Source of the DNA: Bosea sp. OAE506
GTDB lineage: Bacteria; Pseudomonadota; Alphaproteobacteria; Rhizobiales; Beijerinckiaceae
Assembly (NCBI RefSeq): GCF_040546595.1
Contig: NZ_JBEPOB010000001.1
Location: forward strand, 1,799,001-1,863,000
DNA length: 64,000 nucleotides
Reading direction: 5' to 3'
Shown here: positions 1 to 64,000 of the stretch, in pieces
How positions within the stretch are numbered: the first letter of the stretch is position 1
Layout of the letters: each line of letters opens with the position of its first letter
Position numbers and translations under genes: made by a program
The notes under the pieces: model-generated
Told to the model about the DNA's origin: nothing
What the model saw: only the letters and a program-made list of their open reading frames with translations
The model's database searches: none

Positions 1-534
1 GTCCAGCATCTGCCCGCCGGCCATGCCGCCAAGGCCGGAGGCGCGGGCCAGCGCCAGCACCAGCGCGGCGCGGATCTCGCCCGAGACGTGGGTCGCGGGG
101 TCAGCCAGCACCTCGAAGGCAAAGGTCAACAGCGTGTCGCCTGCGAGGATCGCGCTCGCTTCGTCATAGGCCTTGTGGACCGTCGGGCGGCCGCGGCGGG
201 TGTCGTCGTCATCCATGGCCGGCAGGTCATCATGAACCAGCGAATAGCAGTGGACGAGCTCGACCGCAGCGCCGGCCCGCAGGGCGGCCTCGGGCGCGAC
301 GCCGAAGAGGCGGGCGGTCTCGACGGTGAGGAAGGGCCGCAGTCGCTTGCCGCCGCCGAGCGCGCCATGGCGCATGGCTGCGAGCAGGCGGGCGGGGCGG
401 GCTATTTCGCCCTCGCGCGGGCTCTCGCCCAGCAGGTCGTCGAGCAGGGTCTCGATCGCGTCGGCGGTCCAGCCCAGCCGGGCGGCGAGCCCGTCGGCGT
501 CCTCGGGAGCGCGGCGGGTGGGGGCGGAACTCAT
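1..534 (-). CDS. Polyprenyl (farnesyl/geranylgeranyl-type) diphosphate synthase, 3' end outside window
   Basis: N-terminal 178 residues of a trans-isoprenyl diphosphate synthase; the gene runs off the left edge. Such enzymes condense isopentenyl diphosphate with an allylic diphosphate in the cytosol to make farnesyl or longer prenyl diphosphates. GGKRLRP at residues 61-67 and the first aspartate-rich motif, DDLPAMDDDD at 102-111, are intact; this motif is typical of bacterial IspA-type enzymes. The second aspartate-rich motif lies outside the window, so chain length cannot be judged. The ATG at 532-534 is divergent from mtgA, with 86 bases between the start codons. Family is certain; IspA versus another prenyl synthase is not. 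Confidence 0.9.
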   Translation of the reverse strand, partial: MSSAPTRRAPEDADGLAARLGWTADAIETLLDDLLGESPREGEIARPARLLAAMRHGALGGGKRLRPFLTVETARLFGVAPEAALRAGAAVELVHCYSLVHDDLPAMDDDDTRRGRPTVHKAYDEASAILAGDTLLTFAFEVLADPATHVSGEIRAALVLALARASGLGGMAGGQMLD

Positions 535-620
535 GCGCGGGCCTCGCGTTCGCTGACCGGCGGGGCTTGCCGGAGAGCGGCCGACCCGTCAAGCCGGAGG
601 CTGGCGCGGAGGCGAGGGGG

Positions 621-1331
621 ATGACGGCGATGGCGGGCGAACGGGCGGCAAGGCGGCGAAGCCCTGTCCTGCGCCTGCTGCGGACCCTGTGGTTCGCCCT
701 GCTGGCGCTGCCGGTCCTGCTGCTCGTCGCGATCCTGCTCTACGCCTTCGTGCCCGTGCCCTCGACGCTGATGATCGGGCGCTGGCTGACGCTCCAGCCC
801 GTCGAGCGGCAATGGGTGCCGCTGGCGGAGATTTCGCCGAACCTGATCCGCGCCGTGATCGCGGCCGAGGACCAGCGCTATTGCAGCCATCGCGGCGTCG
901 ACTGGGTCGAGCTCAACGCGGTGATGGAGGACGAGGACGGCCCCTCGCGCGGCGCCTCGACGCTCTCCATGCAGACGGCGAAGAACGTCTTTCTCTGGCC
1001 GGGCCGCTCCTATGTGCGCAAGGCGCTCGAGATCCCGCTGGCGATGGCGATCGACTTCGCCTGGGGCAAGCCGCGGGTGGTGGAGGTCTATCTCAATGTC
1101 GCCGAATGGGGGGAGGGCGTGTTCGGGGCGGAGGCCGCCGCACAACGCCATTTCGGCAAGCCGGCGGCGCGGCTGACGCCTGCCGAGGCGGCGCGGCTGG
1201 CCGGTGCCCTGCCCAACCCGCTGCTGCGGGACCCGGCCAAGCCGAACCGGGCCCTGCTCTCGGCGAGCGCGCGGGTGCAGCGCCGCGTCGGCCAGCTCGG
1301 CCCGCTGGGCGATTGCGCGGTCCCGGCGTGA
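621..1331 (+). CDS. mtgA: Monofunctional biosynthetic peptidoglycan transglycosylase
   Basis: 236-residue GT51 glycosyltransferase that polymerises lipid II into glycan strands at the periplasmic face of the inner membrane, without a transpeptidase domain. One membrane anchor lies at about residues 20-44. The catalytic motif EDQRYCSHRG at 83-92 carries the expected glutamate E83, and the second motif RGASTLSMQTAKNVFL spans 110-125. The start at 621 is preceded by GGCGAGG; an upstream in-frame start at 567 lacks such a site and would add a tail unusual for the family. The length is normal for MtgA. Confidence 0.95.
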   Translation: MTAMAGERAARRRSPVLRLLRTLWFALLALPVLLLVAILLYAFVPVPSTLMIGRWLTLQPVERQWVPLAEISPNLIRAVIAAEDQRYCSHRGVDWVELNAVMEDEDGPSRGASTLSMQTAKNVFLWPGRSYVRKALEIPLAMAIDFAWGKPRVVEVYLNVAEWGEGVFGAEAAAQRHFGKPAARLTPAEAARLAGALPNPLLRDPAKPNRALLSASARVQRRVGQLGPLGDCAVPA

Positions 1332-1490
1332 CGCGGGCTGGCCGGTCCGCGAGTCCGAAAAGCCGGATTCAGCACTAGCCAGCGCGGCCGCCAGCGTGTA
1401 TGGGCAACGCCTCACGAGATTGATCCGTCGTCGTGGCGGTGGCGTGGCCTGCGGGCAGCGCTTCCGGGCGGCGGCACGATGGAGAGTACA

Positions 1491-1676
1491 ATGGCCGTTC
1501 CGAAGAGAAAGACGTCGCCGTCGAAGCGCGGCATGCGCCGCTCGGCCGATGCGCTGAAGCAGCCCACCTATATCGAAGACAAGAACTCCGGCGAACTGCG
1601 CCGTCCGCATCATGTCGACCTGAAGTCGGGCATGTATCGCGGCCGCCAGGTGCTGAAGGCCAAGACCGAAGCCTGA
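1491..1676 (+). CDS. rpmF: 50S ribosomal protein L32
   Basis: 61-residue L32 of the large ribosomal subunit. It begins with the family's [18 protein letters not shown] signature, so the ATG at 1491 is used and not the in-frame ATG at 1479. It lacks the zinc-binding cysteines of some L32 proteins, as is usual in alphaproteobacteria. A clear intrinsic terminator follows about 60 bases downstream, which suggests a short transcription unit. Confidence 0.97.
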
Positions 1677-1735
1677 GAGGCCGAGGTCTGAGACCCGATA
1701 GGGTCTCCCCGAAAGCGCTGCCCTGCAGCGTCACG

Positions 1736-1760
1736 AGCCGGCCGCGAGGCCGGCTTTTTT
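1736..1760 (+). terminator. Intrinsic terminator after rpmF
   Basis: AGCCGGCC and GGCCGGCT form a perfect 8-bp GC-rich stem around a GCGA loop, followed at once by a run of T. This is a textbook Rho-independent terminator on the plus strand. It is one of the few in the window with a real T tract. Confidence 0.9.
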
Positions 1761-1799
1761 CGTTGGGCGAGCGCCTGACGCTCTCCGCTGTCGGTGAGG

Positions 1800-1997
1800 T
1801 CAGCCGCGGAACCTGGCGCCGGCCCGCGTCAGTCGCGTGGCGGCGCGATAATGGCCTGCGGCGATCTGGGGTGTCTCGCGTCCACGACGGGCGAAGGGGC
1901 CGATCTCGGCCTGGCTTGCCGCGAGCTGCAGCATCAGCATGGCGGAGCCCGCCGCTGCACGCTCGTTCGCCTGATCCCGATGCTCCGATTCGGCCAT
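1800..1997 (-). CDS. Possible small hypothetical protein
   Basis: 65-residue reading frame on the minus strand, in the otherwise empty space between rpmF and the c-di-GMP gene. GGAG sits about nine bases before the ATG at 1997. The product is alanine- and arginine-rich, with a hydrophobic run near residues 17-28, and resembles no family I recognise. The frame may be chance in GC-rich DNA. Nothing else was seen in 1761-2165. Confidence 0.3.
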   Translation of the reverse strand: MAESEHRDQANERAAAGSAMLMLQLAASQAEIGPFARRGRETPQIAAGHYRAATRLTRAGARFRG

Positions 1998-2165
1998 GTG
2001 CCACTCCGATACGCAAACGCGGTGTCAGAGGGGAAAGTTGCAAGGGGCCGGCCAGGCTTAACGGCGTGTTAAGAACACTTACTGCATCGTTTCCGGACAT
2101 CTTTCCCCGCCCGCGAACCGTCCTGCGCTCGTCGGGCGTCCCGTCCTCCCGAGGCTGCTTCACCG

Positions 2166-3860
2166 ATGCCGGTGCCGTCGATCTTCAGTGCGCGTGACGA
2201 GGCTCGCGTCGATCCGCGCAACCTGCTCTCGTCGATCGGCGAAGTCGTCTACAGCTGGGACATCCAGAGCGACACCCTGCAATGGGGCCCGAACGCGGCC
2301 GATGTGCTCGGCCCGATTCCCGCCACGGCCATGTCGCGGGGCCTCGGCTTCGCCGGGCTGGTCGAGCCGGGCAGCGGCCGCAGCCGCTACGACGCCGTCT
2401 TCTCCTCCGGCGGGCAGGACCAGGGCGAGGGCGTGATCTACCGGACGCGCTATGCGGCGGAACTCGCCGGGCGCCGGATGTGGGTCGAGGATGCCGGGCG
2501 CTGGTTCGCCGGCACCGATGGCCGCCCCGCCTGTGCGCGTGGCATGCTGCGGCTCGAACGCCAGGTCCGCCCCGACGAGCTGCTCGGCCAGACCGGCGAG
2601 CTCGGCGACCGCTCGGCCCTGCTCGACCGCCTGTCCTCGGCGCTGACGGAGCATCTCCCGGCTGAGCGCAACGTCGTCATCCTGGTCGCGGCTATCGACG
2701 AACTGGCACGGCTGAACGACGATTTCGGCCACGAGGCCACCGACGAGATCATCGGCGTGGTGCAGGAGCGGTTGCGCTCGGTGACGCGCCGGCGCGACCA
2801 TCTCGTGCGCTATTCCGGCAACCGCTTCGCGATCCTCCTGACCGGCTGCCCGCAGAACCAGGTCGAGGCCGCGGCGCGCCGCTTCAGCAAGGCCGTGGCG
2901 CAAGCCGCCATCGAGACCGCGCGTGGCATCGCGCTGGTGCGGCTGCGGGTCGGCGCGGCGATCGCGCCCGATCTCTCCAACCATGCCGGGACGCTGCTGT
3001 CGGCGGCCGAAAATGCGCTCGCCGGCGCCAAGGCCGGCGCCTCGGACGCTGCGGTGATCGCGCGCCGGCAGGAAAGCCGCGAGCGGGTCGACCAGGATTC
3101 GGGCTTCGACGTCAGCGCCCTGGCGGCCCTGAACGAGCGCCGGATCGAGCTGGCGCTGCAGCCGATCGTGCGCGCGACGACGCGCGAGATCGCCTTTCAC
3201 GAGGCACTGCTGCGGGTCTTCTTCGGGCGCGACGGCGCCTTCTTCGCGACCGCCGAGCTGATTCCGATGCTGGAGCGCCGCGGGCTGGTGCGGCTCTTCG
3301 ACCACCGCGTGCTGGAACTGGCAGCGGCGCTGCTGGCGGATGAACCGGCGCTCTCGCTTTCGGTCAACGTCTCGCCGCGCTCACTCTCGGATCCCGAATG
3401 GATGGACGCCTTCCTCGCCTGCACCAGCGGCGGGCGCGGGCTGGCGGAGCGGCTGATCGTCGAGATCACGGAGACGGCGACGATCGAGAACCCGACGCGG
3501 ATCGCCCGGCTGCTCGGCCAGATCAAGGAGCGCGGCGCGCGCGTGGCCATCGACGATTTCGGCGCCGGCCACACCTCGCTGCGGCATCTGCGGGCCTTCC
3601 CGATCGACGTGCTCAAGATCGACGGCACCTTCACCCAGAACCTGCGCCGCTCGACTGACGACCGCTTCTATGTCCGCACGCTGATCGACCTCGCGCGCCA
3701 TCTCGGTGTCGATACGGTGGCGGAATGGGTCGACGACGAGATGCAGGCACGGATGCTCGCCGACTGGGGCGTCACCTATCTGCAGGGGCATCTGGTCGGG
3801 AAAGCCGAACTGCGGCGACCGCCGGCGATCGCCCGAAGCGGCAAGCTCGCGGCCGGTTGA
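2166..3860 (+). CDS. PAS / degenerate GGDEF / EAL cyclic-di-GMP phosphodiesterase
   Basis: 564-residue cytosolic protein for c-di-GMP turnover. An N-terminal PAS-like sensor (about 15-140) precedes a GGDEF-type domain (about 160-300) and an EAL domain (about 320-550). The GGDEF signature is replaced by SGNRF, so cyclase activity is unlikely. The EAL domain keeps EALLR, the SVNVSPRSL asparagine, the EITET glutamate, the DDFGAGHTSL aspartate pair and LKID lysine. The later AEGVE motif reads AEWVD but keeps the first glutamate. I infer an active phosphodiesterase with a regulatory GGDEF domain. No membrane segment was seen; the gene stands alone. Confidence 0.88.
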   Translation: MPVPSIFSARDEARVDPRNLLSSIGEVVYSWDIQSDTLQWGPNAADVLGPIPATAMSRGLGFAGLVEPGSGRSRYDAVFSSGGQDQGEGVIYRTRYAAELAGRRMWVEDAGRWFAGTDGRPACARGMLRLERQVRPDELLGQTGELGDRSALLDRLSSALTEHLPAERNVVILVAAIDELARLNDDFGHEATDEIIGVVQERLRSVTRRRDHLVRYSGNRFAILLTGCPQNQVEAAARRFSKAVAQAAIETARGIALVRLRVGAAIAPDLSNHAGTLLSAAENALAGAKAGASDAAVIARRQESRERVDQDSGFDVSALAALNERRIELALQPIVRATTREIAFHEALLRVFFGRDGAFFATAELIPMLERRGLVRLFDHRVLELAAALLADEPALSLSVNVSPRSLSDPEWMDAFLACTSGGRGLAERLIVEITETATIENPTRIARLLGQIKERGARVAIDDFGAGHTSLRHLRAFPIDVLKIDGTFTQNLRRSTDDRFYVRTLIDLARHLGVDTVAEWVDDEMQARMLADWGVTYLQGHLVGKAELRRPPAIARSGKLAAG

Positions 3861-3908
3861 CGAGCCGGGAGGCTGGCGGAACGGCTGTCGGCCGCTCCGC
3901 CCCCGCGT

Positions 3909-4505
3909 TCACTTCGTCTTGGCGAGCTTGTCCAGCCGGTCGCGCATCTCGCTCAGCTCGCGCTTGAGGTCGCCGAGATCGTCGCCCTTGGCAGGCGCTG
4001 CGGCCGAGGCCTCTTCCTGCGCCTTGGCGGCGGCCGCCGCGGCGAAGGGATTGAACATCCGGAAGGCCTCGGTGAAGATCGCCATGTTGGCGCGCGTCTG
4101 GGCCTGCAGCGCATCCATGGCGCCGCCGCCGAGCGCACCGCCCGAGAAGGCCTTGGTCATCTGCTCGCGGAACTGCCCCTGGTCCTTGGTCAGGCTGTCC
4201 ATCGAGAATTCGAGATAGCGCGGCACCAGGGCCTGCATGCTGTCGCCGTAGAAGCGGATGAGCTGGCGCAGGAAGGCGATCGGCAGCAGGTTCTGCCCGT
4301 CCTTGGATTCCTCGTCAAAGATGATCTGCGCCAGGACCGACCGGGTGATGTCCTCGCCCGACTTGGCATCGTAGACCACGAAATCCTCGCCGTTGCGGAC
4401 CAGCCCCGCAAGGTCCTCCAGCGTGACGTAGGAGCTTGTGCCGGTGTGATAGAGGCGGCGGTTGGCGTATTTCTTGATGACGGTCGGTTCTTTGTCGCTA
4501 GCCAT
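3909..4505 (-). CDS. phaR: Polyhydroxyalkanoate synthesis repressor PhaR
   Basis: 198-residue PhaR regulator, which represses phasin and PHA-cycle genes and is released by binding PHB granules. The N-terminal PHB/PHA accumulation domain begins TVIKKYANRRLYHT (about 8-21), and a second conserved domain lies at about 70-115. The C-terminus is an alanine-rich stretch and a short coiled coil. I chose the ATG at 4505 and not the ATG two codons upstream, because AGGATG is well spaced before 4505 but too close to 4511. It is divergent from phaA. Confidence 0.93.
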   Translation of the reverse strand: MASDKEPTVIKKYANRRLYHTGTSSYVTLEDLAGLVRNGEDFVVYDAKSGEDITRSVLAQIIFDEESKDGQNLLPIAFLRQLIRFYGDSMQALVPRYLEFSMDSLTKDQGQFREQMTKAFSGGALGGGAMDALQAQTRANMAIFTEAFRMFNPFAAAAAAKAQEEASAAAPAKGDDLGDLKRELSEMRDRLDKLAKTK

Positions 4506-4652
4506 CAGCATCCTGCACGTTGGTCCGTAGCCTTCCGCGAAGATCGCGCGACGGCCGGACTGACGGTCTCCCGGGAGCGATGGTAGCCGCTGCGGCGCCC
4601 GTCGCAAGTTTTTTGAGCGCCGGCCGGGAAATGCCGATCACAGCATGGGCGA

Positions 4653-4693
4653 TGCGGCATGTCTTTGCGGCATCTCAAGGATCGGCTGCCGCA
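4653..4693. promoter_or_regulatory. Three TGCSGCA palindromes between phaR and phaA
   Basis: The divergent phaR/phaA spacer (4506-4813) carries three 7-bp palindromes: TGCGGCA at 4653-4659, TGCGGCA at 4666-4672 and TGCCGCA at 4687-4693. PhaR proteins are known to bind TGC-rich sites, so these may be its operators; that is inference. I saw no convincing -35/-10 pair in the spacer. Confidence 0.3.
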
Positions 4694-4723
4694 AGTTTGC
4701 GCGCGGGCATCTCTTTCGGCTGA

Positions 4724-5992
<1,269 letters not shown>

Positions 5993-5999
5993 GAGCGCG

Positions 6000-6215
6000 A
6001 TGGCGCGCCAGACGACGCTCTACCGCTATCTGACCGGGCCGGACGATGCCTCCTTCTGCCATCGCGTCTCGGAGGCGCTGAGCCAGGGCTGGGTGCTCTA
6101 CGGGCACCCGACCCTGACCTTTGACGCCGCGCAAGGCCGCGTCGTCTGCGGCCAGGCCATCATCAAGGACATCGAGGGGCCCTACACGCCCGATCTGAAG
6201 CTGTCGGAACAATAG
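6000..6215 (+). CDS. DUF1737 domain protein in the phaA-phaB operon
   Basis: 71-residue protein matching the small DUF1737 family as I recall it (YRYLTGPDD near the start, then GWxLYGxPTLTF and GQAIIKD). No function is established. It begins 7 bases after phaA and ends 35 bases before phaB, so it is almost certainly co-transcribed with PHB synthesis genes. It has no signal peptide or membrane segment. A role linked to thiolase or PHB metabolism is inferred from position alone. Confidence 0.85.
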
Positions 6216-6250
6216 CGCGGCGCCCACGCCGCCATGAGGAGGGACGAAGC

Positions 6251-6973
6251 ATGACGAAGGTGGCTCTTGTCACGGGGGGAACGCGGGGCATCGGGGCGGC
6301 GATCAGCCGGGCCCTGCAGGAGGCCGGCCACAAGGTCGCCGCCAGCTATGCCGGCAATGACGAGGCGGCCGCCAAGTTCCAGGCCGAGACCGGCATCCCG
6401 GTGTTCAAATGGGATGTCGGCGACTACGACGCCTGCGCCGCGGGCATCGCCAAGGTCGAGGCCGATATCGGGCCGATCGACATCCTTGTGAACAATGCCG
6501 GCATCACTCGCGACGGCTTCTTCCACAAGATGACGCGCGAGCAGTGGTCGGACGTGATCCGCACCAATCTCGACTCGCTGTTCAACATGACGCGCCCGGT
6601 GATCGAGGGCATGCGCGCCCGCTCCTTCGGCCGCATCATCGTGATCTCCTCGATCAACGGCCAGAAGGGCCAGATGGGGCAGGTCAATTACTCCGCCGCC
6701 AAGGCCGGCGACATCGGCTTCGTCAAGGCGCTGGCGCAGGAGAACGCCAACAAGGGCATCACCGTCAACGCGATCACGCCGGGCTATATCGGCACCGACA
6801 TGGTCGCTGCGATGCCCGAGGAGGCGCTGAAGCGCGTCGTCGCCGGTATCCCGGTGGGCCGTCTCGGCAAGCCCGAGGAGATCGCCGCGATGGTCGTCTT
6901 CCTCGCCTCCGAGCAGGGCGCTTTCGCCACCGGCGCAACCTTCGCGGTTAATGGCGGCCAGTACATGGCGTGA
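6251..6973 (+). CDS. phaB: Acetoacetyl-CoA reductase
   Basis: 240-residue short-chain dehydrogenase that reduces acetoacetyl-CoA to (R)-3-hydroxybutyryl-CoA with NADPH. The cofactor glycine motif TGGTRGIG is at 8-15, NNAG at 81-84, and the catalytic serine, Y147 and K151 (YSAAK) are in place. The adjacent phaA supports PhaB over the related FabG. A GAGG-type site precedes the ATG. No PHA synthase gene (phaC) is in the window. Confidence 0.95.
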   Translation: MTKVALVTGGTRGIGAAISRALQEAGHKVAASYAGNDEAAAKFQAETGIPVFKWDVGDYDACAAGIAKVEADIGPIDILVNNAGITRDGFFHKMTREQWSDVIRTNLDSLFNMTRPVIEGMRARSFGRIIVISSINGQKGQMGQVNYSAAKAGDIGFVKALAQENANKGITVNAITPGYIGTDMVAAMPEEALKRVVAGIPVGRLGKPEEIAAMVVFLASEQGAFATGATFAVNGGQYMA

Positions 6974-6986
6974 GGGATCGGCGCGT

Positions 6987-7080
6987 GATTCCCGGGCGCC
7001 GCAGCGCGGCGACCCGGGAATTGCGTGCCAACAGAGGCGCCCACTTTCTGGGAGATGCTCGGGGCGAGCCCGAGCATGAC
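6987..7080. repeat. Family A palindromic element (two hairpins) after phaB
   Basis: Two hairpins: one with ATTCCCGGG/CCCGGGAAT arms at about 6987-7021, and one with GATGCTCGGG and CCCGAGCATGAC arms at about 7053-7080. It lies between the convergent ends of phaB and the MFS gene. Confidence 0.8.
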
Positions 7081-7088
7081 ATTCCGGC

Positions 7089-8282
7089 TTAGCCCCGCCG
7101 CGATTTCGGCAGCAGGAAGGTCAGCAGACCCAGGGCCGGCAGCCAGGCCGTGATGCGGAAGACCTCGACGATGCCGATCTTGTCGGCGAGTGCGCCGAGC
7201 ACGGCCGCCGCGATGCCGGCCAGCCCGAAGGACAGCCCGTAGAACAGCCCGCCGACCAGCCCGACGCGGTGGGGCACGAGATCGATGGCGTAGATCAGGA
7301 TCGCCGAGAAGGCGCTCGCCATGACGAAGCTGATGATCACGCTGAGCACGCCGGTCCAGAACAGATCGGCATGGGGCAGCATGAGCGCAAACGGCAAAGA
7401 CCCCACGATGGAAAGCCAGATCACCCGGTCGCGGCCGATGCGGTCTCCAACCATGCCGCCGATGATCACGCCGAAGGTCGAGACCAGCAGATAGAGGAAC
7501 AGCATGATCTGCGAGAGCTGCACCGTGATCTCGAAGCGCGTCATCAGGTAGAAGGTGTAATAGGAGGTGAAGGCGGCGTTGTAGCCGTTCTTCGAGACCA
7601 GCAGCAGGATCAGGATCGTCATCGCGAAGAGCACGCGCCCCCGCGAGAGGCCATGCGCGGCGGTCTCGTCGCCATGGCCCTTGGGCTGGCTGCGGCGGAA
7701 GGCGCTGTAGCGCGAGGCGGTCCAGGACATCAGAACCATCGCGACCAGCACGACGATGGAGAACCAGGCCAGGCTCGACTGGCCGCGCGGGACGACGATC
7801 GCCGCCGCCAGCAACGGGCCGATCGCATAGCCGGCATGGCCGCCGACCTGGAACAGCCCCTGTGCCAGGCCCTGGCGGCCGGCGGCGGCATGGCGGGCCA
7901 TGCGCGTCGCCTCAGGGTGGAACACGGCCGAGCCGAGCCCGACCAGCGCGGCGGCCAACAGGACCATCGGGTAGCTCGTCGCGAAGGCGAGCGTCATGAG
8001 CCCGAGCAGCGTCGCGCCCATGCCGGCAACCATCGCATAGGGCCAGGGGCGCTTGTCGGTCAGCCAGCCGAGCAGCGGCTGCAGCAGGGACGACGTCACC
8101 TGGAAGGCCAGCGTGATCAGGCCGATCTGGCCGAAATCGAGCTGGAAGTTCTCCTTGATCAGCGGGTAGAGCGCCGGGATCATCGACTGAAGCAGATCGT
8201 TCAGCAGATGTGCCGCGCTCAGCGCGATGAGGATCGGGATCAGCGGGCGGCGCTCGGTGGCCGGCATCGAGAGTGTCGTCAT
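7089..8282 (-). CDS. MFS transporter, fosmidomycin-resistance (Fsr) type
   Basis: 397-residue inner-membrane protein with about 12 membrane segments. It resembles the Fsr subgroup of the major facilitator superfamily, with HPEATRMARHAAAGRQGLAQ and FQVGGHAGYAIGP near residues 120-160. Characterised Fsr proteins export fosmidomycin and similar compounds by proton antiport; the substrate here is unknown. The start is ATG at 8282. It has no partner gene. Confidence 0.85.
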   Translation of the reverse strand: MTTLSMPATERRPLIPILIALSAAHLLNDLLQSMIPALYPLIKENFQLDFGQIGLITLAFQVTSSLLQPLLGWLTDKRPWPYAMVAGMGATLLGLMTLAFATSYPMVLLAAALVGLGSAVFHPEATRMARHAAAGRQGLAQGLFQVGGHAGYAIGPLLAAAIVVPRGQSSLAWFSIVVLVAMVLMSWTASRYSAFRRSQPKGHGDETAAHGLSRGRVLFAMTILILLLVSKNGYNAAFTSYYTFYLMTRFEITVQLSQIMLFLYLLVSTFGVIIGGMVGDRIGRDRVIWLSIVGSLPFALMLPHADLFWTGVLSVIISFVMASAFSAILIYAIDLVPHRVGLVGGLFYGLSFGLAGIAAAVLGALADKIGIVEVFRITAWLPALGLLTFLLPKSRRG

Positions 8283-8412
8283 GGCCCTGACGCTTGATCC
8301 TTGCGCCCGTCGCGGTCAATGGCGCTGCGCGGCGTGCCGATCATGGCCGCCATGGCGCCAAGGCCGTGCTGCGCTGCGTTGAGACGCTAACAGCTTGGTC
8401 GTTTAGAACCAC

Positions 8413-8454
8413 GCCGTCATCCCGGGTCTCCCTTCGGTCGCCCGGGATGACGGC
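8413..8454. repeat. Family A single hairpin
   Basis: GCCGTCATCCCGGG and its complement CCCGGGATGACGGC form a 14-bp stem with a short loop, between the divergent MFS and EamA genes. It is the single-hairpin version of family A. Confidence 0.85.
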
Positions 8455-8539
8455 ACATTTATCTGCGCCCGCCCACTATCGGCTTTCCGCCGGCCGCCTG
8501 CTATCGAGGCCGCCAGCCCGCTCCAACCCCGCCGCGCCC

Positions 8540-9403
8540 ATGACCTCCCGCACCGCCACCCTCATCGGCGCCCTCGCCATCCTGCTCTGGTCGACGCTCG
8601 CGCTGTTCACGGCGATGAGCGGACGGGTGCCGCCGTTCCAGCTCGTCGGCATGACCTTCGTGATCGGCGGGCTGTTGATCCTCGCCATCGCTGCTGGGCG
8701 CGGGCAGCTCTCGCGCATCCGCCCAACGCCGGCCTCCTTCGCGCTGGGGCTCTACGGCCCCTTCGGCGACACGGCGCTGTATTATGCGGCGGTGAAGACG
8801 GCGCCGGCCGCCGAGGCGAACCTGATCCATTATCTCTGGCCGCTGCTGATCGTGCTGTTTGCGGCGCTTTTGCCGGGCGGGCGGCTGCGGCCGCGGCATC
8901 TGGTCGGCGCGCTGATCGGCCTGGCTGCGACCGCTCTGCTGGTTTCGGGCGGGCTCGGGGCCGGGCAGGGGCTGGCGCTCGGGCATATCCTCGCGGCGCT
9001 CGGCGCCTTCGTCTGGGCGAGCTATTCGGTGGCCTCGCGCCGCTTCGCTGCGGTGCCCTCGGAGAGCCTGTGCCTCACCATGCTCGGCTGCGCCGTGCCG
9101 GCCTTCGCCTGCCATCTCGCCTTCGAGACGACGCTGTGGACGCTGACGGCGACCGAATGGGTCGGCGTGCTCGGGCTCGGCCTTGGCTCGATTGGCCTCG
9201 CCTTCGTCGTCTGGGACATCGGCATGAAGCAGGGCGATGTCGCGCTGCTCGGCGTCGCTTCTTACGCCGCCCCGGTGCTCTCGACGATCATCCTCGTGCT
9301 TGCGGGCTACGCCCAGCCGAGCTGGCTACTCGCCGTGTCCTGCGTGCTGATCGTGGTCGGGGCGGTGGTGGCGAGCTACGGCCCGCGTCATGGTCGGCCT
9401 TGA
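8540..9403 (+). CDS. EamA/DMT-family exporter (aromatic amino acid exporter-like)
   Basis: 287-residue inner-membrane protein with about ten hydrophobic segments arranged as two EamA repeats, the drug/metabolite transporter architecture. It resembles the YddG-type group of amino acid exporters, but the substrate cannot be read from sequence. The ATG at 8540 starts directly at the first membrane segment; in-frame codons upstream run through a palindromic repeat and are not protein-like. The last five residues (RHGRP) and the stop are encoded inside a family A repeat. Confidence 0.85.
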   Translation: MTSRTATLIGALAILLWSTLALFTAMSGRVPPFQLVGMTFVIGGLLILAIAAGRGQLSRIRPTPASFALGLYGPFGDTALYYAAVKTAPAAEANLIHYLWPLLIVLFAALLPGGRLRPRHLVGALIGLAATALLVSGGLGAGQGLALGHILAALGAFVWASYSVASRRFAAVPSESLCLTMLGCAVPAFACHLAFETTLWTLTATEWVGVLGLGLGSIGLAFVVWDIGMKQGDVALLGVASYAAPVLSTIILVLAGYAQPSWLLAVSCVLIVVGAVVASYGPRHGRP

Positions 9404-9462
9404 GCCGACCAGCTCGTGCAGGAGATCCTCGGGTCTGCGCTGCGCTTCGCCCGAGGATGACG
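9386..9462. repeat. Family A palindromic element overlapping the end of the EamA gene
   Basis: The first hairpin (CGTCATGGTCGGC with GCCGACC) contains the stop codon of the EamA gene. The second (GATCCTCGGG with CCCGAGGATGACG) lies just past the end of the TIGR02302 gene. Confidence 0.85.
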
Positions 9463-9487
9463 ATCGGCGGCCTTTGGCCGCCAAGCG

Positions 9488-12223
9488 TCAATTCCGCCTG
9501 AGCAGCCGTTCCAGATAATCCAGCTCTTCCATCGGGCGCGACGGGTCGCCAAGGCGGCGGCGGAGTTCCTCGAGAATGCGGCGGGCGCGCTGGGTCGCGC
9601 TTTCGTCGGCGCCGGGCACGCGGACGCGGCCATCGGCCCAGTCGCGCTGGCGCTGCGGCCGGCCGAGCGGGTCCTCGCGGCCCCGCTGCTGCGCCGAGGG
9701 GCGGCCGGCGGGCTGGCCGTCCGGCTCGCCGAAGGCGCCCTCGCCGGGCTCGCCGCCCTCGCCGGGCTGGCCCTGCATCTGCTGGGCGAGGTTCTGCGCG
9801 CCCTTGCGCAGCGCCTCGAGCGCCCGGCCTTGCGCGTCGAGCGCGCCTTCGCCCTGGCCCTGGCCGAGCTGCTCGCCGGCCTCGCCCATGGCGCCTTCCG
9901 CTTCGCCGAGCTCGCCCTGCTGGGGCGCGCCCATGCCGCGCATGCGACGCTGCAGATCCTGGAGCCGGTCGCGCAGCTGCTGCTGGCGCTGGGCGAGGCT
10001 CTGCCCGCCCTGGCCCTGCTGGCCCTGCGCGCCCTGCTGGCCTTCGCCCTCCTCGCCGTCCTCGCCCTGTTCACCGGGCTGCTGGCCCGGCTGCTGGCCG
10101 CGCTGGCCCTGCTGACGCTGGCCCTGCTGGCCCGGACGGGCCTGCTGCTGGCCGGGGCGCTGGCCGCGCTGGGCGCGGTTCTGGCGCTGCTGCTCCTGCT
10201 GGAAGGTCTCGTCGCGCAGGCCCTGCTGCTCGCGGGTCATCCGGTCGAGATCGGAAAGGGCCTGATTCATCTCGCGCTGGCGCGGGTCCTGCTGACCCGG
10301 ACGCGCCATCTGGAGATTGTTGAGCATCTGGTTGAGCTCTTCCATCAGGCGCTGCGCCTCGGCCATGTCGCCGCGCTTCGACAGCTCCTCGATGCGGTTG
10401 AGCATGTTCTGCAGATCGCGCGGCGTCACCGTCCGGAAATTCTCCGGCAGCTGCGACATCTGGTTGGGGTCGGCGTTCTGCTGCTGGCGCTGCATCTGCT
10501 CAGCGAGCTGGCGCATGAACTGGTCGAGCGCCCGGCGCATCTCGTCGGTGAGCTTCTTGATCTCCTCCTCGGAGGCGCCGCGCTCGAGCGCCTGCTGCAG
10601 GTTCTCCTGCGCCGCGCGCAGTGCCTTCTCCGCATCGGAGAGGTCGCCATCCTCGAGCTGGAGCGCGAGCGCCCACATCAGCTCGGCGACCTCGCGCAGT
10701 TGATCGTCGCTGCGGGCCTGGCGCAGGCGCTCGCCGATCATCCGCATGCCGAGATAGACGCCGGTCTCCTTCATGAAGAGTTCGGGCTCGATCAGCAGGG
10801 CATCCATGCCGAGCTGGACCTTGCTGCGGTCGTCGACATTCATGACCAGCTTGCGGCGCTGCTCGACCAGGGCCTTGGCGAGCGGCTTGGCGAAGGTGCG
10901 CTGCGGCAGCACGACCTCGACGGCCTCGCTGCGGCCCTCCTGGCCGGCCTCATCGCGCGCGACCAGCGTCATGCGGACCTTGGCGCCGGCCCAGGGATGG
11001 GCCGAGAAATCGACCGTGCTCTTCTGCTCCTCGTCGCCCGCCGGGGAAGAGGGCACGCTGAGCGCCTGCTTGGGCGCCTCGACCAGCGAGCGGCCGGCTG
11101 AGGGCGGGCCAGCGCGCTCGACGGTGGCCTCAACCGACGCCAGGCCGTAATCATCCTTGGCGGTGTAGGCGATGGAGAGCCCGCCCGGCTGCGGCCCCGT
11201 GACGGGCTTGGGCGGCTCGCGGAAGGCGATTTCCGGGGCGCGGTCGGGAATGGCGGTGATCGCGAGCGTCGCGCCCGGCGCACCGCTGCCCGTGAGACGC
11301 AGCGTGCCGTTGCCGGCGAGCGTATAGCGCCGCTCCACGACGGCGGGCGCCTGGCCGGGCGCGGGCTTGGCCGCCGGGGCGGCCGCGGCCTGAGCGTCGG
11401 CTGGCTTGCCATCCGCCGCCTTGCCCTCGCCGGGCTTGGGTTCGGCCAGGGCATCGAGCCGGCCGGTGACGGCGACGTCCATCGCGCTCTTGCCGGCGAT
11501 GCGGACGACGATCGTCGACTTTTCGGGGGCGCTGATCTGCGGGCTCGCGAGCTTCGCAAAGTCGATCAGCATCGGCGGCAGGCGGGTATAGGCCGGCGGG
11601 TCGATCCAGGCGTCGATGCGGGTGGCGGGCGCCGGCAGGGACGGGCCGCGCCAGTCGAAGGCGGCGCGCAGGCGCTGGTCGCTCTCGGGTCCGGCGACGA
11701 AGAAGGCGGTGACGGCGGCGAGAATCGGCAGGGCGCGCAACGCGCGGCGGTCGCGGTTGGCCATGCGCGGCTGTGGGGCGGCAACGCGCAAGCCTTCGAT
11801 GCGCTCGCTCTGGCGCTCGACATGCAGGGCCCAGAGCGCCTGCGAGACGGGATCCTTCGCGCCGACGGCGAGGCTGTCCTCCAGCGCCGAGGCCGGTCGA
11901 TGGCCGCCTTCGAGCGACTGGTCGAGGCGGGTCAGCGCGTCGCGGTGGGTCGGAAGGACGATGCGCGCCACATGCCAGAGGGACGCCAACAGGGCAGTGG
12001 CGAAGAGCGCGACGCCCAGAGCGCGGCCCTGCCAGGGCAAGGCGGTCCAGAGACCGAACCAGGAGATCGCGAGGAAGGTGAGGATGACGGCGACGGGCAG
12101 CCAGAGGCGCGGCCAGAGACGCTCCCAGCCCAGCGAAACACGCGACGCCATGGCGAGGCGTGCCAGACGCTGCCGCACGCCCTCGATCCGAACCGGCGCC
12201 TCGCGGCGCTGCGCTTCCTTCAT
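9488..12223 (-). CDS. TIGR02302 family membrane protein with long Gln/Gly-rich coiled-coil tail
   Basis: 911-residue protein of an alphaproteobacterial family (TIGR02302, DUF4175) of unknown function. Two or three membrane segments lie in the first 180 residues. A large presumed periplasmic region follows, then a low-complexity coiled-coil half (about residues 500-830) rich in Q, G, E and R, with many QQ, GQ and RQ runs. The ATG at 12223 is preferred over a TTG eight codons upstream. The gene is last in the argH-lptM-lysA block, its usual setting in this order. An envelope role is likely from topology; nothing more can be said. Confidence 0.85.
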   Translation of the reverse strand: MKEAQRREAPVRIEGVRQRLARLAMASRVSLGWERLWPRLWLPVAVILTFLAISWFGLWTALPWQGRALGVALFATALLASLWHVARIVLPTHRDALTRLDQSLEGGHRPASALEDSLAVGAKDPVSQALWALHVERQSERIEGLRVAAPQPRMANRDRRALRALPILAAVTAFFVAGPESDQRLRAAFDWRGPSLPAPATRIDAWIDPPAYTRLPPMLIDFAKLASPQISAPEKSTIVVRIAGKSAMDVAVTGRLDALAEPKPGEGKAADGKPADAQAAAAPAAKPAPGQAPAVVERRYTLAGNGTLRLTGSGAPGATLAITAIPDRAPEIAFREPPKPVTGPQPGGLSIAYTAKDDYGLASVEATVERAGPPSAGRSLVEAPKQALSVPSSPAGDEEQKSTVDFSAHPWAGAKVRMTLVARDEAGQEGRSEAVEVVLPQRTFAKPLAKALVEQRRKLVMNVDDRSKVQLGMDALLIEPELFMKETGVYLGMRMIGERLRQARSDDQLREVAELMWALALQLEDGDLSDAEKALRAAQENLQQALERGASEEEIKKLTDEMRRALDQFMRQLAEQMQRQQQNADPNQMSQLPENFRTVTPRDLQNMLNRIEELSKRGDMAEAQRLMEELNQMLNNLQMARPGQQDPRQREMNQALSDLDRMTREQQGLRDETFQQEQQRQNRAQRGQRPGQQQARPGQQGQRQQGQRGQQPGQQPGEQGEDGEEGEGQQGAQGQQGQGGQSLAQRQQQLRDRLQDLQRRMRGMGAPQQGELGEAEGAMGEAGEQLGQGQGEGALDAQGRALEALRKGAQNLAQQMQGQPGEGGEPGEGAFGEPDGQPAGRPSAQQRGREDPLGRPQRQRDWADGRVRVPGADESATQRARRILEELRRRLGDPSRPMEELDYLERLLRRN

Positions 12224-12400
12224 GCCGTCGCTCCGAGCCGCCCCCAAATGCCGCCGGGATGTCTCGCCCGCATCCGAGCCAGGATCACGACGCTAGCACG
12301 TGAATATGGCAAGGCCAGTGCGAAGACGTCGCGCCCATGCCCGCTCCACGTTTCGTGAACAGGGATCTCGGTCCGGGATCGCGGCTCCGGCGAACCCTGT

Positions 12401-13690
12401 TCAGGCCAGCCAGGGCGGTGCACGATCCGTGCCGAGCAGCTCCTCGAAGGTCTGGCGCGGCCGCGTCACGGCGTAGTCGGCGCCCTTCACGAGTACCTCG
12501 GGCACCAGCAGGCGCTGGTTGTAGGTCGAGGCCATGCTGGCGCCATAGGCGCCGGCGGTCATGAAGGCGATCAGGTCGCCGGGCTTCAGCGCCGGCAGCA
12601 CGCGGCCGGTGGTGAAGGTGTCGCCCGATTCGCAGATCGGCCCGACGACGTCATAGGCGACCTCCGGCGTGCCGGCCTGGGGCTCCGCCACCGGCCAGAT
12701 CTCGTGATAGGCCTCGTACATGGCCGGCCGCACGAGATCGTTCATCGCGGCATCGACAACGAGGAACTGCTTGGTCGGGCGCGGATTGAGGTGCAGCACC
12801 TGCGTCATCAGGATACCTGCATTGCCGACGATCAGGCGTCCGGGCTCGAAGCCGAGCTCGACCTCAAGGCCTTTCGTGACGCGCGCGACCATGTCGGCAT
12901 AGGCGTCGATCAGGCCCGGCCCGTGGTCGAATGTCTTAGGGATGTCATAGGGGATGCCGAGCCCGCCGCCGAGATCGAGCCGCTCGACGCGGTGGCCCTC
13001 GGTGCGCAGGTCGCCGACCAGCGCCGCCATCTTCACGTAGGCCGCCTCGAAGGACTCGGTCTCGCGGATCTGGCTGCCGATATGCAGCGCCAGCCCCATC
13101 ATCCGCACGCCCGGCAGGTTGGCGGCGCGGGCATAGAGCCGGCCGACCTCCTCGAAGGACACGCCGAACTTGTTCTCCGACGAGCCGGTGGTGATCTTGG
13201 CGTGGCCGCCGGCACCGATGTCGGGATTGACGCGGAACACCGCCTCCTGGCGCTTGCCGAGGGCGGCGGCGACGCGGGAGAGCAGGTCGAGCTCGCCTTC
13301 GGTCTCGATATTGACCTGGTAGATGCCGGCTTGAACCGCGAAGCGCAGCTCGCTCTCGCTCTTGCCGACGCCGGAGAAGACGATCCGCTCCGGCGGGAAG
13401 CCGGCGGCGAGCGCCTTGCGGACCTCGCCTTCGGAGACGGTGTCGGCCCCTGCGCCGAGCGCGGCGAGCGTCTTCAGCACGCCGAGATTGCCGTTGGCCT
13501 TCATCGCGTAGAAGACATGGGCCCGGCCGCCACCGGCCGCGCGGGTCATCGCCTCCGCATAGAGCCGGTAATGCCGCTCGATCGTCGCCGAGGAATAGAC
13601 ATAGACCGGCGTGCCGACCGCCTCGGCGATGCGGCGCAGATCGACATCCTCCGCGAAGAGGGCGCCGTCGCGATAGCTGAAATGGTGCAT
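12401..13690 (-). CDS. lysA: Diaminopimelate decarboxylase
   Basis: 429-residue PLP enzyme that decarboxylates meso-diaminopimelate to L-lysine, the last step of lysine synthesis. The Schiff-base lysine is K64 in FYAMKANGN. The glycine-rich phosphate-binding region LDLGGGLGIPY and the substrate-binding CESGD motif are intact. It lies 10 bases after lptM and is probably co-transcribed with it and argH. Confidence 0.97.
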   Translation of the reverse strand: MHHFSYRDGALFAEDVDLRRIAEAVGTPVYVYSSATIERHYRLYAEAMTRAAGGGRAHVFYAMKANGNLGVLKTLAALGAGADTVSEGEVRKALAAGFPPERIVFSGVGKSESELRFAVQAGIYQVNIETEGELDLLSRVAAALGKRQEAVFRVNPDIGAGGHAKITTGSSENKFGVSFEEVGRLYARAANLPGVRMMGLALHIGSQIRETESFEAAYVKMAALVGDLRTEGHRVERLDLGGGLGIPYDIPKTFDHGPGLIDAYADMVARVTKGLEVELGFEPGRLIVGNAGILMTQVLHLNPRPTKQFLVVDAAMNDLVRPAMYEAYHEIWPVAEPQAGTPEVAYDVVGPICESGDTFTTGRVLPALKPGDLIAFMTAGAYGASMASTYNQRLLVPEVLVKGADYAVTRPRQTFEELLGTDRAPPWLA

Positions 13691-13700
13691 CGGGGGCGGC

Positions 13701-13964
13701 TCAGAGGATCGGGTCGAGAACGAAGGGCTTCTCCGGCACGGTGATGGCGCGGTTGGCCTTGGCGGGCCGGGCCAGGATCGAGGTCTCGCCGATGCCGCCG
13801 GTGTTGTTCTCGACGGCGCCGATCTGCGAATCGGGCAGGTCGATCGCGCCGGTGGCGTTCGGCGGCGGCTCGAGCGGGCCTTTGCGGCCGCAGGCTCCGA
13901 GCGCGAGAGCGAGCAGGCCCGCGACCAGGACGGCGCGGCCGAGTTTCAGGCGGGAGTGCAGCAC
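13701..13964 (-). CDS. lptM: LptM-like lipoprotein (LPS translocon maturation factor)
   Basis: 87-residue lipoprotein. A signal segment runs to the lipobox LGAC, whose cysteine would be lipidated, followed by GRKGPLEPPP, typical of the LptM/YifL family. LptM helps LptD mature in the outer membrane in Escherichia coli. I chose the GTG at 13964, which has AAGGG upstream and gives a normal signal peptide; the longer frame upstream has no protein-like sequence. Position between argH and lysA is conserved in this order. Confidence 0.8.
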   Translation of the reverse strand: MLHSRLKLGRAVLVAGLLALALGACGRKGPLEPPPNATGAIDLPDSQIGAVENNTGGIGETSILARPAKANRAITVPEKPFVLDPIL

Positions 13965-14047
13965 GGAAGCGAACCCTTGGGCGGAACGGGCATCGGGCGA
14001 TGCGAGGGATGAGTGTAGCGAAGGATGGCGGCGGAGGCGAGGCGCCG

Positions 14048-14113
14048 CGTCAGTCTCGGGCTTGACCCGAGACTCTCCTGCCGGAGATGCCCGGGTCAAG
14101 CCCGGGCATGACG
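14048..14113. repeat. Family A palindromic element between argH and lptM
   Basis: Paired hairpins: GTCTCGGGCTTGACCCGAGAC, then GATGCCCGGGTCAAGCCCGGGCAT, bounded by CGTCA and ATGACG. It lies inside the argH-lptM-lysA transcription unit. Confidence 0.88.
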
Positions 14114-14118
14114 TGATC

Positions 14119-15504
14119 CTAGCCCTTCGCCAGCTTCTTCAGCCAGCGCCGCGCCTGGCGACGGACATTGTTCGGGGCCGTGCCGCCATAGCTCACGCGG
14201 CTGCGGACCGACTGGTCGACGCCGAGCACGGCGAAGACGGCCTCGGTGATCTGCGGTTCCACCGCCTGCATCTCGGCGAGGCTGAGCTTCTCCAGCCCGA
14301 TCTTCCTCTCCGATGCGAGGCCGACGAGGCGGCCGGTAACGTGATGGGCGTCGCGGAAGGGCATCTTCAGCACCCGCACCAGCCAGTCGGCGAGGTCTGT
14401 GGCGGTGGCGTAGCCGAGGCCGGCGGCGCGCTTCATCACCTTCAGGTCGGGCTGCATGTCGCGGACCATGCCGGCCATGGCGGCGAGGCAGAGCGAGAGC
14501 GTCTGGAGGGCGTCGAAGGTGCCTTCCTTGTCCTCCTGCATGTCCTTGGAATAGGTCAGCGGCAGGCCCTTCATCATCGTCAGCATCGCCTGCAGCGTGC
14601 CGAAGACGCGCCCCGACTTGCCGCGCACCAGCTCGGCGGCGTCGGGGTTGCGCTTCTGCGGCATGATCGACGAGCCGGTCGAGAAGGCGTCGGAGAGGCG
14701 CACGAAGCCGAACTGCGGCGTCGCCCAGAGCACGATCTCCTCGGCCAGACGCGACAGGTGCATGGCGCAGATCGAGGCGGCAGCCAGCGTCTCCAGCACG
14801 AAGTCGCGGTCCGAAACCGAGTCGAGCGAGTTCGCGGTCGGCCGGTCGAAGCCGAGCGCCCTGGCGGTCATCTCGCGGTCGATCGGGAAGGAGGTGCCGG
14901 CGAGTGCCGCGGCGCCGAGCGGGGATTCGTTGAGGCGCCGGCGCGCATCGGCGACGCGGCCGCGGTCGCGCCCCAGCATTTCGACATAGGCCAGCAGATG
15001 GTGACCGAAGGTGACCGGCTGGGCCGACTGGAGATGGGTGAAGCCCGGCATCACGGCGCCGGCATAGGTCTCGGCCTTCTCGGCCAGGGCGAGCTGGAGA
15101 TCGGCCATCTGCTCATCGAGCTGGTCGAGCGTGTCGCGCACCCACAGCTTCATGTCGGTCGCGACCTGGTCGTTGCGCGAGCGGCCGGTGTGGAGCCGGC
15201 CTGCGGCGGCGCCGATCTTGTCCTTCAGATTGCTCTCGACGTTCATGTGGACGTCCTCGAGCGCGCGCGAGAACGTGAAGGTGCCGGACTCGATATCGGC
15301 CTCGACCTGCTTGAGCCCGGCGTCGATCGCGGCCACATCGTCCTTCGTCAGGATGCCCGTCTCTCCGAGCATCGCGGCATGGGCGCGCGAACCGCGGATG
15401 TCCTGGCGCCAGAGGCGCTGGTCGAAATCGATGGAGGCGTTGATCTCCTCCATGATGGCGTCGGGACCCGTGGCGAAACGCCCACCCCACATGCGATTGC
15501 TCAC
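14119..15504 (-). CDS. argH: Argininosuccinate lyase
   Basis: 461-residue enzyme that cleaves argininosuccinate to arginine and fumarate, the last step of arginine synthesis. The fumarase/aspartase superfamily signature [12 protein letters not shown], with its catalytic-loop serine, is at about residue 277. HTGRSRNDQ near residue 106 is also intact. Length is normal. The ATG at 15504 lies only 28 bases from the start of the divergent thioredoxin-like gene, so the two promoters must overlap. Confidence 0.97.
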
Positions 15505-15532
15505 GACGGTCTTTCCTGATTTGAGGACGCCG

Positions 15533-16162
15533 ATGACGTCACGATCGAAATGGTTCGCCGCAGGCGGTGCGCTTCTGCTCGTCGCGCTCGCCGGCGGTGC
15601 GGCCTTCTACTCCGTCGCGGGCGATGCCGGCAATTCCGCATCTTGCAGGGCCGCCCGGCCCGCCGCGGCCGCCATGGCGCCGCTGGCGCGCGGCGAGGTC
15701 GCGGCCGTGCAGGTCCATGCCGCGCCGCTGCCGACGCCCGACCTCGCCTTCACCGGTCCCGACGGCGCGCCGACGACGCTTTCGGCCTTCCGCGGCAAGA
15801 CGGTGCTCGTCAATCTCTGGGCGACCTGGTGCCCGCCCTGCCTGAAGGAGATGCCCTCGCTCAATGCGCTGCAGAGCGCGCTGGGCGGGCCCGATTTCGC
15901 GGTGGTGACGATCAATATCGACACGCGCAACCTGGAGAAGCCCAAGGCCTGGCTGGCCGAGCGGCAGATCGAGGCCCTGACCTATTACGCCGATCCGAAG
16001 GCGAAGGTGTTCCAGGAGTTGCGCGCCGCGCGCAAGGTCGAGGGCATGCCGGTGAGCCTGATCGTCGACCGCGAGGGCTGCGAGCTAGCGATCCTGCAGG
16101 GCCCCGCCGACTGGGCGAGTGCCGATGCGAAGGCCCTGATCGGGGCGGCCCTGCGGCGCTGA
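15533..16162 (+). CDS. TlpA-like membrane-anchored thiol:disulfide oxidoreductase
   Basis: 209-residue thioredoxin-fold protein with an N-terminal membrane anchor (about 8-27) and a periplasmic domain. The redox motif WCPPC has cysteines at 100 and 103, with the usual [12 protein letters not shown] context. Such proteins reduce apocytochrome c or copper-binding proteins during cytochrome maturation (TlpA/CycY type). I chose the ATG at 15533; earlier in-frame codons lie inside argH. Confidence 0.88.
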
Positions 16163-16233
16163 GGGTCGCATCCTTGCCGCATTGCGAGGTCCTGATGCCG
16201 GCCTGACTGGCCGATGAATTGGGACCGACCTCC

Positions 16234-17220
16234 ATGCCTTGCCTGAATTTCGCGACTTGCCTGACCTTGGTGCGCCGCGCCGCGCTCGCCTGCCTCGTCT
16301 CCGTGCTCTTCGCCGGCCCCGCCCCGGCGCAGGAGGCGCGGCCCCTGGCGGGGACCGGCATTGCACTGGTGCCGCCGCCCGGCTTCGAGCCCGCGAGCGG
16401 CTTCGCCGGACTGGTGAACCCGCTGACGCAGGGCAGTGTCCTCGTTGCGGAGCTGCCGGCCGAGGCCCATCCCCAGATCGCGGTGCTGTTTGCCGATGTC
16501 GAGGCGGCGAAGGCCGGCTTCGCCCGCCAGAACGTCACGATCCTGCGGCGCGAGGAGGTGAGGCCCGCCACCGGCGAGACGGTGCCGTTGCTCTCCGGCA
16601 CCCAGGCACTTGCGGGGGTGACCTATGACAAATGGGTGGCGCTGCTGAAGGGGCCGAAGACGGTGATGCTCACCATCCAGTCACCGCAGGCGGCCAAGCT
16701 CGCGCCGGAGACGGTGCGGGCGATGGTGGCTTCCGTCAGCTTCGGCAAGCAACCCACTCTGGAGGAGAAGCTGACGGCCCTGCCATTCGCGATCGCAGCG
16801 GTGGCGCCCTTCCGCATCCTCGACACGATCGGCGGCTCGGGCGTGATGATGACGGCGGGCGAACGCGACATCGACCCGTCGGGACGCCAGCCCCTGCTGA
16901 TCGCCGTCTACCAGCTTTCCGCGCCGGCGTCGCTCGCCAGCGCGCCCCAGGCAGCCGAGACGGCGCTGCGGGCAACGCGCGACTTCCAGGCTGCGCGCAT
17001 CGACCGGCGCGAGTCGACCGCCTTCGCGGGCGGGGAGGGTGTCGTGCTCGGCGGCACGATCGATGCCGGCGGCGGGCGGCCGCGGCGCTTCGTGCAGTAT
17101 TTCGCCACGGGGCCGGAGGGCCGCTTCGTGCGCCTGCTCGCGGTGGCGGAGGACGCGGCCTTCGCCGGGCTGACGCCGGGGATCGAGCAGGTTGCGGCCA
17201 GCGTCGCCTTCCGCCGCTGA
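16234..17220 (+). CDS. Secreted hypothetical protein
   Basis: 328-residue protein with a clear signal peptide (about 1-32, ending APAQ|EA). The mature part is beta-rich, with VALLKGPKTVMLTIQ and ATRDFQAARIDRRES stretches that suggest two related halves. I do not recognise a family. The ATG at 16234 is preferred over the TTG at 16219, which would put five extra residues before the signal peptide. It follows the TlpA-like gene by 71 bases on the same strand. Confidence 0.75.
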   Translation: MPCLNFATCLTLVRRAALACLVSVLFAGPAPAQEARPLAGTGIALVPPPGFEPASGFAGLVNPLTQGSVLVAELPAEAHPQIAVLFADVEAAKAGFARQNVTILRREEVRPATGETVPLLSGTQALAGVTYDKWVALLKGPKTVMLTIQSPQAAKLAPETVRAMVASVSFGKQPTLEEKLTALPFAIAAVAPFRILDTIGGSGVMMTAGERDIDPSGRQPLLIAVYQLSAPASLASAPQAAETALRATRDFQAARIDRRESTAFAGGEGVVLGGTIDAGGGRPRRFVQYFATGPEGRFVRLLAVAEDAAFAGLTPGIEQVAASVAFRR

Positions 17221-17270
17221 GCCGCCGCCGGGATTGCCTCGCGCGCGCTGTTTCAGCATAGGCTGCCGGC

Positions 17271-19001
17271 ATGACCTACACGATCGGCCTCGCCACCACC
17301 TTCCACGATCCCGCCATCGCGATCATCGGCCCCGATGGCGGCGTCCACTTCGCCGAGGCGACCGAGCGCTATCTCCAGTTCAAGCGCGCGCCGAATTGCG
17401 AGCCCGATACGGCGCCGCGGATGGAGGCGCTGCTGAAGCGCTACGTCCCTGCCGATGCGCAGGTCGCGATCGCGACCAGCTGGGGCGCGGAGTTCACTGG
17501 CTTCCTCGACCAGATGAGCCGCGCCGGCTCCTTCTCGCTGGAGGCCTTGCTCAAGCTCTCGCCGGAGCTGAACCGCTCTCTGGTGCCCGAGCGCACGGAA
17601 CGCGCCCTGATCGCCTCGCTGCATCAGGGCCAGCAGCGGGCCGGCATTGGTACGCTGCTCGGGCTTGATCGCGCCTTCGGCCGCGCCAACGTCACCGGCC
17701 TCACGCGCTTCGGTCATCATCTCAGCCACGCGGCTTATGCCTGCTGGTCCTCGCCCTTCACGGACGCCGCTTGCCTCGTCGTCGACGGCATGGGCGAGAC
17801 CGGGGCGTCGGCGATCTTCGCGCTGGAAGGCGGGCGCATCCGCGAGGTCAAGCGCCATCGCGGGCGCGAATCGATCGGCTTCTATTTCGGGCTGGTGACC
17901 GATCTTGCCGGCTTCGACCAGGCCAAGGGCGAGGAGTGGAAGATCATGGGGCTTGCGCCCTATGGCCGGACCGATGAGCGGCTGATGGCGCTGCTGCGGC
18001 GGCTCTACACAATCGAGGGCCACAAGCTCTCCTTCGCCAAGGCCGATGTCGTGCAGGCGGTGGCGGCGGAGATCCTGAGCCTTCGCCCGGCGGACGCGCT
18101 CGACAGCGGCTGGGCCGATCTTGCGCGCTGCGGGCAGGACGTTTTTGCCGAGATGATGGAGGCGCTTCTGGGGGAAACCGCGGCGCTGGTGCCGTCGCCC
18201 CACCTCGTGCTGGCCGGCGGCTGCGCGCTCAACTCCTCCTTCAACGGCAAGATCGCCGGGCGCCATGGCTTCGCTGACGTCTTCGTGCCCTCCGCTCCGG
18301 CCGATGACGGCAATGCCATTGGCGCCGCCTGGCTCAGCCACGCGCAGCGGAATCCCGACTGGCGCGCGCCGAAGGGGCCGCTCTCGCCCTATCTCGGCTC
18401 GACCGTCTCGACCGAACCGCTGGAGCGGATGCAGGCCTGGGAGCCGCGGCTGCGCAGGCTCGCGCCGGATGAGGTCGCGCCGGTGACAGCCAAGCTCCTG
18501 ACCGAGGGCAAGCTGGTCGGCTGGGTGCAGGGCCGGGCGGAGTTCGGGCCGCGCGCGCTCGGCAACCGCTCGATCATCGCCGATCCGCGCCCGGCCGACG
18601 CCAAGGACATCCTCAACGCCAAGGTGAAGTACCGCGAGGCCTTCCGGCCCTTCGCGCCTTCGATCCTGGCCGAACATGCGCCCGACTGGTTCGAGCATTA
18701 TCAGGACGCGCCCTATATGGAGCGCACGCTCACCTGGAAGGAGGCGGTGCGTGCGCGCGTGCCGGCTGTTGTGCATGAGGATGCGACGGGGCGGCTGCAG
18801 AGCGTCACGGCTGAGCGCAACCCGCGCTATCACGCGCTGATTTCGGCCTTCCATGAGCTCACCGGCGTGCCGGTGATCTTGAACACCTCCTTCAACATCA
18901 TGGGCAAGCCGATCCTCCATACGGCGGAGGATGCGATCCTGATGTTCTACACCAGCGGACTCGATGCGCTGGTGATCGAGGACTGGCTCCTGGTGAAGTA
19001 G
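17271..19001 (+). CDS. Carbamoyltransferase (NodU/CmcH/TobZ family)
   Basis: 576-residue carbamoyltransferase, which transfers a carbamoyl group from carbamoyl phosphate via carbamoyl-adenylate to a hydroxyl of a sugar or natural product. The N-terminal Kae1-like domain has GHHLSHAAYA (about 151-160) and VVDGMGE metal- and nucleotide-binding motifs. The C-terminal YrdC-like domain has GRAEFGPRALGNRS (about 421-434) and NTSFN. No nodulation, antibiotic or polysaccharide cluster is next to it, so the acceptor is unknown. Confidence 0.92.
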   Translation: MTYTIGLATTFHDPAIAIIGPDGGVHFAEATERYLQFKRAPNCEPDTAPRMEALLKRYVPADAQVAIATSWGAEFTGFLDQMSRAGSFSLEALLKLSPELNRSLVPERTERALIASLHQGQQRAGIGTLLGLDRAFGRANVTGLTRFGHHLSHAAYACWSSPFTDAACLVVDGMGETGASAIFALEGGRIREVKRHRGRESIGFYFGLVTDLAGFDQAKGEEWKIMGLAPYGRTDERLMALLRRLYTIEGHKLSFAKADVVQAVAAEILSLRPADALDSGWADLARCGQDVFAEMMEALLGETAALVPSPHLVLAGGCALNSSFNGKIAGRHGFADVFVPSAPADDGNAIGAAWLSHAQRNPDWRAPKGPLSPYLGSTVSTEPLERMQAWEPRLRRLAPDEVAPVTAKLLTEGKLVGWVQGRAEFGPRALGNRSIIADPRPADAKDILNAKVKYREAFRPFAPSILAEHAPDWFEHYQDAPYMERTLTWKEAVRARVPAVVHEDATGRLQSVTAERNPRYHALISAFHELTGVPVILNTSFNIMGKPILHTAEDAILMFYTSGLDALVIEDWLLVK

Positions 19002-19011
19002 GTCCGCGCCT

Positions 19012-19290
19012 TCAGCGCGGCGGCAGCTCGCAGCAGCCGGAGGCGAGCTCGTCGCAGATCTCGAGCTCGATCGGGCAGTCGCCCTCGCGCTCGAGCAGGT
19101 CGGCGACGAGCTCTTTCAGTCGCTCGCGCAGCGCCTCCAGCGTCGGCGCCTCGGTGACGATGCCGCTCTCGTCGGTGGCCACCGCATACCAGGCGCCGTC
19201 CTGCCCGTCGCGACGGACCTCGAATTTCAGCGGCTCCAGGGTCGCGCCCTTGCGGGCGGCGACCCTGAGGCCAAAGCCGGGAAAAGGCAT
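19012..19290 (-). CDS. DUF1902-like small protein
   Basis: 92-residue protein resembling the DUF1902 / HicB-like fold: a strand pair (LKFEVRRDGQDGAWYAVATDESGIVTEAPTL, about 20-50, is its core) followed by an ALRERLKELVADLLE helix. Family members are often antitoxin-like, but no toxin gene is adjacent. It starts eight bases past the end of serA on the same strand, so it may be co-transcribed with serine synthesis genes. The assignment is by pattern memory. Confidence 0.6.
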   Translation of the reverse strand: MPFPGFGLRVAARKGATLEPLKFEVRRDGQDGAWYAVATDESGIVTEAPTLEALRERLKELVADLLEREGDCPIELEICDELASGCCELPPR

Positions 19291-19298
19291 GGCGTCTC

Positions 19299-20888
19299 TT
19301 AGAACTTCAGACGCCGGGCGCGCTTGACCATCGGGATCTCGTGGATCTTGTCGAGGAGCTCGTCGGAGATCGCTTCGTCCACCGCGACATAGCAGATCGC
19401 GTCGCCGCCCGGCTTGTCGCGGCCGAGCGAGAAGGTCGCGACATTGACGCCGGCGGCGCCCAAAATCGAGCCGAACTGGCCGATGAAGCCCGCCTGGTCG
19501 GCGTTGCGGACATAGAGCATGTGCGGCGCGAATTCAGCATCGACCTGGATGTCGCGGATCTCGACGATGCGCGGCTTGCCGTCCTGGAAGACCGTGCCGG
19601 CGGCGTGGCGCGGCATGTCCTCGGCCTCGACCACGATCTTGATGCGGCTTTCGAGATTGCCGGCGATCTCGCGGGTCAGCTCCTCGACGACGATGCCCTT
19701 CTCCTTGGCCACCATGGCGGAGTTGACCATGTTGATCTCGGGCAGGAAGGGCCGGAGCACGCCGGTGATGGCGGCGGCGGAGATCGCCTTCAGGTTCAGG
19801 CTGGCGACCGCGCCCTCGTACTCGATGCGGATGCCCTTGACCGGAGCCTCGGTGAGCTGGCCGAGGAAGGAGCCGAGCTTCTCGGCGAGATCGACGAAGG
19901 GCTTCACCCGCGGCGCCTCCTCGGCGGTGATCGAGGGGAAGTTCACCGCGTTGGTGATGGCGCCCTTGAGCAGGTAGTCGCTCATCTGCTCGGCGACCTG
20001 GAGCGCGACATTCTCCTGCGCCTCATTGGTGGCGGCGCCGAGATGGGGGGTGCAGACGACGTTGTCGAGGCCGAAGAGCGGGTTCGATTCCGCCGGCTCG
20101 ACCGAGAACACGTCGAAAGCCGCGCCCGCGACATGGCCGGACTTCAGGAGTTCGGCGAGCGCCGCCTCGTCGACCAGCCCGCCGCGGGCGCAGTTGATGA
20201 TGCGCACGCCCTTCTTGGTCTTCGCCAGCGCCTCGGCCGAGAGGATGTTCTTGGTCATCGCCGTCATCGGCACATGCAGCGTGATGAAATCGGCGCGCTT
20301 GAGCAGGTCCTCGAGCTCGACCTTCTCGACGCCGAGCGCGACCGCGCGCTCAGGTGAGAGATAGGGGTCATAGGCGATGACGCGCATCTTCAGGCCGACC
20401 GCGCGGTCGGCGACGATGGAGCCGATATTGCCGGCGCCGATCAGCCCGAGCGTCTTGCCGGTGATCTCGACGCCCATGAAGCGGTTCTTCTCCCACTTGC
20501 CGGCTTGCGTCGAGGCATCCGCCGCCGGGATCTGGCGGGCGAGCGCGAACATCATCGCAATCGCATGCTCGGCGGTGGTGATCGAATTGCCGAAGGGCGT
20601 GTTCATCACGATCACGCCGCGCGCCGTGGCGGCGGGGATCTCGACATTGTCGACGCCGATGCCGGCGCGACCGATCACCTTCAGCCTGGTCGCGGCCTCC
20701 AGCAGCTTGGCGGTGGCCTTGGTCGCGGAGCGGATGGCGAGGCCGTCATAGTCGCCGATCATCGCGGCGAGCTTGTCCTTGTCCTTCCCGAGATTGGGAT
20801 CGAACGTCACGTCGATGCCGCGATCCTTGAAGATCTGCACGGCGGCGGGAGAGAGGGCGTCGGAGATCAGGACTTTTGGCGCTGTCAT
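19299..20888 (-). CDS. serA: D-3-phosphoglycerate dehydrogenase
   Basis: 529-residue long-form SerA, oxidising 3-phosphoglycerate with NAD+ in the first step of serine synthesis. The NAD motif GLIGAGNIG is near residue 149. The catalytic region CARGGLVDEAAL and the histidine in TPHLGAATNEAQ follow. An intervening ASB domain and a C-terminal ACT domain (about 455-529) suggest allosteric control by serine. It lies downstream of serC on the same strand; a family A repeat separates them. Confidence 0.97.
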   Translation of the reverse strand: MTAPKVLISDALSPAAVQIFKDRGIDVTFDPNLGKDKDKLAAMIGDYDGLAIRSATKATAKLLEAATRLKVIGRAGIGVDNVEIPAATARGVIVMNTPFGNSITTAEHAIAMMFALARQIPAADASTQAGKWEKNRFMGVEITGKTLGLIGAGNIGSIVADRAVGLKMRVIAYDPYLSPERAVALGVEKVELEDLLKRADFITLHVPMTAMTKNILSAEALAKTKKGVRIINCARGGLVDEAALAELLKSGHVAGAAFDVFSVEPAESNPLFGLDNVVCTPHLGAATNEAQENVALQVAEQMSDYLLKGAITNAVNFPSITAEEAPRVKPFVDLAEKLGSFLGQLTEAPVKGIRIEYEGAVASLNLKAISAAAITGVLRPFLPEINMVNSAMVAKEKGIVVEELTREIAGNLESRIKIVVEAEDMPRHAAGTVFQDGKPRIVEIRDIQVDAEFAPHMLYVRNADQAGFIGQFGSILGAAGVNVATFSLGRDKPGGDAICYVAVDEAISDELLDKIHEIPMVKRARRLKF

Positions 20889-20946
20889 GAGAATGGCTTT
20901 CGGCTGGCGCGGCGCGTCGGCGCTCTGCGCGGGACAGGGGTCAGCA

Positions 20947-21043
20947 CGTCATGGCCGGGCTTGACCCGGCCATCTCGGGACGCGGAGGCGCAGGAGCGCG
21001 CCTCTTCTTGGAGGAGATGGTCGGGTCAAGCCCGACCATGACG
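20947..21043. repeat. Family A palindromic element between serC and serA
   Basis: Two hairpins: GGCCGGGCTTGACCCGGCC, then GGTCGGGTCAAGCCCGACC, bounded by CGTCAT and ATGACG. The two stems differ in sequence but each is internally complementary. Confidence 0.9.
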
Positions 21044-21050
21044 CTGGGTG

Positions 21051-22229
21051 TCAGGCCGCCTTCTTGCCCAACCCGGCCTTCGCCTCGGCGAAGGCGTAGG
21101 TGATCCACGGCAGCAGCGCCTTCAGGTCGCGCGACTGGACGGTTGCGCCGCACCAGATGCGCAGGCCCGGAGGGGCGTCGCGGTAGTGGCCGAGATCGTA
21201 GCCGGCGCCGGCCTTCTCGATGATCGAGACGACCTGCTTGGCAAACGCGGCTTGAGCGTCCGGAGCCAGCGCGGTGACGGCCGGGTCGGTGAAGGTCAGG
21301 CACACGCTCGTGTTCGAGCGCGTCTTCGGCTTCACGGCGAGGAAGTCGATCCAGTCGTTCTCTTTCACGAATTTCGCGATGACGCGCAGGTTGCCGTCGG
21401 CGCGCTTCACCAGCCCGTCGAGCCCGCCGACCTTCTTGGCCCAGTGCAGCGCATCGAGATAATCCTCGACCGCGAGCATGGAAGGCGTGTTGATCGTCTC
21501 GCCCGAGAAGATGCCCTCGATCAGCTTGCCGCCTGAGGTCATGCGGAAGATCTTCGGCAGCGGCCATGCCGGCTTGTAGGTCACCAGCCGCTCGACCGCG
21601 CGCGGCGACAGGATGATCATGCCATGGGCCGCCTCGCCGCCCAGCACCTTCTGCCAGGAGAAGGTGGTGACATCGAGCTTGGGCCAGTCGAGCTTCTGGG
21701 CGAAGGCGGCCGAGGTCGCGTCGCAGATCGTCAGACCCTCGCGGTCCTCCGCGATCCAGCTCGCATCGGGCACGCGCACGCCGGAGGTCGTGCCGTTCCA
21801 GGTGAAGACGACGTCGCGGTTCCTGGTGTCGACCTTCTTCAGGTTCGGCAGCTCGCCATAACCGGCCTCGAAGGTGCGGACGTCGGCCAGCTTGAGCTGC
21901 TTGACGACATCGGTGACCCAGCCGGCGCCAAAACTCTCCCAGGAGACCATGTCGACGCCGCGCGCCCCGAGCAGCGACCACATCGCCATCTCGACGGCGC
22001 CGGTGTCGGACGCGGGCACGATGCCGATGCGGTAATCGGCCGGCACCTGCAGCACCTCGCGCGTCAGATCGATCGCGAGCTTGAGCTTGTCCTTGCCGAT
22101 CTTGGCGCGGTGCGAGCGGCCGAGCGCGGCGTCACCGAGTGCCTTGAGGTTCCAGCCTGGGCGCTTGGCGCAGGGGCCGGACGAGAAATGCGGCACGCGC
22201 GGAAGCGCGGCCGGAACGGTATTCGCCAT
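21051..22229 (-). CDS. serC: Phosphoserine aminotransferase (alphaproteobacterial type)
   Basis: 392-residue PLP enzyme converting 3-phosphohydroxypyruvate and glutamate to phosphoserine. It opens with the [12 protein letters not shown] motif typical of the alphaproteobacterial SerC subgroup, and the PLP lysine is in [15 protein letters not shown] chose the ATG at 22229: GGAG lies six bases before it, while the in-frame ATG at 22241 has AGG directly abutting. It is followed by serA. Confidence 0.95.
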
Positions 22230-22312
22230 CGATGTCTCCATCCTTACAGATGGGCGCGCCGCGTTGGGGCGGCGTGTCCCGTCGATGGGGGTAGAGCGCG
22301 GGGGCGGGGGGA
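22230..22312 (-). ncRNA. Probable serC leader RNA
   Basis: The serC 5' region can form two hairpins on the minus strand. One is a 6-bp stem of CGCCGC and GCGGCG (22257-22274). The second is CCATC with GATGG (22238-22253), which overlaps the GGAG that serves the serC start. A serC leader motif is known upstream of serC-serA in alphaproteobacteria; this position and layout fit it. I assign it by context and could not run a covariance search. Confidence 0.5.
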
Positions 22313-22354
22313 GTCAAGCGGGGGGATGGAGGACGCTGCGTTGCCCTTTGATTC

Positions 22355-22951
22355 TTAAGACATGATGCGAAACCAAGACCTAACCGCTAAGTTTAACCGA
22401 TCTTGCTCTAATTCGTCAGTGGGGTTGCAATGCGCAATCGGCCCTCTAAGAATATTCAGTTGATTAGATGCGTTGCTAACCGCGGTCTTTGAGCTAAAAA
22501 TTGTTTCGAATAAATCCCAATTATCTGTTATGATTTGTGATAATTCGCCAAATGTTGTGTAGTCAATCAAGTTCTCGGATCTGGGGGTTATTCCAGAATC
22601 TACTTCTTTTTTCTGTCTCAGCGCGGCCTGTTCCTTTATGCGTTTCTCATCGATCCTGGCGCTCTCCCACCAATCAGGCCCTTCCGCTTCCAAAAGAATA
22701 TCCGCAACTAGGCGTCGTATTGAATTTTCCAAACAATAGAATATCTCATAAAATTCCGACATTCTCAGCGACTCAGCCCTGAGAGATGCTTCGAATTGCT
22801 CATATTCCGATGTCTTCCGGCTCCTTTCCTTGCGAGGTAGGTGTCCAAGATCGATGCCGAACTGCCGTTCAATACGCGACATGCCCGATGCGATCTGCAA
22901 TCCGGACATGCCAAAGGCTCGGATTAGTCCATCAGGCCGCTTAGGCATCAT
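22355..22951 (-). CDS. Swt1-like HEPN domain protein
   Basis: 198-residue protein with a C-terminal HEPN domain of the Swt1 type. CLENSIRR lies at about 73-80, WWES at 94-97, and IDYTTFGELSQIITDNWDLF at about 129-148. LRGPIAH gives the Rx4H motif (R169, H174) that marks catalytic HEPN ribonucleases. The frame is intact. The DNA is visibly AT-rich against its neighbours, suggesting transfer. The start overlaps the end of a decayed DUF5343 gene by 11 bases, so the two were probably one operon. Toxin or defence function is inference. Confidence 0.75.
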   Translation of the reverse strand: MMPKRPDGLIRAFGMSGLQIASGMSRIERQFGIDLGHLPRKERSRKTSEYEQFEASLRAESLRMSEFYEIFYCLENSIRRLVADILLEAEGPDWWESARIDEKRIKEQAALRQKKEVDSGITPRSENLIDYTTFGELSQIITDNWDLFETIFSSKTAVSNASNQLNILRGPIAHCNPTDELEQDRLNLAVRSWFRIMS

Positions 22952-23576
22952 CGCTACTCAATAGGTGTGCCTTCAAACTTTTAAATATAGCATCAAAGAC
23001 TTCTGGGTCCGAAGTCGCGGGCAAATTCAAATTTATCGTATATCCAAGATTGAGCCCGATTGCGCCTTGTTGTCTCGGAGCGGGAGCGGTTGCTGAATCA
23101 GCCAGCTGCGAGCGCGCCTCTCTATGCGGCGCCTCTAGGACAATATCTTTCTGCTTAAAATCGGCAAATAGCTTCAAATGCTTAATGCATGCAAAAGTTA
23201 ATTTTACAGTATTAGAATCATGTGGCTGTCCTGTTTATTCCGTTATCAATCCGATCAACGATTGATCGTTGAGTTCATGGACATATTAATTTCGGATATA
23301 CAAAGGACCATACCCAATTTTATGATGGAAGCAACTGCCTCGCCAGATAATGCCGGGTTGCGGAATTTCTTGTATAGATCACTTGGGGTTCCGTCGAGGT
23401 TCGCGAACCCGACTTTTTTTGAGATAGCTTGTCATTTGATCCCCGGACCCTCCGGGGATCTTCAGTATTGTTTTGACAAAATCTTGACTTAAACGGTCTG
23501 GAATTGCCGCGGATTTGATCCCATTCAAAGCTTTGTCGATATTCCCGGGGGAAGTCACATAAGGAAGCTGTGCCAT
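22941..23576 (-). pseudogene. Decayed DUF5343 gene
   Basis: Remains of a DUF5343 gene. The first 55 or so residues (MAQLPYVTSPGNIDKAL...) read openly from 23576, then a run of seven A at about 23414-23420 shifts the frame. Removing one A restores VGFANLDGTPSDLYKKFRNP. A second shift lies near 23315-23325. The rest then reads in a third frame, with in-frame TAA codons inside YIRN*YVHELND and GLITE*TG, through LKLFADFKQ to a stop at 22941. Two shifts plus two nonsense codons make true decay more likely than read errors. AT-rich like its HEPN neighbour. Confidence 0.8.
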
Positions 23577-23746
23577 TTCAATCCCGGTGTAGGTGCAGAG
23601 ACGAAATCGAGGCTACACAAGGCGCACGATTCTGCAAGTTGAGCGCTTAGCTGCAATTTCTCGCAACCGGAGCGTTTTACCGTCCGCGCAGCGATATGCC
23701 TCCTACAGCTATGGGTCGCGACAACTCCGGGTTGCGTTTCGGAAAG

Positions 23747-23799
23747 GCGCGGGGAACCCCTCTCCTGTAAGGAGAGGGGCTGGGGAGAGGTGTCGGCCC
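23747..23799. repeat. Family C hairpin, third copy
   Basis: GCGCGGGGAACCCCTCTCC followed by a 5-base loop and GGAGAGGGG. It is a diverged copy in the same orientation as the left arm of the DUF559 inverted repeat some 250 bases downstream. Confidence 0.8.
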
Positions 23800-23858
23800 C
23801 TGGACCAGCGGGGCGCAGACCTCACCGCCGCCGAGGCATAAGGCGCCGGCTCCTTCCC

Positions 23859-23989
23859 CGTCATGGTCGCCCTTGTGGCGACCATCCACGTCTTGCGACG
23901 CCAATGGCGGGCGAGCCGCTCTTTGGAAGGGCATCGCCGATCGTTCCTGCGTAAAGACGTGGATGGTCGGGACAAGCCCGACCGTGACG
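23859..23989. repeat. Family A element, CCACGTCTT subtype
   Basis: Outer CGTCATGGTCG and CGACCGTGACG-like ends. The inner arms are ATCCACGTCTT and AAGACGTGGAT, not the commoner CATCTC/GAGATG. The same inner arms recur in the phoU-phoB element. Confidence 0.85.
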
Positions 23990-23994
23990 GTGAG

Positions 23995-24495
23995 GCGCGG
24001 GGAACCCCTCTCCCGGATGGGAGAGGGGCAGGGGTGAGGGACCGCCCTCGCCGCTTGAGGCTCACGCTAGCCGCTGGCCGCCTTGCGGATCGCAGCCAAA
24101 ACGGCATCCCGGTCATCGATGATCTCGGCATTCCGAAACCTGATCACGGTGAAGCCAAAGCGCTCGATCTCGGACGTCCGCTCGGCGTCATAGCCCGCTT
24201 CCCAGCCATGCTGGCGTCCATCTACCTCGACGATCAGCCTGCGGTCGATGCAGACGAAATCGAGGGTGTAGCCCAGAAGCGGAACCTGCCGGCGGAACTT
24301 GAGCCCATCGAGACGGCGGTTGCGCAGCAGCGACCACAGGATGTCCTCGGGCTCGGTGGATTGCCGTCGGAGCCGTCTCGCGAATCGGCGCTGTTCGGAC
24401 GTCATGCGCCGTGATGCTGACGCTGATCGCATCGACGATCAATGGCGGTCCCTCACCCCTGCCCCTCTCCCATCCGGGAGAGGGGTTCCCCGCGC
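23995..24495. mobile_element. Candidate mobile unit: DUF559 gene inside a perfect 52-bp inverted repeat
   Basis: Bases 23995-24046 and 24444-24495 are exact reverse complements over 52 bases, with mismatches directly outside on both sides. Each arm holds its own hairpin (CCCCTCTCCC with GGGAGAGGGG). The only gene between the arms is a DUF559 nuclease on the minus strand. No target-site duplication was seen. A gene flanked by inverted palindromes recalls the REP/RAYT arrangement, but mobility is inference. Confidence 0.55.
24067..24432 (-). CDS. DUF559 (Vsr-like) endonuclease-fold protein
   Basis: 121-residue protein of the DUF559 family, related to very-short-patch-repair nucleases with a PD-(D/E)XK fold. 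The N-terminal helix region (ARRLRR... EDILWSLLRNRRL, 18-41) is followed by FRRQ at 46-49. The active-site set is D58, E69, D71 and H75 in LDF...VEVDGRQH. No cellular role is established for this family. Starts at 24432 and 24405 (MTSEQRRF) are both possible; neither has a strong ribosome-binding site. It is enclosed by the 52-bp inverted repeat. Confidence 0.88.
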   Translation of the reverse strand: MRSASASRRMTSEQRRFARRLRRQSTEPEDILWSLLRNRRLDGLKFRRQVPLLGYTLDFVCIDRRLIVEVDGRQHGWEAGYDAERTSEIERFGFTVIRFRNAEIIDDRDAVLAAIRKAASG

Positions 24496-25108
24496 GTCCC
24501 GCGAAAAACTAATCCCCGCCGCTTCTTTCTGACCCTATCCTGCCACCACCTCATCCCCGAGGGGCAGCCATCCGGAAGGCAAGCCGTTGGTGGGGGTGGG
24601 CGCGGCGCCTGCGGCTGGCTTTGCACCCCGGTCCCGGGAGGCTTCGGGGCACCGCCCTGGGGGTACTACGGCCCCTGTGCGAGGAGCTCGCTGGAACGGT
24701 CGCTGGCATCACGTCTTCGTCCCATGCCTGACGGCGCGACAACCCGATGAGGGGAACTGGCGTCTAGGGCTCGCGGCGGAGGCTGGCTTTCGACCCGATA
24801 AGCGCGGCCCGGAGTGCGAAATCGCCGACAAGCGGAGCGCCACGGGGCGTGCGGATGGTGGCTCAACCCATCCGCGCCGCATCCTGGCTCAACGGATGCG
24901 GATCTGAGACCCACGCGCCTCGCGGCGCTCCGCTGCCCCTCGTCATCAACCGACCCCGGAAGGCGGGCGGGGATTTGTTGTGCCCGTCATTCTCGGGCGA
25001 AGCGAAGCGCAGACCCGGGAATCTCGGGCCGGAAGAGGCAGGGGAGCCTCTCTCGTCCCGAGATGCTCGGGTCGAGCCCGAGCATGACGCGCGGGGCGCG
25101 GGAACCCC
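24433..25108. other. 676-base stretch without a convincing gene
   Basis: After the right arm of the DUF559 repeat, 24550-24760 is a dense block of short GC hairpins (for example CCCCG/CGGGG and GGGGCC/GGCCCC pairs). At 24850-24905 GGCTCAAC occurs twice beside ATCCGC-type inverted repeats. A 63-residue minus-strand frame at 24551-24742 is open but Arg/Pro/Ser-rich and not protein-like. A structured RNA is possible; none was recognised. Confidence 0.5.
24985..25089. repeat. Family A palindromic element
   Basis: A CGTCATTCTCGGG...CCCGGGAATCTC hairpin with an extended GCGAAGC-type loop, followed by GAGATGCTCGGG and CCCGAGCATGACG. It ends just before the HdeA-like gene's 3' end. Confidence 0.85.
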
Positions 25109-25342
25109 TCAATCCCCGGTCATCGTCATCTCGGCGTCGATTGCCTTCATGGTCGGGTTGGCGGCGCAGAAGGCGCGGATCTTGGCGGCAACAGGGGCGG
25201 GGTGCTCGCTCTTGCGGTGGGCGGCGGATTTCAGCCAGTCGGCGCAGCTGAGCGCGCGGTCGGTGATCGCGGCCCTGGCCGGGTCGGGCAGGAGCAGGAG
25301 GCCGGCGAGGGCCGCCGGGAGGATGAGCGGGAGGCGGGGCAT
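25109..25342 (-). CDS. HdeA-like small periplasmic protein
   Basis: 77-residue protein with a signal peptide ending near ARA (residue 24). The mature domain of about 50 residues has two cysteines (C33 and C59), in SCADWLKS and AFCAANP contexts that match the HdeA/HdeB pattern of one conserved disulfide. HdeA proteins are acid-stress chaperones in enteric bacteria; in this group the role is unproven. The gene stands alone. Confidence 0.7.
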   Translation of the reverse strand: MPRLPLILPAALAGLLLLPDPARAAITDRALSCADWLKSAAHRKSEHPAPVAAKIRAFCAANPTMKAIDAEMTMTGD

Positions 25343-25550
25343 GGAAGGGGTGTCCTGAAGGGGCGCCCGCCTTGCGGGCTCGCATGGGCGCCGCTCCTGC
25401 CCCGCGTCGCCACCGCATGCAAATGCGATTGTCGCGGCCCCGATGCGCAGGCAGGGCAGGGGAGGACGGGACGCCGATCGCGAGAAGGGGAAGGCTTACC
25501 TCGAGTTTCGTGATAGGCAGCGGCGAAATCCCGCAACAGGTTCCAGGTCC

Positions 25551-25814
25551 ATGGCCCAGAAGACGCCCGAACAGCTCGCCCGTGAATTCGAGGGGCGCAA
25601 GGCCAAGGGGCTGGCCAAGGGCGCCGCCGCCTTCTGGCCCAACATCCTGTCCAATGCGGTGCTGAAGCTGACCGCGGCGAAGGAAGAGATCACGGTCGCC
25701 GCGCTGACCGAGTTGCTGACGAAGGACGCCGAGTCCAAGGACACGACGCTCGCCGCCGGCGCCAAGGAGGCGCTGGCGCGGCTGCGCCAGGCGGTGGCGA
25801 AGGGGGAGGATTGA
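25551..25814 (+). CDS. Small hypothetical protein
   Basis: 87-residue, charged, mostly helical protein with no signal peptide or membrane segment. Features are EFEGRKAKGLAKGAAAFWPNIL near residues 12-33 and a C-terminal ALARLRQAV helix. I recognise no family. The ATG at 25551 is used because upstream in-frame codons look non-coding; AACAGG lies shortly before it. It is isolated, followed by a family A hairpin. Confidence 0.65.
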   Translation: MAQKTPEQLAREFEGRKAKGLAKGAAAFWPNILSNAVLKLTAAKEEITVAALTELLTKDAESKDTTLAAGAKEALARLRQAVAKGED

Positions 25815-25844
25815 GGGTTCTGCGGGTTCGCGACTGAACCTCTC

Positions 25845-25884
25845 CGTCATTCCGGAGCTCCGCTGCGCTCCGTCCGGAATGACG
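25845..25884. repeat. Family A single hairpin
   Basis: CGTCATTCCGGA pairs with TCCGGAATGACG around a 16-base loop. It lies between the convergent small hypothetical gene and fucU and could act as a terminator for both. Confidence 0.85.
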
Positions 25885-25901
25885 CCGGAGGTTGCGGAGG
25901 C

Positions 25902-26357
25902 TCACCCCGGCTGGCCAGCGATGACGCCCTTGCGCAGCAGGAAGCAGCCATAGGGGCGGGGGTCGCCGACCTGGACGACGGCAAAGGCGCGCCGCGCCGC
26001 CTCGTAGAAGGCGAAGCGCTCGATGCCGGCGAGTGGCGTGGGCGCCCCGAGCGCCGCATCGATCTCGCTTTGCACCGCCGCCTGCACGGCGGGAATCGCG
26101 GCGGCATCGCCGACGACCTCCATGCGCCGTAGCGGTTCGGGCTCGAAATCGTCGATCGGCAGCACGGAGAGGATGGCCCGGGCCGCCCGCTCCATGCTCA
26201 GCCCCGGCAGGCGAACGAGCCGGCCGCTGGTGGTGGCAGCCGCGATGGTTTCCGCCGGGTGGTTGGCATCGACCAGCGCGAGATCGTCGCCATGGCCCAT
26301 CGCGGCGAGGATCCAGAGCAGATCGGCGGAGAGGACGGGGTCGAGGGTCTTCAGCAT
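25902..26357 (-). CDS. fucU: L-fucose mutarotase (RbsD/FucU family)
   Basis: 151-residue enzyme that interconverts sugar anomers. The family's MGHGDDLALVDANHP segment (about 20-34) holds the catalytic histidine and aspartate, and the C-terminal GCFLLRKGVI is conserved. FucU is favoured over RbsD because the next genes encode a lactone hydrolase and an aldose dehydrogenase. It is last in a three-gene minus-strand operon. Confidence 0.88.
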   Translation of the reverse strand: MLKTLDPVLSADLLWILAAMGHGDDLALVDANHPAETIAAATTSGRLVRLPGLSMERAARAILSVLPIDDFEPEPLRRMEVVGDAAAIPAVQAAVQSEIDAALGAPTPLAGIERFAFYEAARRAFAVVQVGDPRPYGCFLLRKGVIAGQPG

Positions 26358-26388
26358 GGCGGGGGCGTCCTCTCAGGCAAAAGGCGGG

Positions 26389-27237
26389 TCACAGCCGCCC
26401 GCGCCGGGCGCAATAGACGCGTTGCGCTGTGCCGCCGAAGATCGCGGCGCGCTCGTCCTCGCTGCAGCCGTCGAGCAGGGTCTGCGCGGCGTCGAACCAG
26501 CGCTCGTAAGGCGCGCGCAGCGTCACCACCGGCCAGTCGCTGCCGAAGATCAGGCGGTCCGGGCCGAAAGTCGCCAGCAGATGCGCGACGACCGGGCGCA
26601 GCGTCTCGAGGCTCCAGTCCGGCCCCGCTTCGGTGACGAGGCCGGAGAGCTTGCAGAATGTGCCGGGATGGGCGGCAAGCGCTTTGATGCCCTCGCGCCA
26701 GGCGCCGAGATCGCCCGCGACGAGATCGGGCTTGGCGCCGTGGTCGATGACGACGGTGAGCCGCGGCTCGCGGGCGAGCATGGCGAGCGTGGCGGGGATA
26801 TGCGGCGTCTTGATCAGGGCGTCAAAAACGAGGCCGTGGGCGACCATCGCGGCCAAGGCCGGGGCGAGTGCGGGCCGCGCGAGAAAGGCGAGGTCGGGGA
26901 TGTCCTGCGCCATCGGGCGCAGGCCGACCAGCAGCGGATCGGCGGCCAGCGCGGCGATGCGGGCGGGCGCGTCGGGGGCTTCGAAATCCGCCCAGCCGAC
27001 GACGCCGGCGATGAAGGGCGTGCGCTGCGCGATGGCGAGGAGATAGCGCGTCTCGGCTTCGGTCGGCGCGGCCTGGACGAGGATCGTCCGGTCGATGTCG
27101 TGGCGGGCGAGCAGGGGGGCGAGGTCGTCGGGCGTGAAGTCGCGATGGATCGGGCCCAGCGCGGGCGTCAGCCAGCCATAGTCGCCGCGCGCGATCTGCC
27201 AGAGATGCTGGTGGGCGTCGATGCGAAGCGCGGTCAT
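26389..27237 (-). CDS. Amidohydrolase, probable L-fucono-1,5-lactonase
   Basis: 282-residue metal-dependent hydrolase of the amidohydrolase-2 family. The metal-binding HxH is at H9-H11 in RIDAHQHLW, and a conserved FGSDWPV lies near residue 238. Members open sugar lactones such as L-fuconolactone or L-rhamnonolactone. Its start overlaps the end of the aldo-keto reductase by four bases, implying tight coupling. Fucose specificity is inferred from fucU and the reductase. Confidence 0.82.
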   Translation of the reverse strand: MTALRIDAHQHLWQIARGDYGWLTPALGPIHRDFTPDDLAPLLARHDIDRTILVQAAPTEAETRYLLAIAQRTPFIAGVVGWADFEAPDAPARIAALAADPLLVGLRPMAQDIPDLAFLARPALAPALAAMVAHGLVFDALIKTPHIPATLAMLAREPRLTVVIDHGAKPDLVAGDLGAWREGIKALAAHPGTFCKLSGLVTEAGPDWSLETLRPVVAHLLATFGPDRLIFGSDWPVVTLRAPYERWFDAAQTLLDGCSEDERAAIFGGTAQRVYCARRGRL

Positions 27238-28259
27238 TGGGGCACCGGGACATCGGCGGCGAGCAGGCCTTCCGCCTTAAGGTCTGCCCAGAGCGCGGCC
27301 GGGACGGGCTGCGACAGCTCGGCGATCTGGTCGGCGACCTCGGCGGGCGAGACCGCGCCCATGACGAGGCTCGCCACCGCGGCGTGGCCGAGCGGGAACT
27401 GCAGCGCGGCGCGGCGCAAGGGCACGCCATGGCGGGTGCAGACGGCCTCGATCGCGGCGACGCGGGCGAGGATCTCGGGCGGGGCGGGATTGTAGTTGTA
27501 GCGCGCGCCGGGGACCGGGCCGGTGGCGAGGATGCCGGAGTTGAAGACGCCGCCGAGCATCAGGCCGATGCCCTTTTCAAGCGCCAGCGGCATGAAGGAA
27601 GCCAGCGCCGGCTGTTCCAGCAGGGAGTAGCGCCCCGCCAGCAGCATGGTGTCGAAGTCGCCCGCGCGGGCGAAGCGCTCGCACATATCGGCCTCGTTGA
27701 CGCCGACGCCGATCGCCTTGACGGCGCCGCTGGCGCGCAGGGTTTCGAGCGCGCGATAGGCGCCGTTCATGGCCTCGCCGAAGCGCTGCTCGATCATTGC
27801 CGCGCCATGCGTCCAGACATCGACATCGTGGATCAGGACGATGTCGATGTGGTCGACGCCCAGCCGCAGCGCCGACTGCTCGAGTGATCGCATTGCGCCG
27901 TCATAGGAGTAATCGAAGCGCATTCCGTGCGGCAGGCCGCCACGATAACCCGAGCCGTCGCCGCGCCCCGCAAAAGGCTCCGCGACGCGACCGACCTTGG
28001 TCGAGAGCATGAGCCCGTCGCGCGGCACCCGCCGCAGCGCCGCGCCGATGCGATGCTCGGAGAGGCCGTGGCCATAGAGCGGGGAGGTGTCGAACAGGGT
28101 GACGCCGCCCGTGATCGCGGCCTCGACGGTGGCAACCGCCTGCGCCTCGTCGAGATGGGCATAGAGATCACCCAGCGGCGCCCCGCCGAAACCGAGCGTC
28201 GAGACGGGCAGGCGGCTGCGGCCGAGCAGGCGCGGCGCGAGGGCAGAGGCGGGCGGCAT
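27234..28259 (-). CDS. Aldo/keto reductase, probable L-fucose (D-threo-aldose) 1-dehydrogenase
   Basis: 341-residue AKR-fold enzyme expected to oxidise L-fucose or a similar aldose to the lactone with NAD(P)+. The catalytic set is visible: aspartate and tyrosine in LFDTSPLYGHG, lysine in LSTKVGR, and histidine in LIHDVD. It starts the operon with the lactonase and fucU, divergent from the ABC transporter genes. Substrate is inferred from neighbours. Confidence 0.85.
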   Translation of the reverse strand: MPPASALAPRLLGRSRLPVSTLGFGGAPLGDLYAHLDEAQAVATVEAAITGGVTLFDTSPLYGHGLSEHRIGAALRRVPRDGLMLSTKVGRVAEPFAGRGDGSGYRGGLPHGMRFDYSYDGAMRSLEQSALRLGVDHIDIVLIHDVDVWTHGAAMIEQRFGEAMNGAYRALETLRASGAVKAIGVGVNEADMCERFARAGDFDTMLLAGRYSLLEQPALASFMPLALEKGIGLMLGGVFNSGILATGPVPGARYNYNPAPPEILARVAAIEAVCTRHGVPLRRAALQFPLGHAAVASLVMGAVSPAEVADQIAELSQPVPAALWADLKAEGLLAADVPVPQ

Positions 28260-28289
28260 CGGGCGTTTCCGTTATCGTTGGTAGGAGTA

Positions 28290-28306
28290 TGTGCACACCG
28301 ACATGT
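28290..28306. promoter_or_regulatory. Possible operator between the divergent sugar operons
   Basis: The 182-base spacer between the reductase and the binding-protein gene holds two adjacent short palindromes, TGTGCACA (28290-28297) and ACATGT (28301-28306). They could be the site for the GntR-type regulator encoded at 32801. This is inference from position only. Confidence 0.25.
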
Positions 28307-28441
28307 TAGCTTGCAACCGCCTTCGAACGGGATTAGCGTCCGGCCCAAGATGGCAGCCGGCCACCCGAGAAATCCGGGCAGGACGGCGCCGCAGAACAGC
28401 CCGAAACGGGCGATGCGCGAGAAGTCCAGGGAGGACGAGAG

Positions 28442-29794
28442 ATGAGCGATCTGTTTCTGAAGCCGAGCCGTCGCGCGCTGATGCGCGGCACCGCTGCCTT
28501 CGCCGCTGCGGGCGCGATCGGCTCTCCGCTGGTGCTGCGCGAGGCGCGGGCCCAGGCGGCTTTCAACTGGAAGCGCTTCTCGGGCACGACGATCGACGTG
28601 CTCCTGGTGAAGAACCCGCGCTCGGATCTGATGCAGGCCGCCGAGAAGGAGTTCACCGAGCTCACCGGCATCAAGGTCTCGGCTGAGCAGGTGCCCGAGC
28701 AGCAGCAGCGGCAGAAGGCGGTGATCGAGTTCGCCTCGGGCAAGCCGAGCTTCGACGTGTCGGGTATCTCGCTGCATGTGCAGAAGCGTATGGCCGCCAA
28801 GGGCAAGTGGTTCGAGGATCTGACGCCCTATATCAAGGACGCCTCGCTGACCTCGCCCGATTTCAATTTCGAGGATTTCGGCGCCGGCCCCGTCGCCTAT
28901 GCGCGGCAGGCCGACGGCTCGCTCGATACCATCCCGTTCTTCGTCGATTACTGGATGGTCTACTACAACAAGGAGCTCTTCGCCGCGAAGGGCGTCGAAT
29001 ACCCCAAGACCATGGACGAGATGGCGACGGTCGCGGCCAAGCTGCACGACCCCGCCAAGGGCATCGCCGGCTTCGTCTCGCGGGGCCTCAAGAACGCCAA
29101 CGTGCCGGTCTGGGCGAGCCTGCTGCTCGGGCAGGGCATCGAGACGACCTCGCCCGAGGGCAAGCTGCTGACGGACACGCCCGAGGCGGCCTGGGCCGGC
29201 GAGCTCTACAAGAAGCTCAACAAGGACTCAGGTCCCGTCGGCCAGGTCGGCTTCAACTGGAACGAGTGCCAGACCACCTTCATGCAGGGCCGGGCCGCGA
29301 TGTGGCTCGACGGCATCGGCTTCGCCACACCGCTCGAGGATCCCTCGAAGTCGCGCATCGTCGGCAAGGTCGGCTACGGCATCACGCCGCCGGGGCCGAA
29401 GGCGCATCACGCCGGCATGTTCGCCGACGGCATGGGCATCTCGCGCGGCTCGCAGAAGAAGCAGGCGGCCTGGCTCTATCTCCAGTTCATGACCAGCAAG
29501 GCGCAGCAGGTCGCGATGCTGAAGGCCGGCGCCGGCGCGCCCGGCCGTGCCTCGGCCTATCTCGATACGGACACCATCGCCCAGTCGAAATTCGGCAAGC
29601 AATATTTCGACTGCCTGCTCGGTTCGGCCAAGGTCGCGCGCGCGGCGCTGCCGCAGATCGTGCCGGTGACGGAGTTCCGCGACGTCTTCGGCGTGGCGCT
29701 GACCAATGCGCTCGGCGGTGCCGACGTGGCGGCCGAGCTGAAGAAGGCGACCGAGACCTTCGCGCCCGTGCTCGCCAAGAGCGAGCAGGGCTGA
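28442..29794 (+). CDS. Sugar ABC transporter substrate-binding protein
   Basis: 450-residue periplasmic binding protein of the family 1 (MalE/UgpB-like) type. An N-terminal twin-arginine-like signal (SRRALMRGTAAFAAAGA, about 10-26) suggests Tat export. The first mature lobe carries the usual NPRSDLMQAAEKEF and FDVSGIS segments. GAGG lies shortly before the ATG. It is first in a transporter operon with two permeases. The ligand is probably a deoxysugar or oligosaccharide, judged by the divergent catabolic genes. Confidence 0.9.
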   Translation: MSDLFLKPSRRALMRGTAAFAAAGAIGSPLVLREARAQAAFNWKRFSGTTIDVLLVKNPRSDLMQAAEKEFTELTGIKVSAEQVPEQQQRQKAVIEFASGKPSFDVSGISLHVQKRMAAKGKWFEDLTPYIKDASLTSPDFNFEDFGAGPVAYARQADGSLDTIPFFVDYWMVYYNKELFAAKGVEYPKTMDEMATVAAKLHDPAKGIAGFVSRGLKNANVPVWASLLLGQGIETTSPEGKLLTDTPEAAWAGELYKKLNKDSGPVGQVGFNWNECQTTFMQGRAAMWLDGIGFATPLEDPSKSRIVGKVGYGITPPGPKAHHAGMFADGMGISRGSQKKQAAWLYLQFMTSKAQQVAMLKAGAGAPGRASAYLDTDTIAQSKFGKQYFDCLLGSAKVARAALPQIVPVTEFRDVFGVALTNALGGADVAAELKKATETFAPVLAKSEQG

Positions 29795-29802
29795 GTTTGC
29801 AG

Positions 29803-29884
29803 CGTCATGGCCGGGCTTGACCCGGCCATCTCGTGACGCGTGTGCGGTTTCATGGAGATGCCCGGGTCAGGCCCGGGCATGACG
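29803..29884. repeat. Family A palindromic element inside the ABC operon
   Basis: GGCCGGGCTTGACCCGGCC hairpin, then GCCCGGGTCAGGCCCGGGC hairpin, bounded by CGTCAT and ATGACG. It lies between the binding protein and the first permease. Confidence 0.9.
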
Positions 29885-29892
29885 GCCCTGGC

Positions 29893-30823
29893 ATGACCAC
29901 GACGACCCTCTCCGCAGAACGGACCGAGACGGCGCAGCCCGCGCCCTTCGTCCACTCGGCCGATTTCACGCCGCGCTACTGGCTGTTCGCGGCGCCCGGC
30001 CGTGCTCGTCGTCGGCACGGTGATCGTCTTCCCCTGGCTGTTCACGCTCTACATGTCCGGCCATGACTGGAAGATCGGCGGCGGGCCGGAATTCGTCGGA
30101 CTGCAGAACTTCGCCGAGCTGTTCCGCGACACGCGTTTCATCGAGTCGATGGGGCACACTCTCTATTTCACGGTGCTGGCCGTGGTGCTGCCGATCGTCT
30201 TCGGCACGGCGGCGGCGCTGGTGTTCCACCGCGAATTTCCGTTCCGGGGCCTGCTGCGCACGGTCTTCGTGATGCCGATGATGGCGACGCCGGTCGCCGT
30301 CGCGCTGGTCTGGACGATGATGTTCCACCCGCAGCTCGGCGTGCTGAACTACCTGCTCTCGCTCGTCGGCATCGGGCCGCAGGCCTGGGTCTATTCGCCC
30401 GATACGGTGATCCCGACGCTGATCCTCGTAGAGGTCTGGCACTGGACGCCGCTGGTCATGCTGATCGTGCTCGGCGGGCTGGCCGGCCTGCCGCGCGAGC
30501 CCTACGAATCCGCGCTGATCGACGGCGCCAATGACTGGCACATGTTCCGCCACATCACGCTGCCGCTGGTCTGGCCCTTCATCATGGTGGCGATCGTGAT
30601 CCGCACGATCGACGCGCTGAAGGCCTTCGACACGATCTTCGTGATCACCCAGGGCGGGCCGGGCACGGCGTCGGAGACGCTCAACATCTTCCTCTATCTG
30701 CAGGCGTTCCAGTTCTACAAGATCGGCTACGCCTCGGCCGTGGTGGTGATCTTCTTCGTCATCGTCATCATGCTCTCGCTGCTGCTGCTCTATGCGCGGC
30801 AGAAGTCGAAGTGGAACGCGTGA
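29893..30823 (+). pseudogene. Sugar ABC transporter permease 1, frameshifted by one extra base
   Basis: Would encode a 309-residue MalF/UgpA-type permease with six membrane segments and the EAA loop ALIDGANDWHMFRHITLPL (about residue 205). The start ATG at 29893 reads to FAAP and then loses frame at the CCC near 29994-29998. Deleting one C restores FAAPAVLVVGTVIVFPWL in the frame that runs to 30823. Otherwise undamaged, so sequencing error is likely; if real, a GTG at 30002 might give a shortened product lacking the N-terminus. Confidence 0.85.
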
Positions 30824-30842
30824 TGGCAGCCATCCCATCCAC

Positions 30843-30960
30843 AGCCCTCATCCTGAGGAGCGCTCCGCAGGAGCGCGTCTCGAAGGATGCTCCAGCGTTC
30901 TCCGGAGACATCTGGAGCATCCTTCGAGACGCCGCTGCGCGGCTCCTCAGGATGAGGGCT
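30843..30960. repeat. Family B palindromic element between the two permeases
   Basis: Nested palindrome: outer arms AGCCCTCATCCTGAGGAGC and its complement, inner arms TCTCGAAGGATGCTCCAG and its complement, with short variable hairpins between. A near-copy is at 33545-33660. Confidence 0.9.
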
Positions 30961-30983
30961 GAGGGGCAAGGGCAGGTGCGCTC

Positions 30984-31802
30984 ATGACCCGCCTCGCCAA
31001 AAAACTCGGCTTCTACGCCTCCGTCTTCGTGCTGGTCTCGCCGGCGGTGCTGGTGTTTCTCTGGATGATCTCGCTGTCGTTCAAGAACGAGCTCGACAAC
31101 ACCGCCTTCCCGCCGGTCTTCATCCCCGATCCGCCGACGCTGAAGAACTATGTCGACGTCTTCGCGCAGAACAATTTCGCGCTCTACCTCTGGAATTCGA
31201 TCCTGGTCACGGGCGGGGCGGTGCTGATCGGGCTCGCGGTCGGCGTGCCCGCCGGCTACGGCATCGCGCGCGGCAAGGCGACGAAGTTCGCGATCCTGAT
31301 CCTGGTCGCGCGGATGACGCCGGCGCTGTCCTACCTGATCCCGCTGTTCCTGCTGTTCCAGATGACCGGGCTGGTGGGGACGATCACGGCGCTCGTCATC
31401 ACCCATCTGGTCATCACCATCCCGATCATCGTCTGGATCATGATCGGGTATTTCGAGAACATCCCGATGGAGCTGGAAGATGCGGCGCGCATCGACGGCG
31501 CCTCGAGCTGGCAGGCCTTCCGGCATGTCGCGCTGCCGCTAGCGATGCCGGGCGTCACGGTCGGCGGCATCCTCGCCTTCATCTTCTCCTGGAACAACTT
31601 CATCTTCTCAGTCGTGCTCGGCGGCAAGAACAGCCGCACGCTGCCCTCGGCGGTCTACAACTCGCTGACCTTCGAGCAGATCTCCTGGGGCCCGCTGGCG
31701 GCGGCCGCGCTGCTGGTAACGCTGCCGGTGCTGCTGGTGACGGTGCTGGCCCAGCGCCAGATCGTCGCCGGGCTCTCGGCCGGAGGGCTCAAGGATGGCT
31801 GA
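30984..31802 (+). CDS. Sugar ABC transporter permease 2
   Basis: 272-residue MalG/UgpE-type permease with about six membrane segments. The EAA loop, which contacts the ATPase, reads ELEDAARIDGASSWQAFRHV at about 174-193. It completes the membrane part of the transporter with the frameshifted permease. No ATP-binding subunit gene follows or occurs nearby, so the pair must use an ATPase encoded elsewhere. Confidence 0.92.
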   Translation: MTRLAKKLGFYASVFVLVSPAVLVFLWMISLSFKNELDNTAFPPVFIPDPPTLKNYVDVFAQNNFALYLWNSILVTGGAVLIGLAVGVPAGYGIARGKATKFAILILVARMTPALSYLIPLFLLFQMTGLVGTITALVITHLVITIPIIVWIMIGYFENIPMELEDAARIDGASSWQAFRHVALPLAMPGVTVGGILAFIFSWNNFIFSVVLGGKNSRTLPSAVYNSLTFEQISWGPLAAAALLVTLPVLLVTVLAQRQIVAGLSAGGLKDG

Positions 31803-31895
31803 CGCGCGCAATCCCCATGATGGCGGAGCGCATGGCCCGCCCCGACGTCCCGCCCAACACACCCATTGATCTCTCGCTCTGAAAGACGGTTTTCC

Positions 31896-32789
31896 ATGTC
31901 CATCGATCCCAACCGCTTCGGCCTCTCCTGCGCCATCACCACCCCGATGCGGGAGGGCGGCAGCGTCGACCTGCCGCGGCTGGTCAGCCATGCCCGCCAT
32001 GTCCTCGCGCAGGGCTGCGACAGCGTCACGCTCTACGGGACCACAGGCGAGGGCGCCGCGCTCGGCCTGCCGGAGCGCGCGGCAATGATGGGCGCGCTGA
32101 TGGGCGCGGGGATTGACCCGGCGAAGCAGGTTTATGCCGGCGTCGCGGCGGCGTCGCTGGAAGAGGCCGTCCAGCAGGGGCGTCTCGCGCTCGATGCCGG
32201 CGCCAAGGGGCTGCTGGTCGCGCCGCCCTTCTACTTCAAGGGAGTCAGCGACGAGGGGCTCTATCGCTGGTTCTCGCAGCTCTTCGAAAAGCTCCCCGCG
32301 GTCCGCAACGTCATTCTCTACCACATCCCCTCGGTGACGGCGGTGGGCCTGAGCGTCGGGCTGATCGACCGGCTGAAGAAGGCTTTTCCCGGCGTCGTCA
32401 CCGGCGTGAAGGATTCGTCGGGCGACTACGCCAATACCGAGGCCTATCTCAAGGCGCATGGCGAACTCGCCATCCTCGTCGGCGACGAGCGCCTTCTGGC
32501 CAAGGCGGTGCGCAACGGCGCGCAGGGCTCGATCTGCGGCGTCGCCAATCTGGTGCCGCATCTGCTGCGCCCGATCGTCTACGAGGGCAAGGATGACCCG
32601 ACGGTCAACGCGCTGGTCGACGAGATCTGCTCGCATCCCGTGCTGGCTTCGGTGAAGGCGCTGGTCGGCCATGTGCATGGCGATGCCGGCTATGGCGCAA
32701 TGCGCGCGCCGCTGGAGCCGCTCGACGCTGCGACGCGGCAGCGGCTGTTCGCAGCCTTCGACAGGATCACACAGGCCAAGGCGGCCTGA
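31896..32789 (+). CDS. DapA-family aldolase/dehydratase
   Basis: 297-residue class I Schiff-base enzyme of the DHDPS/NAL family. The carboxylate-binding GTTGEG is near 48-53, the tyrosine is in LYHIPSV (about 139-145), and the catalytic lysine is in TGVKDSSGD (about 170). With a mutarotase, dehydrogenase and lactonase nearby, a 2-keto-3-deoxy sugar acid aldolase is more likely than lysine biosynthesis. A DapA-like gene also occurs in the Campylobacter fucose locus. The substrate is not proven. Confidence 0.85.
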   Translation: MSIDPNRFGLSCAITTPMREGGSVDLPRLVSHARHVLAQGCDSVTLYGTTGEGAALGLPERAAMMGALMGAGIDPAKQVYAGVAAASLEEAVQQGRLALDAGAKGLLVAPPFYFKGVSDEGLYRWFSQLFEKLPAVRNVILYHIPSVTAVGLSVGLIDRLKKAFPGVVTGVKDSSGDYANTEAYLKAHGELAILVGDERLLAKAVRNGAQGSICGVANLVPHLLRPIVYEGKDDPTVNALVDEICSHPVLASVKALVGHVHGDAGYGAMRAPLEPLDAATRQRLFAAFDRITQAKAA

Positions 32790-32800
32790 AGGAGGGTGTC

Positions 32801-33478
32801 TTGAACCAGTCCGAGCAGGATCCGCGCGAGGGCGAGCCGCTGAAGCTGAGGGAGCGCGCCTATGCCTCCTTCACGGAGCGGCTGCTGGCACGCGAGATCA
32901 AGCCCGGACAGTTCGTGACCCAGCGCGAGCTGGTGGCGCTGACCGGCCTGCCGCTCGGCGCCATCCGCGAGCTGATCCCGCGGCTGGAGGCGGAGGGGCT
33001 GATCAAGACCGTGCCGCAGCGCGGCATGCAGGTCGCCCATGTTGATCTCAATCTGATCCGCAACGCCTTCCAGTTCCGCCTTTTCCTCGAAAAGGAGGCG
33101 ACAGCGCTCTACGCCGCCAACGCCACCGACGAGGAGATCGCGCAGCAGCGCGCCCGGCACGAGGCGATCATCGTCCGGGCCGAGGCCGGCGGCGACCCGC
33201 AGCTGATCGAGGATGCGGAGGATGTCGACCGGCTGATGCACGAGGCGATCATCGACCATCTCGACAACGATATCGTCTCCAAGGCCTTCCGCGTCACCTG
33301 GCTGAAGATCCGGCTGATCCGGCAATACGAGACGCGCATCCAGAACCACATCCTGGTGCCGGTCATGCGCGACCACCTCAAGATCATCACCGCCATCGAG
33401 GCGCGCGACCCGATCCGCGCCGCGGAGGAGATGAGCATCCATATCGGCAACGCCCGTACGCGGGCGATGAGTTACTGA
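32801..33478 (+). CDS. GntR family transcriptional regulator (FCD type)
   Basis: 225-residue regulator with a winged helix-turn-helix (about 15-80, including TQRELVALTGLPLGAIRELIPRL as the recognition region) and a C-terminal FCD ligand-binding helix bundle. The start is a TTG at 32801, set by an excellent AAGGAGGG seven bases upstream. It begins 11 bases after the aldolase gene. It probably controls the sugar genes on either side. Confidence 0.92.
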   Translation: MNQSEQDPREGEPLKLRERAYASFTERLLAREIKPGQFVTQRELVALTGLPLGAIRELIPRLEAEGLIKTVPQRGMQVAHVDLNLIRNAFQFRLFLEKEATALYAANATDEEIAQQRARHEAIIVRAEAGGDPQLIEDAEDVDRLMHEAIIDHLDNDIVSKAFRVTWLKIRLIRQYETRIQNHILVPVMRDHLKIITAIEARDPIRAAEEMSIHIGNARTRAMSY

Positions 33479-33544
33479 GACCGTCAAGCAGGCGAGCCGG
33501 GAGAACCGGCCGTCATTCGGGAGGGACCAGCGTCGACATCCCAC

Positions 33545-33660
33545 AGCCCTCATCCTGAGGAGCCGCGAAGCGGCGTCTCGAAGGATGCTCCAGGAGGCTC
33601 CGGAACCATCTGGAGCATCCTTCGAGACGCGCTCTTCGAGCGCTCCTCAGGATGAGGGCT
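33545..33660. repeat. Family B palindromic element before the TRAP genes
   Basis: Same nested structure as the copy at 30843: outer AGCCCTCATCCTGAGGAGC and inner GTCTCGAAGGATGCTCCAG arms, both perfectly paired. The variable hairpins between the arms differ from the other copy. Confidence 0.9.
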
Positions 33661-33699
33661 GAGAGTGTCGGCGACGGTCCGCATTGGGAGGAGACCATC

Positions 33700-34695
33700 A
33701 TGACCACGTTCACCAAACGCGACTTCCTCGCCGGCTCCGCCGCTCTCGCGGGCGGGGCCATCGCCATGCCGAGCGTCCTGCGCGCGCAGGCGACCGTGCT
33801 GCGCTGGGGCGAGATGCTGCCCACGACCCATCCGCAGGTGCAGATGGTCGAGCGGATCGCCAAGCAGGTGAAGGAGAAGAGCTCCGGGCGTATCGACATC
33901 CAGGCCTTTCCGGCCGGCCAGCTTGGCTCCGGCAAGGACATGATGGAATCGGTCGCCTCGGGCGCGCTCACCATGACCACGGACGGGGCGGCGGCGCTCG
34001 GCTCCTTCCTGCCGCAGCTGTCGGTGGTCGAGGCGCCCTATCTCTGGCGCGACGCCGCCCATATGGCGAAGGTCGCCAAGGCGCCGGTCTTCACCCAGAT
34101 GAATGCCGAGCTGGAGAAGAAGCGCGGCATGCGCATGGCCGCCGTGACCTATTACGGCAAGCGCCACCTCACCACCGGCTCGAAGGCGGTGAAGAGTGTC
34201 GCCGACGTTGCCGGCCTCAAGCTGCGCGTGCCGCCGGTCGACACCTTCCGCGCCATGGTCGAGGCCTGGGGCGCCAAGGCGACGCCGGTGAACTTCAACG
34301 AACTCTACCTGGCGCTGAGCCAGGGTGCGGTCGACGGCCAGGAAAACCCGCTGCCGACGATCCACAGCGCCAAGCTGCAGGAGGTGCAGAAGCACCTGAT
34401 CCTGACCGGCCACATCATCACGCCGCGCCTGGTCATCGTGAACGGCGATTTCTGGAAGGGGCTGAAGGACGCCGACCGCAGCCTGCTCGAGGCAGCCATC
34501 GCCGAGGGCGTCGCCTGGCAGGACGCCGAACTTGCCAGCCAGGAGGGCAGCCTTGTGGCGACGCTGAAGGCCGCCGGCATGAGCGTGACCGAGCCGGATC
34601 TCGCAAGCTTCTCGAAGCCGGTGCTGGCGACGCTGCCCCAGCAGTTCGAGGGCAAATGGGGCAAGGGCACCTGGGACGCGCTCGCGGCGCTTTGA
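33700..34695 (+). CDS. TRAP transporter substrate-binding protein (DctP)
   Basis: 331-residue periplasmic DctP-type receptor for a carboxylate ligand. An N-terminal signal (KRDFLAGSAALAGGAIAMPSV) resembles a short Tat signal. The conserved ligand arginine region is in GLKLRVPPVDTFRAM (about 173), and FNELYLALSQGAVDGQENP (about 195-213) is a family hallmark. GGGAGGAG precedes the ATG at 33700. Together with the next two genes it makes a complete TRAP system. Confidence 0.93.
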   Translation: MTTFTKRDFLAGSAALAGGAIAMPSVLRAQATVLRWGEMLPTTHPQVQMVERIAKQVKEKSSGRIDIQAFPAGQLGSGKDMMESVASGALTMTTDGAAALGSFLPQLSVVEAPYLWRDAAHMAKVAKAPVFTQMNAELEKKRGMRMAAVTYYGKRHLTTGSKAVKSVADVAGLKLRVPPVDTFRAMVEAWGAKATPVNFNELYLALSQGAVDGQENPLPTIHSAKLQEVQKHLILTGHIITPRLVIVNGDFWKGLKDADRSLLEAAIAEGVAWQDAELASQEGSLVATLKAAGMSVTEPDLASFSKPVLATLPQQFEGKWGKGTWDALAAL

Positions 34696-34717
34696 GCTGA
34701 AGCTGTTCCACCACCTC

Positions 34718-34820
34718 CGGGTCCTCCCGGACAAGCCGCGTAGCGGCGCTGATCCGGGATCCATGCCTGAACCGTTCCGGCATGGATCCCGGGTCTCCGC
34801 TTCGCTGCGCCCGGGATGAC
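34718..34820. repeat. Family A-related element between dctP and dctQ
   Basis: Inner arms GATCCATGCC and GGCATGGATC around a 12-base loop. An outer CCGGG and CCCGGGATGAC pairing and a GCTTCGCTGCGC-type loop are shared with other copies. A variant of family A. Confidence 0.7.
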
Positions 34821-34859
34821 CCGCGTGTTTTTGACGGTATCGTCAATGAGGCTGATGCT

Positions 34860-35357
34860 TTGAAATCCCTCCTCCACCTCTCCGACCGCATCGTGCGCAT
34901 GGCGGCCGTGGCGCTGCTCCTGTCGCTGCTGGTCGCGGTGCTGCTCGGCGTGCTGTCGCGGCAGCTCAATGCGCCGCTGGCCTGGACCGACGAGCTCGCG
35001 CAGTACCTGCTGGTCTGGACCGGCTTCGTCGGCTGGATCATCGCGGCGCGGCGGCGCTCGCATATCCGCATCACTGTCTTCGCCGAGAAGCTGCCGGTGG
35101 GGGCGGGGCGGGTGCTGGAGATCGTGACGCAGGCCGCGATCATCGTCTTCGCGGCCGTGCTGATCCGCTATTCCTTCGCGCTGATCGAGCGCAACTGGGA
35201 TGTGGAGTCGATCGCGCTGCCGATCTCGGGGGCGGCGCTCTACATCGTCATGCCGCTGGCGGGGCTCGCGCTGATCCTGCAGGCGCTGGCCGAGATCGCC
35301 GATGCACTGGCGGGCCGCCGCTATGTCGCGCCCGAGCCGGGGAGCCAGCCGCTGTGA
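34860..35357 (+). CDS. TRAP transporter small permease (DctQ)
   Basis: 165-residue membrane protein with four hydrophobic segments. The DctQ signature WTDELAQYLLVWTGFVGW lies near residues 41-58. I chose the TTG at 34860, which has GAGG seven bases upstream; longer in-frame versions start inside the palindromic repeat. It overlaps dctM by four bases. Confidence 0.88.
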   Translation: MKSLLHLSDRIVRMAAVALLLSLLVAVLLGVLSRQLNAPLAWTDELAQYLLVWTGFVGWIIAARRRSHIRITVFAEKLPVGAGRVLEIVTQAAIIVFAAVLIRYSFALIERNWDVESIALPISGAALYIVMPLAGLALILQALAEIADALAGRRYVAPEPGSQPL

Positions 35358-36640
35358 CGATGCTGATGGTCCAGATCCTGCCCGTCTGGTTCGCTGCGCT
35401 TTTGATCGGCGTGCCGCTCTTCGTGTCGATGGGGCTGGCGGCGATCGCGTTCGCCTTCCTTGGCGGCTTCCCGCTTGGCATCGTGCCGCAGAAGATCGCG
35501 CAATCAGCCAATTCCTTCCCGCTGCTGGCGGCGCCGCTGTTCATCCTGATGGGCAACATCATGAACTCGGCCGGCATCACCGACCGGATCTTCGCCTTCG
35601 CCACGGCCTGCGTCGGCTGGCTGCGCGGGGGCCTGTGCCACGCCAACATCCTCGCCAGCGTGATCTTCGCGGGCATGTCGGGCTCGGCGGTGGCGGATGC
35701 AGGCGGCGTCGGCACGCTCGAGATCAAGGCGATGAAGGACGAGGGCTACGACGCCGAGACGGCGGCCGCGATCACGGCGGCGTCGGCGACGATCGGCCCG
35801 ATCATCCCGCCCTCGCTGCCGATGGTGATCTACGGCGTCTCGGCGGATGTCTCGATCGGCGGGCTGTTCCTCGCCGGCGTCATCCCCGGCCTGCTGATGG
35901 CCGGCGCGCTGATGGCGATGGTCGTCCATGTCGCGAAGAAGCGGGACCTGCCGCGCCATCCCTTCCCCGGCGTGGCGCAGCTCTGGGTCGCCTATAAGGA
36001 GGCGCATTGGGCGCTGATGACGCCGGTGATCCTGTTCGGCGGGATGATGGCCGGCATCTTCACGCCCACCGAGGCGGCCGCAGTCGCCACGGCCTATGCG
36101 CTGGTGCTCGGGCTCTTCGTCTATCGCAGCTTCGATCTCGACGATCTGCCGGAGCTCGTCGTGCAGACGGTCGAGACCACCGGCGTCGTGCTGGCGCTGG
36201 TGATGACGGCCGCCGCGCTCGGCTGGTGCCTGTCGATCTCGCGCATCCCGCAGGTGGTCGGCCCGATGCTGGTCGATCTCGCCGGCAACCCGCTGATCTT
36301 TCTCCTGATCGTCAACCTGCTCCTGCTCTTCGTCGGCTGCTTCATGGAGGCGCTCGCCGCCATGCTGATCCTGATCCCGATCCTGACGCCGGCGGCGGCG
36401 CAGTTCGGGATCGACCCGATCCAGTTCGGGCTGATCTTCGTGCTCAACCTGATGATCGGCACGATCACGCCGCCGGTCGGCGTCGTCCTCTTCGTCACGG
36501 CGAAGGTCGCCAATATCAGCTTCGAATCGATGTCGCGGGCGATCGTGCCCTGGCTGATGCCGCTGCTGGCGGTGCTGGTCGCGATCACGCTCTGGCCGCC
36601 GCTGACGACCTGGCTGCCCAATCTGGTGATGGGGCGCTGA
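35354..36640 (+). CDS. TRAP transporter large permease (DctM)
   Basis: 428-residue membrane protein with about 12 segments, the ion-coupled channel subunit of the TRAP system. Characteristic stretches include GMSGSAVADAGGVGTLEI near residue 110, SATIGPIIPPSLPMVIYG near 145 and GTITPPVGVVLFV near 372. The GTG at 35354 overlaps the dctQ stop; an ATG two codons later is an alternative. The ligand is probably a sugar acid or other carboxylate, from context. Confidence 0.94.
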   Translation: MTMLMVQILPVWFAALLIGVPLFVSMGLAAIAFAFLGGFPLGIVPQKIAQSANSFPLLAAPLFILMGNIMNSAGITDRIFAFATACVGWLRGGLCHANILASVIFAGMSGSAVADAGGVGTLEIKAMKDEGYDAETAAAITAASATIGPIIPPSLPMVIYGVSADVSIGGLFLAGVIPGLLMAGALMAMVVHVAKKRDLPRHPFPGVAQLWVAYKEAHWALMTPVILFGGMMAGIFTPTEAAAVATAYALVLGLFVYRSFDLDDLPELVVQTVETTGVVLALVMTAAALGWCLSISRIPQVVGPMLVDLAGNPLIFLLIVNLLLLFVGCFMEALAAMLILIPILTPAAAQFGIDPIQFGLIFVLNLMIGTITPPVGVVLFVTAKVANISFESMSRAIVPWLMPLLAVLVAITLWPPLTTWLPNLVMGR

Positions 36641-36670
36641 GGTTTTGCTACCCCAGCGCCCGATCCGGGA

Positions 36671-37420
36671 TCAGCTTTTGCGGTGGATCTGGAAGCCGGC
36701 GAAGGACTGGCTCACCGGCATGATCTCGAGGCTGTTGATGTTGACATGGGCGGGGAGCGTCGCGACCCAGAACACCGTGTCGGCGATGTCCTGAGGCTGC
36801 AGCGGATCGGCGCCGCCATAGAGCGCGTCATAGGCGGCCTTGTCGCCGCCGTTGCGCACGAGCGTGAACTCGCTCTCGCAGAGGCCGGGCTCGATCGAGG
36901 TGACGCGCACGCCGGTGCCCTGCAGGTCCGAGCGCAGGCCGAGCGAGAACTGGCGGACGAAGGCCTTGGTGCCGCCATAGACGTTGCCGCCGGCATAGGG
37001 CCAGTTCGAGGCCACGGAGGCGATGTTGACGATGGCGCCGCGCCGCTCGATCAGCCCCGGCAACAGATGATGGGTCAGCGTCACCAGCCCGGTGACGTTG
37101 GTGCCGATCATCGTCTTCCAGTCGGAAAGCTTCGTCTGCGGCGCGGGCTTGGTCCCGAGCGCGAGGCCGGCATTGTTCAGGAGCACGTCGATCTTGGCGA
37201 AGTCGGCCGGCAGGGCTGCGAGCGCCGCCGCCATCGCCGCCTCGTCGGTGATGTCGAAGGTGGCGCCATGGAAGCGCTCGCCGAGCTCGGCCTTCAGGGC
37301 GTCGAGCCGGTCGGCCCGGCGCCCGGTGCCGATGACGCGCCAGCCGGCGGCGATGAAGCGGCGCGCGGTTGCGGCGCCGAAGCCGGCGGTGGCGCCGGAG
37401 ATCAGGATGGTCTTGGTCAT
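36671..37420 (-). CDS. Short-chain dehydrogenase (YdfG-like)
   Basis: 249-residue classical SDR. The NADP motif SGATAGFGAATAR is at 8-20, NNAG is at about 86, and the catalytic serine, YGGTK tyrosine and lysine lie near 137-156. The sequence resembles YdfG-type 3-hydroxy acid dehydrogenases, which oxidise serine and related acids. It is convergent with the TRAP genes and may or may not belong to that pathway. Confidence 0.87.
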   Translation of the reverse strand: MTKTILISGATAGFGAATARRFIAAGWRVIGTGRRADRLDALKAELGERFHGATFDITDEAAMAAALAALPADFAKIDVLLNNAGLALGTKPAPQTKLSDWKTMIGTNVTGLVTLTHHLLPGLIERRGAIVNIASVASNWPYAGGNVYGGTKAFVRQFSLGLRSDLQGTGVRVTSIEPGLCESEFTLVRNGGDKAAYDALYGGADPLQPQDIADTVFWVATLPAHVNINSLEIMPVSQSFAGFQIHRKS

Positions 37421-37529
37421 GGTCGGGCTTCCGGGTTGGTGGGCGTCGAAAAAGCAGCGCAGGGCCGGGCATTGCCGTGCCGTGGCGGGGCGATGAGGGA
37501 CCGCGGGATCGAGGAGCGTCGGTGGCGGA

Positions 37530-38555
37530 TCAGATCTCGCCGCCCTTGTGGAGATAGTCCTTCACCTCGAGGACGATCTTGTGGTCGAGCTCGCCGATCG
37601 CGGCCTCGTCGCGCCCGTCATAGGGGATCGCGAGCAGGACGTGGCGGATGGCATTGAGGCGGGCACGCAGCTTGTCGTTGCCGCGGATGACATGCCAGGG
37701 CGCCCAGTCGGTCGAGCTGCGCCGGAGCATCTCGTCGAAGGCTTCCGAATAGGCGGCGAAGCGCGGGATCGCCTCGAAATCGATCGGCGAGAGCTTCCAG
37801 CGCTTGAGCGGGTCGTGCCAGCGCGCATGCAGCCGCAGCATCTGCATCTCCGGCCCGATGGTGATGAACAGCTTGATCAGGCGGATGCCGTCGCGCACCA
37901 GCATGCCCTCGAAGGCCGGCGCCTCGTGCAGGAGGGTGTCGGTCTGCTCCGGTGTGCAGAAGCCCATGACGCGCTCGACGCCGGCACGGTTGTACCAGGA
38001 GCGGTCGAAGAAGGTGATCTCCCCGGCCGTGGGCATCTGCGCCGCATAGCGCTGGAAATACCATTGCCCCGCTTCGCTGTCGGAGGGCTTGGAGAGCGCG
38101 ACCACGCGGGCCTGGCGCGGGTTGAGATGCTGGGTGAAGCGGCCGATGGTGCCGCCCTTGCCGGCGCCGTCGCGGCCCTCGAACAGGACGACGACGCGCT
38201 CCTTGCGCTCGCGCACCCAGGTCGCGAGCTTCTGCAGTTCGATCTGCAGCGGCTCCAGCTCGCGCTCGTAGCGCTTGCGCTTCATGCGCTTGCCGTAAGG
38301 GTAGTCGCCGCTGCGAAAGGCGGCGTCCGTGATGGCGGCCGGCAGCGTCGGCGCCTCGATGTCGAAGCCCTGCGGGCCGAGTGGCTTGCGGGGCATCTTG
38401 GCCTTCGGCGTCTTGGTGGTCCCGGCCTTCGGTGTCCCGGCCTTCAGCGTCTTGGCCTTGGGAGGATTGGCCTTCGGCGTCGGAACGTCCGCACCACTGT
38501 CGGAGACGAGGCGGATCGCGGTCTTCTGCTTGCGCGCTGACAGGGCCTTGGCCAT
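37530..38555 (-). CDS. ppk2: Polyphosphate kinase 2
   Basis: 341-residue PPK2-family enzyme, which uses polyphosphate to phosphorylate nucleoside diphosphates. The Walker A motif GRDGAGKGGTI is near residue 130, DRSWYNRAGVERVMGF follows near 190, and a lid arginine region lies later. The N-terminus carries a lysine/proline/threonine-rich repeat (KAGTPKAGTTKTPKAK, about 35-60) before the core. GGAGG before the ATG at 38555 sets the start. It lies directly beside the phosphate regulon, fitting a phosphate-storage role. Confidence 0.93.
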   Translation of the reverse strand: MAKALSARKQKTAIRLVSDSGADVPTPKANPPKAKTLKAGTPKAGTTKTPKAKMPRKPLGPQGFDIEAPTLPAAITDAAFRSGDYPYGKRMKRKRYERELEPLQIELQKLATWVRERKERVVVLFEGRDGAGKGGTIGRFTQHLNPRQARVVALSKPSDSEAGQWYFQRYAAQMPTAGEITFFDRSWYNRAGVERVMGFCTPEQTDTLLHEAPAFEGMLVRDGIRLIKLFITIGPEMQMLRLHARWHDPLKRWKLSPIDFEAIPRFAAYSEAFDEMLRRSSTDWAPWHVIRGNDKLRARLNAIRHVLLAIPYDGRDEAAIGELDHKIVLEVKDYLHKGGEI

Positions 38556-38675
38556 CGGAGCCTCCTCGGCAATGCCCCAGCCTAGCGGGCCTGCGCGGCG
38601 AAGGGAATTGACGGGCGCCGCGCCGGCCCTCAGGAAGGAGCGCCCGCGTGCGCCCCCTTTCCTGCGGCGCTGCCC

Positions 38676-39746
38676 GTGTCGAGGTTTCCCATGCTCGGTG
38701 CCGTCGATCCCCAAGCCGCCACGACGCAGGCGCTCGTCGAAGCGATGGGCTCGGCCGCCGTGCTGCTCGACGCGCAGGGCGTGGCCCAGGCGCTGAGCCC
38801 GGCGATGCGCGCGCTGATCCCGGCCCTCGCGACGGGGCAGCTGCTGACGCTGGTGATGCGCGATCCCGATCTGATCGAGGCGATCGACGGCGTCGCGCGC
38901 CAGGGCGGCCGGCAGGTGATCGAACTGGTCGAGCGGGTGCCGGTCGAGCGCACCTTCCGCATCCATATCGCGGCGCTGGGGACCGATGTCCGGCGGCCGG
39001 TGCTGCTCACCTTCGAGGATCTCAGCGAGCAGCGCGTCACCGAGCGGATGCGCGTCGATTTCGTCGCCAATGCCAGCCATGAGCTGCGCACGCCGCTGGC
39101 CTCGCTGCTCGGCTTCGTCGAGACGCTGCAGGGGCCGGCGCGCAACGATGCCGGGGCGCGAGACCGTTTCCTGGCGATCATGCGCGAGCAGGGGCTGCGC
39201 ATGGCGCGGCTGGTGGACGATCTGCTCTCGCTCTCGCGCATCGAGTTGCGCGCCCATCTGGCGCCCGAGACGCCGGTCGATCTCACCGGCATCTCGCGCG
39301 AGATCGTGGATTCGCTGACGCTGATGGCGCGCGAGCGCGAGGTGACGCTGACGCTGCGGGCCCCGGCCGAGCCCGTCAACGTGCCGGGCGATCGCGACGA
39401 ACTGCTGCGGCTGATGGAGAACCTCGTCGAGAACGCGATCAAATACGGCAAGAGCGGCGGCGAGGTCGTGATCGAGGTCGTCGACGGGCCGCTCGAGGTC
39501 AGCGTCGGCGTGCGCGACGATGGGCCGGGAATCGCGCCGGAGCATCTGCCGCGGCTGACCGAGCGCTTCTACCGCGTCGACACCGCCGCGAGCCGCGAGG
39601 CCGGCGGCACGGGGCTCGGGCTTGCCATCGTCAAGCACATCGTGCTGCGCCATCGCGGGCGGCTGACGATCGAGAGTGCGCTCGGCCAGGGCGCGACGTT
39701 CAGGGCGGTGCTTCCGCGTTTCGGAGCGGCGCCACGCAAGCCGTGA
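38676..39746 (+). CDS. phoR: Phosphate regulon sensor histidine kinase
   Basis: 356-residue kinase of the PhoR type. A PAS-like domain occupies about 20-115. The phosphoacceptor H135 is in NASHELRTPLASLLGF. The ATPase domain shows NLVENAIKYG, DDGPGI and GGTGLGLAIVK. No membrane segment is seen at the N-terminus, unlike many PhoR proteins. A GTG at 38676 or the ATG at 38691 may be the start. It lies 121 bases before pstS, while its presumed partner phoB is at the far end of the pst operon. Confidence 0.92.
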   Translation: MSRFPMLGAVDPQAATTQALVEAMGSAAVLLDAQGVAQALSPAMRALIPALATGQLLTLVMRDPDLIEAIDGVARQGGRQVIELVERVPVERTFRIHIAALGTDVRRPVLLTFEDLSEQRVTERMRVDFVANASHELRTPLASLLGFVETLQGPARNDAGARDRFLAIMREQGLRMARLVDDLLSLSRIELRAHLAPETPVDLTGISREIVDSLTLMAREREVTLTLRAPAEPVNVPGDRDELLRLMENLVENAIKYGKSGGEVVIEVVDGPLEVSVGVRDDGPGIAPEHLPRLTERFYRVDTAASREAGGTGLGLAIVKHIVLRHRGRLTIESALGQGATFRAVLPRFGAAPRKP

Positions 39747-39796
39747 CAGCGTTCCTTAACGGTGGATGACGCCTTCATGACAGTCTGCGTGACGAA

Positions 39797-39814
39797 GTGT
39801 CATGAAGCTGTCAT
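39797..39814 (+). promoter_or_regulatory. Pho box upstream of pstS
   Basis: GTGTCAT, four bases, CTGTCAT: two direct 7-bp half-sites with the spacing of a PhoB-binding site. An inverted CATGACAG half-site lies at 39776-39783. The box is 53 bases before the pstS ATG, so it probably drives pstSCAB-phoU-phoB under phosphate starvation. Confidence 0.85.
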
Positions 39815-39867
39815 GCAGAAGGTGTTCTGAACGGCTCGCTGAACCTGCGACCCAGAGAGGACATCTC

Positions 39868-40909
39868 ATGCGCAAACTTCTCATTCTCGCGGCCGCGACC
39901 ATCGGTCTGTCGGGCGTGGCCCATTCCGGCGCTGCCCTTGCCGCCGACATCACCGGCGCCGGCGCGACCTTCCCCTTCCCGATCTACTCGAAATGGGCCC
40001 GAGGCCTACAAGAAAGAGACCAATATCGGTCTCAACTACCAGTCGATCGGCTCGGGTGGCGGCATCCGCCAGATCAAGGCGAAGACGGTCGCCTTCGGCG
40101 CCACCGACGCTCCGCTCAAGGGCGAGGACCTGACCAAGGACGGTCTGATCCAGTTCCCGACCGTGATGGGCGGCGTCGTCCCCGCGATCAACATCGCCGG
40201 CATCGACGCCCGCCAGCTCAAGCTGACCGGCCCGATCCTGGCCGAGATCTACATGGGCACCGTCAAGAAGTGGAACGATCCCAAGATCGTCGCGCTCAAC
40301 AGCGGGCTGAAGCTGCCCGACGCCAACATCAGCCCCGTGTACCGCTCGGACGGTTCGGGCACGACTTTCGTCTTCACCGACTATCTCGCCAAGGTCTCGG
40401 CCGAGTGGAAGTCCAAGGTCGGCGCCAACACCTCGGTGCAGTGGGCTGTCGGCATCGGCGGCAAGGGCAATGAGGGCGTCTCGGCTTCGGTCAAGCAGGT
40501 CGCCAACTCGATCGGCTATGTCGAATACGCCTACGCCAAGCAGAACAAGCTCAGCTACGCGCTGATCCAGAACGCCGACGGCAACTTCCCGGATCCGGAC
40601 GACAAGTCCTTCCAGGCCGCCGCCGCCAATGCCGACTGGAACGCGGCTCCCGGCTTCGGCATCTCGCTGAACAACCAGAAGGGCGCCGAGGCCTGGCCGA
40701 TCACGGCCGCGACCTTCCTGCTCGTCCACGCCAAGCCGGAGAAGCCGGAAGAGGTGCAGGCCGCGCTGAAGTTCGTCGACTGGGCCTTCAAGAACGGCGA
40801 CAAGCTCGCTCTCGACCTCGAATACGTGCCGCTGCCGGCCACGGTTAAGGACCAGGTCCGCGCCTCCTGGAAGGGCGTCACCGATCCGTCGGGCAAGCCG
40901 ATCTTCTGA
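39868..40909 (+). pseudogene. pstS: Phosphate ABC transporter substrate-binding protein, frameshifted by one extra C
   Basis: Would encode a 346-residue periplasmic PstS. The signal peptide (about 1-26, ending ALAAD) and ITGAGATFPFPIYSKWA read in frame from 39868. An extra C in the GGGCCC at 39995-40000 then shifts the frame. Without it AEAYKKETNIGLNYQSIGSGGG continues to the stop at 40909. Phosphate-binding stretches SIGSGGG and YRSDGSGTTF are intact. The rest of the operon is undamaged, so a sequencing error is likely. Confidence 0.9.
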
Positions 40910-41069
40910 TCCCCGATACCGGGCGAGGCGGGACTTGCTCCTGCCTCGCTCTCTCCTTCCGACCCCCATCCCGAGCCGCGGCGGCCTCGACCGCAGCTCC
41001 GGATGAGGGCCCGACCGAGACCCTCCTCGCCCTTCGCCTCCTCGTTCCGCTACGACCGGAGTTCCACGG

Positions 41070-42041
41070 ATGACCGCCGTGACCGATACCCTGAACATTC
41101 CGGCCGCGCGGCCGCAGCGAAAGACGCCGAAGGGCACCTTCGACATCGTCTTCCGCAATGCCAGCTTCCTCTCGGCGCTGTTTGTGCTGGTGCTGCTGGC
41201 CGGCATCATGCTGTCGATGGTCATCGGCGGCTGGCCGGCCTTCAAGACCTTCGGGCTCGGCTTCATCACTGGTTCGCAGTGGGACACGCAGGCCGATGTC
41301 TATGGCGCCTGGCCAGCCATCGTCGGCACGCTCTCGACAGCGCTGATCGCGCTGCTGATCGGCGTGCCGCTCTCGCTGGGCATCGCCGTCTACCTGACGC
41401 AGCTCGCCCCGCCCTGGTTCAAGCAGCCGGTCTCGACCACGATCGAGCTGCTCGCCGCCGTGCCCTCGATCATCTACGGCATGTGGGGCCTGTTCGTCTT
41501 CGTGCCGCTGTTTGCGGCCTATGTGCAGGTGCCGCTCTCCAACATCGTCGAGGGCATGCCGGTCGTCGGCACGATCCTGTATTCGCGCTCGCCCTCGGGG
41601 CTGGGTATTCTGACGGCAGGCATCATCCTCGCCTTCATGATCATCCCCTTCATCGCCTCGATCGTGCGCGACATGCTCGACCAGATCCCCTCCGTGCTGC
41701 GCGAGAGCGCCTATGGCATCGGGGCGACGACCTGGGAGGTGGTGCGCCATGTGCTGGTGCCGCAGGCCGGCGTCTCGATCATCGGCGCGATCATGCTCGG
41801 CCTGGGCCGCGCGCTCGGCGAGACGATGGCGGTGACCTTCGTGGTCGGCAACGCCAACCGCCTCTCGGGCTCGGTGATGGACCCCGGCTCGACGATCGCC
41901 TCGCGCATCGCCAACGAGTTCAACGAGGCGCTGGGCCTGCAGCTCAACGCGCTGATCGCGCTGGGCTGCATCCTCTTCTTCGTCACATTCGTCGTCCTGG
42001 TCATCGCGCGCATCCTGGTGTCGCGGGTCAAGTCCTTCTGA
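41070..42041 (+). CDS. pstC: Phosphate ABC transporter permease PstC
   Basis: 323-residue inner-membrane permease with about six segments. Its cytoplasmic EAA-type loop reads RESAYGIGATTWEVVRHVLVPQA at about 211-233, the contact with PstB. GGAG lies shortly before the ATG at 41070. The 160-base spacer from pstS holds an imperfect GC hairpin near 40973-41005 but no gene. It forms the high-affinity phosphate importer with PstS, PstA and PstB. Confidence 0.95.
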   Translation: MTAVTDTLNIPAARPQRKTPKGTFDIVFRNASFLSALFVLVLLAGIMLSMVIGGWPAFKTFGLGFITGSQWDTQADVYGAWPAIVGTLSTALIALLIGVPLSLGIAVYLTQLAPPWFKQPVSTTIELLAAVPSIIYGMWGLFVFVPLFAAYVQVPLSNIVEGMPVVGTILYSRSPSGLGILTAGIILAFMIIPFIASIVRDMLDQIPSVLRESAYGIGATTWEVVRHVLVPQAGVSIIGAIMLGLGRALGETMAVTFVVGNANRLSGSVMDPGSTIASRIANEFNEALGLQLNALIALGCILFFVTFVVLVIARILVSRVKSF

Positions 42042-42053
42042 GCGAGCCCGATC

Positions 42054-42941
42054 ATGAGCCTGACGACCTCCTCCGCCGCTCCCGCCCCGCGCGCCAACTG
42101 GGGCCGGGTGCGCCCCTCTCGCCGCACCGCCGACAAGGCGATGCGCGTGATCGCCACCGCCTTCACCTTCCTGGCGATCTTCGTGCTCTTCTGGATCCTC
42201 GGCATGCTGATCGTGAAGGGCATCGGCGGGCTTTCCGTCGCGACCTTCACCCAGATCACCCCCGGGCCGGGCTCGGAGGGCGGCGGCCTCGCCAACGCCA
42301 TCGTCGGCTCGATCGTGCTGACCTTCCTCGGCATCGTCGTGGCGACGCCGATTGGCGTTCTGGCCGGCACCTATCTCGCCGAATACGGCAAGGGCTCGAA
42401 GCTCGCCGACCTGATCCGCTTCATCAACGACATCCTGCTCTCGGCGCCGTCGATCCTGATCGGCCTGTTCGTCTACGTCATCATGGTCGAGCCGCTGGGC
42501 GGCTATTCCGGCTGGGCCGGCGGCGTCGCGCTCGGCATCATCGCCATCCCCGTGATCGTGCGCACCACCGAGGACATGCTGCGCCTCGTCCCGGGGCCAT
42601 TGCGCGAGGCCGGCTCGGCGCTCGGCGCGCCGCCCTCCGTGGTCATCACCTCGATCACCTGGAAGGCGGCGAAGTCGGGCATGGTCACCGGCATCCTGCT
42701 GGCGCTTGCCCGCATCGCCGGCGAGACGGCGCCGCTGATCTTCACCGCGCTCAACAACAATTTCTGGTTCTCGCCGACGCTCTCGGGCGGCATCTCCAAC
42801 CTGCCGGTGACGATCTACCAGTTCGCCTCGGCGCCTTACGAGAACTGGCAGCAGCTCGCCTGGGCCGGTTCGCTGATCATCACCATGTCGATCCTGCTGC
42901 TCTCGCTCGTCGCCCGCCGCATCGTGCGCGGCGCCAAGTAA
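42054..42941 (+). CDS. pstA: Phosphate ABC transporter permease PstA
   Basis: 295-residue partner permease of PstC with about six membrane segments. The EAA-type loop reads [19 protein letters not shown] at about 183-201. It starts 12 bases after the pstC stop. No odd features. Confidence 0.95.
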
Positions 42942-42987
42942 CGGCCGCGTCTCCAACCCGTCGCGTCAGATCCGAAGGAAACCTTCG

Positions 42988-43788
<801 letters not shown>

Positions 43789-43832
43789 TCGTCCGCCGCT
43801 TCAGCCCCAGCAATCCGAAGGACCACGCCGCG

Positions 43833-44552
43833 ATGACCGACCATATCGTCCGCTCCTATGACGCCGAACTCGAGGGTATCCGCCGCAGCCTCGCCGAGAT
43901 GGGCGGCATGTCCGAGCGCATGCTCGGCGATTCCACCGTCGCCCTGGTGCGCCGCGACACGACGCTCGCCCAGAAGGTGATCTCGGCCGACCAGCGGCTC
44001 GACAACCTCCAGCGCGACGTCGAGGAGCGCGCCGTGCTGACGATCGCCCGGCGCCAGCCGCTGGCCAACGATCTGCGCGAGCTGATCTCGGCGATCCGCA
44101 TCGCCTCCGACATCGAGCGCGTCGGCGACCTCGCCAAGAACATCGCCAAGCGCGCGGTGGCGATCTCCGGCCAGTTCTCGCCGCCGCACCGCGCCGTGGT
44201 CGGGCTGGAGCATATGAGCCGGCTGGTGCAGGCGCAGCTCAAGGACGTGCTCGACGCCTATGCCACCAGCAACGAGCAGAAGGCGCTCGAGGTCTGGCAT
44301 CGCGACGGCGAAATCGACGCGCTCTACACCTCGCTCTTCCGCGAGCTGCTGACCTACATGATGGAAGATCCGCGCAACATCACCTTCTGCACGCATCTCC
44401 TGTTCTGCGCCAAGAACGTCGAGCGCATCGGCGACCACACCACCAACATCGCCGAGACGATCCACTATCTCGTCACCGGCGAGTCGCTCGACATCAACCG
44501 TCCCAAGCTCGAGACCACCGACATCACGGTCGAGGCCGTGACGGGTAGCTGA
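43833..44552 (+). CDS. phoU: Phosphate uptake regulator PhoU
   Basis: 239-residue protein of two PhoU three-helix repeats, each with an E/DxxxD metal-binding pattern. DIERVGDLAKNIAKRA is in the first repeat and VERIGDHTTNIAE in the second. PhoU links the Pst transporter to the PhoR kinase and represses the regulon when phosphate is plentiful. The ATG at 43833 lies 44 bases after pstB. Confidence 0.95.
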   Translation: MTDHIVRSYDAELEGIRRSLAEMGGMSERMLGDSTVALVRRDTTLAQKVISADQRLDNLQRDVEERAVLTIARRQPLANDLRELISAIRIASDIERVGDLAKNIAKRAVAISGQFSPPHRAVVGLEHMSRLVQAQLKDVLDAYATSNEQKALEVWHRDGEIDALYTSLFRELLTYMMEDPRNITFCTHLLFCAKNVERIGDHTTNIAETIHYLVTGESLDINRPKLETTDITVEAVTGS

Positions 44553-44579
44553 CAATACCGACTGCGCCGGAGCCTTCGC

Positions 44580-44672
44580 CGTCATGGTCGGGCCTGACCC
44601 GACCATCCACGTCTTCGCCGGACCCAACCCGCGTTCAAGACGTGGATGCCCGCCAGGAGGGCGAGCATGACG
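44580..44672. repeat. Family A element (CCACGTCTT subtype) between phoU and phoB
   Basis: GGTCGGGCCTGACCCGACC hairpin with inner arms ATCCACGTCTT and AAGACGTGGAT, then a second hairpin GCCCGCC...GGCGAGC and ATGACG end. Same subtype as the element at 23859. Confidence 0.85.
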
Positions 44673-44710
44673 ATGCGTTCCGGAACAAACGCCAAGAACG
44701 GAATCGCGCC

Positions 44711-45409
44711 ATGGCCGCCCGCATCCTGATCGTCGAGGACGAGGAACCGCTCACCCTGCTGCTGCGCTACAATCTCGAGGCCGAGGGCTTCGTGGTCGAC
44801 AGCGTCGCGCGCGGCGACGACGCGGAACTGCACCTGCGCGACAACACGCCCGATCTCGTGCTGCTCGACTGGATGCTGCCGGGTCTTTCGGGCATCGAGC
44901 TGTGCCGGCGGCTGCGGGCGCGGCGCGACACCGAGCGGGTGCCGATCATCATGCTCACCGCCCGCGGCGAGGAGACCGAGCGGGTGCGCGGGCTCGCCAC
45001 CGGCGCCGACGACTATGTCGTCAAGCCGTTCTCGCTGCCGGAGCTGATCGCGCGCATCCAGGCGCTGCTGCGCCGGGCCAAGCCCGGCCATGTCGCGGGG
45101 CTGCTGGTCGCCGGTGATCTCGAACTCGACCGCACGACGCGTCGCGTGCGCCGCTCCGGCGAGGAGCTGCATCTGGGGCCGACCGAGTTCCGCCTGCTGG
45201 AATTCCTGATGCAGGCGCCGGGCCGGGTCTATTCCCGCGCGCAGCTGCTCGACGCGGTCTGGGGCCGCGACGTCTATATCGACGAGCGCACCGTCGACGT
45301 GCATGTCGGGCGCCTGCGCAAGGCGATCACGCCGGGCGACGCCAAGGACCCGCTGCGCACCGTCCGCGGCGCGGGCTACGCCTTCGACGAGACCTTCGCG
45401 CGGGTCTGA
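44711..45409 (+). CDS. phoB: Phosphate regulon response regulator PhoB
   Basis: 232-residue OmpR/PhoB-class regulator. The receiver domain has the phosphoacceptor D53 in LVLLDWMLPG and the conserved lysine in DDYVVKPFS (about 106). The C-terminal winged helix includes LHLGPTEFRLLEFLMQAPGR and ERTVDVHVGRLRKA. The ATG at 44711 begins the usual MAARILIVEDE. It is activated by PhoR and binds Pho boxes such as the one before pstS. Confidence 0.95.
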   Translation: MAARILIVEDEEPLTLLLRYNLEAEGFVVDSVARGDDAELHLRDNTPDLVLLDWMLPGLSGIELCRRLRARRDTERVPIIMLTARGEETERVRGLATGADDYVVKPFSLPELIARIQALLRRAKPGHVAGLLVAGDLELDRTTRRVRRSGEELHLGPTEFRLLEFLMQAPGRVYSRAQLLDAVWGRDVYIDERTVDVHVGRLRKAITPGDAKDPLRTVRGAGYAFDETFARV

Positions 45410-45419
45410 GGGCGGGAGG

Positions 45420-45512
45420 CGTCATGCTCGGGCGAAGACCCGAGCATCTCGTGACGCTGAGGCTCCCATGCCCGTCCGGCTGGAGATTCTCGGGCCAAGC
45501 CCGAGAATGACG
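45420..45512. repeat. Family A palindromic element after phoB
   Basis: ATGCTCGGG with CCCGAGCAT, then GATTCTCGGG with CCCGAGAATGACG. It separates phoB from the flavoprotein gene. Confidence 0.88.
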
Positions 45513-45574
45513 AGGTTACGCCGGCATGCGCCTGATCGCTTGACCCGCGACGCCCGACGGCGCAAGCCGGCCCG

Positions 45575-46828
45575 ATGCACAGCAAAGACATCGCCATCAT
45601 CGGCGCCGGCCCCGCCGGGCTGACCGCCGCCGAGCGGCTGGCGCAGGCCGGCCATCGTGTCACGATCCATGAGCGGATGCCGTCGCCGGCGCGGAAGTTC
45701 CTGCTCGCCGGGCGCGGCGGGCTCAACATCACCCATTCCGAGCCGCTGGAGACCTTCCTGCCGCATTACGGTGCGGCGCGGGACTGGCTCGAACCCGCGG
45801 TCAACACCTTCCCGCCGCAGGCGCTGCGCGGCTGGGCCGACGCGCTGGGCGCGGAGAGCTTCATTGGCACGAGCGGGCGCGTCTTCCCGAAGGCGATGAA
45901 GGCCTCGCCGCTGCTGCGCGCCTGGCTGCGCCGGCTCGACGGGCTCGGCGTGCGGCTCGAAGCCGGCCGGCGCTGGACCGGCTGGAACGCGCAGGGAGCG
46001 CTGACCTTCGTGACGGCGGCCGGCGAGGCGACGCTCACGCCGGATGCGACGCTGCTGGCGCTCGGCGGAGCGAGCTGGCCGCGGCTGGGGTCCGATGGCG
46101 GTTGGGTTCCGCTGCTGGCGGGGAGGGGCGTTGCCGTTTCGCCCCTGCGGCCGGCCAATGGCGGCTTCGCGGTGGCCTGGTCCGATACCCTTCGCGAGCG
46201 CTTCGCCGGCGCGCCTTTGAAGCGGATCACGCTGCGCTTTGCCGGCAAAGAGATTGCGGGCGAGGCGATGATCGACGCGAACGGCCTGGAGGGCGGCGCG
46301 ATCTACGCGCTGTCGGGACCGCTGCGAGAGGCGATCGCGCGCGATGGTTCGGCGGTGCTGGAGATTGATCTGCGGCCCCATCTCGACCTCGCCCGGCTGA
46401 CCGACAAGCTCGGCAAGCGCCGGCCTGGTGAGACGCTGAGCAACCATCTGCGCAAGGCGGCGGGGCTTTCGCCGGCGGCGGTGGCCGTGTTGCGCGACAG
46501 CGTCGGCGGCAAACTCGACGAAACGCCGGCCGCGCTGGCGGCGGCGATCAAATCCGCGCCTGTGCGCCTGACGGGGACGATGCCGATCGACCGGGCGATT
46601 TCCAGCGCCGGCGGCATCGCCGCCGACGAGATCGACGACGGCTTCATGCTGCGCCGCCTGCCGGGCGTCTTCGTCGCCGGCGAGATGCTGGACTGGGAAG
46701 CCCCCACCGGCGGCTATCTGTTGCAGGGCTGCTTCGCCACCGGCGTCGCCGCGGCGGCCGGGATGGTGGGGTGGCTGGGGCAACGAGAGCAGCGCGTCAT
46801 GCTCGGGCTTGACCCGAGCATCTCATGA
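45575..46828 (+). CDS. TIGR03862-type flavoprotein (HI0933-like)
   Basis: 417-residue FAD-binding oxidoreductase-like protein. The dinucleotide motif IIGAGPAGLTAAERLAQAG is at about 6-24, and FLLAGRGGLNITHSE follows near 46-60. A C-terminal FAD segment reads GVFVAGEMLDWEAPTGGYLLQGCFATG. The reaction is unknown. The last ten residues (VMLGLDPSIS) and the stop come from a family A palindrome at the gene's 3' end, so the natural C-terminus may have ended earlier in an ancestor. Confidence 0.88.
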   Translation: MHSKDIAIIGAGPAGLTAAERLAQAGHRVTIHERMPSPARKFLLAGRGGLNITHSEPLETFLPHYGAARDWLEPAVNTFPPQALRGWADALGAESFIGTSGRVFPKAMKASPLLRAWLRRLDGLGVRLEAGRRWTGWNAQGALTFVTAAGEATLTPDATLLALGGASWPRLGSDGGWVPLLAGRGVAVSPLRPANGGFAVAWSDTLRERFAGAPLKRITLRFAGKEIAGEAMIDANGLEGGAIYALSGPLREAIARDGSAVLEIDLRPHLDLARLTDKLGKRRPGETLSNHLRKAAGLSPAAVAVLRDSVGGKLDETPAALAAAIKSAPVRLTGTMPIDRAISSAGGIAADEIDDGFMLRRLPGVFVAGEMLDWEAPTGGYLLQGCFATGVAAAAGMVGWLGQREQRVMLGLDPSIS

Positions 46829-46898
46829 GGTTGAGGCGCCCGCACTTCGCTCGTCCTGCGATTCTCGGATCTGAGCTTCGCTCCGCCCGAGAATGACG
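46795..46898. repeat. Family A palindromic element overlapping the flavoprotein 3' end
   Basis: ATGCTCGGGCTTGACCCGAG hairpin containing the stop codon region, then a GATTCTCGGA...CCGAGAATGACG hairpin. The genes on either side are convergent. Confidence 0.88.
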
Positions 46899-46903
46899 GA
46901 GGT

Positions 46904-47356
46904 CTACCGCCCCTCTGCCTTCGCGATCGCCGCGTCAAGATCCTGCCATTCATGGCAGCGGCCGCAGAGGCTGGCGAGCCTGGCGAGATTGGCCCTGGCG
47001 CTCGCCATGTCGCCGGTCTCGATGAACCATTCGCCCTGATATTCGAGCGCAGGCAGGAAGGTCGGGTCGCGCATCAGGGCGGCGTCGTAATACTGCTTCG
47101 AGAGCGGGTAATTCTTCAGCTTGCGGTGCGAATAGGCGAGCCAGTTCAGCAGCACGGGCGAATGTGGCGAGCGCTTCAGCAGCGCCTCCAGCTTCTCGAT
47201 CGCGGGCGGGAAGTTCTTCTCCTCGATCCAGCGACGCGCCTGGCGATATTCCGGGTCCTCGTCGAGCCAGGTCCAGTCCGGCCCGACCGCCTGCGCCCCC
47301 ATCGAGGCGAGCAGGGCCGCCGCTCCCGTCACGATCGCAATCAGGTGGCGGCGCAT
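46904..47356 (-). CDS. Secreted TPR-like protein with a CxxCH motif
   Basis: 150-residue protein with a signal peptide (1-23, ending AQA) and about two TPR-like helix pairs (45-125). Near the C-terminus CGRCH at 131-135 matches the haem c attachment pattern. In this setting it may be a cysteine pair for metal or disulfide use. The ATG at 47356 has GGAGGG nine bases upstream; longer frames have no supporting site. It is divergent from the DUF2945 gene. Confidence 0.8.
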   Translation of the reverse strand: MRRHLIAIVTGAAALLASMGAQAVGPDWTWLDEDPEYRQARRWIEEKNFPPAIEKLEALLKRSPHSPVLLNWLAYSHRKLKNYPLSKQYYDAALMRDPTFLPALEYQGEWFIETGDMASARANLARLASLCGRCHEWQDLDAAIAKAEGR

Positions 47357-47435
47357 GGCGAATCCCTCCCCGATGAACCCGGTCGCGGTCACCCGCGTTG
47401 CTTCTCTCATCGGTTGCCGATCATGGAGAGATCGC

Positions 47436-47654
47436 ATGACAAGTCCATTGCGAAAGGGCACCGCCGTCCGCTGGCACTGGGGCAGCGGCACGGCCGAGGG
47501 CGAGGTCGAGGCCGTCTTCACCAAACCCGTCAGCCGGATGATCAAGGGCAAGCGGATCCACCGCAACGCCTCGGAGGAGAAGCCGGCCTATCTGGTCCTG
47601 CAGGAAGACGGGGCGCGGGTGCTGAAATCGCAGAGCGAACTGGAGGCACGCTGA
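47436..47654 (+). CDS. DUF2945 / HVA1 Tudor-like small protein
   Basis: 72-residue protein of the hypervirulence-associated TUDOR (DUF2945) type: [18 protein letters not shown] near the start, then [18 protein letters not shown] and [10 protein letters not shown] segments. Such SH3/Tudor-like domains have no settled bacterial role. GGAGAG precedes the ATG at 47436. Its stop overlaps the start of the next gene by one base, so the two are translationally coupled. Confidence 0.8.
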
Positions 47655-47977
47655 TGGCGGAGATCGATCTGACGCCGCCTGCCGCTGCTGCGAAGGCGGC
47701 CGAGCAGGGGTTGACGCTGCGGGCGCAGCACAAGCGCGGCGGCACCCGCGTCGGCGTTGCCCGCGCGCACCAGCTGATGAAGCGCGAGCCGCTCTCGGCG
47801 GATGTCGTCAAGCGCATGGCGAGCTATTTCGCGCGGCACGCGGTCGACAAGAACGGCAAGGATTTCGACAATGCCGAGAACCCCTCGGCAGGCTTCATCG
47901 CCTGGCAGCTCTGGGGCGGCGATGCCGGGCGCGACTGGGCGGAGCGGAAGAAGGCCGAACTGGCGGAGGAGCGCTAG
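47654..47977 (+). CDS. Conserved hypothetical protein paired with the Tudor-like gene
   Basis: 107-residue cytosolic protein. [22 protein letters not shown] (about 41-62) and [20 protein letters not shown] (about 77-96) look like conserved blocks I have seen in small Hyphomicrobiales proteins and in phage-related proteins. I cannot name a family or function with confidence. Start overlaps the stop of the DUF2945 gene. Confidence 0.75.
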
Positions 47978-48090
47978 CGCGCGCCGCCGCCCCGGGCGGG
48001 GCTTCGCTCCTGCCAGCTCCTGTCACCAGTGTGCCCGGCCATGCGCCGCACCCTCTCGCGCGCGGACGGGATGCGCCCCATATTGCAGCC

Positions 48091-50751
<2,661 letters not shown>

Positions 50752-50885
50752 GCCACGCGTCCTCACCCTTCGAGAGGCCCGCGCTAATCGTGACGACTGC
50801 CGGCCGGAGAGCCACCCGGAACAATCCTCCCCACGCCCTGTTTCCCGCGAAAGGGCCCTTCCGGCCCCTTCAGGGAGATCAAACC

Positions 50886-51179
50886 ATGTTCAGGACCACC
50901 CTAACCCTCGCCGCGCTCGGCTTCGTGCTGGCGCTGTCGCCGGCCGGGGCGCAGACCGCGCCGGCGGCGCCCGACACCACGCCGCTGCCGCCGACGACCT
51001 GCAGCCAGGTCGAGCTGTCCAAGATGAACGCCGAGACCGCCAAGATGACCGACCCGGACAAGAAGGCGATCGCGATGAAGGAGCTGACCCTGGCCACCGA
51101 CATGATGGCCAAGGACGACATGAAGGCCTGCGCCGTCCATCTCGGCAACGCCATCCGGATGATTCCCGGGCGGAGTTGA
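50886..51179 (+). CDS. Small secreted hypothetical protein
   Basis: 97-residue protein with a signal peptide (1-22, ending AGAQ). A Pro/Ala/Thr linker and a helical domain with two cysteines (C39 and one near 81) follow, suggesting a single disulfide. GGGAG lies a few bases before the ATG. No family recognised, and no operon partner. Confidence 0.75.
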   Translation: MFRTTLTLAALGFVLALSPAGAQTAPAAPDTTPLPPTTCSQVELSKMNAETAKMTDPDKKAIAMKELTLATDMMAKDDMKACAVHLGNAIRMIPGRS

Positions 51180-51198
51180 GGGGAGGGCGCCGGTCGCG

Positions 51199-51302
51199 CG
51201 TCATTCTCGGGCGGAGCGTAGCGCAGACCCGAGAATCTCAGGCCGGATGAGGCGCTGGTGATGTCTGGTCCTGAGATGCTCGGGTCGGGCCCGAGCATGA
51301 CG
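51199..51302. repeat. Family A palindromic element
   Basis: CGTCATTCTCGGG with CCCGAGAATCTC around a GCGGAGCGTAGCGC-type loop, then GAGATGCTCGGG with CCCGAGCATGACG. Confidence 0.88.
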
Positions 51303-51669
51303 CTGGCAAGCGGAAATCTTATCCCCGCCCCCCGAACCCGTGCCTATTCTCCTCTCGCTCCGCCCGACCAAGGGGGCTGTCGCGAGGCATCGTGCGGCCG
51401 GGCGGGGTTGCGGGTTTCGTCGCCTGAGGCCGTTGCGGGCCGAAGGCGGCGGAGGCGCAGATCGCCATCGCGCGGGTGAGCCAGGCCGCGCGACCCGTGG
51501 CACGGATAACCAGAAGGCGATCTGGTCGGCATAAAAGATCCGCGTGCGGGACGGGGTAGCGGCTGTTGGCGCTGCTTCGACACGACATTCGACATCGACA
51601 TCGGCACGCAGCCGTCGACTGCGACGCCACCATCGTCCCGCGCATCCCCTCGGATACGCCTTGAAGAGC

Positions 51670-51706
51670 CCGAAACCCCGCGGCGTGAGCCGGTCGGGGG
51701 TTTCGG
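51670..51706. other. Long-stem hairpin
   Basis: CCGAAACCCC (51670-51679) pairs perfectly with GGGGTTTCGG (51697-51706) around a 17-base loop. It lacks the T run of a classical terminator. It may be the terminator or core of an unrecognised small RNA. Confidence 0.45.
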
Positions 51707-51800
51707 TGCGTCCGGCCATCGGGCGGGTTTGATCCAGCGCAGGGCGGGGCAGGGCGGCTTGCGATAGGGATGCGGCTCACCTTAGAATGATTCCAAGGCG

Positions 51801-52742
51801 ATGCTGCTCTTCCGAAAGTCACCCCTCATGATGCTCAAGCCGTACTGGCTGCGGTTCCACCGCTGGATCACGCTCGTCTTCGCCCTGCCGCTGCTGGCGC
51901 TGATCCTGAGCGGGCTCGTGCTCTCGCTCGAGCCGCTGGCGCAGCGCACGCGGCCCGCGGCGCCGGTGACCGAGGCCTCCGTGCTGGCGGCTCTGCAAAA
52001 GTTCGATCCGGAGGGCAAGGCGACCGGGCTGACGATCCGTACCTATGACCAGCTGATGACGCTGAACAGCGTCGGGCCGGACGGCTCGGTCGATGTCAGC
52101 CTGCGGACCGGCGAGGAGATCGACGAGCCGGGCTGGGCCGACTGGTTCGGCACGGCGCGGCAGCTGCATGAGCGGCTGCTGCTCGATCTCGGCTGGCTCG
52201 TCACCGCCTCGACCATCGCGATGCTGATGCTGGCGCTGCTGGGTGTCTTGATGGGCTGGCCGCGCCTGCGCAACACGCTCGGCGGCTGGCATAAGGCTGG
52301 CGCCTGGGTGTTCCTGCCGCTGATCGTGCTGTCGCCACTGACCGGGCTCGCCATCGCCTTCGGCATCAGCCTGACCCCGGCGACGTCGGCGGGTGGGGCA
52401 CGGCCGGCGCGACTGCCGCTGGCCGAGGCGATCCCGCTCGTCGCCCGCGCGCATGACCTCGCCGATCTGACCTCGCTGCGGGTGCGCGGCGGGCGGCTGC
52501 TGGCGCGGGTCTATGTCGGCAACCGGCTGACCGGCGTGGTGGTGGCGCGCGAGGGGCTCGAGACGCCGCCGATGAACTGGCCGCGCGCGCTGCATGAGGG
52601 CAACTGGCATGCGCTCTGGGGCAGCGGGCTCAATCTGGCGCTGTCGCTGGTGCTGGCCGGGCTCTGGGGCACGGGGCTGGTGATCTGGGCGAGGCGCCGC
52701 TTCCGCAAGCGCAATCCGCGGGCGCGGCTGGCGGCGGCCTGA
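51801..52742 (+). CDS. PepSY-associated membrane protein
   Basis: 313-residue protein of the PepSY-TM (iron-regulated membrane protein-like) group. The first membrane segment follows the typical WLRFHRWITLVFALPLLAL start (about 14-32). Further segments lie near 130-150, 160-185 and 280-300. Members are often tied to iron or siderophore reduction at the inner membrane; no iron gene is adjacent here. The ATG at 51801 (AAGG upstream) or 51828 may be the start. Confidence 0.82.
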   Translation: MLLFRKSPLMMLKPYWLRFHRWITLVFALPLLALILSGLVLSLEPLAQRTRPAAPVTEASVLAALQKFDPEGKATGLTIRTYDQLMTLNSVGPDGSVDVSLRTGEEIDEPGWADWFGTARQLHERLLLDLGWLVTASTIAMLMLALLGVLMGWPRLRNTLGGWHKAGAWVFLPLIVLSPLTGLAIAFGISLTPATSAGGARPARLPLAEAIPLVARAHDLADLTSLRVRGGRLLARVYVGNRLTGVVVAREGLETPPMNWPRALHEGNWHALWGSGLNLALSLVLAGLWGTGLVIWARRRFRKRNPRARLAAA

Positions 52743-52840
52743 GGCGCCCGCATCGCGCTTGAAGCGCATCGGGCTTGCCGGGCCGGCGGGGCTGCCGTAA
52801 CCCGGTAGGCCCCAACGCCTGCCCGAAGACCCTCGCCGCC

Positions 52841-54019
52841 ATGACCGCCTCGATCGCCCAACGCTATGCCGCCCTGGTCGAAACCGGGGCGATCGAGCGC
52901 GATCCGGCGCAGGTCGCCGTGGTCAAGCGGCTGCAGGCCCTGGCCGAGGCACTGGCCGCGCAGCGCCTGGCGCAGAAGAGCAGCGCGCTGGGCTGGCTGT
53001 TCGGTAAGAAGGCGGCCGCCAAGGACGTGCCCAAGGGTCTCTACATCTGGGGCTCGGTCGGCCGCGGCAAGACCATGCTGATGGATCTGTTCTACGACTC
53101 CGTCGCGGTGCCGCGGCGCCGGCGGGTGCATTTCCACGCCTTCCTGGCGGATGTGCACGGCCGCATCCATGCCTATCGCCAGAAGCTCAAGGCCGGCGAG
53201 GTCAAGGATCCCGATCCGATCGGGCCCGTGGCGGCCGAACTGGCGGCCGAGGCACGGCTGCTCTGCTTCGACGAGTTCACGGTGACCGATATCGCCGATG
53301 CGATGATCCTCGGCCGGCTGTTCACGGCGCTGTTCGCCGCCGGGGTGGTGGTGGTCGCGACCTCGAATGTCGAGCCGTCGCGGCTTTATGAGGGCGGGCT
53401 GAACCGGGCGCTGTTTCTGCCCTTCGTGGCGCTGCTGGCCGAGAAGGTCGAGGTTCTCAAGCTGGAGGCGCGCACCGATTTCCGGATGGAGAAGCTCGGC
53501 GGCGCGCCGGTCTATCGCGTGCCGGCCGACGCCGCGGCTGAAGCCGCGCTGGACGACGCCTTCCGCAAGCTCTCCGGCGCGACGAAGGGGCAGCGCCTCG
53601 TCATCGACGTGAAGGGCCATGAGCTGGTCCTGCCGCAGGCGGCGGCGGGCGTGGCGCGGGCGGGCTTCGGCGATCTCTGCAGCAAGGCCTATGGCGCCTC
53701 GGACTATAACGCGCTGGCGCAGCGCTTCCACACGCTGGTGCTCGACGACATTCCCGTGCTGGCCGACGAGCAGCGCAACGAGACCAAGCGCTTCATCATC
53801 CTGATCGACACGCTCTACGAGCATCATGTGAAGCTCGTCGCCTCGGCGCAGGCCGAGCCGCATGAACTCTACCGCGCCAAGACCGGACGCGAGGCCTTCG
53901 AGTTCGACCGCACGGTCTCGCGGCTGATCGAGATGCGCTCCGACGATTATCTCGGCCTGCCGCATGGCCGGGCGGATTCAGCGGCCTCGGGCGATAGCGG
54001 CGGGCTGGTGGAGACGTGA
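52841..54019 (+). CDS. zapE: AFG1-like ATPase ZapE
   Basis: 392-residue AAA-type ATPase. Walker A is GSVGRGKTMLMD near residue 70, and Walker B is RLLCFDEFTVTDIADAMIL near 142. A later VATSNVEPSRLYEGGLNRALFLPF holds the sensor and arginine-finger region. ZapE acts on the FtsZ ring under stress in Escherichia coli. In alphaproteobacteria the gene is often next to mdh, and mdh is indeed two genes downstream here. Confidence 0.93.
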   Translation: MTASIAQRYAALVETGAIERDPAQVAVVKRLQALAEALAAQRLAQKSSALGWLFGKKAAAKDVPKGLYIWGSVGRGKTMLMDLFYDSVAVPRRRRVHFHAFLADVHGRIHAYRQKLKAGEVKDPDPIGPVAAELAAEARLLCFDEFTVTDIADAMILGRLFTALFAAGVVVVATSNVEPSRLYEGGLNRALFLPFVALLAEKVEVLKLEARTDFRMEKLGGAPVYRVPADAAAEAALDDAFRKLSGATKGQRLVIDVKGHELVLPQAAAGVARAGFGDLCSKAYGASDYNALAQRFHTLVLDDIPVLADEQRNETKRFIILIDTLYEHHVKLVASAQAEPHELYRAKTGREAFEFDRTVSRLIEMRSDDYLGLPHGRADSAASGDSGGLVET

Positions 54020-54061
54020 GGATGGCGCTGTCCCTTTCCCACCCCGGGGCCCGATAGCGCC

Positions 54062-54661
54062 ATGACCCAGCGCGAGCCGAGCGAGACCCGCATCCTCACG
54101 GTCGCCAGCGAGCATCTGCGCCGGTTCGGGCTGAAGCGCTTCACGGTCGTCGCGGTGGCCGAAGAGGCGGGCATGACCCATGCCAATGTCTATCGCTACT
54201 TTCCCTCGCGCGCGGCGCTGGTCGATGCGGTCGTCGATGTCTGGCTGAAGGCGACGGAGCGGCATCTCGCCGACATCGCCGATGGTCCCGACCCTGCCGA
54301 CGACAAGCTCGAGCGGCTGATCCTGGCGCTGGCCAAGGCCAATCGCGACCTGTTGAGCGAGGAGCCGCACCTGTTTGCGGCGCTGTCGCAGGCGGTGGCG
54401 AAGCGCCATGCCATCAGCCGGCGCAACCGGGCGCGGGTGCGGGCGCTGTTCGAACGGGTGATCGACGAGGGCATCGCGTCGGGCACCTTCGAGCCGCGCG
54501 ACCGCGACCGGGCGATCGCCTTCGTCATCGACGCGACCCACCGCTTCATCCATCCGGCGGCGCTGGAGCTGGAATCGGACGTGCCCCAGGCCTCGGTCGA
54601 TATCCGGCTGTCGACGCTGATCCGGGTTTCGCTGCGGGTGCTGATCGCCGGGATCGTCTGA
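54062..54661 (+). CDS. TetR family transcriptional regulator
   Basis: 199-residue TetR regulator. The N-terminal helix-turn-helix spans about 10-55 and includes FTVVAVAEEAGMTHANVYRYFPSR as the turn and recognition helix. The C-terminal ligand domain is unassignable. It lies between zapE and mdh with no obvious target; it could act on the mdh promoter region just downstream. Confidence 0.92.
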   Translation: MTQREPSETRILTVASEHLRRFGLKRFTVVAVAEEAGMTHANVYRYFPSRAALVDAVVDVWLKATERHLADIADGPDPADDKLERLILALAKANRDLLSEEPHLFAALSQAVAKRHAISRRNRARVRALFERVIDEGIASGTFEPRDRDRAIAFVIDATHRFIHPAALELESDVPQASVDIRLSTLIRVSLRVLIAGIV

Positions 54662-54694
54662 CGAAATCGCGTGACGAATTACATCCTGTGTAAA

Positions 54695-54723
54695 TTGTCA
54701 TTACGGCCGTTCCGTGTCATTCT
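54695..54723 (+). promoter_or_regulatory. Possible promoter of the mdh-suc-lpd operon
   Basis: TTGTCA (54695-54700), 17 bases, then CATTCT (54718-54723) resembles a housekeeping -35/-10 pair, strong at -35 and weak at -10. The 261-base spacer before mdh has no gene. Sequence match only. Confidence 0.3.
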
Positions 54724-54919
54724 GGGGCGGATCGTTGGGCGGCCTCCGCTAAGTATCTGAAAAGTCGAGGGTGGCGTGCTGGCGGGCCGGATCGCAACGC
54801 CCTGTGCAGGGCTTGCGGGCAAGGTCGCGCGAGGGTTGCGGCAAAAGGGCCATTTGGGCCAAAGGAACGCACGGTTTCGCCGGTTCTCCGGCATTTCGCA
54901 GCGCCAGACAAAGGACTAG

Positions 54920-55885
<966 letters not shown>

Positions 55886-55979
55886 TCCAGGACGGGCGGG
55901 TCCGGCGGCGCGCTCACGGCGCAGCGCCCGGCCCCGCCCGCCCCGCCATCCCCCATAAGCTTCCAGGGAAACCGAGCAC

Positions 55980-57176
<1,197 letters not shown>

Positions 57177-57185
57177 GGAGCAACC

Positions 57186-58070
57186 ATGTCCATCCTGATC
57201 GACAAGAACACCAAGGTCATCTGCCAGGGCTTCACCGGCAAGAACGGGACCTTCCACTCCGAGCAGGCGATCGCCTATGGCACGCAGATGGTCGGCGGCA
57301 CCTCGCCTGGGAAGGGCGGTTCGCTCCATCTCGGCCTGCCGGTCTTCGACAGCGTCCACGAGGCCAAGGCCAAGACCGGAGCCACCGCCTCCGTCGTCTA
57401 TGTGCCGCCTCCGGGTGCGGCCGATGCGATCTGCGAGGCGATCGACGCCGAGATCCCGCTGATCATCTGCATCACCGAGGGCATCCCGGTGCTCGACATG
57501 GTCAAGGTCAAGCGCTCGCTGGTCGGCTCCAAGTCGCGGCTGATCGGGCCCAACTGCCCCGGCGTCGTGACGGCGGGCGAGAGCAAGATCGGCATCATGC
57601 CGGCCAACATCTTCAAGCCGGGCTCTGTCGGCATCGTGTCGCGCTCGGGCACGCTGACCTATGAGGCGGTGTTCCAGACCACGCGCGAGGGCCTTGGCCA
57701 GACCACGGCCGTCGGCATCGGCGGCGACCCGGTCAAGGGCACCGAGTTCATCGACATGCTCGAGATGTTCCTGGCCGACGACAACACCAAGTCGATCGTC
57801 ATGATCGGCGAGATCGGCGGCTCGGCCGAGGAAGACGCGGCCCAGTTCATCAAGGACGAGGCCAAGCGCGGTCGCAAGAAGCCGATGGTCGGCTTCATCG
57901 CCGGTCGCACGGCGCCTCCCGGCCGCCGCATGGGTCATGCGGGCGCGATCATCTCGGGCGGCAAGGGCGGTGCCGAGGACAAGATCGCGGCCATGGAAGC
58001 GGCCGGCATCCGGGTCTCGCCCTCGCCGGCGCGCCTTGGAAAGACCTTGGTCGAAGTGTTGAAGGGCTGA
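57186..58070 (+). CDS. sucD: Succinyl-CoA synthetase alpha subunit
   Basis: 294-residue CoA-binding subunit. CoA contacts lie in [16 protein letters not shown] (about 15-30) and GPNCPGV. The phosphorylated histidine is in [13 protein letters not shown] near residue 252. Forms the enzyme with SucC, making ATP or GTP from succinyl-CoA. Confidence 0.97.
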
Positions 58071-58093
58071 GGGCCCGACAGACCGTGGCGGGG

Positions 58094-58174
58094 CGTCATG
58101 GTCGGGCCTGACCCGACCATCACGTCCCGCGCCGGACTCCCCAAGAGAGGGTCGGCTCGGGGCCGACCGTGACG
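58094..58174. repeat. Family A palindromic element between sucD and sucA
   Basis: GGTCGGGCCTGACCCGACC hairpin, then GGTCGGCTCGGGGCCGACC hairpin with GTGACG end. It sits inside the TCA operon, 24 bases after sucD. Confidence 0.88.
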
Positions 58175-58213
58175 GCCAGACGAAGCGGCAGGCAGGAAAA
58201 GGCAGAAACGACC

Positions 58214-61171
58214 ATGGCTCGCCAGGACATCAACGAGGCTCTCGCGCAGACGGGTTTCCTCTATGGCGGCAACGCGGCCTATATCGAGGATCTCTACGCC
58301 CGCTACCAGGCCGACCCGAAGTCGGTCGACGAGCAGTGGCAGGGCTTCTTCGCCGGGCTGAAGGACGAGGGCCAGGCCATCGTCCAGAACGCCAAGGGCG
58401 CCTCCTGGACCAAGCCGAACTGGCCGATCCACGCCAATGGCGAGCTCGTCTCGGCGCTGGACGGCAACTGGGCCGTGGTCGAGAAGGTCGTTTCCGACAA
58501 GCTCAAGGGCAAGGCCCAGGCCAAGGGCGTCGAGATCTCGGCCGCCGATGTGCAGCAGGCGACGCGTGATTCCGTCCGCGCCATCATGCTGATCCGCGCC
58601 TACCGGATGCGCGGCCACCTCCATGCCAAGCTCGACCCGCTCGGGATCGAGCAGGTCAAGGACACCGAGGAGCTGTCGCCGGCCGCCTTCGGCTTCGGCG
58701 AGGCCGATCTCGACCGCAAGATCTTCATCGACAACGTGCTCGGCATGGAGTTCGCCACGGTCCGCGAGATGGTCGCGGTGCTGCAGCGGACCTATTGCAG
58801 CACGGTCGGCATCGAGTTCATGCACATCTCCGATCCGGAGCAGAAGGCCTGGCTGCAGGAGCGCATCGAGGGGCCCGACAAGGAGATCGCCTTCACGCGC
58901 GAGGGCAAGAAGGCCATTCTGAACAAGCTGGTCGAGGCCGAGGGCTTCGAGAAGTTCATCGACCTCAAGTACACCGGCACCAAGCGCTTCGGCCTGGACG
59001 GCGGCGAGGCGCTGATCCCGGCGCTGGAGCAGATCATCAAGCGCGGCGGCGCGCTCGGCGTGCGCGACATCGTCTTCGGCATGGCCCATCGCGGCCGCCT
59101 GAACGTGCTGACCCAGGTGCTGGGCAAGCCGCACCGGGCGCTCTTCCACGAGTTCAAGGGCGGCTCCTTCGCGCCTGACGACGTCGAGGGCTCGGGCGAC
59201 GTGAAGTACCATCTCGGTGCCTCCAGCGACCGCGAGTTCGACGGCAACAACGTCCACATCTCGCTGACCGCCAACCCCTCGCATCTCGAGATCGTCGACC
59301 CCGTCGTGCTCGGCAAGGTGCGCGCCAAGCAGGACCAGTTCGGCGACATCGTCGAGCGCTCCAAGGTGCTGCCGCTGTTGCTGCATGGCGACGCCGCCTT
59401 CGCCGGCCAGGGCGTGGTGGCGGAGTGCCTCGGCCTGTCCGGGCTGAAGGGCCACCGCACCGGCGGCTCGATCCACTTCATCATCAACAACCAGATCGGC
59501 TTCACCACCTATCCGCGCTATTCGCGCTCCTCGCCCTATCCGTCCGACGTGGCGAAGATGGTCGAGGCTCCGGTGTTCCATGTGAATGGCGACGATCCGG
59601 AGGCGGTGGTGTTCGCGGCGAAGGTCGCGATCGAGTTCCGGCAGAAGTTCCACAAGCCGGTCGTCATCGACATGTTCTGCTACCGCCGCTTCGGCCATAA
59701 TGAGGGCGACGAGCCGGGCTTCACCCAGCCGCTGATGTACCGCAAGATCCGCGGCCACAAGACGACGCTGGAGCTCTACACCGCCAAGCTCGAGGCCGAG
59801 GGCGTGATCCAGCCCGGCGAGGTCGATGAGGCGCGTGCCGCCTGGAAGGCCAGGCTCGAGATCGAGTTCGACGCCGGCCAGGCCTTCAAGCCCAACAAGG
59901 CCGACTGGCTCGACGGCCGCTGGGCCGGCATGAAGGCGATCCGCGCCGACGAGGACGATCCGCGCCGCGGCGCCACCGGCGTCGACGCCAACGTCCTGCG
60001 CGAGATCACCGAGAAGATCACGGCGGTGCCACCGGGCTTCAACGTCCACAAGACGATCCAGCGCTTCCTCGACAACCGCCGCAAGGCGGTCGAGACCGGG
60101 CAGGGCATCGATTGGGCGACCGCCGAGGCGCTGGCCTTCGGCTCGCTGCTGCTCGACGGCAATCCGGTGCGCCTCTCGGGCCAGGATTGCGAGCGCGGCA
60201 CCTTCTCGCAGCGCCATTCCGTGCTGATCGACCAGGAGACGGAAGCCCGTCACACCTCGCTGAACCATATCCGCGAGGGCCAGTCCCGCTACGAGGTCAT
60301 CAACTCGATGCTCTCGGAGGAGGCGGTGCTCGGTTTCGAATACGGCTATTCGCTGTCGGAGCCGAATGCGCTGACGATGTGGGAGGCGCAGTTCGGCGAC
60401 TTCGCCAATGGCGCGCAGGTCGTGTTCGACCAGTTCATCTCATCGGGCGAGCGCAAGTGGCTGCGCATGTCGGGCCTCGTCTGCCTGCTGCCGCATGGCT
60501 ATGAGGGGCAGGGGCCGGAGCATTCGTCGGCCCGTCTCGAGCGCTTCCTGCAGATGTGCGCCGAGGACAACATGCAGGTGGCGAACTGCTCGACCCCGGC
60601 GAGCTATTTCCACATCCTGCGCCGCCAGCTGAAGCGCGACTTCCGCAAGCCGCTGATCCTGATGACGCCGAAGTCGCTGCTGCGCCACAAGCGCTGCGTC
60701 TCGACGCTGGAGGAGCTGGCCGAGGGCTCGACCTTCCACCGCGTGCTGCATGACGACGCCGAGCGCGGCAACTCGACGACCAAGCTGGTCAAGGATTCGA
60801 AGATCCGGCGCGTCATCCTGTGCTCGGGCAAGGTCTATTTCGACCTGCTGGACGAGCGCGAGAAGCGCGGCATCGACGATGTCTACCTGATGCGCGTCGA
60901 GCAGCTCTATCCCTTCCCGCTGAAGTCGCTGGCGCAGGAGCTGGCGCGCTTCAAGGGCGCCGACGTGGTCTGGTGCCAGGAAGAGCCCAAGAACATGGGC
61001 TCCTGGACCTTCGTCGAGCCCTATCTGGAGTGGGTGCTGGGCCATGCCGGCTCGAAGTCGAAGCGGCCGCGCTATGTCGGCCGCCCGGCCTCGGCCGCGA
61101 CCGCGACCGGCCTGATGTCCAAGCATCTCGCCCAGCTCAACGCCTTCCTGGACGAAGCCTTCGCCGGCTGA
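58214..61171 (+). CDS. sucA: 2-oxoglutarate dehydrogenase E1 component
   Basis: 985-residue thiamine-diphosphate enzyme that decarboxylates 2-oxoglutarate and passes the succinyl group to the E2 lipoyl arm. The N-terminal [17 protein letters not shown] is the E2-binding region. [11 protein letters not shown] and GDAAFAGQG are in the ThDP domain, and the C-terminal transketolase-like part has [21 protein letters not shown] chose the ATG at 58214; upstream codons enter the palindrome. Normal length. Confidence 0.97.
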
Positions 61172-61217
61172 CGCCCAGACACCCAAAACGTCAGACAGAA
61201 CAGAACAGAGGCCTGAC

Positions 61218-62507
61218 ATGGCGACCGAAATCCGCGTACCCACCCTCGGCGAATCCGTCTCCGAGGCCACCATCGGCAAGTGGTTCAAGAAGCCGGGAGA
61301 CGCCGTGAAGGCCGACGAGCCGCTGGTCGAGCTCGAGACCGACAAGGTGACGCTCGAGGTCAACGCGCCGGCTGCCGGCGTGCTCGGCGAGATCGTCGCC
61401 AAGGAAGGCGACACTGTCGGCGTCAGCGCGCTGCTGGGCATGATCTCGGCCGGTGGCGCCGCCGCCGCGCCGGCCGCCAAGGCCGAGGAGAAGAAGGCCG
61501 ACGCCGCCGTGGCGCAGGCCTCCGGCAAGGCCGGCGAGACCACGACGGCCGCCGCCGAGGCGAAGGCCGGCGAAGTGGCCGGCGACAGCGAGATCAAGCC
61601 TGCCACCAAGGCCGGCGATTCCGGCCCGGCCGTGTCGCGCCTGGCGGCCGAGAGCGGCGTCGACCCGTCCAAGGTCAATGCCTCGGGCAAGGATGGCCGC
61701 GTCACCAAGGGCGACATGCTGGCCGCGATCGCGACCGGCCCGGCGGTTGCCGCCCCGGCTCCGGCTGCGCCCGTGCAGGTCCGTGCGCCGTCGCCGGTCG
61801 ACGACGCCTCACGCGAAGAGCGCGTCAAGATGACGAAGCTGCGCCAGACCATTGCGCGCCGCCTCAAGGAGGCCCAGTCCAACGCGGCCATGCTGACGAC
61901 CTTCAACGAGGTCGACATGTCGGCGGTGATGGCGCTGCGCAACCAGTACAAGGATGTCTTCGAGAAGAAGCACGGCGTGAAGCTCGGCTTCATGGGCTTT
62001 TTCGTGAAGGCCTGCGTGCAGGCGCTGAAGGAGATCCCGGCCGTCAACGCCGAGATCGACGGCACCGACATCATCTACAAGAACTACTACCATATCGGCG
62101 TCGCCGTCGGCACCGAGAAGGGCCTCGTGGTTCCGGTGGTGCGCGATGCCGACCAGCTCTCCATCGCCGGCGTCGAGAAGAAGATCGGCGAGTTCGGCAA
62201 GAAGGCCCGCGACGGCCAGCTCAAGATCGAGGAGATGCAGGGCGGCACCTTCACGATCTCGAATGGCGGCGTCTATGGCTCGCTGATGTCGACGCCGATC
62301 CTGAACGCGCCGCAGTCGGCGATCCTCGGCATGCACAAGATCCAGGAGCGCCCGGTCGTCGTCGGCGGCCAGGTCGTGGTGCGCCCGATGATGTATCTGG
62401 CGGTCAGCTACGACCATCGGATCATCGACGGCAAGGAGGCCGTGACCTTCCTCGTCCGCATCAAGGAAGGGCTGGAGGATCCGGCCCGCCTCGTGCTGGA
62501 CCTCTGA
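61218..62507 (+). CDS. sucB: 2-oxoglutarate dehydrogenase E2 (dihydrolipoamide succinyltransferase)
   Basis: 429-residue E2 core. A single lipoyl domain has the lipoylated K43 in ETDKVTLEV. An Ala/Pro/Lys-rich linker leads to the E1/E3-binding domain (about 136-170). The catalytic domain ends with [13 protein letters not shown], whose histidine is catalytic. 46 bases after sucA. Confidence 0.97.
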
Positions 62508-62517
62508 GGCCTTGGCC

Positions 62518-62919
62518 GTGCAGGGCGACGCGGCCATGGCGGCGCTGGGCGTCGCGGGCGTCGTCCTCCTGCTCGTCCATATCGCCGCGCAGGTGACGAG
62601 CGTCACGCGGGAGCGCGGTTCGGCCTGGAATGCCAGCCCGCGCGACGAGGGGAGTGCCCCCTCGGGGAAGTTTGCCGGACGCGCCGACCGCGCGCTGCGG
62701 AATTTCCAGGAGACCTTCCCGGCCTTCGTCCTGCTGGTCGCGTTGCTGATGCTGCGGGATCGTGCCGACGGGATCGGGCTGCTCGGCGGTCTGATCTGGC
62801 TGGCGGCGCGGATGGTCTATCTGCCGCTCTATCTCGCGGGCATCCCGAACCTGCGCACGCTGGTCTGGCTGGCCTCGCTCGCCGGGCTGATGCTGATGGC
62901 GGTGCGGGCGGTCTACTGA
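62518..62919 (+). CDS. MAPEG family membrane protein
   Basis: 133-residue protein with four hydrophobic segments and the MAPEG-like pattern [17 protein letters not shown] and [21 protein letters not shown]. Eukaryotic members act in eicosanoid and glutathione metabolism; bacterial ones are mostly unstudied. It lies between sucB and lpd. I prefer the GTG at 62518 (GAGG eight bases upstream); TTG at 62512 or ATG at 62536 are possible. Confidence 0.85.
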
Positions 62920-63028
62920 AGGCAAGGGAGGCGTCCATGGCCACCGATCCGCGTCGCCTCCACCCGTTCGCGGGCGCGTCCTGCGCCCGAACCTGATATC
63001 CTCGCCTGAATTTCACGAGAGAAGCTCC

Positions 63029-64000
63029 ATGTCCTACGATCTCGTCGTCATCGGAACCGGCCCCGGCGGCTATGTCTGCGCCATCCGCGCCGCCCAGCTC
63101 GGCCTCAAGGTCGCGGTGGTCGAGAAGCGCAAGACGCATGGCGGCACCTGCCTCAATGTCGGCTGCATCCCCTCCAAGGCGCTGCTGCATGCCTCCGAGA
63201 TGTTCGAGGAGGCCGGCCACAGCTTCGCCAAGCTCGGCATCGTCGTCGGCCAGCCCAAGCTCGACCTGAAGGCGATGTTTGCGCACAAGCAGGAGACGGT
63301 GGACGCCAACGTCAATGGTGTCGCCTTCCTGCTGAAGAAGAACAAGATCGAGCCGTTCCACGGCACCGCCTCGATCCCGGGCGCCGGCAAGGTCGTCGTC
63401 ACCGCCGAGGACGGCTCCACCAAGGAGCTCGAGACCAAGAACATCGTCATCGCCACGGGCTCGGAAGCCGCCGGCCTGCCGGGCGTGACGGTCGACGAGA
63501 AGACGGTCGTGACCTCGACAGGCGCGCTCGAACTCGCCGCCGTTCCCAAGGAGCTGGTCGTGGTCGGCGCCGGCGTGATCGGCCTCGAGATCGGTTCGGT
63601 CTGGAGCCGGCTCGGCGCCAAGGTCACGGTGATCGAATATCTCGACCGCATCCTGCCCGGCATGGATGCCGAAGTCGCTAAGCAGTTCCAGCGCATCCTG
63701 GAGAAGCAGGGCTTTACCTTCCGCCTCGGTGCCAAGGTCACCAAGGTCGAGACGGGTGCCAAGGGTGGCGCCACCCTCACCGTCGAGCCCTCGGCCGGCG
63801 GCGAGGCGAGCACGCTCTCCGCCGACATCGTGCTGGTGGCGATCGGCCGCCGCCCGAACACGGACGGCCTCGGGCTCGAGGGCGCCGGCGTCGCCACCGA
63901 GCGCGGCCGGGTCGTCATCGACGACCACTTCAAGACCAATGTCGCCGGCATCTATGCCATCGGTGACGTGGTGCGCGGGCCGATGCTGGCGCACAAGGCC
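63029..64000 (+). CDS. lpd: Dihydrolipoyl dehydrogenase (E3), 3' end outside window
   Basis: First 324 residues of the flavoprotein that reoxidises lipoamide for 2-oxoglutarate dehydrogenase; the gene runs off the right edge. FAD motif [20 protein letters not shown] is at 6-25, the redox disulfide is C41/C46 in [16 protein letters not shown], and the NAD motif is [16 protein letters not shown] near 177. It is about 109 bases after the MAPEG gene. Confidence 0.97.

Follow-up and report, generated by a model that had tools for sequence, protein, structure and literature searches.

A DUF559 nuclease gene between inverted BoxC/PIT-type palindromes: a candidate mobile unit in Bosea and a nuclease-palindrome pairing found across bacterial phyla

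The window, a stretch of 64,000 nucleotides from the genome of Bosea sp. OAE506, contains a DUF559 nuclease gene that lies alone between two palindromes placed in inverted orientation (Table 1). Its arms match perfectly over 52 bp, the longest perfect inverted repeat within 23901-24600, and when extended they pair over 55 nt at 98%; the right arm lies upstream of the gene, 11 bases from its first ATG. The hairpin CCCCTCTCC is found in each arm and a third copy is located at 23758, in the solo palindrome. A chance origin of the repeat is ruled out by the 52-bp perfect match and by the expectation for the hairpin, whose mean count over 100 shuffled versions of the window was 0.00. The perfect repeat, its single gene and the hairpin held in common with the palindrome near 23747 had all been proposed in a sequence-only reading of this DNA, and all three were borne out. 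A strict form of the palindrome pattern occurs at six sites in the 5.0-Mb genome (three in the window, one at 1997333, two at 3079723 and 3080155), two of them being the arms of the unit; the six fall into three regions of the genome, so the copy number is low.

Table 1. Features of the DUF559 locus and its immediate surroundings (positions are those of the window)
Feature	Position	Strand	Description
Left arm	23995..24046	+	10-bp hairpin CCCCTCTCCC-GGAT-GGGAGAGGGG, spacer CA, third block GGGGTGAGGG towards gene
Right arm	24444..24495	-	perfect inverted copy of left arm, G-rich tail towards gene
DUF559 (PF04480) nuclease gene	24067..24432	-	profile match and modelled fold
Putative mobile unit, ~509 bp	23996..24504	.	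part missing from the paralogous stretch L008
Solo palindrome of the class of the arms	23747..23790	+	TGTAA loop, third block GGGGAGAG
Inverted pair of CGTC-type REP-like palindromes	23855..23993	.	just outside the unit
Separate repeat, ~470 bp	24505..24980	.	short imperfect inverted ends; bounds the unit on the right

The unit probably has the extent given in Table 1 rather than ending with its arms, because a paralogous stretch in the same genome lacks exactly that part. The CGTC-type pair that adjoins it has arms (23855-23894 and 23954-23993) that are 85% complementary, and the repeat of about 470 bp on its other side occurs here in several copies and, among the matches listed, in many of 61 Bosea genomes that were searched. 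Adjoining this repeat cluster on the minus strand (22355-22951) is a gene for a HEPN_Swt1 domain protein (PF18731, E 1.2e-9), possibly a gene of the defence type.

The DUF559 protein matches Pfam PF04480 with an E value of 1.8e-38 (131.2 bits; cut-off 20.6) and gave the only DUF559 match in a profile search of the genome. Its close relatives align from a later methionine (MTSEQ), and translation may really begin there, nine codons after the first ATG. Residues D58, E69, D71 and H75 are invariant. Purifying selection acts on the gene, with dN/dS values of 0.09-0.21 in comparisons with six relatives and 0.13 with the nearest; dN is also well below dS among three DUF559 copies carried by another genome, G027. 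The protein is predicted to have the catalytic-domain fold of the EDxHD homing endonucleases, which we take to be the class of I-Bth0305I. Its modelled structure matches both I-Bth0305I (PDB 3r3p) and Vsr, the very-short-patch repair endonuclease, the likeness in fold to the latter being accompanied by 24% identity in the structural alignment.

By primary structure, the arms have the architecture of the BoxC/PIT or intrastrand triplex motif that has been described for E. coli and other bacteria. According to the portion of that description available to us, the motif has three consecutive blocks with a stem of 6-15 nt, loops of 1-6 nt and at most one mismatch (above 7 nt), the third block mirroring the purine strand (PMC4666352). 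The window arms have a stem of 10, a loop of 4 and a second loop of 2, and their third block GGGGTGAGGG has one A-to-T change from GGGGAGAGGG, the mirror image of the purine strand, the first 8 positions being those scored. They share with BoxC/PIT elements a hairpin with one pyrimidine and one purine strand, after which comes a purine block in mirror image, as well as a dispersed, multi-copy, intergenic distribution with some inverted pairs; many copies of such arms are found in genomes G027 and G208. They differ in bracketing one specific nuclease family, and some DUF559 arms exceed the published limit for the second loop, which reaches the size of a small hairpin (14 nt or more). A suggestion that the TRIP1 repeats of E. 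coli belong to the same family had been guessed from their name and was set aside, being unsupported by the part of PMC10888264 that we could consult.

A scan of the DUF559 loci for the mirror block, with at most one mismatch allowed, T accepted for A and second loops as long as 31 nt tolerated, found it after 157 of 312 hairpin orientations in loci from the family of the window (46 of 312 when shuffled) and after 166 of 345 in a set of named relatives (41 of 345), where about half is the ceiling because each palindrome is counted on both strands. The tails pointed towards the gene in 106 of the 157 and 109 of the 166 cases. The second loop in the relatives is often longer than the published 6 nt, and therefore not every relative's arm is a strict example of the published motif.

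The association of DUF559 with these palindromes extends far beyond Bosea. DUF559 is present in at least 93 of the 149 genomes of the window's GTDB family, and we took the best 70 loci by E value among the matches listed, dropping one at a contig edge (L035) to leave 69. The controls were the 30 best-scoring loci each for ParE and GIY-YIG; four of the latter (L115, L117, L128, L139) were left out for the same reason, leaving 26. A hairpin of the CCYTCYCC type (Y-class) lay within 350 bp of 68 of the 69 DUF559 genes but of none of the 30 ParE or 26 GIY-YIG genes and of 6 of 191 shifted placements, and it lay on both sides in 43 of the 69 against 0/30, 0/26 and 0/191, counts that are partly post hoc because the hairpin expression was drawn up after the first loci had been viewed. 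Strong inverted pairs (score of at least 22, within 400 bp) enclosed 49 of the 69, compared with 0/30 for ParE and 2/120 for shifted placements. When counted by genus, the hairpin accompanied DUF559 in 26 of 26 genera and the strong pair in 22 of 26, while ParE had a strong pair in none of 21.

Eighty named loci, the best of 221 relatives, were fetched and counted later with the hairpin expression unchanged; some of their Bosea records may overlap genomes of the family set. The hairpin was present on any side in 69/80 (shifted placements, 26/528) and on both sides in 48/80 (1/528), and a strong inverted pair was present in 54/79 once L197 was taken out of this count (1/528). The hairpin-bearing loci come from eight phyla: Pseudomonadota, Bacteroidota, Chloroflexota, Thermodesulfobacteriota, Cyanobacteriota, Planctomycetota, Actinomycetota and Caldifarciminota. 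Eight DUF559 loci from a plasmid collection were less uniform, with the hairpin in three, a strong pair in three and one or the other in four; neither test was passed by the E. coli locus, by one from Sinorhizobium or by two from cyanobacterial plasmids. The possibility that other DUF559 genes would lack such flanks, which the sequence-only reading had raised against its own proposal, is thus mostly refuted, but half of the plasmid-collection loci fail both tests. A partial search of the literature found no published link between DUF559 or ycjD, its representative in E. coli, and palindromic repeats.

The type of palindrome is matched to the type of protein. Stems fall into three subtypes (CTCTCC, TTCTCC and CTCCCC) and both arms are of the same subtype in 82 of the 96 loci in which both can be typed. 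On a tree of 149 proteins, of which 127 were typed and 22 without one clear subtype were left out, subtype changed 28 times compared with a mean of 54.5 and a minimum of 48 in 200 shuffles; the tree is built on few columns, and shared ancestry inflates clustering of this kind. The nearest relative from another genus had the same subtype in 86 of 127 cases (mean 46.9 and maximum 65 in 300 shuffles), with Bosea records merged and with genus codes and names that could not be matched in full. Within G027 itself, one DUF559 clade has CTCCCC arms at three loci and another has TTCTCC arms at two. Palindrome subtype follows DUF559 relatedness across genera.

These data bear on the idea that the palindromes spread by other means and that DUF559 merely shares tolerant intergenic sites with them or rides as cargo. 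The palindromes are indeed also found alone. In the genome of the window a small gene with a SEC-C motif (L009, 1482-1970; Pfam E 3.5e-5) is located between two palindromes of the same class, these being of different subtypes with tails that point outwards, unlike those of the DUF559 unit. E. coli provides a further case: ycjD has a match in 3365 of 5426 genomes, whereas a 61-base palindrome query taken from beside it has matches in 4889, at a median of 16 places per genome with any, and the palindromes persist in genomes that have no ycjD. By eye, DH5alpha has one degenerate palindrome that runs into the 3' end of ycjD and another before fabI; the strict hairpin and pair tests were negative at the E. 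coli locus. A clean empty site in E. coli was rejected as a candidate, both ycjD-less strains that were opened having an efflux operon there. According to the part of PMC3733652 available to us, deletion has likewise removed REPtrons from many strains of E. coli. Against the cargo idea, other small scattered genes of the family, ParE and GIY-YIG, have no such hairpin, the subtype tracks DUF559 relatedness across genera and the pairing recurs in eight phyla, and we regard it as unlikely.

Support for mobility of the unit comes from empty and filled sites. Elsewhere in the genome a paralogue (L008) of the stretch 23742-25093 lacks the unit: only 5 nt lie there between the counterparts of 23742-23995 and of the part from 24505 on. 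In Sphingomonas parapaucimobilis the unit occupies precisely the junction of pntAa and pntAb; these genes are 3 nt apart in a genome (L286) from the group most similar to that species, by inference the sphingomonads. The empty sites whose existence the sequence-only reading had made a test of mobility were therefore found twice. At the pntAa/pntAb junction another genome of that group (L284) carries a DUF559 gene (Pfam E 6.8e-26) between arms of its own, and two more (L283, L285) have different inserts there, so that the junction may be an insertion hotspot. One of these inserts is a HicA/HicB-like pair, HicB scoring over the Pfam cut-off and HicA under it. Inspection by eye revealed no target-site duplication at L008 or at the pnt site, where the flanks have diverged, and no plasmid relatives of the unit were found at the DNA level in PLSDB.

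Copies within a genome are likewise limited to the unit. The three G027 units are 84-87% identical over 571-613 bp, slightly beyond each arm, and have no collinear match outside it. The arms of one of them occur elsewhere in the genus both alone and as pairs about 36-45 bp apart, which by their coordinates are too close for a gene and hence gene-less. At L046 and L067 a further inverted stretch, CACGGCTGTCCGGTTGAG, was seen by eye outside the palindromes, and it may mark another pair of ends further out. Among Bosea genomes the nearest has a 94% identical gene that is inverted and lies beyond the neighbouring repeat, with one flanking palindrome different; in 20 Bosea regions compared by blastn (only one side matched in four of these) the gene was present in 3, as remnants in 2 and absent from 15, figures that we treat as supporting evidence only, since the neighbourhood is a mosaic of repeats.

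DUF559 and its palindromes might alternatively be a resident maintenance pair that is immobile now, the nuclease trimming or repairing triplex or hairpin DNA under autoregulation by its own palindromes. The Vsr-like modelled fold and the purifying selection on the gene are in agreement with this, as is the report, in the portion available to us, that VsrA, a DUF559 protein of Caulobacter, accounts for an SOS response seen when a cytosine methyltransferase is missing from the cell (PMC12907096). Units also occupy conserved sites in sister species of Caulobacter (L179, L187, L194) and Brevundimonas (L165, L166, L184), and because of such sites the recent copying suggested in the sequence-only reading is not needed to account for the identity of the arms. 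Set against a resident role are a copy number that ranges, among the matches listed, from 0 to 10 between genomes of one family, the same-genome copies at unrelated sites and the empty sites; this explanation seems to us improbable, to the same degree as the cargo idea. That the inverted hairpins are terminators or RNA-duplex elements silencing a potentially toxic nuclease is very unlikely in spite of their strength and their placement on either side of the gene, given that no terminator-like site was found in 23700-24700, that PIT elements had neither promoter nor terminator activity in the earlier work cited in the available part of PMC4666352, and that the G-rich third block and the match of subtype to protein are left unexplained.

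We lean towards the interpretation that the DUF559 gene and the two inverted BoxC/PIT-type palindromes that form its ends make up a self-contained mobile unit. The pairing and the empty sites lend partial support to the mobility of palindromes driven by DUF559 that had been suggested from the sequence, with the qualification that only four of the eight plasmid-collection loci conform. The protein would recognise the palindrome in an extruded form, whether hairpin, cruciform or transient triplex, and would nick or cut beside it; repair of the break might then copy the unit to a new site, or do so in trans for a pair of palindromes without a gene, much as homing endonuclease genes spread. Palindromes that stand alone and pairs that enclose no gene would be its non-autonomous derivatives, just as REPs are regarded as derivatives of RAYT units. 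A homing endonuclease homes into a single target; the DUF559 gene differs from that of I-Bth0305I in being bounded by palindromes and in occurring at many sites. With insertion sequences and MITEs the unit shares terminal inverted repeats and empty sites, and it differs from them in that DUF559 is the only gene found in it; no target duplication was seen by eye, between flanks that have diverged.

The closest parallel is the REPtron, which as described in the available part of PMC3733652 has a nuclease gene between inverted palindromes and gene-less copies of those palindromes elsewhere, an arrangement that is also found here. The enzymes differ, DUF559 being of the PD-(D/E)XK type instead of an HUH tyrosine transposase, as do the palindromes, those of the unit having a triplex-type tail and no GTAG tag. 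A unit driven by a RAYT was rejected because the genome has no match to Y1_Tnp, and the unit itself has no HUH transposase. The likeness to RAYT genes drawn in the sequence-only reading is thus apt as an analogy, but membership of the REPtrons fails on both the enzyme and the tag. By that analogy we read the locus as a REPtron-like unit with an unrelated nuclease that may cut or move its palindromes.

A second nuclease family may have a comparable association. The loci of small GIY-YIG nucleases in the window's family (L111-L140) have strong inverted pairs in 17 of 26 cases, of another class and often tagged with GTCAT; the tag faces outward on both sides in 14/26 compared with 4/69 for DUF559 and 4/30 for ParE. 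A strict expression for CGTC-type REPs found pairs at 4/26 GIY-YIG loci and a match on any side at 8/26. The inverted pair at 23855-23993, next to the DUF559 unit, belongs to this other class. A long inverted pair without a gene inside it, CCTCATCCTGAGGAGCCGC..GCGTCTCGAAGGATG, is located at 33550-33657 in the window and appears by eye to belong to the class that flanks some GIY-YIG genes (L118, L127). CGTC-type REPs are described as lacking a dedicated transposase in the part of PMC3733652 that we consulted, and the GIY-YIG pairing, if it holds, would address this second published gap. More tentatively, and with a little more doubt than belief, we propose that DUF559 is the dedicated mobiliser of BoxC/PIT palindromes across bacteria, that GIY-YIG plays the same part for CGTC-type REPs, and that pairs of a nuclease and a palindrome form a widespread category of bacterial mobile DNA that had gone unseen.

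Triplex-type palindromes are dispersed in many bacterial genomes, including that of E. coli, and have been published without a neighbouring mobility gene; no such gene was found for the BoxC/PIT repeats of E. coli, as reported in the available part of PMC4666352. The pairing in eight phyla names a candidate partner nuclease for them and suggests that DUF559 may be the missing partner of a repeat of unexplained origin. If the mobiliser reading is true, a single PD-(D/E)XK nuclease working on hairpin or triplex DNA would drive a whole class of mobile elements. The pairing also gives DUF559, a domain of unknown function, an activity to assay for, and it opens the origin of the repeat to direct testing.
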